From: Actinomycetota bacterium
GTDB taxonomy: Bacteria > Actinomycetota > Actinomycetes > S36-B12 > CAIYMF01
Direction of reading: 5' to 3'
DNA length: 64,000 bases
Assembly (NCBI GenBank): GCA_026393115.1
Contig: JAPLAU010000007.1
Span: 1-64,000 of the forward strand
Shown: positions 1 through 64,000 of the stretch, one piece after another
Layout: every line of letters begins with the position of its first letter
Position numbering within the stretch: position 1 is the first letter of the stretch
The notes under the pieces: generated by a model
The model's input: only the letters and a program-made list of their open reading frames with translations
Database searches by the model: none
Told to the model about the DNA's origin: nothing
Program-made: the position numbers and the translations under genes

Positions 1-530
1 CTGCCTCCGAATACCGTTCGTGTGACGTGGTGACCGGGAGGACGGGTGAGTGCGTACGCACCCGATGCCCCGGCCGACACGAGGTCAACAGCGGTCAAGG
101 TGCAATCAACTGCTGCGCGTGCTGCTTCCCATGTGCCCGGCCCGATCAACGTCATCGTGTCGTAGCAGTAGATGCCCGCGCGTGCGTGCGGTGCCGTAGG
201 CGTGCGTACCGGAAGTCCTTCGGTCAGGCCCGGTAAGGGGAACAAATACGGCACCACACGGTTGGCACCGTCTCGGCCGGGATGTCCCGCCGCTTCCCAC
301 GACGTCCACGCCGTGCGTAGATACTCAACGAGTTCGGGATCGTGCACAGCAGTGATTGCGGCGTCGTCGTGAGCCGCAGCGTCAACGATGGAATGTCCGG
401 CGCCTTCGAGTGCCGAGCGAATCACAGTTGCTCGCTCGGCTACCTCGGTTCCAGGTGTGGCGGTGCCGAGCCAAATCTCGCCGAGCGGTTCATGGCGTAG
501 GCAGTCTGCGCTCGTGACGACAGGAAACAT
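1..530 (-). CDS. Histone deacetylase-like / acetylpolyamine amidohydrolase family protein (3' end cut by window)
   Basis: Reading the minus strand from the ATG at 530 gives an open frame of 176 codons that runs off the left edge without a stop. It begins MFPVVTSADCLRHEP and ends just after RPPGHHVTR. The RPPGHH motif is a signature of the arginase-fold zinc deacetylases (histone deacetylase / acetoin utilisation AcuC / acetylpolyamine amidohydrolase), which remove acetyl groups from amines or lysines. The active-site Tyr and the Asp/His zinc ligands would lie beyond the window. The frame starts 17 nt after the stop of the upstream sugar porter on the same strand, so the two may be co-transcribed. 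A weak GAGG precedes the start. The family call is good; the substrate is unknown. Confidence 0.8.
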   Translation of the reverse strand, partial: MFPVVTSADCLRHEPLGEIWLGTATPGTEVAERATVIRSALEGAGHSIVDAAAHDDAAITAVHDPELVEYLRTAWTSWEAAGHPGRDGANRVVPYLFPLPGLTEGLPVRTPTAPHARAGIYCYDTMTLIGPGTWEAARAAVDCTLTAVDLVSAGASGAYALTRPPGHHVTRTVFGG

Positions 531-546
531 CAGTTCGTCGCGAACC

Positions 547-2094
547 TCAAGCGTCGACTCCTTCGAGTACACCCATGTCTTCAAGCTCGATGCCCTTGGT
601 TTCCTTCACGTACTTCTTGACGTAGAAGAACGACAACAGAGCGAACAGTGTGAAGAGTCCGTAGGCGAGCCCCAGTGAGATCTGCACGAGTCCGGGGAAC
701 GTCATCGACACGATGAAGTTGGCGATCCAGTTGGCCATGACCGCGATGCTGAGGGCGGCGGCGCGCAAGCGGTTCGGGAACATCTCGCCGAGCATCACCC
801 ACAGAACCGGTCCCCATGTCGCTGCAAAGAATGCGACGAAGGCGTTGAGTGAGAGAACCGCGATGAGACCCTGCGTCGAGTTAAGAATTGGCGTGTTCAA
901 ATCGGCGGAGATGTCGCAACCGGCGATCTTTGCAGGATCGTCGATGATCGCTTGCGTGCACTTGGGTGCCGTCTCGAAGAGGAACGTCAAGATTCCCAGA
1001 GTGACGAACATGCCAATCGAACCGATGAGCAGTAGTGGTCGGCGACCGATGCGGTCAACGAATCCGATCGCGACAAGAGTGAAGACGACGTTTACCGCGC
1101 TGATGATGGTGGACGTCAGGAATGCCTTGCTCTCGTCGAATCCGACGGCAGCCCAGATCAGGTTCGAGTAGTAGAACACTGCGTTGATTCCGACGAACTG
1201 TTGCAAGATCGCCAAGATAATGCCGATCCACACGATCGGCTTGAGGCCCATAGCGGCGCCCTTGAGGTCGCGCATTCCCGACTGTACTTCCCCTTCGAGG
1301 GAGTGCTTGATCGAGGCGATCTTGGGAGCGACGTCGTTGACATAGATCTGCGAGAGAACGTTGGTGGCCTGATCCGACTGGTTCTTCGCCACGAGGTAGC
1401 GCGGCGACTCGGGCAGAGTCAGCGACAGGATCCAGTAAATCAAGGCGGGAATCACCATGCAGATGAACATCCACTGCCACGCCTCGAGGCCGAATCCAAT
1501 GACGTTGTTGGCCTCTTGCGGCGGAACGTCGGGGTTGATCACCGGCGCCGTAATGATGTCGGAGGTGAAGTTGAGAATGACCTGGTTGACCAGCTGGGTC
1601 GAGAAGATTCCGATCACGATGGCCAACTGGAACAGCGATGCCAGGCGACCGCGAAGGTGCGCCGGCGCAATTTCCGAGATGTACATCGGTGAGATCACGG
1701 CGGCCAGACCAATGGCGACACCGCCCACGACGCGCCAGAGCATGAAGTCGTAGACGCTGATGGGGAATGCAGTTCCGAGTCCGGCGATCAAGAACAAGAT
1801 GGCAGCGACGACCATGACCTTCTTGCGGCCGTATCGGTCTGCGAGGCGACCACCGAGGAACGCGCCGACGGCCGAGCCAAGCAGAGCGATCGCGACGACG
1901 AAGCCCTGGTAGAAGCCGTTGGCAATCTGGAATTGGTAGAAGACAGCCTTATTCGCGCCATTGATGACAGAACTGTCATAGCCGAAAAGGAAGCCGCCCA
2001 TTGCTGCGATCAACGAGACGGCAACGACCCTTCCGGTGTGGACGGGCTCGACCGCAACTGGACCGGTCTCTCCTGCGGACACGGGACCCTGCAT
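547..2094 (-). CDS. MFS sugar porter (sugar:proton symporter)
   Basis: 515 residues with about twelve membrane spans and the sugar-porter motifs of the major facilitator superfamily: GGRLADRYGRK between TM2 and TM3, PESPRYL after TM6, QQFVGINAVFYYS in TM7, DRIGRRPLL between TM8 and TM9, and GEMFPNRLR followed by ETKG near the C-terminus. Members import hexoses or pentoses with protons; the exact sugar cannot be read from sequence. The length is slightly above the usual 460-500 because of a hydrophilic N-terminus and an extended loop before TM6. The ATG at 2094 has a good upstream ribosome site (TGGAGG). The next gene on the same strand is the deacetylase-like protein. The 190 bp upstream, shared with the divergent L,D-transpeptidase gene, shows no other gene. 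Confidence 0.92.
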   Translation of the reverse strand: MQGPVSAGETGPVAVEPVHTGRVVAVSLIAAMGGFLFGYDSSVINGANKAVFYQFQIANGFYQGFVVAIALLGSAVGAFLGGRLADRYGRKKVMVVAAILFLIAGLGTAFPISVYDFMLWRVVGGVAIGLAAVISPMYISEIAPAHLRGRLASLFQLAIVIGIFSTQLVNQVILNFTSDIITAPVINPDVPPQEANNVIGFGLEAWQWMFICMVIPALIYWILSLTLPESPRYLVAKNQSDQATNVLSQIYVNDVAPKIASIKHSLEGEVQSGMRDLKGAAMGLKPIVWIGIILAILQQFVGINAVFYYSNLIWAAVGFDESKAFLTSTIISAVNVVFTLVAIGFVDRIGRRPLLLIGSIGMFVTLGILTFLFETAPKCTQAIIDDPAKIAGCDISADLNTPILNSTQGLIAVLSLNAFVAFFAATWGPVLWVMLGEMFPNRLRAAALSIAVMANWIANFIVSMTFPGLVQISLGLAYGLFTLFALLSFFYVKKYVKETKGIELEDMGVLEGVDA

Positions 2095-2273
2095 CGTCTG
2101 CCTCCAGATGTCAGGAGCGGGCTGCGCGCTCTAGGGTGAATCTAGACCTGTGGTCGAGTGATTTTCGTGATTTCCGTGCTGGACGTGGCAGAGAACTTGC
2201 TGTCAATGCTCCTTTCGGGCGGCAGATCACGTCGTTCAGACGTGTCGGCTTCAGCGATTCCAGACCGCTGATC

Positions 2274-2285
2274 TAGAGTGAAGAG
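2274..2285 (+). promoter_or_regulatory. -10 box of a probable leaderless promoter for the first L,D-transpeptidase
   Basis: TAGAGT at 2274-2279 fits TANNNT and is followed by exactly 6 nt before the ATG at 2286. This predicts that transcription starts at or next to the start codon. No Shine-Dalgarno sequence of normal spacing and no clear -35 box are visible. Confidence 0.5.
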
Positions 2286-3155
2286 ATGCCCTCGCAATTC
2301 GACCGCCTCTCCGACTCGGAGGCCCACCGTCAGGTGGGTACCACGTTGGGGCATGCTGCGGGTCGAGTTTCAGGCGGTCGTCGGCGCACGGCGTTCGTGT
2401 TGGCGGGTCTTGCATCGGTGGCAGTCGTCGTCGCATTGGCGGCGCCTTCGGCTCTGGCAGGCAATGCCCCCGCGGTGACCGTGGCAGCGGCCCCCGCCGC
2501 GGTTAATGATGCCGCCAAAGCCACGCCGGTTAACACCAAGCCGGCCAAGCCAGCCAAGCCCACGGCTACGTCCAACGATGACGTCGGCGAAGCCGGCACA
2601 TCGACGCCGACGAAGAAGGCGTCGTCGTCGACCGCTACCAAGGTGTCGACATCGAACAACGCTTCCATCCCGGCAACCGAGTCGAGTTACGCAAAGAACA
2701 TTCCCGCGTACCCGCCCGACGGTCGCCACGGTCGTCGCATCGTGTACTCCAAGGCGCTCATGCATGTCTGGATTGTCAATTCCAAGGACGAGGTCGTCCG
2801 CGACTACCCGGTCACGGGCCGCTGGGACCGCCCCGCGAAGGGCACCTACCACGTCTACTCGATGTCGACTGACACGATGAACGAGCACTCGAAGGTCACC
2901 TTCCAGCACATGGTGCGGTTTGCCTGGGGATTCAACGACACCTCGGCGTCGATTGGATTCCACTCGATCCCCATCTACTACGCCGACAACCCCGAGCGTG
3001 GCGCCAAGAAGGGCGACCGCATGAGTGGGAAGTACGAACTCGGACTGCCGGTGGCCTCGGGTGGCTGCGTGCGTCAAGACGACGCTGACGCCGAATTCCT
3101 CTACCGCTGGTCTGAAATCGGCGACTTGGTCGTCGTGCTGCCCACCTCCAACTAA
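2286..3155 (+). CDS. L,D-transpeptidase, YkuD domain, membrane-anchored
   Basis: 289 residues. A cytoplasmic N-terminus of about 36 residues precedes one hydrophobic segment (about 37-60, ending AAPSALA). A Pro/Ala/Lys/Thr-rich linker to about 135 then leads to a YkuD domain. The conserved His lies in IGFHSIPIYY and the catalytic Cys in ASGGCVRQDDADA. These enzymes form 3-3 peptidoglycan cross-links or anchor proteins outside the membrane. The usual S-H-G-C motif reads S-G-G-C here, so the His before Gly-Cys is missing. The segment beginning IPAYPPDGRHGRRIVYSKAL is almost identical in the next gene, so the two are tandem paralogues. The assignment is firm; the precise cross-link or substrate is not known. 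Confidence 0.88.
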   Translation: MPSQFDRLSDSEAHRQVGTTLGHAAGRVSGGRRRTAFVLAGLASVAVVVALAAPSALAGNAPAVTVAAAPAAVNDAAKATPVNTKPAKPAKPTATSNDDVGEAGTSTPTKKASSSTATKVSTSNNASIPATESSYAKNIPAYPPDGRHGRRIVYSKALMHVWIVNSKDEVVRDYPVTGRWDRPAKGTYHVYSMSTDTMNEHSKVTFQHMVRFAWGFNDTSASIGFHSIPIYYADNPERGAKKGDRMSGKYELGLPVASGGCVRQDDADAEFLYRWSEIGDLVVVLPTSN

Positions 3156-3220
3156 TCTGACGCTGTTCCTCTCCCGCCGCTCGAAGGTGCCTGTGAGGAC
3201 CCCGAGGCGGCTGCTTGGGC

Positions 3221-3232
3221 TAATATCGTCAC
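3221..3232 (+). promoter_or_regulatory. -10 box of a probable leaderless promoter for the second L,D-transpeptidase
   Basis: TAATAT at 3221-3226, one base from the TATAAT-type consensus layout, sits 6 nt before the ATG at 3233. This indicates that the second paralogue has its own leaderless transcript rather than depending only on read-through from the first. Confidence 0.55.
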
Positions 3233-4039
3233 ATGCCCCGGCCTGACGAATCGTCTGCGGTCGGTGCCCCTCGCGGTCCACGTAAGGTGCGCAGGGAGCG
3301 TCGATCCTGGCTGTATGTCGCCCTCGGACTGATCGTCACCGTGGGGGTTGTCACCATCGCCACCTCGGTCTTAGGCAACAAATCTGTGGCGTCCGCCGAG
3401 ACCGTTGCTGTCGTACCGCCTATTGACGGTGCCCATTTGGTATCGAAGCCAGCGCGTGCGAAAACTGCGACGAAGCAGAAGAACAAGACGGTCGGGTACG
3501 CCCCGCCGGCATCACGACCCCGGCCGAGGCCAACGTCCGATGCCGAGCCCATTGCCGCCACTGTCTTCGTCAAGGCAGAAAACGTGCCGGCCTATCCGCC
3601 CGATGGTCGGCATGGCCGTCGCATTGTGTACTCCAAGGCGCTCATGCACGTCTGGATCGTCGACGATAACGATCGCGTCGTGCGGCATTACCCGGTCATT
3701 GGCCGCTGGGACCGTCCGGCCAAGGGCGTGTATCACGTGTACTCCACCTCACGCGACACGATGAATACCCATTCCAAGGTCGTGTTCTCGTACATGGTGC
3801 GTTTCGCGTGGGGCAAGGAAGACGCCGAGACGTCGATCGGCTTCCATTCAATTCCGATCCACTATGCAGATGTCTCCAAATGGAACGTCAAGAAGGGTGA
3901 TCCGGTCAGCCTGCCCTCCGAGATGGGATTGCCGATCGCCGAGGGCGGTTGCGTGCGTGCTGTCGATGACAATGCCCGGTTCCTCTACTACTGGGCGAAG
4001 GTTGGCGACACCGTAGTGGTGCTTCCTACCGGCGCTTGA
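3233..4039 (+). CDS. L,D-transpeptidase, YkuD domain (tandem paralogue)
   Basis: 268 residues with the same plan as the gene just upstream: a short basic N-terminus, one membrane span (about 24-45, LYVALGLIVTVGVVTIATSVL), a Lys/Pro-rich linker, then a YkuD domain from about residue 115. The domain has His in IGFHSIPIHY and the catalytic Cys in AEGGCVRAVDDNA. The catalytic domains of the two proteins are very alike, while the N-terminal halves differ. This points to an old duplication with conserved periplasmic chemistry and free linkers. The S-H-G-C motif is again altered (E-G-G-C). The stop is followed one base later by the thioesterase gene, so those two are probably transcribed together. 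Confidence 0.88.
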   Translation: MPRPDESSAVGAPRGPRKVRRERRSWLYVALGLIVTVGVVTIATSVLGNKSVASAETVAVVPPIDGAHLVSKPARAKTATKQKNKTVGYAPPASRPRPRPTSDAEPIAATVFVKAENVPAYPPDGRHGRRIVYSKALMHVWIVDDNDRVVRHYPVIGRWDRPAKGVYHVYSTSRDTMNTHSKVVFSYMVRFAWGKEDAETSIGFHSIPIHYADVSKWNVKKGDPVSLPSEMGLPIAEGGCVRAVDDNARFLYYWAKVGDTVVVLPTGA

Positions 4040-4040
4040 G

Positions 4041-4895
4041 ATGGTGACATTGCGCGAGTTGCTCACCACGAAGGCTGTCGCTGCTGAACCTGGATTCGAC
4101 GCCACTGCGTTAAGTGAGATACCACCGGGATTCCGACAAGGTCGTGGCGCATGGGGTGGGTTGATCGTCGGGTCCTTCGTCGACGCCGCCGTCAATTTCA
4201 TTGACAATCCCGAGCTCTCACCACGTTCACTCACGTCGCATTTGCTCGGCCCCGTTCCCGCAGGTCCTGCGACCATTTCGCTCACAATGCTTCGACGAGG
4301 TTCCAACACGGCTACGGTCAGCGCGCTGATGGTAGCCCGCGAAGCCGACCGCGAGGGGCACGCGACTGGTGATCCGGTGGTCGTGGCCGACGCAGTCGTG
4401 GTCTTCGGGTCGGCGCGTGCGGCCGACATTGACTTCACTGCGTCACGGTGGCAACCCCAGCCGCTTCCCGGCGCCCTTGAACGGGGCTGGCGGTCGGTCG
4501 ATGTGGTGGGCATGCCACCGGGTGTGGCTCCCGAATTCCTCAGTCAACTGGTGTGTCGTCCGGTCGCCGGCTTCCCGTTTAGCGGCATCGACTCGTCCGA
4601 GACCACGGGGTGGGTGAGTCCGGCAGAGGGAGTCACGCCAGATGCGGTCGTGCTCGCGGCACTCGCCGATGCGTGGTGGCCCGCGTCACTGGTTCCCATT
4701 GAGGGTCTGCGGCCAGCTGCAACATTGGCCTTCAGCCTCGACATCATCGGGCTGCCGTCAACCGATGAGCCACTGCTTCATTGCGGGCGCGTCATCGCAG
4801 CAAGTGAGGGTTACGTGGCCGAAGTTCGAGAACTGTGGTCACCTGACGGTCGGTTGCTCACGCTCAATCAGCAGACGATGGTGATTATTCGCTGA
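4041..4895 (+). CDS. Acyl-CoA thioesterase-like protein (double hot-dog, TesB type)
   Basis: 284 residues, soluble. The N-terminal half contains FRQGRGAWGGLIVGSFVDA and SLTSHLLGPVPAGPATIS, and the C-terminal half contains AALADAWWPASLVPI and TLAFSLDIIG. This two-lobed layout is that of TesB-like double hot-dog thioesterases found widely in actinobacteria, which hydrolyse acyl-CoA to free acid and CoA. The start at 4041 follows the stop of the L,D-transpeptidase by one base. The 3' end overlaps the convergent SulP transporter gene by 11 bp. The physiological acyl-CoA cannot be predicted; an acyl-CoA-binding non-catalytic role is possible. Confidence 0.75.
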   Translation: MVTLRELLTTKAVAAEPGFDATALSEIPPGFRQGRGAWGGLIVGSFVDAAVNFIDNPELSPRSLTSHLLGPVPAGPATISLTMLRRGSNTATVSALMVAREADREGHATGDPVVVADAVVVFGSARAADIDFTASRWQPQPLPGALERGWRSVDVVGMPPGVAPEFLSQLVCRPVAGFPFSGIDSSETTGWVSPAEGVTPDAVVLAALADAWWPASLVPIEGLRPAATLAFSLDIIGLPSTDEPLLHCGRVIAASEGYVAEVRELWSPDGRLLTLNQQTMVIIR

Positions 4896-6639
4896 CTGCG
4901 CCGTCGGGGTGAACCTCACGCCATGCTCGGAAGCCCTCGAGCGCAGTGGGCAGGGTGGGAAAGATGTGTTCGGGTCCAATCGAGGCCAGCAGTCCCGCAC
5001 GTTCAAGATCTCCACGCAACTCCTGTTTGACTCGGGCCATGGCCAAGACCACGCCACGGTCGGCCAAAGTCTGACGCAGGTCATCGAGAACCTCGGCCGC
5101 CGTTGAGTCAAGATCGACGTTGACTTCGGCGTTGATGAGAAACCAGCGAGGTCGAAACTGACTACTCGCGATAGCGCCTTGAGTTTGTATGGCGAGTGCT
5201 TGCAGCGCACGTTCGCGGAAGTGGTCGGCGTTGGCGAAGAACAGCGGTGAGTCATAGCGGAACACCACGAGTCCCGGCACGGTGACTGCGTCTGGGAAGT
5301 CTTCGACGTCATGCATCCCGGCGAGATTGGGCACCAAGCCGAGCACCGCCGAGTGGGGCCGCGCCACCTTCCAGAGCATCAAAGCGACTGACAATCCCAC
5401 CGCGATCAGCACACCGTAGAGAATGTCGAAGATCAGCACTCCGGCGGTTGCGCTGATTGCGATCGCGAACTCGCTGCGGCTGAAGTACCAGAGCCGTCTG
5501 AACTCTTTCCACTCAATCAACTTGAGTGCGGCGTAGATCACTATGCCGCCCAGAGCTGCCTTCGGGAAGGTGGCCAGGAGAGGGCGCAGGAAGAGCAATA
5601 CCAGCAGCACGCAACCAGCGGTGACCAGTGAATACACCTGCGTGCGCGCTCCCGACTGCTCGCCGATCACGGTTCGCGACGCCGATGACGAGACAGGAAA
5701 AGTCTGCAGTAGACCGGCACCCACATTTGCGGCCCCGAGTGCGAGCAATTCCTGGTTTGCATCAATCTGTTGGCCCGAACGGCGAGAGAAGGCGCGAGCG
5801 GTGAGCACGTTGTCGGTGTAGGCAACCAAGGTGACACCGAGGGCTGGCAGCATGAGTTCTTGCAGGGTGGCGGTGTCGATGCTCGGAACTGCGACGCTGG
5901 GCAGGCCCGCCGGGATTTCGCCGATGACGGCGATGCCATGCTCCTGCAAGTTGAACACCGCGACCGCGATGCCGGCGAGGATGACCGCGAGCAGTGGTGC
6001 GGGTGCTCTCGGCCACAAGCGCGACACGATGATGAGGAATGCGAGCACGGCCAATCCCAGCCCCAACGTCACCCCCGACAGTTGGTCGCGGTTAGCCCAC
6101 AGGCTGCTCATCTCGTCGACGAACGTTGTGCCGGTCTTGGTGATTCCGGTGAGTTTGTCGAGTTGGCTCAGCATCATGATGACGGCCACGCCGGCGAGGT
6201 AGCCCACAAGAACCGGCTTGCTAAACAAGTCGGCAAGTACGCCCAGACGCAATGCCCACGCTGCCAAGCACATCAGTCCCACCATGACGGCAAGCGATGC
6301 CGCAAGCACGGCGTATCGAGAGGGGTCGCCTAGTGCGAGGGGCGCCACCACCGACGCCGCCAACAGAGCCGTCGTTGACTCTGGGCCGACGGAGAGCAAT
6401 CTCGACGAGCCGAGCACGGCGTAGACCGGCAAAGTGATGAGTACAGCCCACAGGCCCGCGACTGCGGGTAGGCCCGCAATCTGCGCGTAGGCCATCACCT
6501 GCGGAACGAGATAGGCGGCGACAGTGATTCCGGCAATGACGTCACCGCGCCACCAACTACGCCGGTAGCGACGAGCAGTGGCGACGCCGGGCAGCAACCG
6601 CTCAAGCAGCGTTGGTGCCGCAATTGTCGACGTGCTCAT
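4885..6639 (-). CDS. SulP family anion transporter with STAS domain
   Basis: 584 residues from the ATG at 6639. The N-terminal two thirds has 10 or more hydrophobic spans and SulP signatures: GDVIAGITVAAYLVPQVMAY near the start and SVGPESTTALLAA afterwards. A STAS domain occupies about residues 440-560 (VVFRYDSPLFFANADHFRER). Family members move sulfate, bicarbonate or dicarboxylates. A GTG at 6648 is in frame, but it would overlap the -10 box TACAGT. The ATG at 6639 is 7 nt after that box, so I prefer it and expect a leaderless mRNA. The gene follows the subtilisin gene on the same strand and overlaps the convergent thioesterase gene. The anion is unknown. Confidence 0.9.
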   Translation of the reverse strand: MSTSTIAAPTLLERLLPGVATARRYRRSWWRGDVIAGITVAAYLVPQVMAYAQIAGLPAVAGLWAVLITLPVYAVLGSSRLLSVGPESTTALLAASVVAPLALGDPSRYAVLAASLAVMVGLMCLAAWALRLGVLADLFSKPVLVGYLAGVAVIMMLSQLDKLTGITKTGTTFVDEMSSLWANRDQLSGVTLGLGLAVLAFLIIVSRLWPRAPAPLLAVILAGIAVAVFNLQEHGIAVIGEIPAGLPSVAVPSIDTATLQELMLPALGVTLVAYTDNVLTARAFSRRSGQQIDANQELLALGAANVGAGLLQTFPVSSSASRTVIGEQSGARTQVYSLVTAGCVLLVLLFLRPLLATFPKAALGGIVIYAALKLIEWKEFRRLWYFSRSEFAIAISATAGVLIFDILYGVLIAVGLSVALMLWKVARPHSAVLGLVPNLAGMHDVEDFPDAVTVPGLVVFRYDSPLFFANADHFRERALQALAIQTQGAIASSQFRPRWFLINAEVNVDLDSTAAEVLDDLRQTLADRGVVLAMARVKQELRGDLERAGLLASIGPEHIFPTLPTALEGFRAWREVHPDGAVSE

Positions 6640-6652
6640 ACCAAGCACTGTA
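6640..6652 (-). promoter_or_regulatory. -10 box of a probable leaderless promoter for the SulP transporter
   Basis: On the minus strand TACAGT (plus coordinates 6647-6652) lies 7 nt before the ATG at 6639. Its position decides between the two possible starts of the transporter. Confidence 0.45.
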
Positions 6653-6667
6653 CGGCGCTAGCCGTCC

Positions 6668-8536
6668 TTATGAGAGGGGTGCGACCGTCACGCGGTAGGG
6701 AGTCGTCGGTGCGGCGGAACCTGAGATCGTGATGAGGTACGTCGTGGTTACCCCAGTTGACGCAATGACGAGCGGGTTTCCGCTTCCGAGGTTCTGTGTG
6801 TCATCGGAGGCAAGCGGAGTCGTCGTATCACTCGCGTCGAAGACGGTGATGGTGTGCCCTGGAGCCGGGTCATCAATCGAAACTTCGAGTCCGTCAGCCA
6901 GTGCCACGTACCAGTCGACATCCGAGCCAGTAGCGATGACATCGCTCGCAGAGTTACCGGGCGCCACAAGACCGAGAGCGCGTGCGGAGTCGACTGTGTT
7001 TCCGGCGTCGGGGCCATGCCAACGACCCGCGGTCGAACCGGGGCCCACGATGTGCGACACACGCTCGACGGCGACAACGCGCGCTTGGATAATGTGGCCG
7101 GGTCGCACGTTCGTGAAGGGCAACGAGCACACGGTCGTGACGCATGCATGTCCGGCGTAGCTCAACTTCTTTGCAACCGACCAAGCGCCGCCATCGCTGC
7201 GGTAGGCGACACTCCAGTAATCAACTCCGTACGAGCCGGTTCGGGCAACGCCGCGCCAACGCACCCTAATCGCTGAGTTCGCGGGGTCGCTCGTAATGGA
7301 AGTTCCTTGCGGTGCCGTCGGAACTCCGCGCAGCACAGTGAGTGGCTGCACCAAGCCGTACCCGTACAGTTCGTCGCGACCTGTGGCGCCGAGGTCGCGT
7401 GCCGTGGCCTGCAATTCGGCGGCAATGCGCGCTGCCGACCAGGAGGGGAACCTCGAGGCAACGAGTGCCGCAGATGCTGACACGAACGGCGTGGCCATCG
7501 ACGTGCCGCTCATGCGCACATAGATGTGACGAACCTGGTGAGTTGTCGGATTGGTGGGACAAACGTCGGTTGCCTCAGTTTCGTAGGTCAACGCACAGGA
7601 GGTCGACAAAATGTCGACGCCGGGTGCTACGAGATCGACCTGCGGACCGATGCTGGAGAACGACGCCAAACTCAAGTCGCGATCGATTGCGCCGACGCCG
7701 ACGACGCCCGGGTAACTCGCCGGGTAACTCGGAACCCGCGCTCCGTCATTTCCGGCAGCAGCGACGACCACGATGTTACGGCTACGTGCGTAGTCGCATG
7801 CCTTCTTGAGCACGTCAGTGGATTCAGGTCCGCCCAGCGACATGTTGATGACTCGTACGCCCGGCTGCTTGGCAGCCCACACAATTCCGGCTGCCACGGT
7901 GGCGTCAGTTGCAGATTCACCATTGAAGACATCGACCGGAAGGATGTGGACTCCTGGTGCGAGTCCAGAACCCCCGAGCCCGTTGTTGGCGCGAGCGGCG
8001 ATGATGCCGGCCACGTGAGTTCCGTGACCGCCAGGGTCGACGGGCCGGCCGGGATTGACGATGTTCCTGCCGGCCAGAACAACTCCGGCAAGGTCGGGAT
8101 GAGTTCGGTCGACACCATCGTCAACGACTGCCACCACAACCTTGGCGCCACGGCTCCACGCTTGTGTCCTGCTGAAACTCAACGCGCGAAGTCCCCATTG
8201 GGAGGCAACGCTGGGATCGATTGCTGCGGTGTTCACGGTAGTGCCGAGACGATGCATTGGAACTGTCACGTTGGCGGCCTGAACCCCCGGAACTGAGCGC
8301 AGGGTACGGACTAGATTGACGGCCCCCTGCTCAGACGAGGCAACGGCGGTGCGAATCTCAGGAGCTCCGGTGTCGGTTCCGACGGCGTAAGTCACCGTCA
8401 CCGGAGAGGTCGGCGCGGGAGTCGTGGTCACGTCGGCACGGGCGGCTGGGGTACCCAAGGCTCCGAGCATGGCCGCGGGTAGACAGGCAGCAATCACCAG
8501 TGCGGCACGTCGCCGGTGCCGAGAGGTAGCCGTCAT
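6668..8536 (-). CDS. Secreted subtilisin-like serine protease (peptidase S8)
   Basis: 622 residues. The Sec-type signal peptide (basic MTATSRHRRR, hydrophobic core, likely cleavage after AARA near 34) is followed by a short pro-region. The S8 catalytic domain has Asp139 (VVDDGVDRTHPDLAG), His171 (GGHGTHVAGIIAARANN), oxyanion Asn263 (AAGNDG) and Ser346 (MSGTSMATPFVSASAALV). A further 220 or so residues form a beta-rich C-terminal region resembling a fibronectin-like plus a pre-peptidase C-terminal type domain (VDWYVALADG, TTYLITISG). No membrane anchor follows, so it is probably released or wall-bound. The ribosome site GGAGGGTGGAG precedes the ATG at 8536. It lies just downstream of a secreted repeat-rich protein on the same strand, a candidate partner or substrate. 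Confidence 0.93.
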   Translation of the reverse strand: MTATSRHRRRAALVIAACLPAAMLGALGTPAARADVTTTPAPTSPVTVTYAVGTDTGAPEIRTAVASSEQGAVNLVRTLRSVPGVQAANVTVPMHRLGTTVNTAAIDPSVASQWGLRALSFSRTQAWSRGAKVVVAVVDDGVDRTHPDLAGVVLAGRNIVNPGRPVDPGGHGTHVAGIIAARANNGLGGSGLAPGVHILPVDVFNGESATDATVAAGIVWAAKQPGVRVINMSLGGPESTDVLKKACDYARSRNIVVVAAAGNDGARVPSYPASYPGVVGVGAIDRDLSLASFSSIGPQVDLVAPGVDILSTSCALTYETEATDVCPTNPTTHQVRHIYVRMSGTSMATPFVSASAALVASRFPSWSAARIAAELQATARDLGATGRDELYGYGLVQPLTVLRGVPTAPQGTSITSDPANSAIRVRWRGVARTGSYGVDYWSVAYRSDGGAWSVAKKLSYAGHACVTTVCSLPFTNVRPGHIIQARVVAVERVSHIVGPGSTAGRWHGPDAGNTVDSARALGLVAPGNSASDVIATGSDVDWYVALADGLEVSIDDPAPGHTITVFDASDTTTPLASDDTQNLGSGNPLVIASTGVTTTYLITISGSAAPTTPYRVTVAPLS

Positions 8537-8584
8537 AACTCCACCCTCCCATGGCGGGGCTGACCTGTTGTGTATCTACTCATC

Positions 8585-10183
8585 TCATCGGCTCGTCGGT
8601 GTCGAAACTGAAGCCGACGGTCGAGGGTCCGGTGGCGGCGTTGGCGTGGGCGGAATCGGCGGCAGCGTCTGATCGAGCACAGGGGGGCGCGTCGGGGGGC
8701 ACACCACGGTGGGTGCGTCGGTCGGTGAAGGGCTGACGGTGGGATCGACGGTTGGTGAGGCCGTTGGTGAGGCCGTTGGTGAGGCCGTTGGTGTCGCCGA
8801 GGGCGTGGGTGTGGGTGTGGGCACGATGAGGCAGGCATCGACTGCTGCTTGGTAGTCACGCGCTGCCTGTTGCTGGGCGGTCACAAGCACCGTTCGGTCG
8901 GCAACGGCCCGCTGCCACTGGGCCAGTGCTAGCGCGTAGACGTCGCGAGCAGCCTGAAGGCTTGCCCAGGCTCGAGTTACTTGGGCGATCTTCGCCGCAT
9001 AGAGGCGGTACTGACCCAAACCTGCTTCGTACGCGCTTGCGGCAGCCCAGTACTTCTGCACCTGTCCCTGCCACGCCTTTTGCGCCTCGATCAGTGCGGC
9101 GCGCGCCTTGGCGATCGTGTCGGTACGGATCGCCAAGGCCGATGCTTCGTCAAAGGTGGGCGTCGTTTGACCGGTAAACGCCCAGCCGCAGCCCGGGCCA
9201 GCGTCGTCGCGGCGGGGTACCCCGACGGTGGTGGCGCTGGGCTGTGCAGCCACGGGGGATGGGAGCACCGGCGTGGCAACGGGAGTGGGGGCAGGAGGCC
9301 AGAGAGGCTCAGTGGGAGTCGCGGAAGGTTCACTCACTTGGGGCAGTGGTTCGAGGGGTGCGGTGAGATCTCGGGGCAGCACTCCGGCCGGGGGAGTGGG
9401 CCAAGGCGACGGGGCGATGGCAATGGTTTCGGGGGCGAGCCATCCGGTGTACACCTTCGGGTCGATCCAGGGTGAGCGCAGCGCATCCTCAACCGTCGAT
9501 TCCATTGAGGCACAGACCGGTTCGATCGCGGTGGTAGCCGCAGCGTCAACTGCCTGCGCTGCGGCGATGAGGCTGGGGTAGGGCACCCCGCTCGCGTGAA
9601 CATCGAGCACCACGTCACCGCGGCGCCACACCACCGACGTGACCGTCGAGGGGGAGCCTTCCGGTCGAACTTGGCCGATCAGCCCGTTGGCACCGCCGAC
9701 CGACACCGGCTGAGAACTCACCGACGACTCACGCTGTGGGCACTGCGCGACGCGCTGGGACAGCTGATCGAAGGCGAGGGCCCCTGCGCCCGCGCTGAAT
9801 GCGTGTGCCGACACCGTGAGGGTTTCCGACGCGCTTTGGAATGTGCGCTGGCCGGAAACGGCAGCGCCGGGCCCCTTCCACGCAGTGAGCTGACAGGCGT
9901 AGTCGTAAGGAGTACCAACCGCCCAATCGACCTCAGCGGAGGGCAGCCACGGAGCTCCTGGACCTTGGTTGAGTACAGACGTCACCGCGTGGGTCGCGGG
10001 GGAGTCGGAGAGAACGGCCAAGGGGGCCAGCGAGGGGCTTGGGGTCGCGGCCGGGGCGGGGGCAGAGGCGCTGGGCAGGATGGGAATTCCGGCCTTGCCG
10101 AGGGCTACGACGAACGCGACGGGCAGGCACAACGCGAGCACGCCAGCACCCACGAGGGCAGGCCACGACCGCTTACCTGACAT
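8585..10183 (-). CDS. Secreted or membrane-anchored coiled-coil protein with Pro/Thr/Ser-rich tail, function unknown
   Basis: 532 residues. An N-terminal hydrophobic segment (about 8-32) is a signal peptide or anchor. Residues about 35-215 form an Ala/Ser-rich, Cys-containing globular part (YACQLTAWKGPGAAV, VCASMESTVEDAL). A Pro-rich linker of about 80 residues follows. A helical coiled-coil region at about 340-455 (KARAALIEAQKAWQGQVQKY, LQAARDVYALALAQWQRA) comes next. The tail is PTPTPTPSATP followed by ASPT repeats, resembling a wall-spanning stalk. Four cysteines are visible. I do not recognise the family. The start has a strong AAGGAGGGAG. It lies 48 bp upstream of the subtilisin gene on the same strand, so the two are probably co-expressed. 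Confidence 0.75.
   Translation of the reverse strand: MSGKRSWPALVGAGVLALCLPVAFVVALGKAGIPILPSASAPAPAATPSPSLAPLAVLSDSPATHAVTSVLNQGPGAPWLPSAEVDWAVGTPYDYACQLTAWKGPGAAVSGQRTFQSASETLTVSAHAFSAGAGALAFDQLSQRVAQCPQRESSVSSQPVSVGGANGLIGQVRPEGSPSTVTSVVWRRGDVVLDVHASGVPYPSLIAAAQAVDAAATTAIEPVCASMESTVEDALRSPWIDPKVYTGWLAPETIAIAPSPWPTPPAGVLPRDLTAPLEPLPQVSEPSATPTEPLWPPAPTPVATPVLPSPVAAQPSATTVGVPRRDDAGPGCGWAFTGQTTPTFDEASALAIRTDTIAKARAALIEAQKAWQGQVQKYWAAASAYEAGLGQYRLYAAKIAQVTRAWASLQAARDVYALALAQWQRAVADRTVLVTAQQQAARDYQAAVDACLIVPTPTPTPSATPTASPTASPTASPTVDPTVSPSPTDAPTVVCPPTRPPVLDQTLPPIPPTPTPPPDPRPSASVSTPTSR
8751..8798 (+). repeat. 12-bp tandem repeat inside the Pro/Thr-rich tail
   Basis: Three exact copies of GTTGGTGAGGCC (8751-8786) are followed by a diverged fourth (8787-8798). 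Read on the minus strand they encode the ASPT repeats of the secreted protein. Exact copies at DNA level indicate recent slippage expansion. Confidence 0.9.
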
Positions 10184-10366
10184 CGATGCTCCCTCCTTGA
10201 ACTGTCAAGTCTGGCCGACGATCGCCCTGATCCTCGGCACCCACCGTTTCTCGCGCGGCTTCGCGGCACTCTCAGACCTGCCCATACGTTGACGACTGGG
10301 AGCGGCACGACGTGCCCGTAACGCCGGATAACCCACCTCGGGGCTTGTGAAAGGGATGATGGAGTC

Positions 10367-12721
10367 ATGTCGGCCCTCGATGACTGGTTTCCGGGGGCCT
10401 CGACCCCCGACCATCGTCGGTCGGTGACCCATGGACGCTCCGGCCGATCACGCCCCCTCAAACGCCCCCCGCGTAGGTTCCGAGCGCTGGTGGGCTTGAT
10501 TGTGGGGGCGGTACTGGTGGCGCCCATCGTGGCGCTGATGGCGGTACCGGCTGTCAGCGGTGTCGGTATTGGCGCCCGCGAAGTGGTCTCACGGTGGGAA
10601 AGTCTGCCCACTGATCTTCCGCTCAACGCGCCTCTCCCCCAACGTTCAACGATCTATGCGGCCGACGGCACCACCGTCATCGCGAACTACTACGCGGAAA
10701 ACCGTATTCCGGTAGCACTCGACCAGATGCCCCCGATGATGGTCGGTGCCGTGTTGAGCATCGAGGACGACAGGTACTACGAACACGGTGCTCTCGACGT
10801 TCGCGGAACGACGCGCGCCGTCGTGAACAATCTGGCCGGCCGGTCGCGACAGGGTGGAAGCAGCATCACGCAGCAGTACGTGAAGAACCTGTTGCTCACC
10901 GAAGCACGTAGCGATGCTCAGCGGCGCGAAGTAACGGCCACCACGCTCGATCGCAAACTGCGTGAGGCCCGGCTTGCCGTTGAAGCCGAGCGCACCCTCG
11001 GCAAAGACGGTGTGCTCGCGGCGTATCTCAACACCGTCTACTTCGGTCGAGGTGCCTACGGTGTCGCCACTGCGGCCGAGCGATTTTTCGGAGTCAAACT
11101 CGCCGACATCACTCCTGCTCAGGCAGCCACCCTTGCGGGCATGCTCAAGAGTCCGACCAATTACGACCCCATCACCAATCCGCGCCTGTCAAAGGTGCGA
11201 CGCAATGTGGTGTTGGGTCGCATGTTCGATGCGGGAGTAATCACTGCGGCGCAGGCGAAGAAGGCCAAGGCTGCGCCGTTGACCGTCACTCTGACGCAGC
11301 CGGCCAATGGGTGCACCAAGTCGAAGTGGCAGTTCTACTGTCAAATGGTGCTCGACACCATCGCTGACGATCCGACCTTTGGCGCGACCAAGGAAGCGCG
11401 CGCCGACCTGCTTTTCCGAGGCGGGCTGCGCATCGTGACCGCGATGGATCCCAAGGCGATGGCGATCACTCAGCATGCGGTTGATGCAGCGCTCACTCCC
11501 ACGAACAGAGTGGCGACGTCGATGGCGGTCGTACAGCCTGGAACCGGCAAGGTTGTGGCGATCGCGACCAACCGCAATTGGGGCACCCGCGAGAAGAAGG
11601 GTGAAACCGAAATTGTGCTTCCGGCGGTGCCGCGATTCCAACCGGGATCAACGTTTAAGCCGATCACGTTGGCCACAGCCCTTGAACAAGGTTTCTCTCC
11701 CTACACCAAGCTCGACACTCCCGATGGCTACCAGCCGGCGGTATTGAATGCGCCCGACGGCGGCTTTCACAATGACGACGATCAGGGTCACGGCGTGATC
11801 GACGCTTTCGACGCCACCGCTCAGTCGGTCAATACGTTCTATGTGCAGTTGATTGAACGGGCGGGCGTACTTCGGGTCGCAGACATGGCCGGTCGCCTCG
11901 GAATGACGTCGCTGCCTCGCAGCGGTTCGAAGGCGGTTGGTTCGAAGGATGCAGCACTCACGCTCGGCGCCTTTGAAACGTCTCCGGTTCAGATGGCCAA
12001 CGTGTACGCAACGCTGGCAGCGCATGGACGTGCGTGCCCTGCGGTAGTGATTTCATCGATCACCCGCAATGACGGCACTCCCGTTACATCTCCGACGACG
12101 CAATGTCGTCAGGTGGTGTCGTCTGCGGTGGCTGACATGGTGACCGAGGTGTTGCAGCGCACATTCACACCGTCGGGAACTGCGGCGGGTCTGGGTCTGG
12201 AAGGTCGACCCGCCGCGGGCAAGACGGGAACGACGAATAACTCGGGGGCGACGTGGTTTGCGGGATACGTGCCGCAGTACGCAACCGCCGTGTGGGTGGG
12301 TGATCCGCGTGGTCCGACCTATGCTCTGCGCGATGTCGAGGCGTACGGAGAAACATTCGGTGTCGTATACGGCCGCTCCATCGCCGGGCCCGAATGGCGT
12401 GAGGCCATGACTGCACTCACTCGCGGACTATCGGTTGTTCCATTTACCCGCGCCGATCCGTCGGCACTTATCGGCGTGAGCCCAAGCGTTCCGGATGTGC
12501 GTGGGCTCATGCGTGACGCAGCAATCGCAAGTCTGGTGCGCGGTGGATATCGCGTGGTGGTGTCGCCGAAGACCGCCGATCCGCAACCCTTGTCGGTTCC
12601 GGGAATCGTTGCGGCACAGTCGCCGGCAGCGGGCACACCCTCGGGTCTCGACTCGACTGTCACTCTGACCCTGACCGACGGATCTGACACAGCGGTGCGA
12701 ATCCCTGGTCAGGGCGCGTAA
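10367..12721 (+). CDS. Class A penicillin-binding protein (transglycosylase/transpeptidase) with PASTA domain
   Basis: 784 residues. A short basic cytoplasmic tail and one membrane span (about 40-62) come first. A GT51 glycosyltransferase domain follows, with catalytic Glu in EDDRYYEHGALDV near 131 and GGSSITQQYVKNLL. The penicillin-binding transpeptidase domain has the serine motif STFKP near 427, SVN near 490 and KTGTT near 619. A C-terminal PASTA domain at about 705-775 begins VPDVRGLMRDAAIASLVRGG. It polymerises and cross-links peptidoglycan at the outer face of the membrane, complementing the L,D-transpeptidases nearby. The ATG at 10367 is preceded at 6 nt by GATGAT, a possible weak -10. 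The upstream 183 bp to the divergent gene holds nothing else I recognise. Confidence 0.95.
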   Translation: MSALDDWFPGASTPDHRRSVTHGRSGRSRPLKRPPRRFRALVGLIVGAVLVAPIVALMAVPAVSGVGIGAREVVSRWESLPTDLPLNAPLPQRSTIYAADGTTVIANYYAENRIPVALDQMPPMMVGAVLSIEDDRYYEHGALDVRGTTRAVVNNLAGRSRQGGSSITQQYVKNLLLTEARSDAQRREVTATTLDRKLREARLAVEAERTLGKDGVLAAYLNTVYFGRGAYGVATAAERFFGVKLADITPAQAATLAGMLKSPTNYDPITNPRLSKVRRNVVLGRMFDAGVITAAQAKKAKAAPLTVTLTQPANGCTKSKWQFYCQMVLDTIADDPTFGATKEARADLLFRGGLRIVTAMDPKAMAITQHAVDAALTPTNRVATSMAVVQPGTGKVVAIATNRNWGTREKKGETEIVLPAVPRFQPGSTFKPITLATALEQGFSPYTKLDTPDGYQPAVLNAPDGGFHNDDDQGHGVIDAFDATAQSVNTFYVQLIERAGVLRVADMAGRLGMTSLPRSGSKAVGSKDAALTLGAFETSPVQMANVYATLAAHGRACPAVVISSITRNDGTPVTSPTTQCRQVVSSAVADMVTEVLQRTFTPSGTAAGLGLEGRPAAGKTGTTNNSGATWFAGYVPQYATAVWVGDPRGPTYALRDVEAYGETFGVVYGRSIAGPEWREAMTALTRGLSVVPFTRADPSALIGVSPSVPDVRGLMRDAAIASLVRGGYRVVVSPKTADPQPLSVPGIVAAQSPAAGTPSGLDSTVTLTLTDGSDTAVRIPGQGA

Positions 12722-12730
12722 GGTCGCGGC
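12719..12730 (+). promoter_or_regulatory. -10 box of a probable leaderless promoter for the CPBP protease gene
   Basis: TAAGGT at 12719-12724 overlaps the TAA stop of the penicillin-binding protein gene and lies 6 nt before the GTG at 12731. No Shine-Dalgarno sequence is present. Confidence 0.45.
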
Positions 12731-13462
12731 GTGCTCTTCATTCCGGTCATCGTCGTACTGGGCGTCCTCGTGCTGCTCAACCTGATGAACAACAGGTGGA
12801 AGGAAAAGTGGTACGTACCCACATGCATCGTGGGTTCGCTCATATTGCTCGGCATCGGTTTGCTCGACAAGCAGACGTGGACCGAAATGGGCCTGGGCCC
12901 TGGCACCTATATCACCGGACTTCTGTGGGCACTTGGTTGTGTGCTGGCAGTACTGGCTTTGTACTTCATCGGAATCGCATTGCCGTTCACCCGCAAGTTT
13001 TTCTACGACGACCGCGGTGGTGAGCAAGGCGGGTGGGATCTCATGCGCAATGCGCTCGTGATTGTGCCCTTCGGAACAGTGTTGCTCGAAGAAGTCGCGT
13101 TCCGCGGAGTACTGCTGGCGATGGTGTGGTCGCGCTTCGGCTTGGTGTGGGGTATCACGGTGTCGTCGCTTGCGTTCGGACTCTGGCACATCCTGCCGTC
13201 GCTCGTGATGCATGAGACCAACGCAGGTGTGTCGTCGACGCTCGGAACAGGAACCCGCGCCCAAGTGATTTCCGTGGTGTTGTCGGTGGTCGGCACGGCG
13301 CTCGCTGGAGTGGTGTTCTGCCTGCTGCGAGTGGGAAGCGGCAGTTTGCTTGCACCGATGGGCTTGCACTGGGCCACCAACGGACTCGGTTTCGTGTTCA
13401 CCTGGGGACTGTTCCGTCGCAGCCGACGGGCCGGTGGCCTCGCCGCGGCGTCAGGGGAGTAA
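12731..13462 (+). CDS. CPBP family intramembrane metalloprotease
   Basis: 243 residues starting at GTG, with about seven hydrophobic spans. The CPBP (CAAX protease and bacteriocin-processing, Abi) motifs are present: EEVAFRG near residue 121 (EExxxR), FGLWHILPS near 150 with the catalytic His, and HWATNGLG near 213. Family members cleave prenylated or membrane peptides; in bacteria many are linked to bacteriocin processing or self-immunity, others have no known substrate. The gene directly abuts the penicillin-binding protein gene and is followed 2 bp later by a gamma-glutamylcyclotransferase-like gene. It is about 7 kb from the double-glycine-leader peptide gene, so a link to that peptide is possible but unsupported. 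Confidence 0.88.
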   Translation: MLFIPVIVVLGVLVLLNLMNNRWKEKWYVPTCIVGSLILLGIGLLDKQTWTEMGLGPGTYITGLLWALGCVLAVLALYFIGIALPFTRKFFYDDRGGEQGGWDLMRNALVIVPFGTVLLEEVAFRGVLLAMVWSRFGLVWGITVSSLAFGLWHILPSLVMHETNAGVSSTLGTGTRAQVISVVLSVVGTALAGVVFCLLRVGSGSLLAPMGLHWATNGLGFVFTWGLFRRSRRAGGLAAASGE

Positions 13463-13464
13463 GT

Positions 13465-13875
13465 ATGTCGCTGTTCGATTCGCCAGTCGTTGATGGTGAG
13501 CAATTGCCCGTCTTCGTGTACGGAACTTTGCAACCTGACGAAGTGCGGTGGTTCGCTCTCGCTTCCCGGGTAGTCGATCACGTCGGCGTTCCCGATCACG
13601 TTCGTGGACGATTGTGGGACACCGGCTACGACTATCCGGCCCTCACTCGCGATGGCGACCAGTTGGTGCCTGGCTGTGTGCTGCGACTCACCCCAGAAAC
13701 GGCCGAAGCAACGTGGCAGCTCCTGTTGGAGATTGAGGGTGCCGTTGAAGGCTTCTACGTGCCCTGCGTTGTCACGACCGAGTCAGGAGTGCGCGCGCTC
13801 GCGTTTGTTTATGATCCCGAGCCTGAAGACTTCTTTGTGCCGATCGCCGCGTGGCGCCACGGACCCGTGAACTGA
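13465..13875 (+). CDS. Gamma-glutamylcyclotransferase-like (AIG2/GGCT fold) protein
   Basis: 136 residues. The N-terminal VFVYGTLQPDEVRW is the YGTL signature of the GGCT/AIG2 fold, followed by RGRLWDTGYDYPAL, typical of the substrate loop. The conserved acidic position lies in LLLEIEGAVEGFYVP. Enzymes of this fold release 5-oxoproline from gamma-glutamyl amines or peptides. Many bacterial members have not been assigned a substrate. The ribosome site AGGGGAG precedes the ATG, and the gene is tightly coupled to the CPBP protease gene (2 bp gap). Convergent with the next gene, with one base between stops. Confidence 0.85.
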   Translation: MSLFDSPVVDGEQLPVFVYGTLQPDEVRWFALASRVVDHVGVPDHVRGRLWDTGYDYPALTRDGDQLVPGCVLRLTPETAEATWQLLLEIEGAVEGFYVPCVVTTESGVRALAFVYDPEPEDFFVPIAAWRHGPVN

Positions 13876-13876
13876 C

Positions 13877-14398
13877 CTACTCGGTGTCGGCGGGCGCCGC
13901 GGGCTTCTTCGCAGCCGGCTTTCTCGCGGGCTTCTTGGCGACCGGCTCGATTGGGCCGGTGGGGGTGTCGTCGTCGGCGGGGGCGGCAGAAGCAGCAGAC
14001 GCAGTGGCTGCAGCAGACGCAGTGGCTGCAGCGGCAGCTTTTTCCGCGTCAGCCTTTTCGGCCGCGTCAGCCAGTGCGCTCGCGGAATCTGCGGCGGCTT
14101 GGGCGGCCGTATCGGCGGCGCGGGTTGCGGCATCAGCTGCCTGCTGGGCGGCGTCCTTGGCCGCAGCCTTGACGTCGCCGGCCTCGTCGGGTAGCTTGTC
14201 GGCTGCCTTCGACACGGCATCGGCCGTCTTGCTGGCGGCATCGCCGACCGAATTGGCGGCGGATGCGGCGGTCTCGCTGACGGCGTCGGCCCAGTCGCCG
14301 ACGGCCTCGCTGATCTGATTTTGACGGTTGCGGCGAACAATCACCGCTGCCGCTGCGGCCCCTGCAAGGGCCACCGATGCCACGACGAGCTTCTTCAT
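13877..14398 (-). CDS. Ala/Lys-rich membrane-anchored helical protein, function unknown
   Basis: 173 residues from the ATG at 14398 (a GTG at 14401 is also in frame; GGAGG lies 5 nt before the ATG). An N-terminal hydrophobic segment (LVVASVALAGAAAAAVIVRR) is followed by a long amphipathic Ala-rich helix with heptad-like spacing (DAASKTADAVSKAADKL, AAQQAADAATRAADTAAQAA). A basic Pro/Ala/Lys tail (KKPARKPAAKKPAAPA) resembling histone H1-type nucleic-acid-binding tails ends the protein. The layout suggests a membrane-tethered stalk that could bind an acidic partner such as DNA or teichoic acid. That is inference only. I recognise no named family. Confidence 0.65.
   Translation of the reverse strand: MKKLVVASVALAGAAAAAVIVRRNRQNQISEAVGDWADAVSETAASAANSVGDAASKTADAVSKAADKLPDEAGDVKAAAKDAAQQAADAATRAADTAAQAAADSASALADAAEKADAEKAAAAATASAAATASAASAAPADDDTPTGPIEPVAKKPARKPAAKKPAAPADTE
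13992..14027 (+). repeat. Perfect 18-bp tandem duplication in the Ala-rich gene
   Basis: Two identical head-to-tail copies of an 18-bp unit (GCAGCAGACGCAGTGGCT). In frame it duplicates six residues of the Ala-rich segment, a recent slippage event. Confidence 0.85.
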
Positions 14399-14548
14399 CA
14401 CTGCCTCCCGATCACCGATGCCCCGCGGGGTGTGAGGGCGACGTTACCCGACCCGCTCGGATGCTGCCTGCCCGGCCAGAGTTCAGGAAGTAGAGAATAA
14501 CCGGTAGTGTCCCTCTATCGAACGACACCTCGCACAGGATGGAACATC

Positions 14549-14974
14549 ATGAGCATTGGTCCCGTTGAGTACATCGTGGTGCAGTTTCCGGGAAATCAGT
14601 TCAATGGCGGCATCGCCCCCGAGCTCAAGAGTCTGGTCGATTCCGGAACGATTCGCATCATCGACCTGGTCTTCATTGCGAAGGGTCCAGAGGGCAACGT
14701 GGCCTTCTTCGAAATTGATGGCCTTGACCACGAGGTCTCCGCTGCCTTCCTCGATGTACCTGCGCAGATTGAGGGCCTGATCAATGAAGACGACATCGCG
14801 TTGATCGCTGCTGAGCTTGAACCCAACTCGTCAGCCGCGCTTCTCGTGTGGGAAAACACCTGGGCAGGTCGCTTTGCTCAGGCCGTCATGGGTGCTGGTG
14901 GTCAGGTTGTTCTGCGCGATCACATCCCGTACGAAGCCGTTATTGCAGCCGTTGAGGCTGCTGCTGCCGGTTGA
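14549..14974 (+). CDS. DUF6325 family protein
   Basis: 141 residues from the ATG at 14549, beginning MSIGPVEYIVVQFPGNQFNG. A GTG 42 bp upstream is in frame, but the ATG has GGAT/GGAA upstream at usable spacing and matches the conserved start of the family. The features I know for DUF6325 are present: RIIDLVFIAKGPEGNV, an acidic central stretch, and SSAALLVWENTWAGRFA. The function of the family is unknown. It is soluble, with no signal or membrane segment. Next on the same strand, 44 bp later, is a SHOCT-domain gene, a pairing I recall in other actinobacteria. A strong terminator follows the pair. Confidence 0.8.
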   Translation: MSIGPVEYIVVQFPGNQFNGGIAPELKSLVDSGTIRIIDLVFIAKGPEGNVAFFEIDGLDHEVSAAFLDVPAQIEGLINEDDIALIAAELEPNSSAALLVWENTWAGRFAQAVMGAGGQVVLRDHIPYEAVIAAVEAAAAG

Positions 14975-15018
14975 TCCACTGCTCTTACCCCACCCACCCC
15001 TGAGCGAAGGAGAACATC

Positions 15019-15294
15019 ATGAGGCGTCGAGGACCAAGTTTGATCCGAGTTGCTGCTGTCGCGGGTACCGCCACCGCGGTGTCGGGCCACGTGAAGAACA
15101 AGCAAGAAGACAAGCAGGACGCCAAGGCAGCTGAGCAGCAGGCGCAGGCCCAGCCTGTAGCAGCTCCCGTTGCCGCGGCCCCCGCGGAAGACGACCAGAT
15201 GGCCAAGCTCACCGAACTCGGTGAACTGCACGCCAAGGGCATCCTCACCGATGAGGAGTTCTCGGCCGCGAAGGCCAAGGTTCTCGGTATCTGA
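15019..15294 (+). CDS. SHOCT domain-containing small protein
   Basis: 91 residues. A basic and weakly hydrophobic N-terminus (RRRGPSLIRVAAVAGTATAV) is followed by a Gln/Ala/Lys-rich linker. The C-terminal SHOCT domain reads QMAKLTELGELHAKGILTDE, ending in FSAAKAKVLG. SHOCT is a short two-helix oligomerisation module usually placed at the C-terminus of small membrane-associated bacterial proteins. AAGGAG lies 7 nt before the ATG. It forms a two-gene unit with the DUF6325 gene. Confidence 0.85.
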   Translation: MRRRGPSLIRVAAVAGTATAVSGHVKNKQEDKQDAKAAEQQAQAQPVAAPVAAAPAEDDQMAKLTELGELHAKGILTDEEFSAAKAKVLGI

Positions 15295-15307
15295 TCTACC
15301 CCACAGA

Positions 15308-15350
15308 CAGCGGGCACGCGTCGTATCCACGACGCGTGCCCGCTGTTTTA
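15308..15350 (+). terminator. Strong rho-independent terminator
   Basis: Two perfectly complementary 17-nt arms (15308-15324 and 15329-15345) with a 4-nt loop ATCC are followed by TTTTA. It ends the DUF6325-SHOCT unit and may also serve the convergent gene at 15412. Confidence 0.93.
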
Positions 15351-15411
15351 TGTGCGTCGGTTGGTGAACCCGATCGGTCAGTCGTTCCGTTGCCGCGCTG
15401 AGGGTTGGTGT

Positions 15412-15933
15412 CTAGGTAGGCAAGGGCGAGAAGACTTCCGCCTCAAGAGCTCGGATGCGTTCGTCGCGCCCGGGTGCATCAAGGAAGAGTCCGCCAGGTG
15501 ACCAACCGCGGCGCAGATGCAGTGAGTACCGACGGTAAGCGCGACGTCGTGCCGCTCGTTCGGAACGTGCCATGCCCGACCTTCGGTCATCGGCGATCGC
15601 AGTGGCGACCACCGTCCAAATCCAGCGACGAATCGCCGCGTCATGCCACAAATGCATCGTGACGATTCGCTCGCGGGGAGGTTCGGCGGGACCGACGTTG
15701 GGGTAGCGAGTGCGGCCGGTTGAGGTGTGCGATGCGGAACCGACCACCGAGCCGGTGATCACGCGGTGGCTGCTGCTGAACGATGAGCGCTGCCTATAGC
15801 CCAGGGCGCCGGGCCCGCACCCCGAACACGCCACTCCTTGCCCTGACTCCCACCAACCGCTTGCCCCCGCGCCGAGGCCACGCCCACACCCGCGACAGGT
15901 GCCGGCAAATCGAAGGCGAATCATCCGCGCCAT
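15412..15933 (-). CDS. Small zinc-ribbon protein with Arg-rich C-terminal half, function unknown
   Basis: 173 residues from the ATG at 15933, chosen because AGGGGGAG precedes it at 5 nt; an upstream in-frame extension has no such site. The N-terminus MARMIRLRFAGTCRGCGRGL and the later CSGCG form a C-x2-C ... C-x2-C zinc ribbon. In actinobacteria this ribbon often begins NERD-nuclease or related proteins, but no NERD catalytic motif follows here. The rest is Ser/Arg-rich (RSERAARRRAYRRYSLHLRR) and ends with an acidic RIRALEAEVFSP helix. It may bind nucleic acid; function unknown. Alternatively it is a decayed member of a larger family. Confidence 0.55.
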   Translation of the reverse strand: MARMIRLRFAGTCRGCGRGLGAGASGWWESGQGVACSGCGPGALGYRQRSSFSSSHRVITGSVVGSASHTSTGRTRYPNVGPAEPPRERIVTMHLWHDAAIRRWIWTVVATAIADDRRSGMARSERAARRRAYRRYSLHLRRGWSPGGLFLDAPGRDERIRALEAEVFSPLPT

Positions 15934-16098
15934 TGGCTCCCCCTGCGTGCGCTGTCGCTCGTGCTGCCCCGAGTTCCGCTCCACTCGTCCCAACACCTTT
16001 TCAGAGCGGTCTGACATTGTGTGCGTGTCGCCATGAATTTCCCTCCGCACGCTGCAAAGATGCGGCTATTCCGGGCGGGCCGGGCACAAGGAGGAAGC

Positions 16099-16512
16099 AT
16101 GGGCTTCGGCGAAGCAATTAAGACTGTTTTCGGTAAGTTCGCGAAGATGGAGGGCAGGGCGAGCCGGTCAGAGTTCTGGTGGTGGATCCTGTTGCTTTTC
16201 ATCCTTCAGATCATCTCGAACATCCTCGACGGACTGTTCGGTCTGAAGATCAATTACGCCGCCAGCGGCGCAGTGAGCACCAACATCAACAATGTGGGAT
16301 GGCTCAGTCTCATTGTGGCGCTGATCTTCATCATCCCCACAATCTGCGTGTCGGTGCGACGTTTGCACGACACCGATCGTTCGGGTTGGTGGTGGTGGCT
16401 GAACGTCATCTGCTGCATCGGTGGACTGATTCTGTTCATCTTCTACTTGCAGCCCTCGACACCTGGGCCCAACCGATTTGGTCCAGACTCCAGCGGCGGT
16501 AGCGTTACGTAA
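16099..16512 (+). CDS. DUF805 family membrane protein
   Basis: 137 residues from the ATG at 16099, which follows AAGGAGGA at 6 nt. DUF805 hallmarks are present: GRASRSEFWWWILLLFIL at the first span, then RRLHDTDRSGWWWWLNVI, and the PGPNRFGPD tail. Four membrane spans are predicted. The role of the family in bacteria is not established. It stands alone between two minus-strand genes. Confidence 0.9.
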   Translation: MGFGEAIKTVFGKFAKMEGRASRSEFWWWILLLFILQIISNILDGLFGLKINYAASGAVSTNINNVGWLSLIVALIFIIPTICVSVRRLHDTDRSGWWWWLNVICCIGGLILFIFYLQPSTPGPNRFGPDSSGGSVT

Positions 16513-16539
16513 CGATTGAACCTGCGTGAAGGGGCGGTG

Positions 16540-18498
16540 CTAGAGGGCGGTGGCTTCCACCAAACCCTCCAGCACCGCCTCTTCGACGGTGCGGGGAGCG
16601 AGGCAATCGCCGATCGCGCGCATTTCCCAGGGGCCATCGGCGAGGTCGGTGAGCAACTCATCGACCGGAAGATGTCCCTGCGAAAGCACGAGTGACGAAG
16701 CCTGGATTTCGACGGGTTCGTTGGTGAGTACGTGCTGGAGGTACACGGTCTCGCTGTCGGCGCCGAAGGGACGAACGAGCGGAATGATCTGCACTCCCAG
16801 TCGCACGGCCTGTCCGATCATCGCGTCGCGCACGTATTGCTGAATGCGCTGGCCGGGGTGATAGCCGCTGACTCCGAGAGTTACTTTGCGTCCGCGTTGC
16901 GCCAAGTCGATCGCCACACCCAGCCCAATCCAGTCGGAGCGCCAATCGGCGACGACCACGCGACCGCTCGGTACCTCAGCTCCTTGAAGCACCTGCCACG
17001 CGGTGAGAACCTTCGGGTCATCGATCAGTTCAAGTTCGGGGATACGGGGAACAGCGCCGGTGGCAACAACGACGGCATCAGGTGCAAGTTCGTCAATCAA
17101 CGCGCGGTCAGCCCGTGTCGAGAGCAGTATCTTCACTCCGGCCCGCGCGGCTTCTCTTTCTAGGTTGGTGATGGCGCCACCGAATTCGGCGCGACCAGGT
17201 ATCTCCTGCGCCAGCAACACTTGACCACCGAGTCGACGCGATGCCTCGATCAGGGTTACTCGATGCCCCCGCTCGGCGGCGACTGCCGCAGCCTTCAATC
17301 CGCCCGGCCCTCCGCCAATCACCACCACATCGCGCGGGTGCCGAGCCGTGATTCGGATGCCGTAGGTACGTTCGCGGCCAGTCTCAGGACGCTGAATACA
17401 TGAAATGGGGTAGCCGGCGTGGAAGTGACCGATGCACGCCTGGTTGCAACCGATGCACGCACGAATTCCGTCGAGGTCTCCCGCGAATGCCTTCGCCGGC
17501 ATCTCGGGATCGCAGATGAGTGCGCGCGTCATGACGGCGGCATCGGCGTCTCCTCGCGCGATGACCTGTTCAGCGTCCTGTGGTGAGTTGATGCGCCCGG
17601 ACACAATGACCGGAACCGAGACGGCCTGCTTGACGCGTGCCGAGAGCGGCGACAGGTAACCTACGGCCGTCGTCATGGGTGGAACGATGTGGTCGGAGCC
17701 CGCGAGCGTTGCCGACGTTCCGGCGACGATGGAGATGTAGTCGACGAGCCCATCGGCGTTCAGTGCGGCGCAGGCATCAATGGCTTCCTGCGGCGTGAGT
17801 CCATCGGGGGACTCTTCGCCAATCGAGATTCGCACTCCGACGGCCAGATCGGGACCGGCGGCCTGTCGTGCGCTTGATAACACCTCGCGGAGAAAACGCA
17901 GTCTGTTCTCTGGCGATCCGCCGTACTCGTCAGTGCGCAGGTTGGTGCGTGGGTTGAGGAACTGGGCTGGCAGGTAACCGTGAGATGCGACTATCTCAAC
18001 GCCATCAAAACCCGCCCTGCGCATGCGATCGGCGGCGGCGCCGTAGCACTCGACCATCTCGCGCACGAGTTCGATCGGCATGGCGCGTGGCATCACGTGA
18101 AATCGTTCGTTGGGAACGGCAGACGGTGCTAGAGCGACAGGCATCGTGCCGTCTTCGCTCTCCATCAGTTCGCGACCATCGTGAAACAGTTGCTGAAAAA
18201 TGCTGGCACCCCGTGCATGAACTTCATCGGCGAGACGGCGGAAGCCGGGAATGCAGGTGTCGTCGTCAGCCATCAATACCGCGCTGGTGTACTTCGCAGA
18301 TTCATGGACACCCGCAACCTGCACGACGATGAGGCCAACTCCGCCATCAGCGCGGGCCTCGTGGTAGGCGAGCAGCTGGTCGCCCACTGAGCCGTTGACG
18401 GCCATGACGGTGTCGTGGCCGGAGCTCACGATGCGGTTGCGAATCGTGATGGGTCCGATGTCGAGGGGCTCGGCGAGATGGGGGAGTACCGAGTTCAT
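16540..18498 (-). CDS. Old-Yellow-Enzyme-type FMN/4Fe-4S/FAD reductase (2,4-dienoyl-CoA reductase-like)
   Basis: 652 residues from the ATG at 18498; AAGGAA precedes it, and an in-frame GTG at 18513 is less likely. The N-terminal TIM barrel (about 1-340) binds FMN and contains ASHGYLPAQFLNPRTNLRTD. A cysteine cluster CIGCNQACIG ... ISCIQRP would hold a 4Fe-4S centre. The C-terminal half has a dinucleotide fold beginning VVIGGGPGGLKAAAVAAERG and ATGAVPRIPEL. Relatives include 2,4-dienoyl-CoA reductase, trimethylamine dehydrogenase and bile-acid or steroid enoate reductases, all moving electrons from NAD(P)H to a C=C bond or an amine. It is divergent to an acyl-CoA ligase, which favours a fatty-acid or steroid-type substrate. 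The exact substrate is unknown. Confidence 0.88.
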   Translation of the reverse strand: MNSVLPHLAEPLDIGPITIRNRIVSSGHDTVMAVNGSVGDQLLAYHEARADGGVGLIVVQVAGVHESAKYTSAVLMADDDTCIPGFRRLADEVHARGASIFQQLFHDGRELMESEDGTMPVALAPSAVPNERFHVMPRAMPIELVREMVECYGAAADRMRRAGFDGVEIVASHGYLPAQFLNPRTNLRTDEYGGSPENRLRFLREVLSSARQAAGPDLAVGVRISIGEESPDGLTPQEAIDACAALNADGLVDYISIVAGTSATLAGSDHIVPPMTTAVGYLSPLSARVKQAVSVPVIVSGRINSPQDAEQVIARGDADAAVMTRALICDPEMPAKAFAGDLDGIRACIGCNQACIGHFHAGYPISCIQRPETGRERTYGIRITARHPRDVVVIGGGPGGLKAAAVAAERGHRVTLIEASRRLGGQVLLAQEIPGRAEFGGAITNLEREAARAGVKILLSTRADRALIDELAPDAVVVATGAVPRIPELELIDDPKVLTAWQVLQGAEVPSGRVVVADWRSDWIGLGVAIDLAQRGRKVTLGVSGYHPGQRIQQYVRDAMIGQAVRLGVQIIPLVRPFGADSETVYLQHVLTNEPVEIQASSLVLSQGHLPVDELLTDLADGPWEMRAIGDCLAPRTVEEAVLEGLVEATAL

Positions 18499-18618
18499 AA
18501 CGGTTCCTTCCACGACAAGACTCGCTGAGGAGACAAGGCTATCTGTCGGCCGTCGCCGACGGGCTACTCTCTGGTCACAGGCTCGATGCGCAGCCCCATT
18601 CAGTAGCAGGAGGTTTCG

Positions 18619-20148
18619 GTGTTCGTTCCGCTCACAGTGCGCGATTTCATTGATCGTGCGGAAACGGTCTATCCGCAGCGGGTCGCTGTTGTCGACGAGC
18701 AGGATCAGCCAGCTACCTCATGGGGGTCGCTCACGTATTCGCAGTTGGCTGCCCGAGCGCGAGCTCAGGCCGCGGGTCTGGATGCGCTTGACGTTCCTAT
18801 CGGGGGCCGTGTCGCGATCGTGTCGCACAACTCTGCGCGATTACTGACGAGTTTCTTCGGCGTCTCGGGATCGGGTCGTGTCTTGGTTCCGATCAACTTC
18901 CGATTGGCGCCGGCCGAGGTCGACTACATCGTTGAGCACAGCGGTGCTGAGGTCCTGTTAGTTGACCCTGAACTCGATGAGCAACTCGCGCACATTGCGC
19001 CGCGGCATCGGTTCGTTCTCGGCGAGAGTGATGACGTGCTCTTCCCGGCAGGCGCTGCCGGCGTGAAGTGGGAAGGAGATGAGGGTGTAACCGCCACCAT
19101 TAACTACACGTCAGGAACGACCGCACGGCCCAAGGGTGTGCAACTGACGCATCGCAATTTGTGGATCAATGCAACCACGTTCGGCTGGCACTCCACGGTG
19201 ACCGATCGCGACGTCCTGCTGCACACGTTGCCTATGTTCCACGCCAATGGTTGGGGCATGCCCTATGTCATCACTGGGATGGGTGGTCGCCACATCGTGT
19301 TGCGCAAGGTTGACGGCACTGAAATTCTGCGGCGCGTTGAGGAACACGGTGTCACCATCATGTGCGGCGCGCCCGCAGTGCTGGCGATGGTGCTTGATGC
19401 CGCCGCAGAGTGGGAAGGCGAGATACCTGGTCGCGATCGAGTTCGGGTCATCGTTGCGGGGGCTCCGCCGCCGAGTCGCACCATCGAGCGTATTGAGACC
19501 GAGTTGGGCTGGGAGTTCATTCAGATCTACGGTCTGACTGAGACCTCGCCTTTACTCACAATGAATCGACGTCGTGCGGAGTGGGATGACTTCACCCCGC
19601 ATGCGCGCGCTCGCGAACTTGGTAAGGCCGGCGCGCCAGCCATTGGTGTGCGCGTGAAGATCGATGAGAGCGGTGAGATTCTGGCGCGCTCGAATGTGGT
19701 GCTCGAGGCTTACTGGGAGCAGCCCGAAGAATCTGCGGCTGCCCTTGCCGATGACTGGTTCCACACCGGCGATGGAGGAGCGGTAATCGACGGCTATGTC
19801 ACCATTAGCGATCGCAAGAAGGACGTCATCATCTCCGGGGGCGAAAACGTGTCGTCGATCGAAGTGGAAGATGCCTTGATGAGTCACCCGGCCGTTCGTG
19901 AAGTTGCAGTCGTGGGCACGCCTGATGACAAGTGGGGAGAGGCAGTCACGGCGCTGGTCGTCACCGATGGAACGGCACTGACGGCTGACGATCTGGTGGC
20001 GCACTGTCGCACGGTCTTGGCTGGCTACAAGTGCCCCAAGCGCATCGAATTCCGCGACGAACTACCGCGCACTGCCACAGGCAAGTTGCAGAAGTTCAAG
20101 TTGCGTCAGGAGTTCTGGACAGGGGAGGGATCTCAAATTAAGGGATAA
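18619..20148 (+). CDS. Acyl-CoA synthetase (AMP-forming ligase)
   Basis: 509 residues starting at GTG with AGGAGGT upstream. ANL-superfamily motifs: P-loop-like INYTSGTTARPKGVQLTH near 160, YGLTETSPL near 300, WFHTGDGGAV near 380, SDRKKDVIISGGENVSSIE near 395, and the C-terminal catalytic Lys in PRTATGKLQKFKLR. It activates a carboxylic acid with ATP and transfers it to CoA. The chain length is not predictable. Divergent from the reductase; the intervening 120 bp would carry both promoters. The small double-glycine-leader gene starts 55 bp after its stop and could be on the same transcript. Confidence 0.93.
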   Translation: MFVPLTVRDFIDRAETVYPQRVAVVDEQDQPATSWGSLTYSQLAARARAQAAGLDALDVPIGGRVAIVSHNSARLLTSFFGVSGSGRVLVPINFRLAPAEVDYIVEHSGAEVLLVDPELDEQLAHIAPRHRFVLGESDDVLFPAGAAGVKWEGDEGVTATINYTSGTTARPKGVQLTHRNLWINATTFGWHSTVTDRDVLLHTLPMFHANGWGMPYVITGMGGRHIVLRKVDGTEILRRVEEHGVTIMCGAPAVLAMVLDAAAEWEGEIPGRDRVRVIVAGAPPPSRTIERIETELGWEFIQIYGLTETSPLLTMNRRRAEWDDFTPHARARELGKAGAPAIGVRVKIDESGEILARSNVVLEAYWEQPEESAAALADDWFHTGDGGAVIDGYVTISDRKKDVIISGGENVSSIEVEDALMSHPAVREVAVVGTPDDKWGEAVTALVVTDGTALTADDLVAHCRTVLAGYKCPKRIEFRDELPRTATGKLQKFKLRQEFWTGEGSQIKG

Positions 20149-20161
20149 CGGGCGCTCATGC

Positions 20162-20178
20162 TTGACACCAGATACGGT
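20162..20178 (+). promoter_or_regulatory. Possible promoter of the double-glycine-leader peptide gene
   Basis: TACGGT at 20173-20178 lies within GATACGGTCG, a 10-mer repeated exactly at 38161-38170 upstream of the ATP synthase operon. A start about 7 nt downstream would leave the AAGGAG ribosome site inside a 5' leader of about 19 nt. TTGACA at 20162 looks like a -35 but is too close to this -10. Confidence 0.35.
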
Positions 20179-20203
20179 CGCGGCACCTTTCTAAGGAGTT
20201 GTC

Positions 20204-20326
20204 ATGGCTGACCAAGACCCCATTGACCCCGAGCTTGCTTCAGATGAGCTCTCACAATGCGAACTCGATGACGTCGCAGGTGGATTTCCTAAATCTGACA
20301 CGCGCGTAACCGGCAGCGGTGGCTGA
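20204..20326 (+). CDS. Small peptide with bacteriocin-type double-glycine leader (RiPP-precursor-like)
   Basis: 40 residues: MADQDPIDPELASDELSQCE then LDDVAGGFPKSDTRVTGSGG. AAGGAG lies 5 nt before the ATG. Residues 12-27 fit the double-glycine leader pattern of peptide bacteriocins and several ribosomally made, modified peptides, where LS-x-x-EL-x-x-VAGG is recognised and cut after GG by a peptidase-containing ABC transporter or similar protease. Cleavage would release a 13-residue core with two Ser, two Thr and no Cys. No lanthipeptide synthetase, radical SAM enzyme, YcaO or C39 transporter lies in the window. The flanks are an acyl-CoA ligase and a convergent flavin reductase. The frame and ribosome site are clear; that it is a secreted or modified peptide is inference. 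Confidence 0.6.
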   Translation: MADQDPIDPELASDELSQCELDDVAGGFPKSDTRVTGSGG

Positions 20327-20332
20327 GCGGTT

Positions 20333-20872
20333 TCAGCCGCTCTGCGGCATTTCCACATCACCCTCGGGGCCGATGGGCATCCGACGGAAGTCGCGCTGGT
20401 AGTACACGACGGCATCACGGTCGCCGAGCACCACGTCATCAACACGACCGATGAGGATCGTGTGATCGCCGCCGTCGTATCGCGCGTGCACGCTGCATTC
20501 GAGCACGGCAGCCGCCTCGGTCATCACCGGCAGGCCGCGTGCGCTGAGTTCGAAGGGAGAGGCCGCGAATTTGTCGGCTCCCCGGGTTGCGAACACCTTC
20601 GCAAGATCAGCCCGGTCGGACTGCACGATGTGCACGGCAAATGACGTTCCGGTCATGAACGCCGAGTGGCATTCAGCTGACTTAGCCAGGCACACCAGTA
20701 CGAGTGGGGGATCGGCTGACAGTGAGCAGAACGAACTGGCAGTAAACCCCCACCAGCGACCGTCGGCGTCGATGGTGGTGGTGATGGTGACGCCCGTTGG
20801 AAACGTGGCCATCGCGTCGCGAAATCGGTCGCCACTCACTGGCTCCCGTGGTTCGTCGATGCTGGTGTTCAC
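20333..20872 (-). CDS. Flavin reductase family protein (FMN-binding split barrel)
   Basis: 179 residues from a GTG at 20872. The open frame continues 20 codons upstream through a Cys-rich stretch that is unlikely to be coding. FRDAMATFPTGVTITTT and FTASSFCSLSADPPLVLVCL are typical of the HpaC/NtaB-type flavin reductases that supply reduced FMN or FAD to two-component monooxygenases. HTILIGRVDDVVLGD closes the barrel. No obvious monooxygenase partner is adjacent. Its stop is 7 bp from that of the small double-glycine peptide gene (convergent). The start is uncertain because no good ribosome site is visible. Confidence 0.85.
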   Translation of the reverse strand: MNTSIDEPREPVSGDRFRDAMATFPTGVTITTTIDADGRWWGFTASSFCSLSADPPLVLVCLAKSAECHSAFMTGTSFAVHIVQSDRADLAKVFATRGADKFAASPFELSARGLPVMTEAAAVLECSVHARYDGGDHTILIGRVDDVVLGDRDAVVYYQRDFRRMPIGPEGDVEMPQSG

Positions 20873-21037
20873 GGGATACTGCTTACCACAGGGACTGCAT
20901 CGCGACGATTCGACGCGGGTGCCCCAACACACGCGGAGGTGGCCGCTTCGCGCCGCCGCAACTTATGCCAGACATGGTGGCGTGTAGTGATCTCGGGAAG
21001 AAGTCGTGCCGAGGTTTATACGACTGGTGAGTGTGAG

Positions 21038-21109
21038 TGCCCCCGGTAGGATTCGAACCTACGCCTACGCCTCCGGAGGGCGCCGCTCTATCCCCTGAGC
21101 TACGGGGGC
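21038..21109 (-). tRNA. tRNA-Arg (anticodon CCG)
   Basis: Minus strand. A 7-bp acceptor stem (GCCCCCG with CGGGGGC, discriminator A) is followed by a D arm GCTC...GAGC. The anticodon stem GCGCC/GGCGT has loop CTCCGGA with anticodon CCG. The T arm is GTAGG-TTCGAAT-CCTAC. All four stems pair. CCA is not encoded. It would read CGG codons. Confidence 0.96.
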
Positions 21110-21152
21110 CAGGGATTCGTCACGATATCAGCGCGTCGAGCGACGCCTTTCG

Positions 21153-21305
21153 TCACGGCACAATGAGCAACTCGACGCCCAGTGCTTGGCAGACCGAACG
21201 TGCTCGCGTATTGCGGGTTACCAAGGCGAGATCGTGTTCACGTGCCACTGCACCCACCACCGCGTCGAAGAAGGCATTATGGTCGACTCGGTCAGGTTCC
21301 CGATC
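21153..21305 (-). pseudogene. Remnant of a PIN-domain (VapC-type) toxin gene
   Basis: The minus-strand frame ending at 21153 closes with HNAFFDAVVGAVAREHDLAL followed by VTRNTRARSVCQALGVELLIVP. This is the C-terminal signature of VapC-like PIN ribonucleases (D-x-x-x-A-x-x-A...L-x-TRN...D-F...G-V). The N-terminal half with the first catalytic Asp and the antitoxin are absent. Upstream the frame continues into the 5' part of the desaturase gene with no PIN similarity. It looks like a truncated toxin gene left next to tRNA-Arg, cut by whatever brought in the desaturase gene or by deletion. Confidence 0.6.
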
Positions 21306-21326
21306 GCCTGACACTAGGGAGCCACG

Positions 21327-22331
21327 GTGTCTAACCCAACTGCACCACCGCAGGGCAAGAACAGCGCGAGCAAGCTTTACGAGGGCGCACTTGGCTACAT
21401 CCTGCTTCCGATTGCCTTCGTCAGTTTCATGGTCGTGGTGCTGAACCAAGACCGACCATCACAGGTCATCTTCGCCATTGGCGTTTTCTCCCTACTGGCT
21501 ATTGAAGGTGGGCGTTGGATCTGGGCGAAACGTCACCATGAGCGAGCCACCGACGATTCGACGGTGATGGACGCCACGACCTCGTTCTCCACCAGCATCA
21601 TCACGAGCGTCGCCAACAACCTGGTCATCGTTCCGCTCGCTTTCTTCGTGATGTCGTGGGTTTACTCGGTGACGCCCCTGCACTTCGGTGACCGCGTCAA
21701 GGAGGCCACGGGTGACTACTACGTCCCCGTCACTCTTGTGATCGTGCTGTTTGGTGCGGACTTCTTGTATTACTGGGGGCATCGCGCTGGCCATCAAGTT
21801 GAGTTGCTGTGGGGCTCACATTCTGTGCACCACTCGAGCGAGCACTTCAACCCATCAACCGCAACCAGACTCGCGTTCTTCGACGAGATGTGGGACATGA
21901 TCATGATGACCGGCCTCGTGGTGCTGGGCTTCGATCCCCGTTTCGCCCTTGGTGCCTACGCGTTGGTGTTGCTGTATCAACTACCACTTCACCAGTCGTG
22001 GCTGCCCCGACTGTGGACTCCGATTGAGTTTGTGTTCAACACTCCGAACCACCACCGTGCACATCACGCGTTTCTGAAGCGCTACATCGACAAGAACTTC
22101 GCCGGCGTCTTGATCATCTGGGACCGCATCTTCGGCACCTTCGCCAGCACCGAAGAAGATCCGCGCTACGGCCTGACTGTGCCGATCGGTACCTACAATC
22201 CACTGCGCGTGATGTTCCATGAACTGGGAAGTCTGGGCCACAAGATGAAGCACGCTGGCTCTCCCGGCCTCGCTCTCGCGTACGCATTCCACCACCCCTA
22301 TTGGGAGCCGGAAGAGAAGGCGGCGTCCTAG
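21327..22331 (+). CDS. Sterol desaturase / fatty acid hydroxylase superfamily membrane di-iron enzyme
   Basis: 334 residues, GTG start with AGGGAG upstream. About five hydrophobic spans carry the superfamily's histidine boxes: HRAGH near 151, HSVHHSSEHFN near 166 and HHRAHHAF near 242, followed by a lone GTF region. They bind two irons on the cytoplasmic face and use O2 to hydroxylate or desaturate lipids, for example fatty acids, carotenoids or sterols. The electron donor is not evident nearby. The gene stands between tRNA-Arg with the toxin remnant and argS. The substrate cannot be predicted. Confidence 0.9.
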   Translation: MSNPTAPPQGKNSASKLYEGALGYILLPIAFVSFMVVVLNQDRPSQVIFAIGVFSLLAIEGGRWIWAKRHHERATDDSTVMDATTSFSTSIITSVANNLVIVPLAFFVMSWVYSVTPLHFGDRVKEATGDYYVPVTLVIVLFGADFLYYWGHRAGHQVELLWGSHSVHHSSEHFNPSTATRLAFFDEMWDMIMMTGLVVLGFDPRFALGAYALVLLYQLPLHQSWLPRLWTPIEFVFNTPNHHRAHHAFLKRYIDKNFAGVLIIWDRIFGTFASTEEDPRYGLTVPIGTYNPLRVMFHELGSLGHKMKHAGSPGLALAYAFHHPYWEPEEKAAS

Positions 22332-22338
22332 CCCTCGG

Positions 22339-22350
22339 TAGGCTCACGGC
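22339..22350 (+). promoter_or_regulatory. -10 box of a probable leaderless promoter for argS
   Basis: TAGGCT at 22339-22344 is exactly 6 nt from the ATG at 22351. No ribosome binding site precedes the start. Confidence 0.5.
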
Positions 22351-24018
22351 ATGACTCCCGAGGAACTCTCCGACGTCGTGGTTGCCACGGTGGCGAACGC
22401 CATTGCTGCCGGTGTGCTGACCGTGCCCGACGAGGCGTTGCCCACTGACGGTCGAATTGAGCGGCCGAAGAATCGTGACCACGGTGACTGGGCCACATCC
22501 ATTGCGATGACCCTGGCCAAGCCTGCTGGAATGCCGCCGCGGTCAGTGGCAGAGGTGCTTGCTCCTCGACTGGCGCAGTACCCGGGTGTTGCCTCGGTCG
22601 AGATCGCCGGCCCAGGGTTCTTGAACATTCGCCTCGACGCGGCCGCTGCTGGTGTGTTGGCGGCAGACATTGTCGAAGCGGGCGAGGCGTACGGTCGTGG
22701 CACATTACTTGCGGGGCAGCGTGTCAACGTTGAGTTCATCTCGGCCAATCCCACCGGCCCCTTGCACCTAGGCCACACCCGCTGGGCGGCTGTCGGAGAT
22801 GCACTCGCGCGTGTGCTTGAGGCGGCGGGAGCCGAGACGACCCGCGAGTTCTACGTGAACGACCGTGGCGTGCAGATGGACAAGTTCGGTGCCTCGATCA
22901 TGGCGGCCGCTCATGGTCGCCCAGTGCCCGAGGACGGCTACCACGGCGCCTACATTCTCGACCTTGCTGCCGACATCCGGGCGGCGCATCCGGAGTTCCT
23001 CGACTTACCCGATGACGAGCAGTTAGTCGCCTTCCGTGAGGCCGGCTACCTCTCCCAGTTACAGCAGCAGAAGAACGTCCTTGACCTATTCCGCACGCAC
23101 TTCGACGTGTGGGCTTCCGAACGTGCCTTGCATGAGAGCGGAGCCGTTGAGCGGGGGCTCGACAAACTGCGTGAGCAGGGACACGTCATCGAACTTGATG
23201 GCGCAGTCTGGTTGCGCACCACTGACTTCGATGACGACAAGGATCGCGTGCTCGTCAAGGCTGACGGCGATTACACCTACTTCGCCAGTGACACGGCGTA
23301 CTACGTCGACAAGCGTGCGCGCGGGTTCGATATCAATATCTACCTGCTGGGCGCCGACCACCACGGTTACGTCAATCGATTGCGCGCTGTGTCGGCGTGC
23401 GCGGGCGATGACATGAACCTCAACGTTGAGGTGCTGATTGGCCAAATGGTGAAAATGGTGAAAAACGGCGAGGAGGTGCGGCTGTCAAAGCGCGCCGGAA
23501 CCCTGCTGTTGCTCGAGGATCTTGTCGATGAGGTCGGCGTCGACGCTGCCCGGTACACGCTCATTCGTTATCCGGTCGAATCGCCGCTCACCCTCGATCT
23601 CGACCTCATGATCAAGCGCACCAACGACAATCCAGTGTTCTACGTGCAATACGCACACGCGCGCATCTGCTCGGTTCTTCGCAGCGCCGTCGAACTCGGA
23701 ATCGATTGGCGTGCGGCCGGACTCGATCCGTCGGTGCTCACCGACGAGCGTGAGAGCGCCCTGCTCGGCGCGCTCGCCGGCTTCCCGGGAGTACTGGCCA
23801 CGGCTGCAGAACTGCGTGAACCGCACCGGGTTGCGCGCTACCTCGAAGACCTCGCGACTGCGTATCACCGCTTCTACGACAACTGTCGGGTGCTACCGCG
23901 TGGTGACGAACCGGTCGAGTCGCTGCACATCGCCCGCCTGTGGCTGTGCGCGGCGACGCGACAAGTCATCGCCAACGGCCTGGCCTTGTGCGGTGTCGAG
24001 GCGCCCAATCGCATGTAG
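22351..24018 (+). CDS. argS: Arginyl-tRNA synthetase
   Basis: 555 residues. Class I synthetase charging tRNA-Arg with arginine. An Arg-tRNA-synthetase N-terminal domain (about 1-95) is followed by the catalytic core with ISANPTGPLHLGHTRWAAVG (HIGH-type motif at 139-142). The DALR anticodon-binding domain at the C-terminus ends in LARLWL-type helices (SLHIARLWLCAATRQVIANG). The KMSKS-like site reads VRLSKRAGTLLLLEDL. The length matches the usual 550-590. It heads the conserved actinobacterial order argS-lysA-hom-thrC-thrB-rho, here interrupted by two minus-strand membrane-protein genes. Its cognate tRNA-Arg(CCG) lies 1.2 kb upstream. Confidence 0.97.
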   Translation: MTPEELSDVVVATVANAIAAGVLTVPDEALPTDGRIERPKNRDHGDWATSIAMTLAKPAGMPPRSVAEVLAPRLAQYPGVASVEIAGPGFLNIRLDAAAAGVLAADIVEAGEAYGRGTLLAGQRVNVEFISANPTGPLHLGHTRWAAVGDALARVLEAAGAETTREFYVNDRGVQMDKFGASIMAAAHGRPVPEDGYHGAYILDLAADIRAAHPEFLDLPDDEQLVAFREAGYLSQLQQQKNVLDLFRTHFDVWASERALHESGAVERGLDKLREQGHVIELDGAVWLRTTDFDDDKDRVLVKADGDYTYFASDTAYYVDKRARGFDINIYLLGADHHGYVNRLRAVSACAGDDMNLNVEVLIGQMVKMVKNGEEVRLSKRAGTLLLLEDLVDEVGVDAARYTLIRYPVESPLTLDLDLMIKRTNDNPVFYVQYAHARICSVLRSAVELGIDWRAAGLDPSVLTDERESALLGALAGFPGVLATAAELREPHRVARYLEDLATAYHRFYDNCRVLPRGDEPVESLHIARLWLCAATRQVIANGLALCGVEAPNRM

Positions 24019-24073
24019 TCGCGTGCCTACCTTTCTGTGAACGAAATCGGCTCGATACAGACGCGCCCCACAC

Positions 24074-24550
24074 TTAACGCCGTCGCTGAGTGCGCTTGGC
24101 GACCTCGGGTTCCACGATGCGCAGATCAATTTCTCGCTGCGTGTGTGGAGCTTCGATTGAGTGCGAGAGGTCAAGAACCTCATCGATCGGCATTGCGAGG
24201 TGGGTGAGTAGCCGGGTAATCACCACAAGCACCACGCCCATCACCACGAGAGCTGAAGCCTCGGCAATCGTGGGGACGATGAGAATCAAGGCAGCTGCCG
24301 CGATCGACTCCGCGGCGGCGAGGAGCATCGGAATTCCGGCGCGGTGGGCATAGGTCATCAGCGCGATCACGAGGATCAGGGTCAGCGGCACCGTTGCCAA
24401 CAACGAAGACAGACTTGCCATGCGAATTTCGCTTGGCGGCAACGTCATGAGTTCGATGGCGGCCGTTGCCAGTATTGCGGCGCTTGTGAACCTCAATGGG
24501 TGCAGCAGGTTACCGACGGGCAGACGGTGTGAGAGGGAAATGGGATGCAC
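24074..24550 (-). CDS. Small membrane protein, function unknown
   Basis: 158 residues from GTG at 24550, selected because GAGGGGGG lies 7 nt upstream; a TTG 39 bp earlier is in frame but has no ribosome site. Four hydrophobic spans lie between about residues 18 and 118. They include AAILATAAIELM, LLATVPLTLILVIALMTYA, AAAESIAAAALILIVPTI and ALVVMGVVLVVITRLL. A charged cytoplasmic tail of about 35 residues ends EVAKRTQRRR. No family recognised. It follows another membrane-protein gene on the same strand by about 107 bp. Confidence 0.6.
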   Translation of the reverse strand: MHPISLSHRLPVGNLLHPLRFTSAAILATAAIELMTLPPSEIRMASLSSLLATVPLTLILVIALMTYAHRAGIPMLLAAAESIAAAALILIVPTIAEASALVVMGVVLVVITRLLTHLAMPIDEVLDLSHSIEAPHTQREIDLRIVEPEVAKRTQRRR

Positions 24551-24657
24551 GAGCGGCCCCCCTCGGGGGAGACTTGGGGACCAGATCAAGAGTTGCAGGA
24601 CACTCGGGCGAACGCCATGGGGCGTATGCGCCGAATGGGTGATCAGCGGGCCACCGC

Positions 24658-25665
24658 TCAGTGAGGTTCGGGTTGTCGGTGTCGCAGCACAAGGGCGATT
24701 GCTCCGCTACTGGCAACCAAGAGAAGGCCTGTGATGAGCAGCGATAGAGCCACGCCCAGAGTGTGCGATGTCATCACGAGTGTGAGGGCGACAAGGGCCG
24801 CCACTGCACCGGCGGGCCATGGCCATTCTTTCGCGCGCATGAATTGCAGTACTCCTATGGCGATAAGTACTGCGAGAGCGACCTTGCCGAAGGCCAGCGA
24901 TTGGTCGGCGAGGGTGCGCACTTCTGCCTCAACGTCCAGTGGAGCATCGTCAAACTGGCTTCCGGTCATTGCGGCATTGGCGGCAGCGATGAACCATGTG
25001 CCGACCCCCAGAGCGATCGTGAGAACAGGCGGTCGCAGCCATCGGTAGAGCAGCAGCGAGCCGACGATACCCAGAGCAGTCAGGGCGACGGACTGCCAGA
25101 GACCGCCGCGCGCCAAACCCGGGTTGGTATCCCACAACACTCTGTCAACGAGGGCGGTGAGTGTCGCGCATGAGGCAACCCACACAGTCACAGTGGAAAG
25201 CACTCCAGGTGCGACCCACGCGGACAGCGCGGCGATCAGTAGGCCGACAGCAAACGCCGCGGTCACTGTCCAGTAAGGAGGCGCCATCATCTGGCCGGTG
25301 AAGTTGTCAACGTTGTTGGCTGGCTCAGTGGGAAATTGCAGGATGGTGAAGATGGCGAGAACCGCCGTCGCGCTGAAGAACACAGCCGTGAGCCTGCGCC
25401 GACCCTCGCGGGTGCCGGGTTCGGTCGGTTGACGCAGCGCGCGGAAACCCGGTGCACGAGTCGCCGTGACTGCGGCACAGGTCGCAAGAACTCCGGTGGC
25501 GAACGTTGCGATAGTGACGCGGACCACGAGCGAGAGCGAGTCCCACTGTCCAGCGAGTAGAACAACTCCCGCGGCAATCACCAAACCTGCCCCGACGAGG
25601 GTGGTCAGGAGTATTGCGCGTTGGGTGTGAGGATGCGGATTCGGCAGTGGCGCCAAGGTGCCCAT
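24658..25665 (-). CDS. Polytopic membrane protein, function unknown
   Basis: 335 residues from the ATG at 25665, with AAGGGGG 8 nt upstream; the open frame extends far upstream but only as antisense to lysA's leader. About nine hydrophobic segments are seen, e.g. AILLTTLVGAGLVIAAGVVL and LVVRVTIATFATGVLATCAAV. Loops with few charges and an extracytoplasmic acidic stretch (FDDAPLDVEAEVRTLAD) come before the last four spans. It ends with a basic ALVLRHRQPEPH tail. No transporter or enzyme motif is visible and I do not recognise the family. Divergent from lysA and inserted between argS and lysA. Confidence 0.7.
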   Translation of the reverse strand: MGTLAPLPNPHPHTQRAILLTTLVGAGLVIAAGVVLLAGQWDSLSLVVRVTIATFATGVLATCAAVTATRAPGFRALRQPTEPGTREGRRRLTAVFFSATAVLAIFTILQFPTEPANNVDNFTGQMMAPPYWTVTAAFAVGLLIAALSAWVAPGVLSTVTVWVASCATLTALVDRVLWDTNPGLARGGLWQSVALTALGIVGSLLLYRWLRPPVLTIALGVGTWFIAAANAAMTGSQFDDAPLDVEAEVRTLADQSLAFGKVALAVLIAIGVLQFMRAKEWPWPAGAVAALVALTLVMTSHTLGVALSLLITGLLLVASSGAIALVLRHRQPEPH

Positions 25666-25760
25666 GTCAACCCCCTTCAGGCGGGGACTCGGACAGTTCC
25701 AGTATCTCACCGTGAGGTGCGCAGCGCACGTGCCGACGAGGGCCTTGCGGGTGACATCGC

Positions 25761-25773
25761 TAGCCTTAAGCCC
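25761..25773 (+). promoter_or_regulatory. -10 box of a probable leaderless promoter for lysA
   Basis: TAGCCT at 25761-25766 is 7 nt from the ATG at 25774, and no ribosome site is present. It would start the lysA-hom-thrC-thrB transcript. Confidence 0.45.
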
Positions 25774-27207
25774 ATGCGCGCACACCCGGCGGGACCACGG
25801 CACGGTGAGGTTCTGACGGTGCCAGGCGCCCCGTCTCGACCCGAAACGCCCGAGCGACTGAACGCGCTCGATGCGAGCATCTGGCCACGGGGGGTCAGGC
25901 GCAGCGATGATCCCGCCGATCACGGTGCGATGCAGGTAGCCGGCCTTGACGTGCGCGACCTCGCACGTGAGTTTCGCACCCCACTCCTGGTGATGGACGA
26001 AAGTGATTTTCGTTTTCGGGCGGCCAGTTTCTCGGCAGCCTTCGACAATGCGGGTCAGGGCAGGGTCTATTACGCGGCGAAGGCCTTCCTGACCAGCACG
26101 ATCGCTCGCTGGTGCATTGAGGAGGGCCTGTCGATTGACGTGTGCACCGCTGGCGAATTGGCCTGCGCGTTGCGAGCGGGCGTGCCGGGCGATCGGTTGA
26201 TCATGCATGGCAACAACAAGTCCTCCGACGAACTCGGCCGCACCTTAGACGCGCGGGTGGGCCGCATCGTCATCGACTCATTCGAGGAAATTGCACGTCT
26301 GGCTTTCCTCGCCGCTGAGCGCGATGTTGTCGCTGACGTCTTGGTGCGCATCACCGTCGGCGTTGAAGCGCACACCCATGAGTTCATCGCGACCGCTCAC
26401 GAAGATCAAAAGTTCGGCTTCAGTCTTTCCGGGGGTAGTGCATTTGAGGCAGTTCGCCGAATCGCAGCACTTCCCTCACTTCGGCTTGTAGGGCTTCATT
26501 CGCATATTGGCTCTCAGATTTTCGACTCCGCCGGATTTGAGGTGGCCGCCCATCGCGTGGTCGAGTTTGCGGCTTCGGTGAGCCGCGACCTTGGAATCAC
26601 CGTGGGAGAACTCAACCTCGGTGGCGGTATGGGAATTGCCTATGTCGACGGAGATGATCCGCTCAACGTTGCTGACATGGCCAGCCAGTTGCGACGCATC
26701 GTCGAGCGAGAATGTCAGGCGTCGGGCCTGCCGATGCCGACAATTGCCGTTGAACCGGGCCGAGCGATCGTTGGGCCTACGACCATCACGGTTTACGAAG
26801 TCGGCACCGTGAAGCCGGTCGAACTTGATCAGGGCCAAGTGCGTACCTACGTATCCGTTGACGGAGGTATGAGTGACAACATTCGCACCGCCCTCTACGA
26901 CGCCGACTACACGGTGCGCCTTGCTTCGCGAGTGAGTGAGGCCCCGGCAATGCTGACCCGCATCGTCGGTAAGCATTGTGAGAGTGGCGACATCGTGGTG
27001 CGTGATGCGTGGTTGCCCTCAGACATCGCGCCCGGTGATCTTCTCGCCCTCGCGGCCACAGGAGCCTACTGTCGCCCCATGGCCAGCAACTACAACTACA
27101 TTCCCCGCCCAGCCGTAGTGGCAGTTCGCGACGGCCTGCCCCAGGTGCTGCTTCGCCGCGAGACTGAGGACGACCTCTTCGCCCTCGACATGGGTCTGGG
27201 AGACTGA
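25774..27207 (+). CDS. lysA: Diaminopimelate decarboxylase
   Basis: 477 residues from the ATG at 25774 (MRAHPAGPRHGE, the usual actinobacterial N-terminus); a longer upstream frame is non-coding. A fold-III PLP enzyme converting meso-diaminopimelate to L-lysine. The PLP lysine is K103 in YYAAKAFLTSTIARW. Other motifs are GLHSHIGSQIFD, LNLGGGMGIAY, and EPGRAIVGPTT for phosphate binding. The dimer-partner active-site Cys lies in GKHCESGDIVVRD. It is 4 bp upstream of hom, so the lysine and threonine branches of the aspartate pathway are co-transcribed. Confidence 0.97.
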   Translation: MRAHPAGPRHGEVLTVPGAPSRPETPERLNALDASIWPRGVRRSDDPADHGAMQVAGLDVRDLAREFRTPLLVMDESDFRFRAASFSAAFDNAGQGRVYYAAKAFLTSTIARWCIEEGLSIDVCTAGELACALRAGVPGDRLIMHGNNKSSDELGRTLDARVGRIVIDSFEEIARLAFLAAERDVVADVLVRITVGVEAHTHEFIATAHEDQKFGFSLSGGSAFEAVRRIAALPSLRLVGLHSHIGSQIFDSAGFEVAAHRVVEFAASVSRDLGITVGELNLGGGMGIAYVDGDDPLNVADMASQLRRIVERECQASGLPMPTIAVEPGRAIVGPTTITVYEVGTVKPVELDQGQVRTYVSVDGGMSDNIRTALYDADYTVRLASRVSEAPAMLTRIVGKHCESGDIVVRDAWLPSDIAPGDLLALAATGAYCRPMASNYNYIPRPAVVAVRDGLPQVLLRRETEDDLFALDMGLGD

Positions 27208-27211
27208 CGAC

Positions 27212-28528
27212 GTGACTGACCAGACCACCGCAGATCGCCCATCGCTCAAGGTCGTGCTCCTCGGCGCCGGAACTGTCGGCCAAGAGGTTGCCAGGCTCCT
27301 CGTCGAGAACGGTGGCGACCTTGCTGCCCGCGCTGGCGCACCGCTCGAACTCGTAGGAGTAGCCGTGCGCGACACGGCGAAGGTGCGCCCCGGAATCGAC
27401 CCAACGCTCATCACTGACGACGCGCTTGCGTTGGTGACGCGAGGCGACGTTGACATCGTCATCGAGGTGATGGGCGGAATCGAGCCGGCACGCACGTTGA
27501 TGCTGGCGGCAATGTCGGCCGGCGCGAGTGTGGTGACCGCGAATAAGGCGCTGCTCGCCGAGGACGGTGCCACTCTCTACGCAGCCGCCGAGGCTCACGA
27601 TGTTGACCTTTACTACGAGGCGTCAGTCGCCGGCGCTATTCCACTGCTGCGCCCACTGCGTGAGTCGCTGGTCGGCGACAACGTTCGTCGTGTACTCGGA
27701 ATCGTCAACGGCACCACCAACTTCATACTCACCAAGATGGACGAACAGGGTGCTGACTACGCCGACGTGTTAGCCGAGGCACAGGCCCTCGGATTTGCTG
27801 AAGCTGATCCCACTGCTGACGTCGAAGGATTCGACTCGGCTGCCAAGGCAGCCATCCTCGCGGGCTTGGCTTTTCACACTCGCGTGACGATCAGTGACGT
27901 TCACCGCGAAGGAATGACCGGAGTCACGGCGGCCGATATTGCCGCTGCACGTGACATGGGCTTTGTTATCAAGTTGCTGGCCGTCGCTGAACTCACCGCC
28001 GACGAGCAGGGCGTCGTAGTGCGCGTACACCCGGCGATGGTGCCTCGCTCGCACCCACTGGCGGCAGTGCGCGAAGCGTTCAATGCCGTGTTCGTTGAGG
28101 CCGACTCCGCTGGCCAGGTGATGTTTTACGGCCGAGGCGCGGGAGGTGCACCCACCGCGAGCGCAGTTCTTGGCGACATCGTGGCAGTGGGCCGCAACCG
28201 TGTCAGTGGGCGACGAGGACCCGGTGAGTCGACCTACGCCGACCTAGAGCCCCGGTCAATTGCAAGTGCGTACACGCGCTACTACGTGAATTTGCAGGTG
28301 GCCGATCGTCCGGGTGTGCTCGCGACGATCGCGCAGATTTTCGCCGACAACGGTGTTTCGATTCAGGTTGTGCGTCAAGACGGATCCGGCGATCAGGCCT
28401 CGCTTCTCGTTCGTACGCACCTCGCTACCGATGAGGCGCTGCAACGCACTATCGACTTGCTCCGCGAAGCGCCATCCGTTCGCAGCGTCGTGGGTGTCAT
28501 GCGCGTTGAAGGTGAGGCAGGGCCCTGA
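27212..28528 (+). CDS. hom: Homoserine dehydrogenase with ACT domain
   Basis: 438 residues, GTG start. The NAD(P)-binding fold begins [20 protein letters not shown]. The catalytic region includes [33 protein letters not shown], and [14 protein letters not shown]. The C-terminal ACT domain at about 350-430 ([20 protein letters not shown]) is the usual site of threonine feedback control. It reduces aspartate semialdehyde to homoserine. The last base of the stop is the first base of the thrC start (TGATG), so translation is coupled. Confidence 0.97.
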
Positions 28529-29586
28529 TGGTGCATCAATGGCGCGGCATCATCACCGAGTACCGAGATCGCTTTGATATCAGCGATGACATGCCGGTGG
28601 TTACTCTCGGAGAAGGTGGAACTCCTGCGGTCTACGCCTGTGAACTGAGCGAACTCACCGGCTGCGAGGTCTACCTCAAGGTCGAGGGAATGAACCCCAC
28701 CGGCTCGTTCAAAGACCGCGGCATGACGATGGCGATCTCGGTGGCGGCCCATGAGGGGTCACGGGCGGTCATTTGTGCAAGTACCGGAAACACCAGTGCG
28801 AGCGCTGCTGCCTACGCGGCTAAGGCCGGAATGACTGCCGCAGTGCTGGTACCCGACGGCAAGATCGCGATGGGCAAACTTGCGCAGGCATTGGTGCACG
28901 GCGCCACGTTGCTGCAGGTCGAGGGCAACTTCGATGACTGCTTGGTTCTCGCGCGCAGCCTTTCCGAGAACTACCCGGTGGCGTTGGTCAACAGTGTCAA
29001 TCCGCACCGCATCGAAGGACAGAAGACGGCGTCATTCGAAGTGGTCGACGCACTCGGCGCAGCGCCAGACGTTCACTGCCTGCCGGTTGGTAACGCGGGC
29101 AACATCACCGCGTACTGGAAGGGTTATGTCGAGTACGCCGCTGATGGTCATGCCACCAGTACTCCGCGCATGTGGGGCTTCCAAGCTGAAGGTGCCGCGC
29201 CGATCGTGCGGGGTGCCGTGGTGAAAGATCCCGAAACCATCGCAACGGCCATTCGCATCGGTAACCCGGCGTCGTGGCAGCAGGCCGAAGCTGCCCGCGA
29301 CGACAGCGGTGGCGTCATCGACATGGTCAGTGATGAGCAGATTCTCGCGGCCTATCACCTGTTGGCATCGCGTGAAGGGGTGTTCGTTGAGCCCGCGTCC
29401 GCGGCCAGCGTCGCTGGGTTGCTCATGATGACTGAGCGCGGCCAACTTGATCGCGGTCAGCGTGTGGTGTGCACGGTCACTGGCAATGGTTTGAAGGATC
29501 CCCACTGGGCGATTGACGGAGCGCCGGATCCGGTGCGAGTTCCTGTCGACGCGGCGCGCGCGGCCGCAGCATTGGGCTTGGCATGA
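28528..29586 (+). CDS. thrC: Threonine synthase
   Basis: 352 residues. A PLP enzyme turning O-phosphohomoserine into threonine. It has the PLP lysine in [16 protein letters not shown] near 62, [20 protein letters not shown], and the phosphate-binding glycine loop [16 protein letters not shown]. The length is that of the short actinobacterial form. The start overlaps the hom stop and the stop overlaps the thrB start by 4 bp. Confidence 0.97.
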
Positions 29587-30482
29587 GTTCAGGGCCGTTC
29601 ACTGTTTCCGTGCCGGCAACGAGTGCCAATCTTGGTCCGGGCTTCGATTCCTTGGGTCTCGCCCTTGGCCTGCGCGACGAAGTCACGGCCGAGATCACTG
29701 ACAGCGGCGGTGTTGTTGTTCAGATGCAGGGTCAGGGAGCCGACGAACTTCCGCGTGACGAAACGCATCTGATCGCGGCGACCCTGCTGCAGGCACTGCG
29801 AGATGCGGGCGTCGACGTTTCTGGGTTGCAGGTGTCGACAGTGAACCGCATTCCGCATGGTCGTGGACTCGGATCAAGCGCTGCGGCGGTTGTCGCGGCC
29901 GTCACGCTGGCTCGGTGTCTTTCTGGCGGTGACGACTCACCGATCTCGCTCGATCGCCAATTCGACCTCGCCGTCGCAATCGAAGGGCATCCCGACAATG
30001 TGGCACCTGCAATTCTGGGTGGACTCACGATTGCGTGGCCCGACGTTGCGACCGGTAAGCCGCGGGCCGTTCCTTTGAAAGTGCACCCGTCCGTTCGAGC
30101 AATTGTGTGTGTGCCCAATGAGCAGATGTCGACACAGGCGGCTCGAGGGTTGTTGCCCGCGCAGGTGTCTCACAGTGACGCCTCGGCGACAGCGGCTCGC
30201 AGTGCACTGCTGGTGCACGCGTTGACCTCCGATCCGTCGCTGTTACTCGATGCCACGGCAGACTTACTTCATCAGCCGTATCGGCTCGATTCCATGCCAC
30301 ACTCGCGTGATCTCATTGCCACACTGCGGGGTAGGGGAGTGGCTGCCACCCTGTCGGGCTCAGGCCCCACCGTGCTTGTGCTCACGACCGAAGACGATAC
30401 CGAAGCGGCGCTTTCGGCGGCCCCTGGTTTTGAGGTGTGGCCCCTCGAGATCGAGGCTCGCGGGGCCTATCTGCTATCCTGA
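29583..30482 (+). CDS. thrB: Homoserine kinase
   Basis: 299 residues. GHMP kinase phosphorylating homoserine before threonine synthase. N-terminal [20 protein letters not shown] and the ATP-binding [20 protein letters not shown] are typical. [14 protein letters not shown] and [11 protein letters not shown] complete the GHMP motifs. It starts inside the end of thrC (ATGA overlap). Its final codons contain the TATCCT that may serve as the rho -10 box. Confidence 0.96.
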
Positions 30483-30593
30483 GGATGTCCGGGTTGATGA
30501 TCGGTGTTCTCCCCTCGAATGTGGCAACCGTGTTCGTCACAGCATCGATTGTCGGACAGTCCGCTTCAGCCGAATCTCACGTAGGTACGTGAG
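30475..30593 (+). promoter_or_regulatory. rho leader with possible -10 box and perfect 18-nt palindrome
   Basis: About 215 bp separate thrB from the rho start. TATCCT at 30475-30480 fits a -10 box. At 30576-30593 the sequence CTCACGTA-GG-TACGTGAG forms an 8-bp perfect stem with a 2-nt spacer. rho genes are commonly autoregulated through long leaders, so this is a reasonable place for operator or RNA control. No U-tract follows the palindrome, so it is not an ordinary terminator. Confidence 0.4.
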
Positions 30594-30697
30594 CCGCTGA
30601 CCGGATGCTCCACTCCAATGAACCCCGCCTGCTCGTGGCAGAACCAAGCCCGACGGCACGCGTGCCTGCACGCACAACCCCTTGGAAGGACCGGTCA

Positions 30698-32476
30698 GTG
30701 ACCGACACCACCTCCAGCCTCACGGCGATGAAGCTTCCCGAGCTCAAGAAGCTCGCGGGCGAACTCGGAATCACCGGGGCTTCAGCAATGCGTAAGGGCG
30801 ACCTCGTAGGCGCCATTTCCTCCAGCCAGGGAGGCAGTTCGACTGCCTCGGCTGGAAAGTCCCGCTCGAAGGAGCAGGGCGCCGGTCAGACGTCGCAGAA
30901 GCGCGATGAGAGTCCGGCTACACAGAACGATGGAGCCGACACTGGTTTGGCCCAGCGCGAGCCGCGCACTCGCGAGCGCAACCGCGAGAACCGCGACAAC
31001 AACCAGTCCAGCGGCCAGACCAATGGCCAGCAGGACCGCGACAACAACCAGTCCAGCGGCCAGACCAGTGGCCAGACCAGTGGCCAGCAGAACCGCGACA
31101 ACAGCCAGTCCAACGCCAGCGCCGAGGGCGGCCAGCGTGAGCAGGGCAATCGCGCGGGTAGTCAGCAAAACCGTGACAACCGCGACAGCGGTAGTCAGCA
31201 GAACCGTGACAACCGCGGTCAGCAAAACCGCGATAGTGAGGACGATCGCGGTAATCGCCGTCGACGCCGCGGCCGTGACCGGTTCCGTGATCGCGAGCGT
31301 CCAGCCGTTGGCGGTCGTGACGATTACGACGTCGCCGAAGACGATGTACTGCTTCCCGTGGCCGGCATCGTTGACATGATGGACAACTACGCGTTTGTGC
31401 GCACGAGTGGTTACTTGCCCGGATCCAACGACGTCTACATCGCGCTGGGGTTGGCCAAGAAGATGGGCCTGCGCAAGGGCGATGCCGTCACCGGTGCGGT
31501 ACGCCAACAACGTGACGGTGAATCGCGACAGAAGTTCAACCCGCTTGTGCGTATCGACACCATCAACGGCCTTGACCCCGAGAAGGCTCGCGATCGTGTT
31601 GAGTTCGGCAAGCTCACGCCGTTGTACCCGCAGGATCGTTTGCGCCTCGAAAACGACCCCACTAACTTGGTGACTCGCGTCATCGACTTGGTGGCGCCGA
31701 TCGGTAAGGGTCAGCGCGGACTCATCGTGTCACCGCCCAAGGCGGGTAAGACGATGGTCCTGCAGGCGATTGCCAATGCCATTACGGCAAACAATCCCGA
31801 GTGTCACCTCATGGTGGTGCTGGTCGACGAACGACCTGAAGAGGTCACCGACATGCAGCGTTCGGTGAAGGGTGAGGTAATTGCCTCGACCTTCGACCGT
31901 CCCGCTGAAGATCACACGATCATCGCCGAACTCGCCATCGAGCGTGCGAAGCGATTGGTCGAGATGGGTATGGACGTGGTGGTGCTCCTCGACTCCATGA
32001 CTCGCCTCGGTCGCGCCTACAACTTGGCGGCGCCCGCAAGCGGTCGCATCCTGTCCGGTGGTGTCGATTCGACGGCGCTCTACCCGCCCAAGCGCTTCTT
32101 CGGCGCGGCCCGCAACATCGAGCACGGTGGTTCGCTCACCATTCTTGCCACGGCGCTGGTCGAAACCGGATCGCGCATGGATGAGGTCATCTTCGAGGAG
32201 TTCAAGGGCACCGGAAACATGGAGCTCAAGCTTGACCGGCGATTGGCCGACAAGCGCATCTTCCCGGCCGTCGATGTCGATGCGTCCGGAACTCGTAAGG
32301 AAGAGATCCTGCTGAGCCCCGACGAACTCAAGGCGGTCTGGAAGCTTCGCCGGGTGCTGCACTCGCTCGAAGGGCAGCAGGCCATTGAGTTGCTGCTGAA
32401 CAAGTTGCGTGAGACCAAGACCAATGGCGAATTCCTCATGCAGGTCGCGAAAACCACTCCTGGTGGAGAGGGCTAG
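30698..32476 (+). CDS. rho: Transcription termination factor Rho with Asn/Gln/Arg-rich insertion
   Basis: 592 residues from the GTG at 30698, which has GGAAGGA 7 nt upstream. Rho is a hexameric RNA-dependent ATPase that terminates transcription. The Rho N-domain (about 5-42, MKLPELKKLAGELGI) is split from the RNA-binding cold-shock domain (about 210-285, LLPVAGIVDMMDNYAFVRTS) by about 160 residues of disordered, repeat-rich sequence. That insert is full of Asn, Gln, Arg, Asp and Ser (NRDNNQSSGQT units). The ATPase core has the P-loop SPPKAGKTMVLQ near 345 and VLLDSMTRLGRAYN. Inserted domains are known from high-GC actinobacterial Rho; the N/Q-rich composition here is marked. Confidence 0.96.
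   Translation: MTDTTSSLTAMKLPELKKLAGELGITGASAMRKGDLVGAISSSQGGSSTASAGKSRSKEQGAGQTSQKRDESPATQNDGADTGLAQREPRTRERNRENRDNNQSSGQTNGQQDRDNNQSSGQTSGQTSGQQNRDNSQSNASAEGGQREQGNRAGSQQNRDNRDSGSQQNRDNRGQQNRDSEDDRGNRRRRRGRDRFRDRERPAVGGRDDYDVAEDDVLLPVAGIVDMMDNYAFVRTSGYLPGSNDVYIALGLAKKMGLRKGDAVTGAVRQQRDGESRQKFNPLVRIDTINGLDPEKARDRVEFGKLTPLYPQDRLRLENDPTNLVTRVIDLVAPIGKGQRGLIVSPPKAGKTMVLQAIANAITANNPECHLMVVLVDERPEEVTDMQRSVKGEVIASTFDRPAEDHTIIAELAIERAKRLVEMGMDVVVLLDSMTRLGRAYNLAAPASGRILSGGVDSTALYPPKRFFGAARNIEHGGSLTILATALVETGSRMDEVIFEEFKGTGNMELKLDRRLADKRIFPAVDVDASGTRKEEILLSPDELKAVWKLRRVLHSLEGQQAIELLLNKLRETKTNGEFLMQVAKTTPGGEG
30991..31110 (+). repeat. 45-bp coding repeat in the Rho insertion
   Basis: A unit beginning CCGCGACAACAACCAGTCCA recurs 45 bp later at 31036. 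It recurs again in diverged form at 31093, after an extra 12-bp duplication (CCAGACCAGTGG). It encodes RDNNQSSGQT-type repeats. The near-identity at DNA level shows recent tandem expansion. Confidence 0.85.
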
Positions 32477-32500
32477 CCCTGATCCTGATGGGCAGTTTGT

Positions 32501-32536
32501 GGCACGAGTGCCCCTAGTGGCACACTGATGGCACTA
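32501..32536 (+). promoter_or_regulatory. Overlapping inverted repeats in the rpmE leader
   Basis: GGCAC-GA-GTGCC (32501-32512) can form a small hairpin. The same AGTGCC (32507-32512) can pair instead with GGCACT (32530-32535), so the two structures exclude each other. It lies between rho and rpmE, 50-85 nt before the L31 start, where autoregulatory or attenuation signals are plausible. Function is inferred only. Confidence 0.3.
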
Positions 32537-32585
32537 TCGGTTCACGCTTCTGGCGACCCGGTGGACCTACGAATGAGGAGCAGTT

Positions 32586-32801
32586 GTGAAGCCTGACATC
32601 CACCCCGCGTACAACGAGACCACTGTTTCGTGCACGTGCGGATCTACGTTCACCACCCACAGCACCGCGAAGAACGGCGTGATTCACGCTGAAGTCTGCT
32701 CGCAGTGCCACCCGTTCTACACCGGTAAGCAGAAGATCCTCGACACCGGCGGTCGTATCGCCAAGTTCGAGAAGCGCTTCGGCAAGTCCGGCGACGAATA
32801 G
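32586..32801 (+). CDS. rpmE: 50S ribosomal protein L31 (zinc-binding C+ form)
   Basis: 71 residues from GTG with GAGGAG upstream. The start [20 protein letters not shown] and the cysteines CTCG ... [13 protein letters not shown] are those of the zinc-containing form of L31. It sits between rho and prfA as in other actinobacteria and is followed by a strong terminator. Confidence 0.97.
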
Positions 32802-32807
32802 CGACTT

Positions 32808-32858
32808 CGACGGGCGCCTCGCTTCCCACGTGGAAGCGGTGGCGCCCGTCGTGCTTTT
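32808..32858 (+). terminator. Rho-independent terminator after rpmE
   Basis: CGACGGGCGCC (32808-32818) pairs with GGCGCCCGTCG (32841-32851). An inner stem CGCTTCC/GGAAGCG lengthens the hairpin, and GCTTTT follows. Confidence 0.9.
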
Positions 32859-32898
32859 CACCACCGTTCGGTAGTAGCGCAGTGTCGAGGAGGTGCAC

Positions 32899-33975
32899 AT
32901 GTTCGAAACAGTGATGCCGATGGAGGCGGAACTGTCGGAGGTCGAAACTGCGCTTTCTGACCCTGCCGTGCACGCGGATCAGTCACGCGCTCGCATTCTT
33001 GGTCGTCGGCACGCTGCTCTCATTCCGGTGGTGAACACCTACCGACGCTGGCTTGCTCTTGCAGGTGATGCGCAAGCGGCGCGCGAACTCGGTGAGGATG
33101 ACTCCGACATGCTCGCGGAGGCAGATCGTCTCGATGCCGAGCGCGATGTCGTTGCCGAACAACTCACGCGCCTCTTGGTGCCGCGCGATCCGCTCGACGG
33201 TAAGGACGTCATCCTCGAAATCAAGGCGGGTGAAGGTGGCGAGGAGTCCGCGCTCTTTGCCGCTGACTTGCTGCGTATGTACCTTCGCTACGCCGAGCGG
33301 TGCGGATGGTCGACCGAAGTTCTTGAAGCCGAAGAGAGCGACCTCGGTGGATATAAGGACGTTGCCGTTGCGGTGAAGACGCGTGGCACCCTCGACCTCG
33401 ACACGGCCCCCTATGCGCGGCTGAAGTTTGAAGGTGGCGTGCATCGCGTGCAGCGGGTGCCGGTCACCGAGTCGCAAGGGCGCATTCACACCTCGGCTGC
33501 CGGAGTTCTGGTGCTTCCTGAAGCAGAAGAGGTGGAAGTTGAGATTGACGCCAATGATTTGCGCATTGACGTCTTTCGATCAAGTGGTCCCGGCGGTCAG
33601 AGTGTCAACACCACTGACTCGGCGGTACGAATCACGCACGTGCCCACGGGCATCGTGGTGTCGTGTCAGAACGAGAAGAGCCAGTTGCAGAACAAGGAGT
33701 CGGCGATGCGCATTCTTCGCGCACGCATGCTGGCGGCAGCGCAAGAACGTGCGGCGGCCGACGCGAGTGCCGCTCGTCGAAGCCAAGTGCGCACGGTTGA
33801 CCGTAGTGAGCGCATTCGCACCTACAACTTTCCTGAGAATCGCATTGCTGACCACCGCATCGGATTCAAGGCGCACAATCTCGATCAGGTGCTTGACGGC
33901 GACCTCGGGGATCTGATCCAGGCGTTGGTCGACGCCGACGTGGCCGAGCGACTCGCTGAGACACCGCCGTCATGA
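32899..33975 (+). CDS. prfA: Peptide chain release factor 1
   Basis: 358 residues from the ATG at 32899; a GTG at 32893 is in frame but overlaps the GAGGAGG ribosome site. The GGQ motif that triggers peptide release is at 232-234 in [20 protein letters not shown]. It reads stop codons UAA and UAG through its domain 2. The segments [18 protein letters not shown] and [19 protein letters not shown] are characteristic. It overlaps prmC by 4 bp, pairing the factor with the enzyme that methylates its GGQ glutamine. Confidence 0.97.
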
Positions 33976-34991
33976 CAGATGACAGAATCAAGCCCATGAC
34001 CACGGGTGCGGGGGATGACCACGACCAGCCTGACGGCACGTCGACGTTTAGTGCGACGGGCCGCGATTTGCGTACGGTCGTGCTCGATGGCGAACGACGT
34101 TTGGCAGCTGCGGATGTTCCGAGTCCCAGGGTTGACGCGGAGATCCTTGCTGCGCACGTCATGGGTCTGCCCCGCGGCAGGCTTCTCTTGGGGCAACGGA
34201 TGACCACCGAGCAGTCGGTGAGATTCGAAAGTTTGCTCACACGCCGGATGTCGCGTATCCCGCTGCAGCACCTCACCGGGTGGGCGCCTTTCCGCGAACT
34301 TGAACTCTTGGTGGGGCCGGGTGTGCTGGTGCCTCGACCTGAAACCGAAGTGGTGGCCGACTCGGCCATTCAGTGGCTGCGGCGACGTCCGGTCGAAGGT
34401 CGTCGTACGGCAGTTGACCTGTGCTCCGGTTCGGGATGCATCGCGTTCAGTATTGCCACCGAATGTTGGAACGTCGATGTCATCGGTCTCGAACTTGATC
34501 CGAAGTCGCAGGAGTGGGCCTTCCGCAATCTTCCGCCGGTGATCAACGTGGCCGCATCACGCGATTCAACGGTGCTATTGCGAGACGGCGATGTTTTCGA
34601 CGCAGCACTCGAAGGCGGGCCGCTTTTCGATTTGGTCGGCACCGTTGATGTGGTGATTAGCAATCCGCCCTACATTCCGAACGCCGGAATCCCCCGCGAG
34701 CCGGAGGTTTCGGTGCACGACCCCAAACTGGCGCTGTTTGGCGGGGAGGACGGCTTTGATGTGGTGCGCGGTGTTGTCGATACCGCGATGAGACTCCTGC
34801 GCCCCGAGGGCTTGTTCGTGATTGAGCACGCCGACATTCAAGGCGATGGAGGCTCGGGCCCATCACTTCCCGCGCTTCTTCGCTCATGGGAAGACCCCAC
34901 CGGGCGTCCGGCATGGGTTTCCATTGCCGACCGCAACGACTACGCAGGACGCTCACGCTTCACCACCGCGTTGCGTCGCCCGCGAGGCTGA
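33972..34991 (+). CDS. prmC: Release factor glutamine methyltransferase (N5-Gln)
   Basis: 339 residues. SAM-dependent enzyme methylating the GGQ glutamine of release factors. A helical N-domain ([29 protein letters not shown]) is followed by [16 protein letters not shown]. The Rossmann fold has [16 protein letters not shown], and the catalytic SNPPYIP lies near 230. An N-terminal extension of about 35 polar residues is longer than usual. A later start would also be possible, but the ATGA overlap with prfA favours this one. Confidence 0.93.
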
Positions 34992-34992
34992 C

Positions 34993-35652
34993 ATGTCACG
35001 CCGCTATGCGTGCGATGTTCCCGACGATCGTGAGCTTGGGCTCTCGGCCGCACTCTCGGCCTGTCGTCGCGGAGAACTCGTCGTCTTTCCGACCGAAACG
35101 GTGTACGCAGTTGCCACCGATGCCTTCAGTGTCGAGGGAGTCAGCCGGCTTCGCGAGGCGCAACGGCGTGATCGGACAACGCCGATTCCGGTACTGATCG
35201 GTCGACCACAGACGGCCGATGGGATCGTGCTCAGCCTCGGCCCCCATGGGCGGGCACTCACCGAGGCATTCTGGCCCGGACCGCTCATGGTGATCGCTGC
35301 GGCACATCCCTCGCTGAGGTGGGACTTGGGCGATACCCACGGAACAGTGTCAGTGCGGATGCCCATTCACCCCCTCGCCCTAGAATTGCTGCGGCAAACC
35401 GGGCCACTGGCTGTGACCGCCGCATCGGTGGCAGGAGCACAGGCACCTCGGACGATCGATCAGGCTGAGGCTCTTCTTAGCGACAACGTCACGGTCTACC
35501 TTGACGCCGGACCATGTCCTGAAGGTCCGCCCTCGACCGTGGTCGACATCACCGGTGGGTTGCCCCGGGTGCTGCGGGTCGGAGCGTTCAGTCTGGAACT
35601 GCTGCGGGAAGTCGTGCCCGAACTCCTTGGCCCCGACGACCCGGCAGCCTGA
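34993..35652 (+). CDS. tsaC: Sua5/YrdC/TsaC family protein (threonylcarbamoyl-AMP synthase-like)
   Basis: 219 residues from the ATG at 34993, one base after the prmC stop; a longer frame extends upstream inside prmC. Family features are GELVVFPTETVYAVATDAFS at the N-terminus, PIPVLIG, and TEAFWPGPLMVIAA. Later come GTVSVRMPIHPLALELLRQ and PSTVVDITGG. The enzyme makes threonylcarbamoyl-AMP for the t6A37 modification of tRNAs that read ANN codons. Two spots differ from what I recall of actinobacterial relatives. The Lys of the K-x-R motif appears as Gln (REAQRRDRTTP), and the S-x-N motif reads TAASVAG. Activity could be altered. Confidence 0.82.
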   Translation: MSRRYACDVPDDRELGLSAALSACRRGELVVFPTETVYAVATDAFSVEGVSRLREAQRRDRTTPIPVLIGRPQTADGIVLSLGPHGRALTEAFWPGPLMVIAAAHPSLRWDLGDTHGTVSVRMPIHPLALELLRQTGPLAVTAASVAGAQAPRTIDQAEALLSDNVTVYLDAGPCPEGPPSTVVDITGGLPRVLRVGAFSLELLREVVPELLGPDDPAA

Positions 35653-35702
35653 ACTCTGCCCGAGACCCGCGTGCCCGCAGAGGGCGCACGCGACTCCACC
35701 CC

Positions 35703-35730
35703 TAGGGTGGAGACGATGTCCACGACGTGA
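35703..35730 (+). promoter_or_regulatory. -10 box and 4-codon leaderless mini-ORF before glyA
   Basis: TAGGGT at 35703-35708 lies 7 nt before an ATG at 35716 that opens the mini-frame ATGTCCACGACGTGA (Met-Ser-Thr-Thr-stop). glyA itself begins 13 nt after this stop, with its own GGAG. The spacing is the same as for leaderless starts elsewhere in the window, so the glyA mRNA may begin with this mini-ORF. Confidence 0.35.
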
Positions 35731-35743
35731 ACGGAGCCGAGCA

Positions 35744-37027
35744 GTGAGTTCTTCTGACCCGACCTTCTGGGGACCCGACTTCCGAGCCCTAGAACAGGAG
35801 GATCCCGAGATCGCGGCTGTCGTACTGGGCGAACTCGATCGCCTTCGTCGCGGACTTCAGCTCATCGCGAGCGAGAACTTCACCTCGCCAGCCGTACTTG
35901 CCGCACTCGGTTCGACGCTGTCGAACAAGTACGCCGAGGGCTACCCCGGGCGCCGCTACTACGGCGGATGTGAGGAAGTCGACAAGGCAGAGGTCATCGG
36001 CGTCGAGCGGGCGAAGGCATTATTCGGTGCCGATCACGCCAACCTGCAGCCTCACTCGGGTGCGAGCGCCAACCTCGCCGTGTACGGCGCGTTCCTCGAA
36101 CCGGGCGATACCTACCTCGCGATGGCGCTTCCGCACGGAGGGCACCTCACCCACGGTGCCAAGGTGTCGTTCACCGGTAAGTGGTTCAACCCGGTGCACT
36201 ACGGAGTTTCGCAAGAAACCGAGGACATCGATTACGACCAGGTGCGCGACCTTGCTCGCGAGCACCGACCCAAGATGATTGTTTGCGGTGGCTCGGCAAT
36301 TCCGCGGCTGATCGACTTTGCCGCGTTCCGCGAGATCGCTGATGAGGTCGGGGCGATCCTCTGGGTTGACGCTGCCCACTTCATCGGCCTGGTCGCAGGT
36401 AAGGCAATTCCGAGCCCGGTTCCCTATGCCGACGTCGTGAGTTTCACCACGCACAAGGTGTTGCGCGGGCCGCGTGGCGGAATGCTCGTGTGCAAGCAGC
36501 AGCATGCTGCTGCCATCGACAAGGCAGTGTTCCCAATGATGCAGGGTGGGCCGCTCATGCACGCCGTGGCAGCTAAGGCCGTGGCGCTACGCGAAGCGGC
36601 AACGCCGGCGTATCAGGCGTACGTGCGTCAGGTCATCGATAACTCGCAGGCACTCACGGCGGCACTTGCTGCCGAAGGCATGCGCCCCATCTCAGGCGGA
36701 ACCGATACTCACCTCGCTCTGCTCGATCTGCAAGGCATCGGGGTTACGGGTGTCGACGCTGAAGCCCGCAGTGGTGCTGCGGGCATCGTGCTCAACAAGA
36801 ACGCGATTCCTTACGACCCGCAGCCGGCATCTGTCACCTCGGGTATCCGAGTGGGTACGCCCGCAGTAACCACACAGGGCATGGGCGTTGCAGAAATGGT
36901 GCGCATCGCCTCGCTCATCTCGCGGGCAGTGCGTGATGACACGGGTTCCGATGCCCCTGCCATCGCTGCCGAAGTGAGCGACCTCGTTACTACCTTCCCC
37001 GCGTATCCGCGACCGGCCGACGCGTAG
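35744..37027 (+). CDS. glyA: Serine hydroxymethyltransferase
   Basis: 427 residues from the GTG at 35744 with GGAG upstream; the open frame extends 81 codons further but overlaps tsaC. A PLP enzyme interconverting serine and glycine with tetrahydrofolate, the main source of one-carbon units. It shows LQLIASENFTSPAVLAALGS, NKYAEGYPGRRYYGGCE, and the PLP lysine K238 in SFTTHKVLRGPRGGML. Length and termini are standard. It lies between tsaC and wecA, as I recall for Streptomyces. Confidence 0.96.
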   Translation: MSSSDPTFWGPDFRALEQEDPEIAAVVLGELDRLRRGLQLIASENFTSPAVLAALGSTLSNKYAEGYPGRRYYGGCEEVDKAEVIGVERAKALFGADHANLQPHSGASANLAVYGAFLEPGDTYLAMALPHGGHLTHGAKVSFTGKWFNPVHYGVSQETEDIDYDQVRDLAREHRPKMIVCGGSAIPRLIDFAAFREIADEVGAILWVDAAHFIGLVAGKAIPSPVPYADVVSFTTHKVLRGPRGGMLVCKQQHAAAIDKAVFPMMQGGPLMHAVAAKAVALREAATPAYQAYVRQVIDNSQALTAALAAEGMRPISGGTDTHLALLDLQGIGVTGVDAEARSGAAGIVLNKNAIPYDPQPASVTSGIRVGTPAVTTQGMGVAEMVRIASLISRAVRDDTGSDAPAIAAEVSDLVTTFPAYPRPADA

Positions 37028-37038
37028 GGGCTTGGCCT

Positions 37039-38145
37039 ATGCGCGAGTACCTACTGTGTCTTGTGGCGGCGGCAGCCGTCACGTACTTGGCGACGCCGTG
37101 GGTACGTAAGCTCGCACTGCACTGGAACGTCATGGCGCAGGTGCGCGATCGCGATGTGCATGACACGCCCACCCCCAGACTGGGCGGATTAGCGATGTTC
37201 GCGGGGCTGATTGCCGGATTGATTCTGGCGAGTCAGTTGCCCCGCATGCGCTCGGTGTTTGAGTCGTCGAGTCAACCGGTCGCACTGATGTCGGGCTGCC
37301 TGCTGATCGTGCTGTTGGGGTTGGTCGACGACAAGTGGGGCCTCGACGCGCCCACGAAGTTTGCCGGTCAGGCGTTGGCCGCGGGGGTCATGGCTCTTCA
37401 AGGAATCCAGATCATCTGGCTTCCTATCGGCGGCACCATGGTGCTCGACCCAGTCACGTCGGTGCTGCTCACCGTGCTGGTCGTGGTCGTCACAGTCAAC
37501 GCGGTCAATTTCGTTGACGGGCTCGATGGGCTAGCCGCAGGAATCGTTGGAATCGCGGCAGTCGCATTCTTTGCGTACTCATACCTACTGTCGGTCGAGT
37601 ACGGATTCGAGCGTGCGACCCTATCGACGCTGGTGTCGGCGTGTCTGGCCGGAATGTGCTTGGGATTCCTCCCGCACAACATGTTCCCCGCGCGCATCTT
37701 CATGGGTGACACCGGATCGATGCTCATCGGATTGCTGCTGGCGACGTCGACGATCACGCTCACCGGTCAGGTCGATCCCAATGCGCTGGGCGACAACGGG
37801 GGAGCGTTCGTTCCTACGGTCCTTCCGTTGCTGTTGCCGCTTGCTGTTATTGCCGTGCCGCTGGCTGACGTCGTGCTTGCCGTGGTGCGCCGCACTCGCG
37901 CCGGACGCTCGCCCTTCGCACCTGACAAGCAGCACATCCATCACCGACTGCTTGAGATGGGGCACACACAACGACGTGCGGTACTGCTGATGTATCTGTG
38001 GGCCGCGCTGCTGGCGTTCGCTGCGGTGTCGCTGGTGTTCGTGCCGCCTGCCATCAGTGTTGCGGTCGTGGTGGTCGGAACTGCTGCTTTGGTTCTGGCC
38101 GTGACGTGGCCGCGTTTCCGTACCGATGCAACTCTCGGCAATTGA
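37039..38145 (+). CDS. wecA: Undecaprenyl-phosphate N-acetylglucosaminyl 1-phosphate transferase (WecA/MraY family)
   Basis: 368 residues with about eleven membrane spans. Superfamily motifs are HDTPTPRLGGLAMF, GLVDDKWGLDAPTKF (the DDxxD magnesium site), NFVDGLDGLAAGI, MGDTGSM, and the cytoplasmic HIHHRLLEMGHTQRRAV. It transfers GlcNAc-1-phosphate to undecaprenyl (in mycobacteria decaprenyl) phosphate, starting arabinogalactan or teichoic-acid linker synthesis. It is at the position of mycobacterial rfe, directly upstream of the ATP synthase operon. A GTG/ATG choice is not an issue here; the start is 11 bp after glyA. Confidence 0.94.
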   Translation: MREYLLCLVAAAAVTYLATPWVRKLALHWNVMAQVRDRDVHDTPTPRLGGLAMFAGLIAGLILASQLPRMRSVFESSSQPVALMSGCLLIVLLGLVDDKWGLDAPTKFAGQALAAGVMALQGIQIIWLPIGGTMVLDPVTSVLLTVLVVVVTVNAVNFVDGLDGLAAGIVGIAAVAFFAYSYLLSVEYGFERATLSTLVSACLAGMCLGFLPHNMFPARIFMGDTGSMLIGLLLATSTITLTGQVDPNALGDNGGAFVPTVLPLLLPLAVIAVPLADVVLAVVRRTRAGRSPFAPDKQHIHHRLLEMGHTQRRAVLLMYLWAALLAFAAVSLVFVPPAISVAVVVVGTAALVLAVTWPRFRTDATLGN

Positions 38146-38168
38146 TGGGGTGCGTGCAGTGATACGGT
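38142..38168 (+). promoter_or_regulatory. Possible promoter of the ATP synthase operon
   Basis: TTGATG at 38142-38147 and TACGGT at 38163-38168 are separated by 15 bp, with the -10 inside GATACGGTCG. The first gene starts about 28 nt later with a ribosome site GGAAGG. The spacing is shorter than ideal. Confidence 0.35.
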
Positions 38169-38196
38169 CGGGCGTTCCTATGGAAGGTCTTCTGTG

Positions 38197-38685
38197 ATGT
38201 CCAGTTCATCTGCCACGAATTCGCTGCGACTGCCGTTGCTGGCGTCGGGCATTGTCGGCGCGATCTTCATCATTCTGGGTGGCATTCTCGGCAGCCAAGG
38301 GCACCTGGCCGATGAGAGCGGGGCGATTCAAGGTCTGATCGCGGGAGTCCTGGGTGCACTTGTTGCCATTGGCTTCCTCGGAATTGGGCAATACGTGTTA
38401 GGACGCGTGCTGTCAGGTAATCCGCAGATCGCCATGATGGCAGCGCTTTTGGTCTATGTGCTGCAGGTTCTCGTGCTGCTGATTCTGCTGCTGGCGTTGA
38501 AGCATGCAACCTGGCTCGACGGTCAATGGTTCGGCTTTACCGTTTTCGCCTGCCTGATCGCATGGACCCTGGCCATGGTGGCCGACTACATGCGAAACCG
38601 TAGCTTCACCGTGGTTCCTGGATCAGGGCCCGGGCACCCTGACGGTCCGGTGATCGAGCCCGATCAGGGCGACGACTCAGACTGA
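38197..38685 (+). CDS. ATP synthase subunit I-like membrane protein
   Basis: 162 residues (an in-frame GTG is 3 bp upstream). Four hydrophobic spans at about 12-30, 45-65, 78-100 and 108-125 are followed by a hydrophilic Pro/Asp-rich tail. It occupies the place of the AtpI-like protein (Rv1303 in M. tuberculosis) between the WecA homologue and atpB, and has the same four-span plan. AtpI-type proteins help assemble the c-ring. Sequence similarity in this family is weak, so the call relies on topology and position. Confidence 0.7.
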   Translation: MSSSSATNSLRLPLLASGIVGAIFIILGGILGSQGHLADESGAIQGLIAGVLGALVAIGFLGIGQYVLGRVLSGNPQIAMMAALLVYVLQVLVLLILLLALKHATWLDGQWFGFTVFACLIAWTLAMVADYMRNRSFTVVPGSGPGHPDGPVIEPDQGDDSD

Positions 38686-38756
38686 ATGGGACCCTCGTCA
38701 CACTGACGATCCCGGATTACTTCCTTACGCAACCTTGATGGTAGGTTCGCCGTGCG

Positions 38757-39041
38757 ATGACGAAGGCTCAGGGTGTCGGCAGCACGGGATCGTCCGTGGC
38801 GGATACCGTCACGAGCGCCGAAGGCAACATGGCAATTACGGCAAGCAGTTACATGATTGCCGGAATTCTGGTCTACGGCGGTCTTGGTTGGCTCCTGTCC
38901 CTCTGGTTGGGAAACCAATCTCTGCTCATCGCGGGAGGGGTGCTCATCGGAGTGGCCTTCTCGACATACTTAGTTATCATTCGGCTCCGGCAGATGCCAG
39001 AGCCCGGACAGCGTGAGATCGACGCGCTCGGAGGACGTTGA
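38757..39041 (+). CDS. AtpZ/AtpI-type small membrane protein
   Basis: 94 residues with two hydrophobic spans (AITASSYMIAGILVYGGLGWLL and LLIAGGVLIGVAFSTYLVII). This matches the two-helix AtpZ family found just ahead of atpB, some of which carry ions or assist Fo assembly. YGGLGWLL followed by a glycine-rich second helix is typical. The stop lies one base before the atpB GTG. No conventional ribosome site is evident. Confidence 0.7.
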   Translation: MTKAQGVGSTGSSVADTVTSAEGNMAITASSYMIAGILVYGGLGWLLSLWLGNQSLLIAGGVLIGVAFSTYLVIIRLRQMPEPGQREIDALGGR

Positions 39042-39042
39042 C

Positions 39043-40189
<1,147 letters not shown>

Positions 40190-40210
40190 ACGAAAGAAAG
40201 TAGCCACATC

Positions 40211-40765
40211 ATGAGCTGGGTCATCGCGGCCAGTGAGGGCGAAGGCGCCAACGTCCTCGCGCTTCCGCTGTACGAGATCATCATCGCGCTTCTGTGTTTC
40301 TTCATCGTGTTCGGTGCGCTGGCGAAGTTCGCGCTGCCCAACATCAAGAAGACTCTGGATGAGCGCGCCGACGCGATCGAGGGCGGCATCAAGCGCGCAG
40401 AAGAGGCTCAGGCCGAGGCTGCCCGTTTGGCCGACGACTACCGCCAGCAGTTGGCGCAGGCCCGCGAGGAAGCTGCGGTCATCCGCGCGCAGGCCCAAGC
40501 CGACCGCACAGCAATCATCGAAGAGGCGCGTACCGAGGCTGCTGCAGCCGCGGCTACGGTCACCGCTCGGGCTGAGGCGCAACTTACCGCCGACCGCGCG
40601 CAGACCATTGCTTCACTGCGTCACGAAGTTGGAACGCTGGCTGTCACCTTGGCGGGCAAGGTCGTGGGCGAGTCGCTCACCGACGATGCCCGCGCGCAGG
40701 CGACCGTCGAGCGCTTCATCTCCGACCTCGAGACTCAGGCAAGCAGTGCGGAGGCTGGTCGCTGA
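40211..40765 (+). CDS. atpF: F1Fo ATP synthase subunit b
   Basis: 184 residues. One N-terminal membrane helix (PLYEIIIALLCFFIVFGALA) is followed by a long charged coiled coil rich in Ala, Glu and Arg that forms the peripheral stalk. Its stop overlaps the atpH start (TGATG), giving translational coupling. Confidence 0.96.
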   Translation: MSWVIAASEGEGANVLALPLYEIIIALLCFFIVFGALAKFALPNIKKTLDERADAIEGGIKRAEEAQAEAARLADDYRQQLAQAREEAAVIRAQAQADRTAIIEEARTEAAAAAATVTARAEAQLTADRAQTIASLRHEVGTLAVTLAGKVVGESLTDDARAQATVERFISDLETQASSAEAGR

Positions 40766-41574
40766 TGCTCGGTTCCAGCCGCGAAAGCTTGGCCTCAGTA
40801 CGGGAGTCGCTTGACGCCCGTCGTCGGGAGCCAGGTTTTGATGCAGTCTCTGCCGACCTGTTTGCGGTCGCCGACCTGCTTGGTCGAGAGAAGACCCTTC
40901 GGGTTGCTCTCGCCGACGCGGGCCAGCCGGCCGATGGTCGCGCGGCACTGGCTGCCTCGGTGCTGGGTTCGCGCATTTCCCCGCTCGCGCTCGATGTAGT
41001 GAGCGACACCGTGCGTCGTCGTTGGTCAAACTCTTCGGACTTGGTGTCTGCCATCGAAATCCAGGCAACGCAGGCCGCCTTCACGGTGGCTGAGGCCGAC
41101 GGCACGCTAGGCAACGTCGAAGAAGAACTCTTCCGCTTCGGCCGCGCGATCGATTCATCGGCCGAATTGCAGATGGCGCTCACAGCGCCATCTACTCCGG
41201 CCGCGACTAAAGCTGGCGTGGTTCGTTCGCTCTTGGAAGGTCGCGTCACCCCCGCGACCCTCCAGGTGCTCGAGTACACAGCTAGCCACTTGCGTGGACG
41301 CCGCGCAGACACCGCGGTCGACGAGCTCAGTGAGCTCGCTGCCGCACAGCGCCAGAGGGTGGTGGCCGAAGTTCGCGTGGCCACTGCGCTTAACGACGAA
41401 CAGCAACGAAGGCTCACTGAGGCGCTCTCGCGGCTCAAGGGCCGACAGGTTCAGCTCAACGTGGCCATCGATCCCACGGTCATCGGCGGTATCGCCGTGC
41501 GCGTGGGTGACGAGGTCATTGACGGAACGGTGGCCGCTCGCCTCGAGCAGGCTCGCCGCGCCATCGCCGGCTGA
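40765..41574 (+). CDS. atpH: F1Fo ATP synthase subunit delta
   Basis: 269 residues, near the upper size for the family and typical of actinobacteria. The conserved C-terminal part holds QRVVAEVRVATALNDEQQRR and DPTVIGGIAVRVGDEVIDGT. It links the b stalk to the top of F1. A 95-bp gap follows before atpA with its own ribosome site (AGAGAGAG). Confidence 0.95.
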   Translation: MLGSSRESLASVRESLDARRREPGFDAVSADLFAVADLLGREKTLRVALADAGQPADGRAALAASVLGSRISPLALDVVSDTVRRRWSNSSDLVSAIEIQATQAAFTVAEADGTLGNVEEELFRFGRAIDSSAELQMALTAPSTPAATKAGVVRSLLEGRVTPATLQVLEYTASHLRGRRADTAVDELSELAAAQRQRVVAEVRVATALNDEQQRRLTEALSRLKGRQVQLNVAIDPTVIGGIAVRVGDEVIDGTVAARLEQARRAIAG

Positions 41575-41669
41575 GTGACGAAAAAGACGCACTACCCGCA
41601 CTACGACCTTGACCGAGCAACACTGACCACCGTGCCCCCGGGCATGAACTAGAGAGAGAGCAGGACACC

Positions 41670-43301
<1,632 letters not shown>

Positions 43302-43312
43302 GCTGCTGACAC

Positions 43313-45680
<2,368 letters not shown>

Positions 45681-45688
45681 GCGCAGTC

Positions 45689-46081
45689 ATGGGTGAACTC
45701 CTAGTCGACCTCGTCGCAGTCGACCGCCAAGTGTGGTCGGGGCAGGCGAAGATTGTCGTCGCCAAAACGGTTGATGGCGAGATGGGCATCCTGCCGCAGC
45801 ACGAGCCGGTGCTCGCGGTGTTGGCTGACGGCACGGTGCGACTCGAGACTCTCGATGGCAAGCGGATGGTGTTCGCCGTGCACGGTGGGTTCTTCTCCGT
45901 CGACCGTGATCGCGTGACGATTTTGGCCGAGTCCGCCGAGGCGAGCGACGAGATCGACGTGGTGCGGGCCGAGAGTGCGCTCGAGCGGGCCAGGGCTGCC
46001 GGACTCGACTCACCGGAAGAGGTTGCGGCGTACCACCGGGCGGAGACTCGCCTGCGCGTTGCCTCCACCCACACCCGCTAG
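45689..46081 (+). CDS. atpC: F1Fo ATP synthase subunit epsilon
   Basis: 130 residues from the ATG at 45689. Beta-sandwich domain with GEMGILPQHEPVLAVL and a two-helix C-terminal part (VVRAESALERARAAGL). It regulates and couples rotation. It is the last gene of the operon. A long palindrome lies 20 bp after its stop. Confidence 0.96.
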   Translation: MGELLVDLVAVDRQVWSGQAKIVVAKTVDGEMGILPQHEPVLAVLADGTVRLETLDGKRMVFAVHGGFFSVDRDRVTILAESAEASDEIDVVRAESALERARAAGLDSPEEVAAYHRAETRLRVASTHTR

Positions 46082-46100
46082 AACTTTTCCCAATCTTCCG

Positions 46101-46161
46101 GCGAGTTCATCAGGTACGCGGGTTATCCGGCCCTTTTAGGCCGCCTACCTGATGAACTCGC
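46101..46161. repeat. Long perfect palindrome after the ATP synthase operon (bidirectional terminator candidate)
   Basis: GCGAGTTCATCAGGTA (46101-46116) is exactly complementary to TACCTGATGAACTCGC (46146-46161). A second stem CGGCC/GGCCG (46128-46132/46139-46143) sits in the loop around CTTTTA. There is no downstream T-run, so it is not a classical terminator for atpC. It may block read-through, protect the operon's 3' end or be a protein-binding or recombination site. Confidence 0.75.
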
Positions 46162-46224
46162 GGAACAGAACCGGCTCGCTAGCGGTCGCCTCGGCGAAAC
46201 AATCCAACCCTGTCACCCCGTACA

Positions 46225-46271
46225 GCATCGGGGGCACCCAAGCGCGCTCCTAGCGCGCTCAGGCTCCCCAG
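46225..46271 (+). repeat. Dispersed hairpin repeat, copy A
   Basis: ATCGGGGGCACCCAAGC is followed by GCGCTCCTAGCGCGCTC. The self-complementary AGCGCGCT occurs twice around CCT and folds into an 8-bp hairpin. With copy B in opposite orientation it bounds a unit of about 230 bp. The gap 46082-46521 holds this unit, the palindrome above and no convincing gene; between the copies AATCGGGAG occurs twice in tandem. Confidence 0.85.
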
Positions 46272-46410
46272 GGTTGGCGTCGTGGGCTCATAGAATCGGG
46301 AGAATCGGGAGAATCTGCCTCCATGGTGGTCTCCGGACCTCGGAAACAGCAAACGTGGCAGATTTCAGCGCATGAGTGACTGCAACCCCACGCTCCGCAT
46401 TGCGCGGTGG

Positions 46411-46453
46411 GGCGGGTAGACGCGCTAGGTGCGCGCTTGGGTGCCCCCGATGC
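46411..46453 (-). repeat. Dispersed hairpin repeat, copy B (inverted)
   Basis: Reverse complement of the core: CGCGCTAGGTGCGCGC followed by GCTTGGGTGCCCCCGAT. It faces copy A, so the pair looks like terminal inverted repeats between the convergent atpC and adenosyltransferase genes. Confidence 0.85.
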
Positions 46454-46521
46454 GATGACATGCGATGGGTCTGAGGAACCGGAACACATACCCCCACGAC
46501 CCTCGCCGCCCGGCGGGGGAT

Positions 46522-47094
46522 CTACCGCTCGCCTCCGGGAACCCACAGCACGTCGCCCGTCGGCAGATTCGCTACCCGCGACAAAATGAATAGTAGGTCG
46601 CTGAGGCGATTGAGGTACTGAGCGGTCAAGTCGTTCGTGGTCTCGGGGTGCGCCTCGATCGCTGCCCACGTGCTGCGCTCGGCGCGGCGCACGACGGTGC
46701 GTGAGACGTGCAGTAGCGCCGCTGCGGCCGATCCGCCAGGCAGAATGAACGAGCGCAAAGGCTCGAGGGTGTCGTTGTACTCGTCGCACGCCTTCTCAAG
46801 CCGCTCAACGTACTCAGGAAGTACGCGCAACGGTGGGTACTCGGGGTTCTCAACGATCGGAGTACACAGATCAGCACCCACATCGAACAGGTCATTCTGG
46901 ATGCGCGTGATGAGCGTTGCCATGGCTTCCGGGAGCGATCCGAGGGCAACAGCGACGCCCAATGAGGAATTCGCTTCATCGACGTCTGCGTATGCCTTCA
47001 GGCGCAGATCGTTCTTACCGACGCGCGACATGTCACCCAATGCCGTGGTGCCGTCGTCTCCGGTTCGGGTGTAGATACGTGTCAGATTCACCAT
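46522..47094 (-). CDS. ATP:cob(I)alamin adenosyltransferase (PduO type)
   Basis: 190 residues. IYTRTGDDGTTALGDMSRVG near the N-terminus is the ATP-binding signature of PduO/MMAB adenosyltransferases. DVDEANSSLGVAVAL and SFILPGGSAAAALLHVSRTV follow, then RRAERSTWAA, and YLNRLSDLLFILSRVAN closes the fold. It transfers the adenosyl group of ATP to cobalamin, making coenzyme B12. It is just upstream of (divergent to) murA and 2.6 kb from a B12-dependent acyl-CoA mutase that needs this cofactor. The ATG at 47094 is 6 nt after TAGGGT, so the mRNA is probably leaderless. Confidence 0.93.
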   Translation of the reverse strand: MVNLTRIYTRTGDDGTTALGDMSRVGKNDLRLKAYADVDEANSSLGVAVALGSLPEAMATLITRIQNDLFDVGADLCTPIVENPEYPPLRVLPEYVERLEKACDEYNDTLEPLRSFILPGGSAAAALLHVSRTVVRRAERSTWAAIEAHPETTNDLTAQYLNRLSDLLFILSRVANLPTGDVLWVPGGER

Positions 47095-47106
47095 TCCCTC
47101 ACCCTA
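47095..47106 (-). promoter_or_regulatory. -10 box of a probable leaderless promoter for the adenosyltransferase gene
   Basis: On the minus strand TAGGGT (plus 47101-47106) is followed by 6 nt and the ATG at 47094. Confidence 0.5.
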
Positions 47107-47165
47107 GAGCGAGTCAGCGGAAAGCGCAGGGTGGGCTTAGGTAACACGCCTCACGCTCGACCGCC

Positions 47166-47177
47166 TACGATGGGCGG
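47166..47177 (+). promoter_or_regulatory. -10 box of a probable leaderless promoter for murA
   Basis: TACGAT at 47166-47171 is exactly 6 nt from the ATG at 47178, with no ribosome site. It is divergent to the adenosyltransferase promoter 60 bp away. Confidence 0.5.
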
Positions 47178-48437
47178 ATGCAGGCGTTTCGGGTGGTCGG
47201 GGGAGCGCGTCTGGCCGGTGAAGTGCGTGTCGACGGAGCCAAGAACAGCGTCCTGAAACTCATGGCCGCGTCCTTGCTGGCTGAAGGCCGCACCACGCTG
47301 CGTGAGGTCCCGCACATTCTCGACGTGGAAATCATGGGCGAACTGCTCAGGCGTCTGGGCTGCGAGGTCGAGCACAACGAGCGCGAACGTATTCTGGTCA
47401 TCGACGTGCCGAGTAAACCGTCGCATCAGGCCGACTATGACCTCGTGCGCAAGATGCGCGCTTCCATCTGTGTTCTCGGACCGCTGGTCGCTCGCTGCGG
47501 CGAGGCCGACATTGCACTTCCAGGAGGCGACGCCATTGGCTCGCGCGGACTCGATATGCACGTGGCGGGTCTGGAACGACTTGGCGCCAGCATTGCCATC
47601 GAACATGGATTCCTCATCGCGACCGCTCCCCACGGCCTCACCGGAACGCAAATCCGTCTCGACTTCCCGAGTGTGGGCGCCACTGAGAACCTGCTGATGG
47701 CCAGCGTCTTGGCCACCGGAAACACCGTGATCGACAACGCCGCTCGCGAACCGGAAATCGGTGACCTCTGCCGGATGTTGGTCGGAATGGGTGCACTCAT
47801 CGATGGAATTGGTTCGTCGACGCTCGAGATTGAGGGCGTTGACGCACTTCACCCGGTCGATCACACAGTTGTTGCCGATCGCATTGTGGCCGGAACGTGG
47901 GCCGTGGGTGCCGTGATGACTCAGGGAGACGTCACCGTGCGCAACGCCGTCGCCTCTCACCTCGACATCGCACTCGACAAGCTGACGAGTGCCGGAGCTT
48001 CAGTGGAAATTCTCGACGACGGTTTCCGCGTGGTGATGAATCAGCGGCCCACGGCAATCGACATCGTCACGTTGCCGTTCCCCGGCTTCCCAACTGATTT
48101 GCAGCCGCAGTTCATCGCACTCAACGCGATTTCGGAAGGGTCGGCGCTGGTCACCGAGAACCTCTTCGAGGCCCGGTTCCGATTCGTCAGTGAACTGCAA
48201 CGCCTTGGCGCTGACGTGCGCATCGACGGACACCACGCCATGGTGCGTGGTCGCGCGGAACTGTCGGGTGCGCCGGTGGAAGCCACCGATGTGCGAGCGG
48301 GCGCAGGTCTGGTGTTGGCCGGTCTCGTGGCCGACGGAGTCACCACCGTCACCGAGGTACACCACGTCGATCGTGGGTACGCGCACTTCGTGGAAAACCT
48401 GCAAGGGCTCGGCGCTGACATTCGTAGGGTGGGTTAG
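47178..48437 (+). CDS. murA: UDP-N-acetylglucosamine 1-carboxyvinyltransferase
   Basis: 419 residues. First committed step of peptidoglycan synthesis: transfers enolpyruvate from PEP to UDP-GlcNAc. [20 protein letters not shown] holds the conserved Lys-Asn. [20 protein letters not shown] leads to the active-site loop, which reads [14 protein letters not shown] with Asp118 where most bacteria have Cys (E. coli Cys115). The same Cys-to-Asp change is known in mycobacterial MurA and confers resistance to fosfomycin. Its position next to the adenosyltransferase gene matches mycobacteria. Confidence 0.97.
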
Positions 48438-48763
48438 CGCGAAGGTCGCGCCTTCAGCGTGGCACGAGCGATCGATTCGTCGGCGGGCCACACCATCACG
48501 CGCGGACCTTCGACTGTGAATGCCAAGGTTGCGCGAATGTTCGCGTCGACGAGAATCTGCCGAAGTCGCTCACCATCGGCGTAGTTGGTGGGGTGAGCAA
48601 TTGGCACGAGCATTCCGTAATTGTCCGAACTCGACGGCTTCACAGGCCGCTGCACCAAGCTTCCACCCGGCTTGTACGCCCACCTCAAAATGAGGATGAG
48701 CACGCCTACTCCCGCGACCGCGAGCAGCGGTCCGAACGTGAAGGAGAAGGAGTTGTTGATCAC
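48434..48763 (-). CDS. Small single-span membrane protein, function unknown
   Basis: 109 residues from GTG at 48763 ([20 protein letters not shown]). An in-frame GTG at 48799 is possible, but the later start has CACACT 6 nt upstream, like the leaderless starts nearby. One membrane helix (about 10-27, ending [13 protein letters not shown]) is followed by a soluble domain with [40 protein letters not shown], and [10 protein letters not shown]. That domain resembles a DUF2007-like putative signal-transducing fold. I recall similar unnamed proteins in many actinobacteria. It overlaps murA's end by 4 bp (convergent). Confidence 0.7.
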
Positions 48764-48867
48764 CGGACCAGTGTGACGGAGGTCTGCCTCTCTCGCCACC
48801 GGTCGGCCGTTGGCGGCTCCTGGCGGCCGGATACTGTGGTGCCACTAACTGACGTGAGGAGAATCCT

Positions 48868-49719
48868 GTGGCTGGGCGTGTAGCGGTGATTGGTGCGGGG
48901 CTGATGGGATCGGGCATCGCTCAGGTCGCGGCGGTCGCGGGGTGGCAGGTCATCCTTCGTGACGTCGACGACGAAGCGCTTGCCCGCGGAGTTTCCGCCA
49001 TTGAGAAGTCGCTTGCGCGCTTTGTGAAAAAGGGAACCCTCGACCAAGCCGGTGCCGACGCTGCTCTCGCAGCGATCACCACAACGACCGACCTTGAAGC
49101 CGCTGCCGAGGCCGACCTCGTTGTTGAAGCGGTGTTCGAGAAGCTCGAGGTCAAGCGCGAGGTCTTCGCCGCACTCGACAGCATTGTTCGTCCCGACGTC
49201 GTGCTCTGCACCAACACCTCAGCCATTCCGATCACGTCGATCGCGGCAGCGACATCGACGCCCGAGCGCGTGGTCGGAACGCACTTCTTCTCACCCGTGC
49301 CGATGATGAAGTTGTGTGAAGTTGTCCGCGGATATCACACCTCTGACCAGGCCATCGCTGCTGCGCGCGAGTTCGCTGAGTCAGCTGGCAAGACCTGTGT
49401 TGTCGTTAACCGCGACGTCGCCGGCTTCGTCACCACGCGCCTTATTACTGCGCTGACGATGGAAGCCATTCGGATACTTGAAACAGGAGTTGCCTCAGCC
49501 GAGGACATCGACGCCGCATGCCGACTCGGATTCGGACACAGCATGGGCCCGCTCGAAACGGCCGACCTCACCGGCGTCGACATCCTGCTCAATGCCACTA
49601 CCAACGTGTACACCGACACTCAGGACGAGAAGTTCGCGCCGCCGGAGTTGTTGCGCCGCATGGTGACGGCCGGCGACATTGGTCGTAAGTCAGGCCGTGG
49701 CTTCTACTCGCACGGCTAG
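48868..49719 (+). CDS. 3-hydroxybutyryl-CoA dehydrogenase
   Basis: 283 residues from GTG with GAGGAG upstream. N-terminal NAD-binding fold RVAVIGAGLMGSGIAQVAAV, then VVEAVFEKLEVKREVFAALD, TNTSAIPITSIAAAT, and the catalytic-His segment GTHFFSPVPMMKLCEVVRG. The C-terminal domain has RLGFGHSMGPLETADLTGVD. The length is that of a single-function Hbd enzyme, oxidising or reducing 3-hydroxybutyryl-CoA/acetoacetyl-CoA. It lies 14 bp before an ethylmalonyl-CoA-type mutase gene, which suggests a shared role in acetyl-CoA assimilation or butyryl/propionyl-CoA metabolism. Confidence 0.94.
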   Translation: MAGRVAVIGAGLMGSGIAQVAAVAGWQVILRDVDDEALARGVSAIEKSLARFVKKGTLDQAGADAALAAITTTTDLEAAAEADLVVEAVFEKLEVKREVFAALDSIVRPDVVLCTNTSAIPITSIAAATSTPERVVGTHFFSPVPMMKLCEVVRGYHTSDQAIAAAREFAESAGKTCVVVNRDVAGFVTTRLITALTMEAIRILETGVASAEDIDAACRLGFGHSMGPLETADLTGVDILLNATTNVYTDTQDEKFAPPELLRRMVTAGDIGRKSGRGFYSHG

Positions 49720-49733
49720 ATCGAGGGGGCATC

Positions 49734-51746
49734 ATGACGAACGAGCGGCGTGCGAAAGACCGTCCGTGGCTGATGCGCACGTACGCCGGTCACTCGTCGC
49801 CCGTTGAGAGCAACGCGCTCTATCGTCGCAACTTGGCGAAGGGGCAGACCGGACTTTCCGTCGCCTTCGATCTGCCCACTCAGACGGGCTACGACCCCGA
49901 CGACGAACTTGCCCGCGGTGAAGTAGGCAAGGTCGGCGTTCCGGTGTCGCACCTCGGCGACATGCGCACACTGTTCGACGGAATTCCGCTGGGCACGATG
50001 AACACGTCGATGACCATCAACGCCACCGCGATGTGGTTGCTGGCGCTCTACATTGCTGCAGCTGAAGAGCAGGGCGTTGATCCGTCGGTGCTGCAAGGAA
50101 CGACGCAGAACGACATCATCAAGGAATACCTCTCGCGCGGCACGTACGTGTTTCCGCCAGCGCCGAGCATGCGGCTGATCACCGACATGGTGTCGTACAC
50201 GGTCACCAACATTCCTAAGTGGAACCCGACGAACATCTGCAGTTACCACTTGCAGGAAGCCGGCGCGACTCCCGTGCAGGAGATCGCGTTTGCGATGTGC
50301 ACGGCTATTGCGGTGCTCGACTCAGTGCGCGATAGCGGTCAGGTTCCGGCTGAAGACTTCGGCGAAGTGGTGGGGCGCATTTCATTCTTCGTTAACGCAG
50401 GCGTGCGCTTCGTTGAAGAGATGTGCAAGATGCGTGCCTTCGTTGAACTGTGGGATGAAATCACGCGCGAGCGTTACGGAATCACCGATGCCGCACAGCG
50501 TCGATTCCGCTATGGAGTGCAGGTGAACTCGCTCGGTCTCACCGAAGCGCAACCGGAGAACAACGTGCAGCGCATCGTTCTCGAAATGCTCGCAGTCACG
50601 CTGTCAAAGGATGCGCGTGCGCGCGCGGTACAACTTCCTGCGTGGAATGAGGCTCTCGGACTTCCGCGTCCGTGGGATCAGCAGTGGTCGCTGCGCATCC
50701 AGCAGGTGTTGGCGTTCGAGAGTGATCTGCTCGAGTATGACGATCTGTTCACTGGTTCAGTCGTGGTCGAGCAAATCACCGGCGAGCTGGTTAGTGAGGC
50801 GCGTGCTGAAATCGAAAAGATTCAGGCCATGGGTGGCGCGGTTGCTGCCGTCGAGAGTGGCTACATGAAGCAGGCGCTCGTGTCATCGCATGCCGCTCGC
50901 CGGGCCGCCATCGAGACGGGCGACGACATCATCGTCGGCGTCAATCGCTTCGAGACCACGGAACTCAATCCGCTGCTGGCCAATATGGATGAAGCGTTCA
51001 TGACGGTTGATCCGGCGGTTGAACAGCGGGCGATTGAGGCGATTGAAGGCTGGCGCGCATCTCGCGACAACGCGGCCGTGACGGCGTCGCTTGATGTGCT
51101 GCGTGCGGCCGCCGCCGAGGGCGGGAACCTGATGGAAGCCTCGCTTGATTGCGCCCGCGCCGGTGCGACGACAGGCGAATGGTCGGAGGCACTGCGGTCG
51201 GTGTTTGGTGAATACCGCGCGCCCACAGGTGTGAGTGGCGTTGTGGGTGTGCAGCAGGTGAGCGAGTCGCTCGCGCGTGCGCGCGATGCGGTGAAGCAAA
51301 CCGGAGATGAGTTGGGTGGTCGCTTGCGGCTGCTCGTTGGAAAGCCTGGGCTTGACGGACACAGCAACGGGGCTGAGCAAATTGCGGTGCGTGCACGCGA
51401 TGCCGGGTTCGAGGTTGTGTACCAAGGCATTCGGCTCACGCCGGCGCAGATCGTTGCGGCTGCCATTGAGGAAGACGTGGCAGTCGTCGGATTGTCGATT
51501 CTTTCGGGATCGCACCTTGAACTCGTTCCGCGCGTTGTTGCGGGTTTGCGCGAGGCAGGACTCGACGATGTTCCTGTGATCGTCGGCGGAATCATTCCCG
51601 ACGCCGACGCTGCGTGGCTGCTCGACAATGGTGTGGCGGCCGTGTTCACGCCCAAGAACTACGACGTGAACGCGATCATGCTAGGCATTGTTGATGCCGT
51701 GCGCGCAGCGCGCGGCCTCGAACCTCTGTCCGTTAACGCTTCCTGA
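49734..51746 (+). CDS. B12-dependent acyl-CoA mutase, MeaA / ethylmalonyl-CoA mutase type
   Basis: 670 residues. The catalytic barrel (about 1-510) begins RPWLMRTYAGHSSPVESNAL and has FDLPTQTGYDPDDE, GTTQNDIIKEYLSRGTYVFP, and FVNAGVRFVEEMCKMRAF. The C-terminal cobalamin domain (about 530-660) has GKPGLDGHSNGAEQIAVRAR with the cobalt-ligand His543, then VGLSILSGSH and VIVGGIIPD. One-chain mutases that begin this way are, in my reading, MeaA/Ecm enzymes of the ethylmalonyl-CoA pathway rather than two-subunit methylmalonyl-CoA mutases. No crotonyl-CoA carboxylase/reductase gene lies in the window to confirm the pathway. The adenosyltransferase that activates B12 is 2.6 kb away. Confidence 0.9.
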   Translation: MTNERRAKDRPWLMRTYAGHSSPVESNALYRRNLAKGQTGLSVAFDLPTQTGYDPDDELARGEVGKVGVPVSHLGDMRTLFDGIPLGTMNTSMTINATAMWLLALYIAAAEEQGVDPSVLQGTTQNDIIKEYLSRGTYVFPPAPSMRLITDMVSYTVTNIPKWNPTNICSYHLQEAGATPVQEIAFAMCTAIAVLDSVRDSGQVPAEDFGEVVGRISFFVNAGVRFVEEMCKMRAFVELWDEITRERYGITDAAQRRFRYGVQVNSLGLTEAQPENNVQRIVLEMLAVTLSKDARARAVQLPAWNEALGLPRPWDQQWSLRIQQVLAFESDLLEYDDLFTGSVVVEQITGELVSEARAEIEKIQAMGGAVAAVESGYMKQALVSSHAARRAAIETGDDIIVGVNRFETTELNPLLANMDEAFMTVDPAVEQRAIEAIEGWRASRDNAAVTASLDVLRAAAAEGGNLMEASLDCARAGATTGEWSEALRSVFGEYRAPTGVSGVVGVQQVSESLARARDAVKQTGDELGGRLRLLVGKPGLDGHSNGAEQIAVRARDAGFEVVYQGIRLTPAQIVAAAIEEDVAVVGLSILSGSHLELVPRVVAGLREAGLDDVPVIVGGIIPDADAAWLLDNGVAAVFTPKNYDVNAIMLGIVDAVRAARGLEPLSVNAS

Positions 51747-51765
51747 TTCTCTGCGAGAGGTTTCG

Positions 51766-52404
51766 ATGACCGACACCACCGTGTTCGTGATGCGCCACGG
51801 CCAGAGTGAGGGCAATGTTGCTCGCATTTGGACCAGCGCCCGCGCGGGATATCCGCTGACCGATCTTGGTCGTGAACAAGCGCGGGCAGCAGCGGTTCCT
51901 TTGTTGTCGCGCAACGTCTCGACTGTTTATGGGTCGCCACTTGTGCGCGCGCAGCAGACCGCCGAGGAAGTCGCCGGCGTGCTGGGACTTTCGCCGCTCG
52001 TTCTTGAAGGTGTCGAGGAACTTCACGTCGGGGTGCATGAGGGACAGCACGACGATGACGTCGCACCGATCGCAATGGAAGTGTTCGGACGATGGCTTGG
52101 CGAGGGCGACTTCGATCACGGCTTTGAAGGCGGCGAGACAGGTCGCGAGATTGCCGAGCGAATGTCGGCGGCGCTCAACGAGGTCGCCGATGCACACCCA
52201 GGTGAAGCAGTGGTCGTCGTATCGCACGGCGGGTCGATGGCAGTCGGTCTCGGAGGACTCTGCGACAACCTTCCCGTAACGTTTGTCGGCAGACATCTAT
52301 TGGCGAACACTGATGTAGTCGAGGCTCGCCGCAGTGGCGGCGAATGGCATTGCGTGTCGTGGGCTGGGCTTGACCCTGTCGATGGTGCAGATGGCGATCG
52401 ATAG
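51766..52404 (+). CDS. Histidine phosphatase family protein (phosphoglycerate mutase-like)
   Basis: 212 residues from the ATG at 51766, with GAGAGG upstream. FVMRHGQSEGN is the RHG catalytic motif, with the second Arg in GSPLVRAQQTAEEV, the acid in GVEELHVGVHEGQ, and the second His in VVVVSHGGSMAVG. Such proteins dephosphorylate small metabolites such as sugar phosphates, alpha-ribazole phosphate or acid phosphatase substrates. The substrate is not identifiable. It stands between the mutase gene and nucS. Confidence 0.9.
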   Translation: MTDTTVFVMRHGQSEGNVARIWTSARAGYPLTDLGREQARAAAVPLLSRNVSTVYGSPLVRAQQTAEEVAGVLGLSPLVLEGVEELHVGVHEGQHDDDVAPIAMEVFGRWLGEGDFDHGFEGGETGREIAERMSAALNEVADAHPGEAVVVVSHGGSMAVGLGGLCDNLPVTFVGRHLLANTDVVEARRSGGEWHCVSWAGLDPVDGADGDR

Positions 52405-52413
52405 GGTCACCGC
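52402..52413 (+). promoter_or_regulatory. -10 box of a probable leaderless promoter for nucS
   Basis: TAGGGT at 52402-52407 includes the TAG stop of the phosphatase gene and is 6 nt from the ATG at 52414. Confidence 0.5.
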
Positions 52414-53100
52414 ATGCGCTTGGTGATCGCTCGCTGTTCGGTCGACTACGTCGGTCGCTTATCGGCGCGGCTTGATGAGGCCACGCGGCTGATCATGGTG
52501 AAGGGCGATGGCACAGTTCTCATTCATTCCGAGACCTCGCATCGCCCTCTGAACTGGATGACGGCGCCGTGCACGTTGGTGGTTGAGGCCGGTGCCAAGA
52601 AGGGTCGCAAGCGCGAACCTGATGTGTGGGTGGTCACCAACAAGGGTGGCGAGCAACTACGCATCACCATGTTCGAGTTGGTACACGACTCGGGCCACGA
52701 ACTCGGCATTGATCCGGGACTTGTGAAAGAAGGCGTTGAAGCCCAACTTCAGGAACTGCTCGCCGCACAGGTTGAGGTGTTGGGAGAGGGGTGGTCGCTG
52801 GTACGCCGCGAATACCCCACGGCTATTGGTCCAGTCGACCTCATGTGCCGCAATGCAGATGGGGCGTCGGTCGCGGTGGAGATCAAGCGTCGTGGCGAGA
52901 TTGACGGCGTTGAGCAACTCACGCGCTACCTCGAGCTGCTCAATCGCGATCCGCTGCTTGCGCCTGTGACAGGTGTCTACGCAGCGCAAGAGATCAAGCC
53001 GCAGGCTCGCACGTTGGCCGAAGACCGCGGCATTCGTTGTGTGGTGCTCGACTACGACGCATTGCGCGGCGTCGACCACAGCGATACGCGGCTGTTCTAG
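52414..53100 (+). CDS. nucS: Mismatch-specific endonuclease NucS (EndoMS)
   Basis: 228 residues. The N-terminal dimerisation and DNA-binding domain begins [16 protein letters not shown]. The C-terminal RecB-like nuclease has [30 protein letters not shown] and [10 protein letters not shown]. The last residues DTRLF form the sliding-clamp-binding tail. NucS cuts both strands at mismatches and replaces MutS/MutL in most actinobacteria and some archaea. Its place a few genes after murA also matches mycobacterial order. Confidence 0.96.
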
Positions 53101-53192
53101 TTTCCTGGGATGCTAGTTCAGTGTCAGACTGAGTGAGGATGGACAGTTCGCAATCCTGCGAATCCGCGTCACGCGGGTAAATAGGAGGCACG

Positions 53193-53549
53193 GTGACAGT
53201 TCGCGCCATTGATCGGCGGTTGGTCGAGGGCCTCGACCTGCAGGCACTTGCCGTGCTCTCGCTAAGCCCCGTACAGTTTTCCGCTCGGCTGGGTGTCGTG
53301 TTCGACACCGTCGATGACGATCTTGATTCTGCTCAGGTTGCCGCGCTAGAAGGCGACGGTGTCCGCTTCCTTCTGATGCGTGGAATCAACGAACCAGGCG
53401 AAGGCACGAATCTGCTCACGCCCGACGAGGGCGATCCGACCGAGCTAACCCGTCGTTTCGTTGACGCCAGCGAACTCACGTCTGCCGAAGTCACGCTTCG
53501 CTGGACAGGGCGTGACTGGGTAGAGTCGCCTCTTTCTACCGTTGGCTAA
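53193..53549 (+). CDS. Small soluble protein of unknown function
   Basis: 118 residues from GTG with GGAGGC 5 nt upstream. It is acidic and has no signal or membrane segment. An Asp-rich turn FDTVDDDLDSAQVA is followed by RFLLMRGINEPGEGTNLL and VTLRWTGRDWVESP. I do not recognise the family. It follows nucS on the same strand and overlaps the end of the convergent hydrolase gene by 4 bp. Confidence 0.65.
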   Translation: MTVRAIDRRLVEGLDLQALAVLSLSPVQFSARLGVVFDTVDDDLDSAQVAALEGDGVRFLLMRGINEPGEGTNLLTPDEGDPTELTRRFVDASELTSAEVTLRWTGRDWVESPLSTVG

Positions 53550-54601
53550 CCTTCGGCCGATGCCAAGAAACTCATGAACGTCTCGGCCCAGATCTCTGGT
53601 GCGTCGATGAAACAACCGTGACCACTGCCTTCGAGGATGAGCGTCTGCACTCGTCCACCATTGTCGGAGTACTGCGCGAACACATTGCGCAATTGCGTGA
53701 CCATCTGCTGAGGCGGGTACACGTCGGCACCGGGCCAACCGGGCACGATCTCGGCCGCACCGAGTGTTCCCATTTCCCACGCGGAGTTGTCGGCGACGAC
53801 GATGTCGGCGGTTCCGTGGGTCCAGAGAATCGGTGGCTTGGGATCGATGTCGACGATGTCGGCCCATGCGCAGTACTTGCCTGACAGTGCGTTGAGAATG
53901 CCGCGCGTTCCGGGCGCAACTCCCGGCCAGTTCTCGGAAGGTGTGAAGTCGCCGGGGTAGCCGTCATCGCCGGTTTCTGACAGCAGCACTTCGTCAACGA
54001 GAACATCGAGCCAGGCGGGGTCGACTTCGAACTCGGGGCTCCAGTACGACGACTTGATGACGTTGCGCGGTGAGAACGGCGAGTCCTCGCCGCGATCACC
54101 CGAGGCGATGCGTGAGGTGAATTCGGGGTTGCCTGTTCCGCCACCGCTTCCAGACCAGTCGGGGAAGCAGGGGGTTCCGTCGAGCTTCACGCCGCCGAAG
54201 CCGTACGGCGACACGGGGTCGATGAAGGTGAGTGAGGAGACGGGACGGTCTTTTGCGAATGCGGCGATCGCGGCGCCACCTGTTGACCAACCGGCGAGGT
54301 GCACAGGCCGGTCGATTCCGATGGCGTCGAGCAGCGCCTGCGTGTCGTCGGCCCAGTCGCGCAGTCCGCGCGTGGCGTCGATCGCTACGCGTTCAGTGCG
54401 TCCGAATCCGCGCATGTCAGGTGCGATGAATCGGAACATGTCGGGCGCGACCATCACCTGGTCGTAGAAGCGGCCAGTCGAGAGGTTTCCGTGCAGCAGG
54501 ACGACCGGAATCCCGTCTGGTGATCCTGACTCGTACCAACGCATGCGCAGACGCGAAGTCTGGGTGTCGTGTGCGGTGATGCCGGCGGGTAGATCGCTCA
54601 T
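53546..54601 (-). CDS. Alpha/beta hydrolase
   Basis: 351 residues from the ATG at 54601, with AAAGGA 6 nt upstream; an in-frame start 15 bp earlier is less likely. VVLLHGNLSTGRFYDQ (oxyanion hole), FIAPDMRGFGRTE, the nucleophile elbow LAGWSTGGAAIA, an acid in LWTHGTADIVV, and the His in EGSGHGCFI form the catalytic set. A long lid insertion of about 100 residues with several Trp and Gly (SYWSPEFEVDPAWLDVLVDE) separates the core halves. Soluble, no signal peptide. The substrate is unknown. Divergent to another hydrolase with 71 bp between the starts. Confidence 0.88.
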   Translation of the reverse strand: MSDLPAGITAHDTQTSRLRMRWYESGSPDGIPVVLLHGNLSTGRFYDQVMVAPDMFRFIAPDMRGFGRTERVAIDATRGLRDWADDTQALLDAIGIDRPVHLAGWSTGGAAIAAFAKDRPVSSLTFIDPVSPYGFGGVKLDGTPCFPDWSGSGGGTGNPEFTSRIASGDRGEDSPFSPRNVIKSSYWSPEFEVDPAWLDVLVDEVLLSETGDDGYPGDFTPSENWPGVAPGTRGILNALSGKYCAWADIVDIDPKPPILWTHGTADIVVADNSAWEMGTLGAAEIVPGWPGADVYPPQQMVTQLRNVFAQYSDNGGRVQTLILEGSGHGCFIDAPEIWAETFMSFLASAEG

Positions 54602-54672
54602 GTTCGGTCCTTTCAATCGACGTGATCGCTACGGTAGTGACGAGACGTTCGAAATGCGAGGGGTTTACGAAG

Positions 54673-55458
54673 ATGGCGTTCATCGAGCACGACGGGGCGC
54701 GACTGTTCTACGAAGTTGAGGGCGCGGGTGATCCGCTGCTGCTCATCACCGGGCTCGGATATCCGAGCGATACGTGGTGGCGCGTGCTTCCGTGGTTGAA
54801 CGAACACTTCACGACGATTCGACTCGATAACCGTGGCGTTGGGCGCACAGGTGATGGTGCTGAGCAGCCGTACACGGTCGAACGCATGGCGGCCGACGCA
54901 CTGGTGGTATTGGACGCGGCAGGGTTCGAGCGCGCACACGTGTGGGGTGTGTCGATGGGCGGCACGATCGCGCAGGAGATTGCGTTGACGTCGCCCGAGC
55001 GCGTGCGGCGTGTGATTCTCGGCTGTACGCATCCGGGCGCAGGTGACTTCGTGATAGATGCAGAGGCGCTCGCATTGCTGACATCGCGCGGTGAGATGAG
55101 TGCTGTGGAAGCGGCCGAGGCGTCGATACCGTTTGTGTACGCGAAGGCGACCTCACGCGAGGTGATTGATGAAGACATTGCGGTGCGCATGTCAGTGCCA
55201 ACCACGCCCCAGGGATACAGCGCCCAGTTGCGCGGTGCGTCTCAGTGGCAGGGGTCAGGTGCGCGCTTGGAGTCGATCGAGGCGCCGACGCTGGTGTTGC
55301 ATGGTGACGAGGATCGTCTAGTTCCGATTGCGAATGGTCGGTTCATTGCCGAACGCATTGCGGGGGCGTGGTTCGTGGAACTGAGCGGTGCGAGTCACAT
55401 CTTCTGGACTGATCGGCCGGATGCTGTGCGCGAGACGGTGCTGGGGTTCTTGGGTTAG
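54673..55458 (+). CDS. Alpha/beta hydrolase
   Basis: 261 residues from the ATG at 54673; the frame extends 17 codons upstream but without a ribosome site. Core motifs are LLLITGLGYPSDTWWRV, IRLDNRGVGRTG, nucleophile HVWGVSMGGTIAQEIA, acid LVLHGDEDRLVP and histidine LSGASHIFW. It is close to the 3-oxoadipate enol-lactonase and esterase type. The substrate is not known. The stop overlaps the convergent DUF2510 gene by 4 bp. Confidence 0.9.
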   Translation: MAFIEHDGARLFYEVEGAGDPLLLITGLGYPSDTWWRVLPWLNEHFTTIRLDNRGVGRTGDGAEQPYTVERMAADALVVLDAAGFERAHVWGVSMGGTIAQEIALTSPERVRRVILGCTHPGAGDFVIDAEALALLTSRGEMSAVEAAEASIPFVYAKATSREVIDEDIAVRMSVPTTPQGYSAQLRGASQWQGSGARLESIEAPTLVLHGDEDRLVPIANGRFIAERIAGAWFVELSGASHIFWTDRPDAVRETVLGFLG

Positions 55459-55991
55459 AACTGCGTGCCAGTGTCGGTCGTGCCGGTCTGTGAGGCCATT
55501 CCTGCAGCGATGAACAGACCGAGTACCAAGTTGAGCAGAGACAGAACGAGTCCCACGATCGCAACCGCACGTCCACGGCGATCACCGTTGGCACCCGTGG
55601 CATTGATCGCCACTATCGACGTGACGACGCCTACCAGGGGGCACAGGAGGGCGAAAACGATCGACCAGACGGCAGCTTGCGAGAGCGGTCGCATGTGCAT
55701 CGGAAGTCCGGCTGCGCCGTACGTTCCGGATGGATACGGCGTAGGCGCGGGAAATGCGGCGGATGTTGGATCGGGGGGTGGCGCACCGTACGGCGGTGGA
55801 GTGGTGGGCGGTCCCATGGGCATGGGCGGCGGGCTCGCGTTCCGCGGAGGCGGCGCGTACATGGGGGCTCCCGCAGACGCTGCGCCATCGAGTGGCTGTA
55901 CATGATCGGTCCAGGCCGTGCCATTCCAGAATCGCTGCAGATGCGGGTTATCCGGATCGATGTACATGCCGGGCGGCGGGGTGGAGGCCAT
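55455..55991 (-). CDS. DUF2510/DUF4190-type membrane protein
   Basis: 178 residues from the ATG at 55991. The short N-terminal PPGMYIDPDNPHLQRFWNGT and WTDHVQ match the DUF2510 pattern (PGWY-DP...RYWDG..WT). A Pro/Gly/Ala-rich linker of about 70 residues leads to two membrane spans (SIVFALLCPLVGVVTSIVAI and AVAIVGLVLSLLNLVLGLFI) like DUF4190. The function is unknown in actinobacteria. The chosen start is 6 nt after TATCCT, so the mRNA is likely leaderless; the longer open frame upstream lacks supporting signals. Confidence 0.75.
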   Translation of the reverse strand: MASTPPPGMYIDPDNPHLQRFWNGTAWTDHVQPLDGAASAGAPMYAPPPRNASPPPMPMGPPTTPPPYGAPPPDPTSAAFPAPTPYPSGTYGAAGLPMHMRPLSQAAVWSIVFALLCPLVGVVTSIVAINATGANGDRRGRAVAIVGLVLSLLNLVLGLFIAAGMASQTGTTDTGTQF

Positions 55992-56003
55992 GACTTGAGG
56001 ATA
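55992..56003 (-). promoter_or_regulatory. -10 box of a probable leaderless promoter for the DUF2510 gene
   Basis: TATCCT on the minus strand (plus 55998-56003) is 6 nt before the ATG at 55991. Confidence 0.45.
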
Positions 56004-56126
56004 TCCGGCAGGGCTGTGCCTCTCGCGAAGGAAGGGGTGGAGTGGTGAGTCATCTTCCGAATTGCTCAAACCCCCAACTTGCCGCCCCACCGTGCCAACT
56101 GATCCAATCCCGTGCACAATCACTCC

Positions 56127-57719
56127 ATGGCCAATGGAATTGGGTACGACTACATCATCGTCGGCGCCGGCAGTGCCGGTTGTGTTCTCGCAGCGCGATT
56201 AGGTGAGGACCCGTCGGTTTCGGTGCTCGTGCTTGAGGCCGGCCCGCACGACAACGCCGACTTCGTGAAAGCGCCCGCCGCGTTCTCGTACCTCTTCCGC
56301 ACCTCACGCGACTGGAACTTCAACACTGTCGAACAGAAGCAGGCGAACAGCCGCAGCATCTACTGGCCGCGCGGCAAGACACTCGGCGGATCGTCGAGCA
56401 TCAACGCGATGATTTACATCCGCGGTAACGCCTTCGACTACGACACCTGGCGCGATGTGTACGGATGCACGGGCTGGGGCTATTCCGATCTACTGCCCTA
56501 CTTCAAGCGTTCAGAAGACAATGCGCGCGGTGCTTCGGAATTCCACGGCGCAGGCGGTCCGCTCAGGGTCGAGAACCTGCGTCACGTGCACGCTCTGAGT
56601 GAGCGGTTCCTTGACGCGGCCGTCGCCGCCGGACATGCGCGCAACCTGGACTTCAATGGTGCGGCGCAAGAAGGCTTCGGTCAGTATCAGGTAACGCAGA
56701 AGCGAGGCAAGCGCTGGTCGGCGGCTGACGCGTACTTGCATCCGGCGTCGAAGCGGCCCAACGTGGAAGTGCGCACCGACGTGTTGGTCTCGCGTCTCGT
56801 CGCGCGCGAGGGTCGCATCACAGGAGTCGAGGTGCTGGTGGGGGGAGTTCCGACAACGCTGCGCGCCGAGTCCGAAGTGATCGTCGCAGCGGGCGCAGTC
56901 GGAACGCCGCATCTGTTGATGCGCAGTGGAATTGGGCCGGCGCACCATTTGCGCGAAGTGGGCGTGAGGGTCGTGCTCGACTCTCCGGGAGTCGGTCAGA
57001 ACCTCAGCGACCACCCGGTGGTACCGCTGATTTGGCGCACCAAAGACGCACGCGTCTTGCACGACAGCGAGAACGCACTGCGCTTAGTGCAGTGGCAGGT
57101 AACGGGCCGTGGTCCGACGTCGAGCAATGTCGCCGAGACCGGCGGTTTCCTGCGTACGCGCTCTGATTTGCCGGCGCCTGACATTCAATGGCACGCGGCG
57201 CCAGCGGAGTTCGATAACGAAGGACTCAGCGATCCGTCGGGCCGCGGTTTCACGATGGCGCCCACGTTGGTGGCCGTGAACTCGCGCGGGCAGATTCGTC
57301 TGCGCAATGGCGATCCGAGCAGTGCGCCGCTGATTGACCCCGACTACTTCAGTGCGCCCGAAGATCTCGACGCGATGGTCGAGGGACTTCGCATCACGCT
57401 CGACATTGCCTCGCAGTCGCCATTGGCGAAGCACTTCGACTATCCGGTGCAGCCACGTGGTGCGCTGCGTTCCGAGGACGACTTGCGCGAGCATGCACGT
57501 CGTCGAGTGCAGACGCTGTATCACCCGGTGGGTACCGCTGCGATGGGCGTCGACGAGATGGCCGTGTGCGATCTGGAACTGCGCGTGCGCGGTATTGACG
57601 GATTGCGCGTTGTCGATGCGTCGGTGATGCCGGTGGTTACGCGGGGCAACACGAATGCACCGACGATTGCCATCGCCGAGCGTGCCAGCGACCTCATCCG
57701 CGGGATTTCCCCGCTCTAA
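56127..57719 (+). CDS. GMC family FAD-dependent oxidoreductase (choline/alcohol dehydrogenase type)
   Basis: 530 residues from the ATG at 56127; a GTG 15 bp earlier is in frame. The FAD-binding GAGSAGCVLAARLGED starts at residue 13. GMC signatures are WPRGKTLGGSSSINAMIYIR and AAGAVGTPHLLMRSGIGP. The C-terminal catalytic His is in YHPVGTAAMG, followed by VDASVMPVVTRGNTNAPTIA. Enzymes of this type oxidise alcohols such as choline, long-chain or polyethylene-glycol alcohols to aldehydes. An aldehyde dehydrogenase lies convergent just downstream, which fits alcohol-to-acid catabolism. The substrate is unknown. Confidence 0.93.
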   Translation: MANGIGYDYIIVGAGSAGCVLAARLGEDPSVSVLVLEAGPHDNADFVKAPAAFSYLFRTSRDWNFNTVEQKQANSRSIYWPRGKTLGGSSSINAMIYIRGNAFDYDTWRDVYGCTGWGYSDLLPYFKRSEDNARGASEFHGAGGPLRVENLRHVHALSERFLDAAVAAGHARNLDFNGAAQEGFGQYQVTQKRGKRWSAADAYLHPASKRPNVEVRTDVLVSRLVAREGRITGVEVLVGGVPTTLRAESEVIVAAGAVGTPHLLMRSGIGPAHHLREVGVRVVLDSPGVGQNLSDHPVVPLIWRTKDARVLHDSENALRLVQWQVTGRGPTSSNVAETGGFLRTRSDLPAPDIQWHAAPAEFDNEGLSDPSGRGFTMAPTLVAVNSRGQIRLRNGDPSSAPLIDPDYFSAPEDLDAMVEGLRITLDIASQSPLAKHFDYPVQPRGALRSEDDLREHARRRVQTLYHPVGTAAMGVDEMAVCDLELRVRGIDGLRVVDASVMPVVTRGNTNAPTIAIAERASDLIRGISPL

Positions 57720-57774
57720 CCCCACTCGCGGAGTTCCACCGCTCTCACCCCATCACTGCCACTCACCCCTCACT

Positions 57775-57840
57775 ATCGGGGGCACCCACCCCCCACCATC
57801 GGGGGCACCCAAGCTCCTACCTAGCGCGCTTACCGCACCC
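57775..57840 (+). repeat. Dispersed hairpin repeat, copy C with an extra half copy
   Basis: ATCGGGGGCACCCA occurs at 57775-57788 and again at 57798, continuing as AAGCTCCTACCTAGCGCGC. It faces copy D, so the pair is inverted between convergent GMC and aldehyde dehydrogenase genes. The 250-bp gap 57720-57969 holds only these repeats. Confidence 0.82.
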
Positions 57841-57869
57841 GGTGGGTGGAACTGGGTGCAACTATGAGA

Positions 57870-57921
57870 GCCCCCTGGGGCGCCGAGACGCGCTAGGAGC
57901 GCGCTTGGGTGCCCCCGATGC
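57870..57921 (-). repeat. Dispersed hairpin repeat, copy D (inverted)
   Basis: GCCCCCTGGGGCGCCGAG is followed by ACGCGCTAGGAGCGCGC and GCTTGGGTGCCCCCGATGC. The flank CTATGAG ... CCCTGGGG, about 20 bp upstream of the core, also occurs beside copy A in reverse. The conserved unit is therefore longer than the core. Confidence 0.82.
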
Positions 57922-57969
57922 GGAATAGGGGGGAGGGAGGGAAGGTGCAGCCCCTATGCGGGTGGAGGG

Positions 57970-59463
57970 TTACGAGGTCCACTTGCGGCGGCCGTGCAGC
58001 GCCACCAGGGCCTTGGAAATGATCGCCGAGGTGTCAGGGCGCCGGCTGAAGCTCGTGAGCACCAGAGGCGACGGGAAGCGCTCGCTGACCACACCCTTCG
58101 ACCGGGCGAACTCACGCAGACCATCGGGTCCGTGAATCCGGCCGAAGCCGCTCTCGCCCACGCCACCCCAGGGCAGGGCCGGAACACCGGCGTACATCAC
58201 CCAGGAGTTGATGCTGACCATGCCGGTGCGCAGACGGTGGGCCGCTTCCATGAGCGCCTTGCGATCTTTGCCGAAGAGTGAAGCGCCCAAGCCGTAATTG
58301 TTGGCGTTGGCCTTGTCGACGCCATCGCTGAGATCGCGAATGCGATTGACCACGACAGTCGGTCCGAAGGTCTCGTCGGTGACGGCAGGGCACGATTCGG
58401 GTACTTCGGCCAGCACGATCGGGCCGACGATCGACTCGCCAATCGACTCGGGGCCGCCGACAACTGCGCGACCACCGCACGCGATGGCGTGATCGACATG
58501 CTCGCGAATCGTCGCGATCTGCGCGGGCATCGTCATGGGACCGTACGACGAGGTGGCCTCGTTGCCGGGGTGCAGTTCGCGTGCTCGTGCTGCGAGGCGC
58601 TCAAGGAACTGGTCAAAAATGGCGTCGTGTACGTACACACGCTCGACGGCGACGCACGTCTGTCCGGCGTTACCCATCGCACCGAACAACGCGGCGTCGA
58701 CCGCCTTTTCAATGTCAGCGTCAGCGTCGACGATGAAGGCATCCTTGCCGCCCAGTTCCAACACAACGGGAGTCAGGTTCTGCGCGGCTGCGGCCATCAC
58801 CTTGCGACCGGTCGCGGTCGATCCGGTGAACGAGATCTTGTCGACCCCGGAGGTGCACAACACCGCTCCCGTCGCGCCCTGTCCGGTGATCAACTGCAGT
58901 ACCGGCTGCTCGGGAACAACCTGCGCGAATGAATCGACCATCCACTGACCCACAGCGGTGGTGTATTCGCTGGGCTTGAACACCACGGCGTTTCCAGCAG
59001 CAAGCGCGTAGCCGACCGAACCCACCGGTGTGAAGACCGGGTAGTTCCACGGACCGATCACGCCGACGACACCAAGCGGCTCGTACCAGAGCCGTGCGCG
59101 CTGGTTGATCGTGAAGAGCGAGGGACGCACCCCATGCTCGCCCAAAATCTTCTCCGCATTCTTTGCGGCCCAGTCGAGATGCTCGATCGACAGCGCAATC
59201 TCAAGCAATGCATCTTCAACCGGCTTGCCGCCTTCGCGGTGCACCAACCACGCCAACTGCTCGGCGCGACGAGCCAGCAGTGACTTCCACGCCAGCAGTC
59301 GAGTCTTACGGCCGATAAATCCCAGTTCGGCCCACCAGTGGGCAGCAATGCGTGCGCGATCGACTGCTGCAGACACCTCTTCGGGTGTCATGATCGGGAA
59401 GCTCGCGATGACCTCGCCATCGGACGGCGCGGTCGTTTGGAACTGGGGTGCGTCGATGCTCAT
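57970..59463 (-). CDS. Aldehyde dehydrogenase family protein
   Basis: 497 residues, GGAGG before the ATG at 59463. VIGPWNYPVFTPVGSVGYAL, VFKPSEYTTAVGQWMVDSF, SFTGSTATGRKVMAAAAQNL, the general-base region ELGGKDAFIVDADADIEKAV, and the catalytic Cys in GNAGQTCVAVERVYVHD are all present. NAD(P)-dependent oxidation of an aldehyde to its acid. The C-terminus ends in a basic HGRRKWTS tail. Relatives include coniferyl, benzaldehyde and succinate-semialdehyde dehydrogenases; the substrate is unknown. It may act on products of the neighbouring GMC oxidoreductase. Confidence 0.94.
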   Translation of the reverse strand: MSIDAPQFQTTAPSDGEVIASFPIMTPEEVSAAVDRARIAAHWWAELGFIGRKTRLLAWKSLLARRAEQLAWLVHREGGKPVEDALLEIALSIEHLDWAAKNAEKILGEHGVRPSLFTINQRARLWYEPLGVVGVIGPWNYPVFTPVGSVGYALAAGNAVVFKPSEYTTAVGQWMVDSFAQVVPEQPVLQLITGQGATGAVLCTSGVDKISFTGSTATGRKVMAAAAQNLTPVVLELGGKDAFIVDADADIEKAVDAALFGAMGNAGQTCVAVERVYVHDAIFDQFLERLAARARELHPGNEATSSYGPMTMPAQIATIREHVDHAIACGGRAVVGGPESIGESIVGPIVLAEVPESCPAVTDETFGPTVVVNRIRDLSDGVDKANANNYGLGASLFGKDRKALMEAAHRLRTGMVSINSWVMYAGVPALPWGGVGESGFGRIHGPDGLREFARSKGVVSERFPSPLVLTSFSRRPDTSAIISKALVALHGRRKWTS

Positions 59464-59556
59464 GATGCCTCCGGGAGGTTGGGCTACCCCTCACGGTAAG
59501 TCACGCCCATGGGAGACTGCTAGGGGAAGCAAGAATCAGTTGTCGGAGGAGGACTC

Positions 59557-61338
59557 GTGGCACGCGAGATCGCGAAGGTCGGGGTTGTTGGCCTAGGCAC
59601 GATGGGTGCCGGAATCGTTGAGGTTTTTGCCCGCCACGGGTTTGACGTGGTGGCCGTTGAAGCCTCCGAAGAGGCGGTAGCCACCGGACGAGCTCATCTT
59701 GAAACTTCACTCGGTCGGGCGCTCAAAAGGGGCAAACTGACGGAGGAAGAGCGCGACCAGCTGCTCGCCCGCGTGCGTCTGGTCACGTCCCTCGACGAAC
59801 TCGCCGACCGCGACCTCGTGGTCGAGGCGGTTTCGGAAGACCTCGACCTCAAGCGTGGAATCTTCGAACGGCTCGACAAGGTGTGCGGCCCCGAGGCAAT
59901 CCTCGCGTCGAACACGTCGTCGCTGTCGGTTACCGATATTGCGGTGGCCACCGGACGCCCGGCGCAGGTTGTCGGAATGCACTTCTTCAACCCGGCGCCG
60001 GTGCAGAACTTTGTCGAGGTCGTGCGCACAGTAGTCAGTTCTCAGGAAGTTCTCGACGACGTCGTGGTTGTCGCCGAGCGACTCGAGAAGCTTCCCGTTG
60101 TGGTCAGCGACCGCGCCGGCTTCATCGCTAACGCGCTGCTCTTCGGATACCTCAATCACGCAGTGTCGATGTTCGAGTCCAAGTACGCGACGCGTGAAGA
60201 CATCGATGCAGCCATGCGATTGGGTTGCGGCTATCCGATGGGTCCGCTTGCGCTGCTCGACCTCATCGGACTCGACACCGCGTACGAGATTCTCGACACG
60301 ATGTATAAGCAGGGTCGCGATCGTTTGCACGCGCCGAGCCCGATTCTCAAGCAGTTGGTTACCGCGGGCCTACGCGGTCGTAAGACTGGCCGCGGTTTCT
60401 ACACCTACGAAGGACCGCACTCGCCCATCGTGGTCGCCGATGCACTCACGCCGAGCGATGCCGACGAACTGGGCGGCCCCGCGGCACGTGCGGTGCGCAC
60501 CGTGGGCGTGGTTGGTTCCGGAACGATGGCGACCGGAATCGTTGAGGTGTTTGCCAAGAGCGGCTTCGACGTGGTCGTGATTGCGCGCAGCACCGACCGC
60601 ACCGCCAAGGTGCGCAGTGCGCTTGAGCGTTCCATGGATAAGGCCGTCATTCGTGGCAAGCTCACCGAGGAAGAACGCGATAGTGCGCTTGCTCGAGTGA
60701 CGCTATCGACCGACTACGACGATCTTGCGCAGGTTGACCTGGTGGTCGAAGCCGTGGTTGAGGACCTCGACGTGAAGGCAGCGCTGTTCGAGACCCTCGA
60801 CGAAATCTGCAAGCCTGGTGCCGTGTTGGCCACCACCACCTCGTCGCTGCCTGTTGTTGAACTTGCGTCGGTCACCAAGCGCCCGGCCGATGTCGTCGGG
60901 CTGCACTTCTTCAACCCCGCGCCGGTGATGAAGTTGGTGGAAGTTGTCTCTACAGTTGCGACCGCTGATGATGTCGTCGCGACGGCGGTGAAGGTGTGTC
61001 GTGAACTGGGCAAGCACCCGGTGTCGTGCGGCGACCGCGCAGGCTTCATCGTCAACGCGCTGTTGTTCCCCTACCTCAACGACGGTATTCGCATGCTTGA
61101 ACAGAACTACGCGACCGCCGACGACATCGACACGGCCATGAAGGTCGGCTGTGGTCTTCCGATGGGTCCCTTTGAGTTGCTCGATGTGGTCGGACTCGAT
61201 GTGAGTCTGGCGATACAGCAGACGCTGTACCGCGAGTTCCGTGAGCCGGGCTTCGCGCCCGTACCGCGACTCGAACACCTCGTCACCGCTGGCTACCTCG
61301 GGCGCAAGACCGGCCGCGGTTTCCGTACGTACGCCTAG
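59557..61338 (+). CDS. Double 3-hydroxyacyl-CoA dehydrogenase (two fused HBDH copies)
   Basis: 593 residues formed by two complete copies of the 3-hydroxybutyryl-CoA dehydrogenase fold. Copy 1 (about 1-290) has GVVGLGTMGAGIVEVFARHG, SNTSSLSVTDIAVATGR, MHFFNPAPVQNFVEVV and GCGYPMGPLALLDLIGLD. Copy 2 (about 310-593) has GVVGSGTMATGIVEVFAKSG, TTTSSLPVVELASVTKR, LHFFNPAPVMKLVEVV and GCGLPMGPFELLDVVGLD. Both keep the catalytic His and the NAD glycine loop. The NAD loop Gly-x-Gly-x-x-Gly of copy 2 reads GSGTMA, so its third Gly is Ala. The protein should oxidise 3-hydroxyacyl-CoA in fatty-acid breakdown or in the route served by the mutase. GTG start with GGAGGA upstream. Confidence 0.93.
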   Translation: MAREIAKVGVVGLGTMGAGIVEVFARHGFDVVAVEASEEAVATGRAHLETSLGRALKRGKLTEEERDQLLARVRLVTSLDELADRDLVVEAVSEDLDLKRGIFERLDKVCGPEAILASNTSSLSVTDIAVATGRPAQVVGMHFFNPAPVQNFVEVVRTVVSSQEVLDDVVVVAERLEKLPVVVSDRAGFIANALLFGYLNHAVSMFESKYATREDIDAAMRLGCGYPMGPLALLDLIGLDTAYEILDTMYKQGRDRLHAPSPILKQLVTAGLRGRKTGRGFYTYEGPHSPIVVADALTPSDADELGGPAARAVRTVGVVGSGTMATGIVEVFAKSGFDVVVIARSTDRTAKVRSALERSMDKAVIRGKLTEEERDSALARVTLSTDYDDLAQVDLVVEAVVEDLDVKAALFETLDEICKPGAVLATTTSSLPVVELASVTKRPADVVGLHFFNPAPVMKLVEVVSTVATADDVVATAVKVCRELGKHPVSCGDRAGFIVNALLFPYLNDGIRMLEQNYATADDIDTAMKVGCGLPMGPFELLDVVGLDVSLAIQQTLYREFREPGFAPVPRLEHLVTAGYLGRKTGRGFRTYA

Positions 61339-61348
61339 GCGTCGATCA

Positions 61349-61645
61349 ATGGGCCGACGACACAAGCGCCGACCGGAAGACACTCAGGAGTTGCGTGCTC
61401 CGGGTGTGTACGGATTGCGCACGTACGAAACTCATTCCGATGGTGAGTGGATCGTGCAGAAGATCACCGGGTCGAGCGCGACCAAGACGTATCGCTGTCC
61501 GGGCTGCGATCACGAAATCCGTCCCGCCACGCCGCACGTCGTTGCGTGGCCTTCCGGACTTTCCTCCGAAGACGCTGTTGATGATCGTCGTCACTGGCAC
61601 ACGCCGTGTTGGAATGCGCGTGCGCGACGCAGGCCGAAGAGGTAG
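61349..61645 (+). CDS. Small zinc-binding conserved protein, function unknown
   Basis: 98 residues from the ATG at 61349; a longer frame extends into the preceding gene. The basic start MGRRHKRRPEDTQELRAPGV is followed by YRCPGCDHEIRPATPHVVAW and RRHWHTPCWNARARRRPKR. The C-x2-C and H-x-H-x2-C pattern suggests a zinc site. I recall a very similar small protein often annotated loosely as ATP/GTP-binding in actinobacteria; that label has no support in the sequence. It begins 10 bp after the double dehydrogenase and is 4 bp before the next gene, so it is probably co-transcribed. Confidence 0.75.
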   Translation: MGRRHKRRPEDTQELRAPGVYGLRTYETHSDGEWIVQKITGSSATKTYRCPGCDHEIRPATPHVVAWPSGLSSEDAVDDRRHWHTPCWNARARRRPKR

Positions 61646-61649
61646 AGCG

Positions 61650-62387
61650 ATGCCGCCCATCGTTGCCAATTCCGTGTTGCCCGCGCAACGCGACGATATT
61701 GAGTTGCGTACCTCCGATGGATTGCTGTTGGTGGGTGAGCTGGCGTTGCCGGAGGATCGCGAGCCGGTGGGCACATTGGTGTGTGTTCATCCGCTTCCGA
61801 CTCACGGCGGCATGATGGACAGCCACGTACTGCGCAAAGCTGCGTGGCGGCTTCCGGCCCTTGCTGGTCTCGCGGTAGTGCGCTTCAACACACGTGGTAC
61901 GACGAGCGCGCGCGGTACAAGTGAGGGCGTTTTCGACGAGGGCAATGCCGAAGGCCTTGACCTTGCGGCGGCACTTGAGTTCGTGGCTGGGCGTGGACTT
62001 CCTGATCCGTGGCTGCTGGGTTGGTCGTTCGGAACTGATGTGATTCTGCGACACGGCAATGTCGACCCGGTACAGGGCGCGGTGCTGCTGTCTCCGCCGC
62101 TGCGATTCAGTACCGATGCCGACCTTGATAGCTGGGCGCAGAGCGGGCGTCCGATTGTGGCCGTCGTGCCCGCGCTCGACGATTACCTGCAGCCCACCGA
62201 GGCCGCTGAGCGGTTCGCGCGAGTGCCGCAAGCGCAGGTCATCGGTGTTCCGGAGGCCCGGCACCTGTGGGTGGGGGAGAAGTACGTCAGAATCGCACTC
62301 GACGAGACGGTTCGGGCTGTTGCCCCTTCCGCGTCACCCCTGCCGGATGATTACGACGGCCCGATGGAGAGATGGAGCGACTTATGA
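61650..62387 (+). CDS. Alpha/beta hydrolase
   Basis: 245 residues from the ATG at 61650, with AAGAGG upstream. GTLVCVHPLPTHGGMMDSHV forms the oxyanion region, VRFNTRGTTSARGTSEG follows, and the nucleophile elbow is LLGWSFGTDVILRH. It resembles bacterial dienelactone-hydrolase or YqiA-like alpha/beta proteins. The acid in VVPALDDYLQP and the His in PEARHLWVGEKYVR complete a plausible triad. It overlaps the SDR gene by 4 bp. Confidence 0.85.
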   Translation: MPPIVANSVLPAQRDDIELRTSDGLLLVGELALPEDREPVGTLVCVHPLPTHGGMMDSHVLRKAAWRLPALAGLAVVRFNTRGTTSARGTSEGVFDEGNAEGLDLAAALEFVAGRGLPDPWLLGWSFGTDVILRHGNVDPVQGAVLLSPPLRFSTDADLDSWAQSGRPIVAVVPALDDYLQPTEAAERFARVPQAQVIGVPEARHLWVGEKYVRIALDETVRAVAPSASPLPDDYDGPMERWSDL

Positions 62388-63151
62388 GCTTCGACCTGAC
62401 CGGACGCAAGGCACTTGTTACTGGAGCGTCGCGAGGAATTGGGCGCGGAATCGCCGAGGCGTACGCGGCGGCCGGTGCCGACGTGGCACTGCTGGCGCGC
62501 GATGAGGCGACATTGCGCGAGGTGGCCGGGGTGGTCGAGTCGTATGGCCGTAAGGCGTTCGTGCTTCCGTGTGATGTGCTTGATCCCGAGTCGGTTCGCA
62601 CGCAGGTGGCGGCGGCAGTCGAGGGCCTCGGCGGTCTCGACGTGCTGGTGAATAACGCCGGTGGTAACTCGTTCAGTACCGCGTTCTCGACGATGCGCTT
62701 TAGCGGGTGGGAGAAGACGCTGCGGTTGAACCTCGACTCTGTCGTGCACGCAACGCAGGCTGCGAGTGAGGCGTTGCAGGCGTCGGGCAGTGCATCGGTG
62801 ATCAACATGGCGTCGGTGGCGGGTGTCACCGCGGTTCCGTTGATGTCGCACTATGGTGCGGCGAAGGCGGCGCTGATTTCGCTGACCAAGACGTTGGCTG
62901 TCGAGTGGGCGTGGACCGGTGCGCGCGTGAACGCGATCGTTCCGGGCTGGATCGAGACCGATCTCACTGAGTTTCTGCGCGACGACAACGGCGCGGCGGC
63001 CGGGGTCGAGCTGATCAAGCGGGTGCCGATGCAGCGTTGGGGAACGGTCACCGAGATCGCCGAGCCCGCTGTGTTCCTCGCGTCGAGCGCGTCGTCATTC
63101 ATGACCGGCCAGGTGCTGGTCGTCGACGGCGGCCTCACTGTGATGCCGTAA
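62384..63151 (+). CDS. Short-chain dehydrogenase/reductase
   Basis: 255 residues from the ATG at 62384, preceded by GGAG and overlapping the hydrolase stop (ATGA). The Rossmann start KALVTGASRGIGRGIAEAYA, then DVLVNNAGGNSF, the catalytic Ser in SVINMASVAGVT and the YGAAKAALISLTKTLAVEWA motif with Tyr and Lys define a classical SDR. The C-terminus SSASSFMTGQVLVVDGGLTV is typical of the 3-oxoacyl-reductase-like group. NAD(P)-dependent; the substrate is unknown. Operonic with the upstream hydrolase. Confidence 0.93.
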   Translation: MSFDLTGRKALVTGASRGIGRGIAEAYAAAGADVALLARDEATLREVAGVVESYGRKAFVLPCDVLDPESVRTQVAAAVEGLGGLDVLVNNAGGNSFSTAFSTMRFSGWEKTLRLNLDSVVHATQAASEALQASGSASVINMASVAGVTAVPLMSHYGAAKAALISLTKTLAVEWAWTGARVNAIVPGWIETDLTEFLRDDNGAAAGVELIKRVPMQRWGTVTEIAEPAVFLASSASSFMTGQVLVVDGGLTVMP

Positions 63152-63157
63152 GCCCTT

Positions 63158-63253
63158 CACCCTTTTCCGCATCCACCCTTTTTCACATCCACCCTTTTTC
63201 ACATCCACCTTTTTCCGCTTCCACTCATTTCCGCTTCCACCTTTTTCCGCATC
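63158..63253. repeat. Six tandem copies of a 16-bp unit
   Basis: Six consecutive 16-bp units of the type CACCCTTTTTCACATC (63158-63253) have equal length and run straight into dispersed copy E. Units 2 and 3 are identical; others differ by 1-5 bases. There is no spacer, so this is not a CRISPR array. It lies between the SDR and the last hydrolase gene. Confidence 0.9.
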
Positions 63254-63293
63254 GGGGGCACCCAAGCGCCTACCTAGCGCGTTCAGGCACCCC
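63249..63293 (+). repeat. Dispersed hairpin repeat, copy E
   Basis: GCATCGGGGGCACCCAAGC is followed by GCCTACCTAGCGCGTTC. It is the single, unpaired copy in the window and begins inside the last unit of the tandem array. The array's ...CCGCATC therefore merges with the repeat's own 5' end. Confidence 0.85.
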
Positions 63294-63311
63294 ACTACTT
63301 CAGGAGTTCCG

Positions 63312-64000
63312 ATGACAAACCTGCCGGTGATTCTGCTACACGCCTTCCCGTTGAATTGCGCGCTGTGGGCCGATCAGGCCGCTGCCCTGCGCGCGGCCGG
63401 CTACCAGGTGCGCACCCCGGACTTTCCCGGCTTCGGCGCATCGCCGGTAGCTGAGACCAAACCAGACCTCGACGTGTTCGCTGGCGCTGTGCTCGGTGCG
63501 GCCGACGCAGCGGGGTTCGAACGGTTCGCTCTGGCCGGGCTGTCGATGGGCGGCTATACCGCGATGGCCGTGCTGCGCCGCGCTCCCGAGCGCGTGGCCG
63601 CGCTGATCCTCGCTGACACGCGCGCGACGGCCGATTCCGAGGAAGCAGCCGCGAACCGTCGCCGCGTCGCCGATGAACTCGACGGCGGACTCGACCTCGC
63701 GACCTTTGCCCGCGCCGTCATTCCGACGCTACTGGGCCAGACAACTCTCGCGGAGCGTGCCGACGTGGTCGAGACGGTGCGGGGCTGGATCGAGGCTAAT
63801 GATCCACGCGGAATTGCCTGGGCGCAGCGCGCGATGGCCGCCCGTCCCGACTCGGTGGCGACTCTCGCGGCGTACGACGGACCCGCGCTGATCGTGTGGG
63901 GTGAGGAAGACACCCTGACCGTCCGCGCCGACCAGGACCCGATGCTCGACGCGCTCGACGATGTCGAACTCGCGATGATTCCGAACGCCGGGCACCTCAC
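63312..64000 (+). CDS. Alpha/beta hydrolase (3' end cut by window)
   Basis: 229 complete codons from the ATG at 63312 run off the right edge. CAGGAGTTCC precedes the start. VILLHAFPLNCALWADQAAA, VRTPDFPGFGASP, nucleophile LAGLSMGGYTAMAVLRRAPE, acid VWGEEDTLTV and the start of the His segment IPNAGHL give a full alpha/beta hydrolase triad before the cut. It is close to the 3-oxoadipate enol-lactonase/esterase type. Soluble. Confidence 0.9.
   Translation, partial: MTNLPVILLHAFPLNCALWADQAAALRAAGYQVRTPDFPGFGASPVAETKPDLDVFAGAVLGAADAAGFERFALAGLSMGGYTAMAVLRRAPERVAALILADTRATADSEEAAANRRRVADELDGGLDLATFARAVIPTLLGQTTLAERADVVETVRGWIEANDPRGIAWAQRAMAARPDSVATLAAYDGPALIVWGEEDTLTVRADQDPMLDALDDVELAMIPNAGHL

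Follow-up and report, generated by a model that had tools for sequence, protein, structure and literature searches.

The window analysed here is a stretch of 64,000 nucleotides from a genome of the genus CAIYMF01 (3.5 Mb, 95% complete; G000 hereafter). Between an acyl-CoA ligase-like gene and a convergent flavin reductase gene, it encodes a 40-residue peptide with a double-glycine (GG) leader. The features of the locus, in window coordinates, are:

18619–20148, plus strand: AMP-binding (acyl-CoA ligase-like) gene, motif YTSGTTARPKG read directly; ends 55 nt before the peptide gene
20193–20198, plus strand: Shine-Dalgarno sequence AAGGAG, 5 nt before the ATG, from the sequence
20204–20326, plus strand: peptide open reading frame, 40 aa, leader MADQDPIDPELASDELSQCELDDVAGG followed by core FPKSDTRVTGSGG
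20204–20284, plus strand: double-glycine leader MADQDPIDPELASDELSQCELDDVAGG, 27 residues, from the sequence and the homologue alignment
20285–20323, plus strand: predicted core FPKSDTRVTGSGG, 13 residues, Cys-free, net charge +1, hypervariable between homologues
20324–20326, plus strand: stop codon TGA, from the sequence
20325–20342, no strand: inverted repeat GAGCGG-TTTCAG-CCGCTC, perfect 6-bp arms, spanning both convergent stop codons
20333–20932, minus strand: flavin reductase gene, convergent and downstream (PF01613, E 8.7e-39)

A preliminary description of this DNA had given the 40-residue frame and its coordinates, a good ribosome site, the 13-residue core and the string ASDELSQCELDDVAGG at leader residues 12–27; each proved exactly as noted. 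The core has four Ser/Thr residues, is rich in Gly and Thr and is near neutral; its calculated [M+H]+ when unmodified is 1308.65. The inverted repeat is also present in the sister species described below. It has no T-run and is therefore not a canonical terminator; a scan for terminator-like sites scored none, and a scan for a promoter-like site for the peptide gene found none.

The flanking genes were also named correctly at the outset, as a convergent FMN reductase (PF01613) and an acyl-CoA ligase (AMP-binding motif). The peptide gene ends 6 nt from the end of the flavin reductase gene, and it is possibly co-transcribed with the upstream ligase gene. The ligase is probably not functionally linked to the peptide. 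The combination of flanks, which had been noted as unusual if functional, looks incidental because paralogues of the peptide gene occupy quite different neighbourhoods.

Two further observations concern the downstream side. Compared with the sister species, the flavin reductase gene has a dS of about 0.12–0.14, whereas the ligase gene (18619–20148) and the sterol-desaturase-like and argS genes have values of about 0.7–1.0; the low value relative to the surrounding genes suggests a recent recombination tract beginning at the peptide locus. Positions 20797–21030 (plus strand) hold what remains of a 3-hydroxyacyl-CoA dehydrogenase-like gene, namely its C-terminal end (RFAPPQLMPDMVACSDLGKKSCRGLYDW), and the matching place in the sister species has an intact 327-aa dehydrogenase-like gene (L021, 9887–10870).

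Homologues and selection

The only other genome of CAIYMF01 that we compared, G001, is an environmental MAG of a sister species. At the matching site, again flanked by ligase and flavin reductase genes, it has two tandem homologues, copies A and B (E 2e-7 and 9e-6), whose leaders and cores are MADLDPIESELPSDELSNDELSDVAGG with AVVFGGTTGGKLPGTMSGTTGGTF and MADHGPIEPELVSDELSGVELDDVVGG with IAGGPGVTGTTLDRAAAGADNVAPGWH. A second tandem pair lies on its contig C203, with leaders ending in ELSDAELDAVIGG and ELSEDELNDVIGG and cores VGAHGRHTVGEAG and FGSSTLKIKGEA, respectively. The ribosome site is likewise kept, as AGGAGTTGTC-ATG, 5' of copy B.

Leader and core have fared very differently. Thirteen residues, including L16, E20, L21, V24, G26 and G27, are invariant in all five homologues, and the C-terminal parts of the leaders align far above shuffled sequences in every pair. 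Most core pairs are unalignable (3 of 10 reach p 0.02–0.06), and the five cores range from 12 to 27 residues and from −1 to +1 in net charge, with no Cys in any. The leader of the window gene differs from that of copy A with pN 0.17 and pS 0.68, third positions taking 15 of 23 changes (binomial p 0.0017). Against copy B, the nearest in DNA, pN is 0.14 and pS 0.32; the third-position bias in this comparison alone falls short of significance (p 0.09). Two outcomes had been named beforehand as counting against the gene, namely a leader not conserved in relatives and a synonymous to non-synonymous ratio near 1. Neither was encountered: the sister species retains the leader, and per site the changes are mostly synonymous. 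On these sequences, the natural reading is that the export tag has been conserved while its cargo has diversified.

The motif E-L-[ST]-x-x-[ED]-L-x-x-[VI]-x-G-G is expected by chance about 0.009 times in all small ORFs of a 3.5-Mb genome. A strict degenerate DNA pattern for the leader has one match in G000 and four in G001; eight further genomes of the family gave a single match, inside a large gene, and the reversed pattern, used as a control, gave none across ten genomes. In three genomes (G009, G002 and G003), most matches to a relaxed pattern could be assigned to larger ORFs that contain them; for the few others there was no ORF carrying the motif in frame. A leader profile search of 395 genomes of the class (E<=0.001) returned nothing beyond the two genomes of the genus. 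Nothing similar to the peptide appeared in the phage and plasmid collections and viral contigs that we searched, and an origin from a mobile element is accordingly unsupported. The genome-wide search for small ORFs relied on patterns and may miss GG leaders of other shapes. The peptide family is new and genus-specific, and its kind, the PCAT-exported double-glycine peptide, is known.

An exporter encoded elsewhere

The window had been noted, correctly, to have neither a C39 transporter nor a synthetase, and it was suggested that the peptide may rely on distant machinery. A genome-wide search found suitable export machinery outside the window. Exactly one Peptidase_C39 domain was found in G000, on another contig (G000:C27:122780-123166, E 1.5e-33), and no LANC_like protein was found anywhere in the genome. 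The domain belongs to a three-gene NHLP-type cassette on contig C27:

first gene: HlyD-like protein, 277 aa (HlyD_3)
middle gene: C39-ABC protein, 737 aa
third gene: ABC protein, 953 aa

The C39-ABC protein scores 775 bits against TIGR03796 (under the curated cut-off of 853) and the third-gene ABC protein 540 bits against TIGR03797 (under the curated cut-off of 709). Over nearly its full length, the former resembles PCAT1 (9e-83) and ComA (8.5e-71). An alignment with three relatives shows that it has kept the Cys, His and Asp of the C39 domain, which from established knowledge of C39 peptidases we take to be the catalytic triad. The domain occupies about 150 residues at the N-terminus, and its putative catalytic Cys is Cys45, counted from the start of the ORF. 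The same cassette is present in G001 (93–94% identical), where it adjoins no GG precursor. In a third genome of the family, G009, the exporter is present and a pattern search found no GG peptide. As the peptide family is found in two genomes of one genus only, the evidence for its conservation comes from that genus, and the co-occurrence of leader and exporter amounts to one phylogenetic event.

Published work on such proteases describes broad substrate use. LahT150 needs just the last 13 leader residues and accepts widely different cores, and the LahT protease accepts Nif11, nitrile-hydratase and short leaders (PMC6363468); one PCAT often serves several peptides with distinct leaders (PMC7018657). 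Haft et al. (2010) linked NHLP precursors to a TransFuse/TransCleave/TransABC cassette and found that the leader family tracks this transport cassette, not any one tailoring enzyme (PMC2887384). PCATs may also be selective through other leader residues, near −22 to −18 (PMC7018657), so we can only infer the pairing of this peptide with this exporter. For the same reason, the N-terminal 'PI..EL', conserved in the three copies at the window and orthologous loci, could add exporter specificity.

Other double-glycine precursors

At least four further GG precursors, unlinked to the window gene, are encoded in G000. These, with a counterpart in G001, are:

L157 (G000:C5:1-18000), 3294–5993: set of three precursors on contig C5
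L158 (G001:C285), 7531–10408: counterpart in the sister species, core RVRL
L159 (G000:C16), 2388–2654: NHLP-leader precursor ending in EISEVDLDQISGG before the core HSGNFGTPM; TIGR03793 E 5e-10, below cut-off

The C5 precursors lie between clpP-like and clpX genes, and their leaders, which differ from the window leader upstream of the motif, end in TDDALTDDDLEIVSGG and are followed merely by YRI, LVAR or RPILTR. A GT2 gene begins about 13 nt past the first precursor, and divergent from this GT2-linked precursor is a gene for a PqqD-TylF fusion (PqqD E 3.4e-10, TylF E 1.7e-10). The C285 counterpart likewise adjoins a GT2 gene and a PqqD-TylF fusion between clpP-like and clpX genes, and together the two short-core loci look like an undescribed peptide-modification cluster. 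The C16 precursor, with its 9-residue core, is unlinked to the exporter and adjoins a gene for a 339-aa protein with no Pfam or NCBIfam match. Within about 15 nt after the C203 pair in G001 comes a 265-aa gene that we read as glycosyltransferase-like, with GT4 and Methyltransf_24 genes nearby; it has no Pfam or NCBIfam match and was not found in G000. No glycocin model matched the glycosyltransferases at C5 and C203. It is the paralogous GG precursors, then, and not the window one, that accompany sugar- and methyl-transferases. Above the model cut-off there are four PqqD domains in G000 and five in G001, compared with 0–1 in sister genera of the family, nearly all of whose genomes have none.

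Other peptide loci were noticed as well. Lasso-like clusters at L182 (5259–10569), L181 (5932–7516), L184 and L185 (4608–5346) hold Asn_synthase, GT2, PqqD-TylF fusion, HPr-kinase-like, PqqD and NTP_transf_5 genes, along with tandem, near-identical 40-aa precursors (MTEREPYSKPAEPVLVGSVEMS...SIYSSL, with a YxxP motif; five copies on contig C313 of G001). No transglutaminase-type protease was noticed in them. A partial LanM stands at the start of contig C240 of G001 (L123, 1–1749; TIGR03897, 310.7 bits), and none was found in G000.

Assignment to known classes

Judged by its sequence, the peptide has the characteristics of a PCAT-exported double-glycine peptide. Leaders of this class close with Gly-Gly, Gly-Ala or Gly-Ser; here hydrophobic residues stand at −12 (Leu16), −7 (Leu21) and −4 (Val24) before the terminal Gly26-Gly27, all invariant in the five homologues; the acidic residue at −8 is Glu20, which is Glu in all five; and a C39-peptidase ABC exporter (G000:C27) is encoded in the same genome. 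These leader positions are those by which C39 peptidases recognise their substrates (PMC6363468, PMC7018657). Position −15, hydrophobic in many but not all leaders, is Ser13; three or four conserved positions have been described (PMC7018657), so −15 is optional.

No curated family model accepts the window peptide, with no match in Pfam and NCBIfam scores below cut-off. The class II bacteriocin models PF10439 and TIGR01847 were not passed, and a 13-residue core of net charge +1 contrasts with the cationic or amphipathic core of about 25–60 residues in that class. Lanthionine chemistry on the core is very unlikely, because all five homologous cores lack Cys and the search of the 95% complete genome for LANC_like proteins found none. 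As an NHLP/Nif11 precursor the peptide is rejected for want of a TIGR03793 or TIGR03798 match. We likewise set aside an rSAM (SPASM)-modified RiPP, the single SPASM match in the genome adjoining a sulfatase gene on contig C15 and G001 having none, and a glycocin, as neither the window locus nor the corresponding locus of G001 has a glycosyltransferase gene. A weak match to GRASP_targ_2 (14.9 bits, where the model asks for 32) covers little beyond the GG end of the leader, and we gave it no weight.

Discussion

We conclude, with a probability of roughly three in four, that the window gene is a functional orphan GG precursor whose product is cut and secreted in trans by the C27 exporter, releasing FPKSDTRVTGSGG. 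The 27-residue leader would be read by the only C39 ABC exporter found in G000, acting with its HlyD-like protein and second ABC subunit; cleavage would follow Gly27, and the 13-residue core would be released outside the cell. Expression, cleavage and export are all predicted from the DNA. The core is short, Gly/Thr-rich and near neutral, and for this reason the peptide is probably a lineage-specific signal or interference peptide and not a classical bacteriocin. These core features, the failure to find a LANC_like protein and the position of the lone SPASM match beside a sulfatase gene lead us to favour an unmodified product. The preliminary description was therefore right about a double-glycine leader gene that is locally an orphan, and its proposal of a modified RiPP or a new modification chemistry is not borne out.

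A true RiPP, whose core would be modified in trans (for example glycosylated or O-methylated) before cleavage and export by the C27 exporter, is the chief alternative, possible but doubtful. The GT2 gene and PqqD-TylF fusion among the C5 precursors, the C203 pair with its neighbouring transferases, the excess of PqqD domains over sister genera and the four Ser/Thr residues of the core speak for such a pathway. However, neither the window gene nor its tandem homologues adjoin a modifying enzyme, the window and C5 leaders are unalike upstream of the motif, the 265-aa gene of C203 is matched by no family model and was not found in G000, and a Cys-free core in a genome where no LANC_like protein was found does not favour it. 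Distinctly unlikely is a small unmodified class II-like bacteriocin, its export averting self-toxicity. The leader type would suit one, as would the hypervariable tandem cores, and copy A gives a sub-threshold match to Bacteriocin_IIc (E 9e-5, below cut-off); yet the cores, at 12–27 residues and a net charge of −1 to +1, are Gly/Thr-rich and not cationic, and no obvious immunity-like gene adjoins them.

That the frame arose by chance, or is the decayed remnant of a leader with no function left, we think very improbable. No product is known, the family is confined to one genus and no promoter-like site was found, but the frame is conserved with an excess of synonymous change at a divergence that, in most flanking genes, amounts to a dS of about 0.4–1.0, and a conserved ribosome site, tandem paralogues and the low chance expectation all speak for a gene. 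We give scarcely any credence to a joint function with the ligase and flavin reductase that would, for example, yield an acylated or redox-tailored peptide. The ligase gene does lie upstream on the same strand in both species (55 nt in G000, about 60 nt in G001), but the genes around the GG paralogues at C203 and C5 are unrelated to these and the flavin reductase gene is convergent.

The secreted GG peptide that we favour has relatives in well-studied systems. The ComC/Blp/Rtg peptides of streptococci and the substrates of ComA, PCAT1 and LahT have the same GG leader end, with L-12, E-8, L-7 and V-4, and double-glycine PCAT systems share with ours a short variable cargo and a genomic PCAT; a single PCAT may act on several substrates encoded at unlinked sites (PMC6363468, PMC7018657). 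In contrast to the streptococcal systems, the exporter here is an NHLP three-gene cassette, no regulator or kinase lies beside the peptide gene, there is no hydrophobic residue at −15, the cargo has no known similarity and the lineage is far removed. With NHLP/Nif11 systems (TIGR03793/TIGR03794/TIGR03796/TIGR03797), G000 shares the three-gene cassette architecture and one NHLP-leader precursor (C16), although the window leader, at 27 aa, is short and matches neither the NHLP nor the Nif11 model, and the exporter scores fall under the curated cut-offs. Prochlorosins (ProcA/SyncA) likewise combine a conserved GG leader with hypervariable cores and scattered precursor genes (PMC10783134); their leaders are long and of the Nif11 type, and ProcM cyclises cores that contain Cys, whereas the window system is Cys-free and no LANC_like protein was found. 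The paralogous loci alone share with glycocins a GG leader accompanied by glycosyltransferase genes; the window gene has no such neighbour, and no core has a Cys.

The apparent orphan leader belongs to a genome-wide set with an exporter in trans, and knowing that exporter makes a direct protease assay with defined substrates possible. The GG cores of the genus are Cys-free and unusually short, at 3–27 residues (YRI, LVAR, RPILTR and FPKSDTRVTGSGG among them). We suggest only tentatively, as a rather unlikely extension, that one stand-alone NHLP-type exporter serves many scattered GG precursors, some of them tailored by dedicated glycosyltransferases and a PqqD-methyltransferase fusion, and that these would form an undescribed RiPP class. 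For an uncultured lineage in which peptide communication is little known, our analysis contributes a family of hypervariable GG peptides, and the very short cores found beside PqqD and glycosyltransferase genes may belong to a new peptide pathway.
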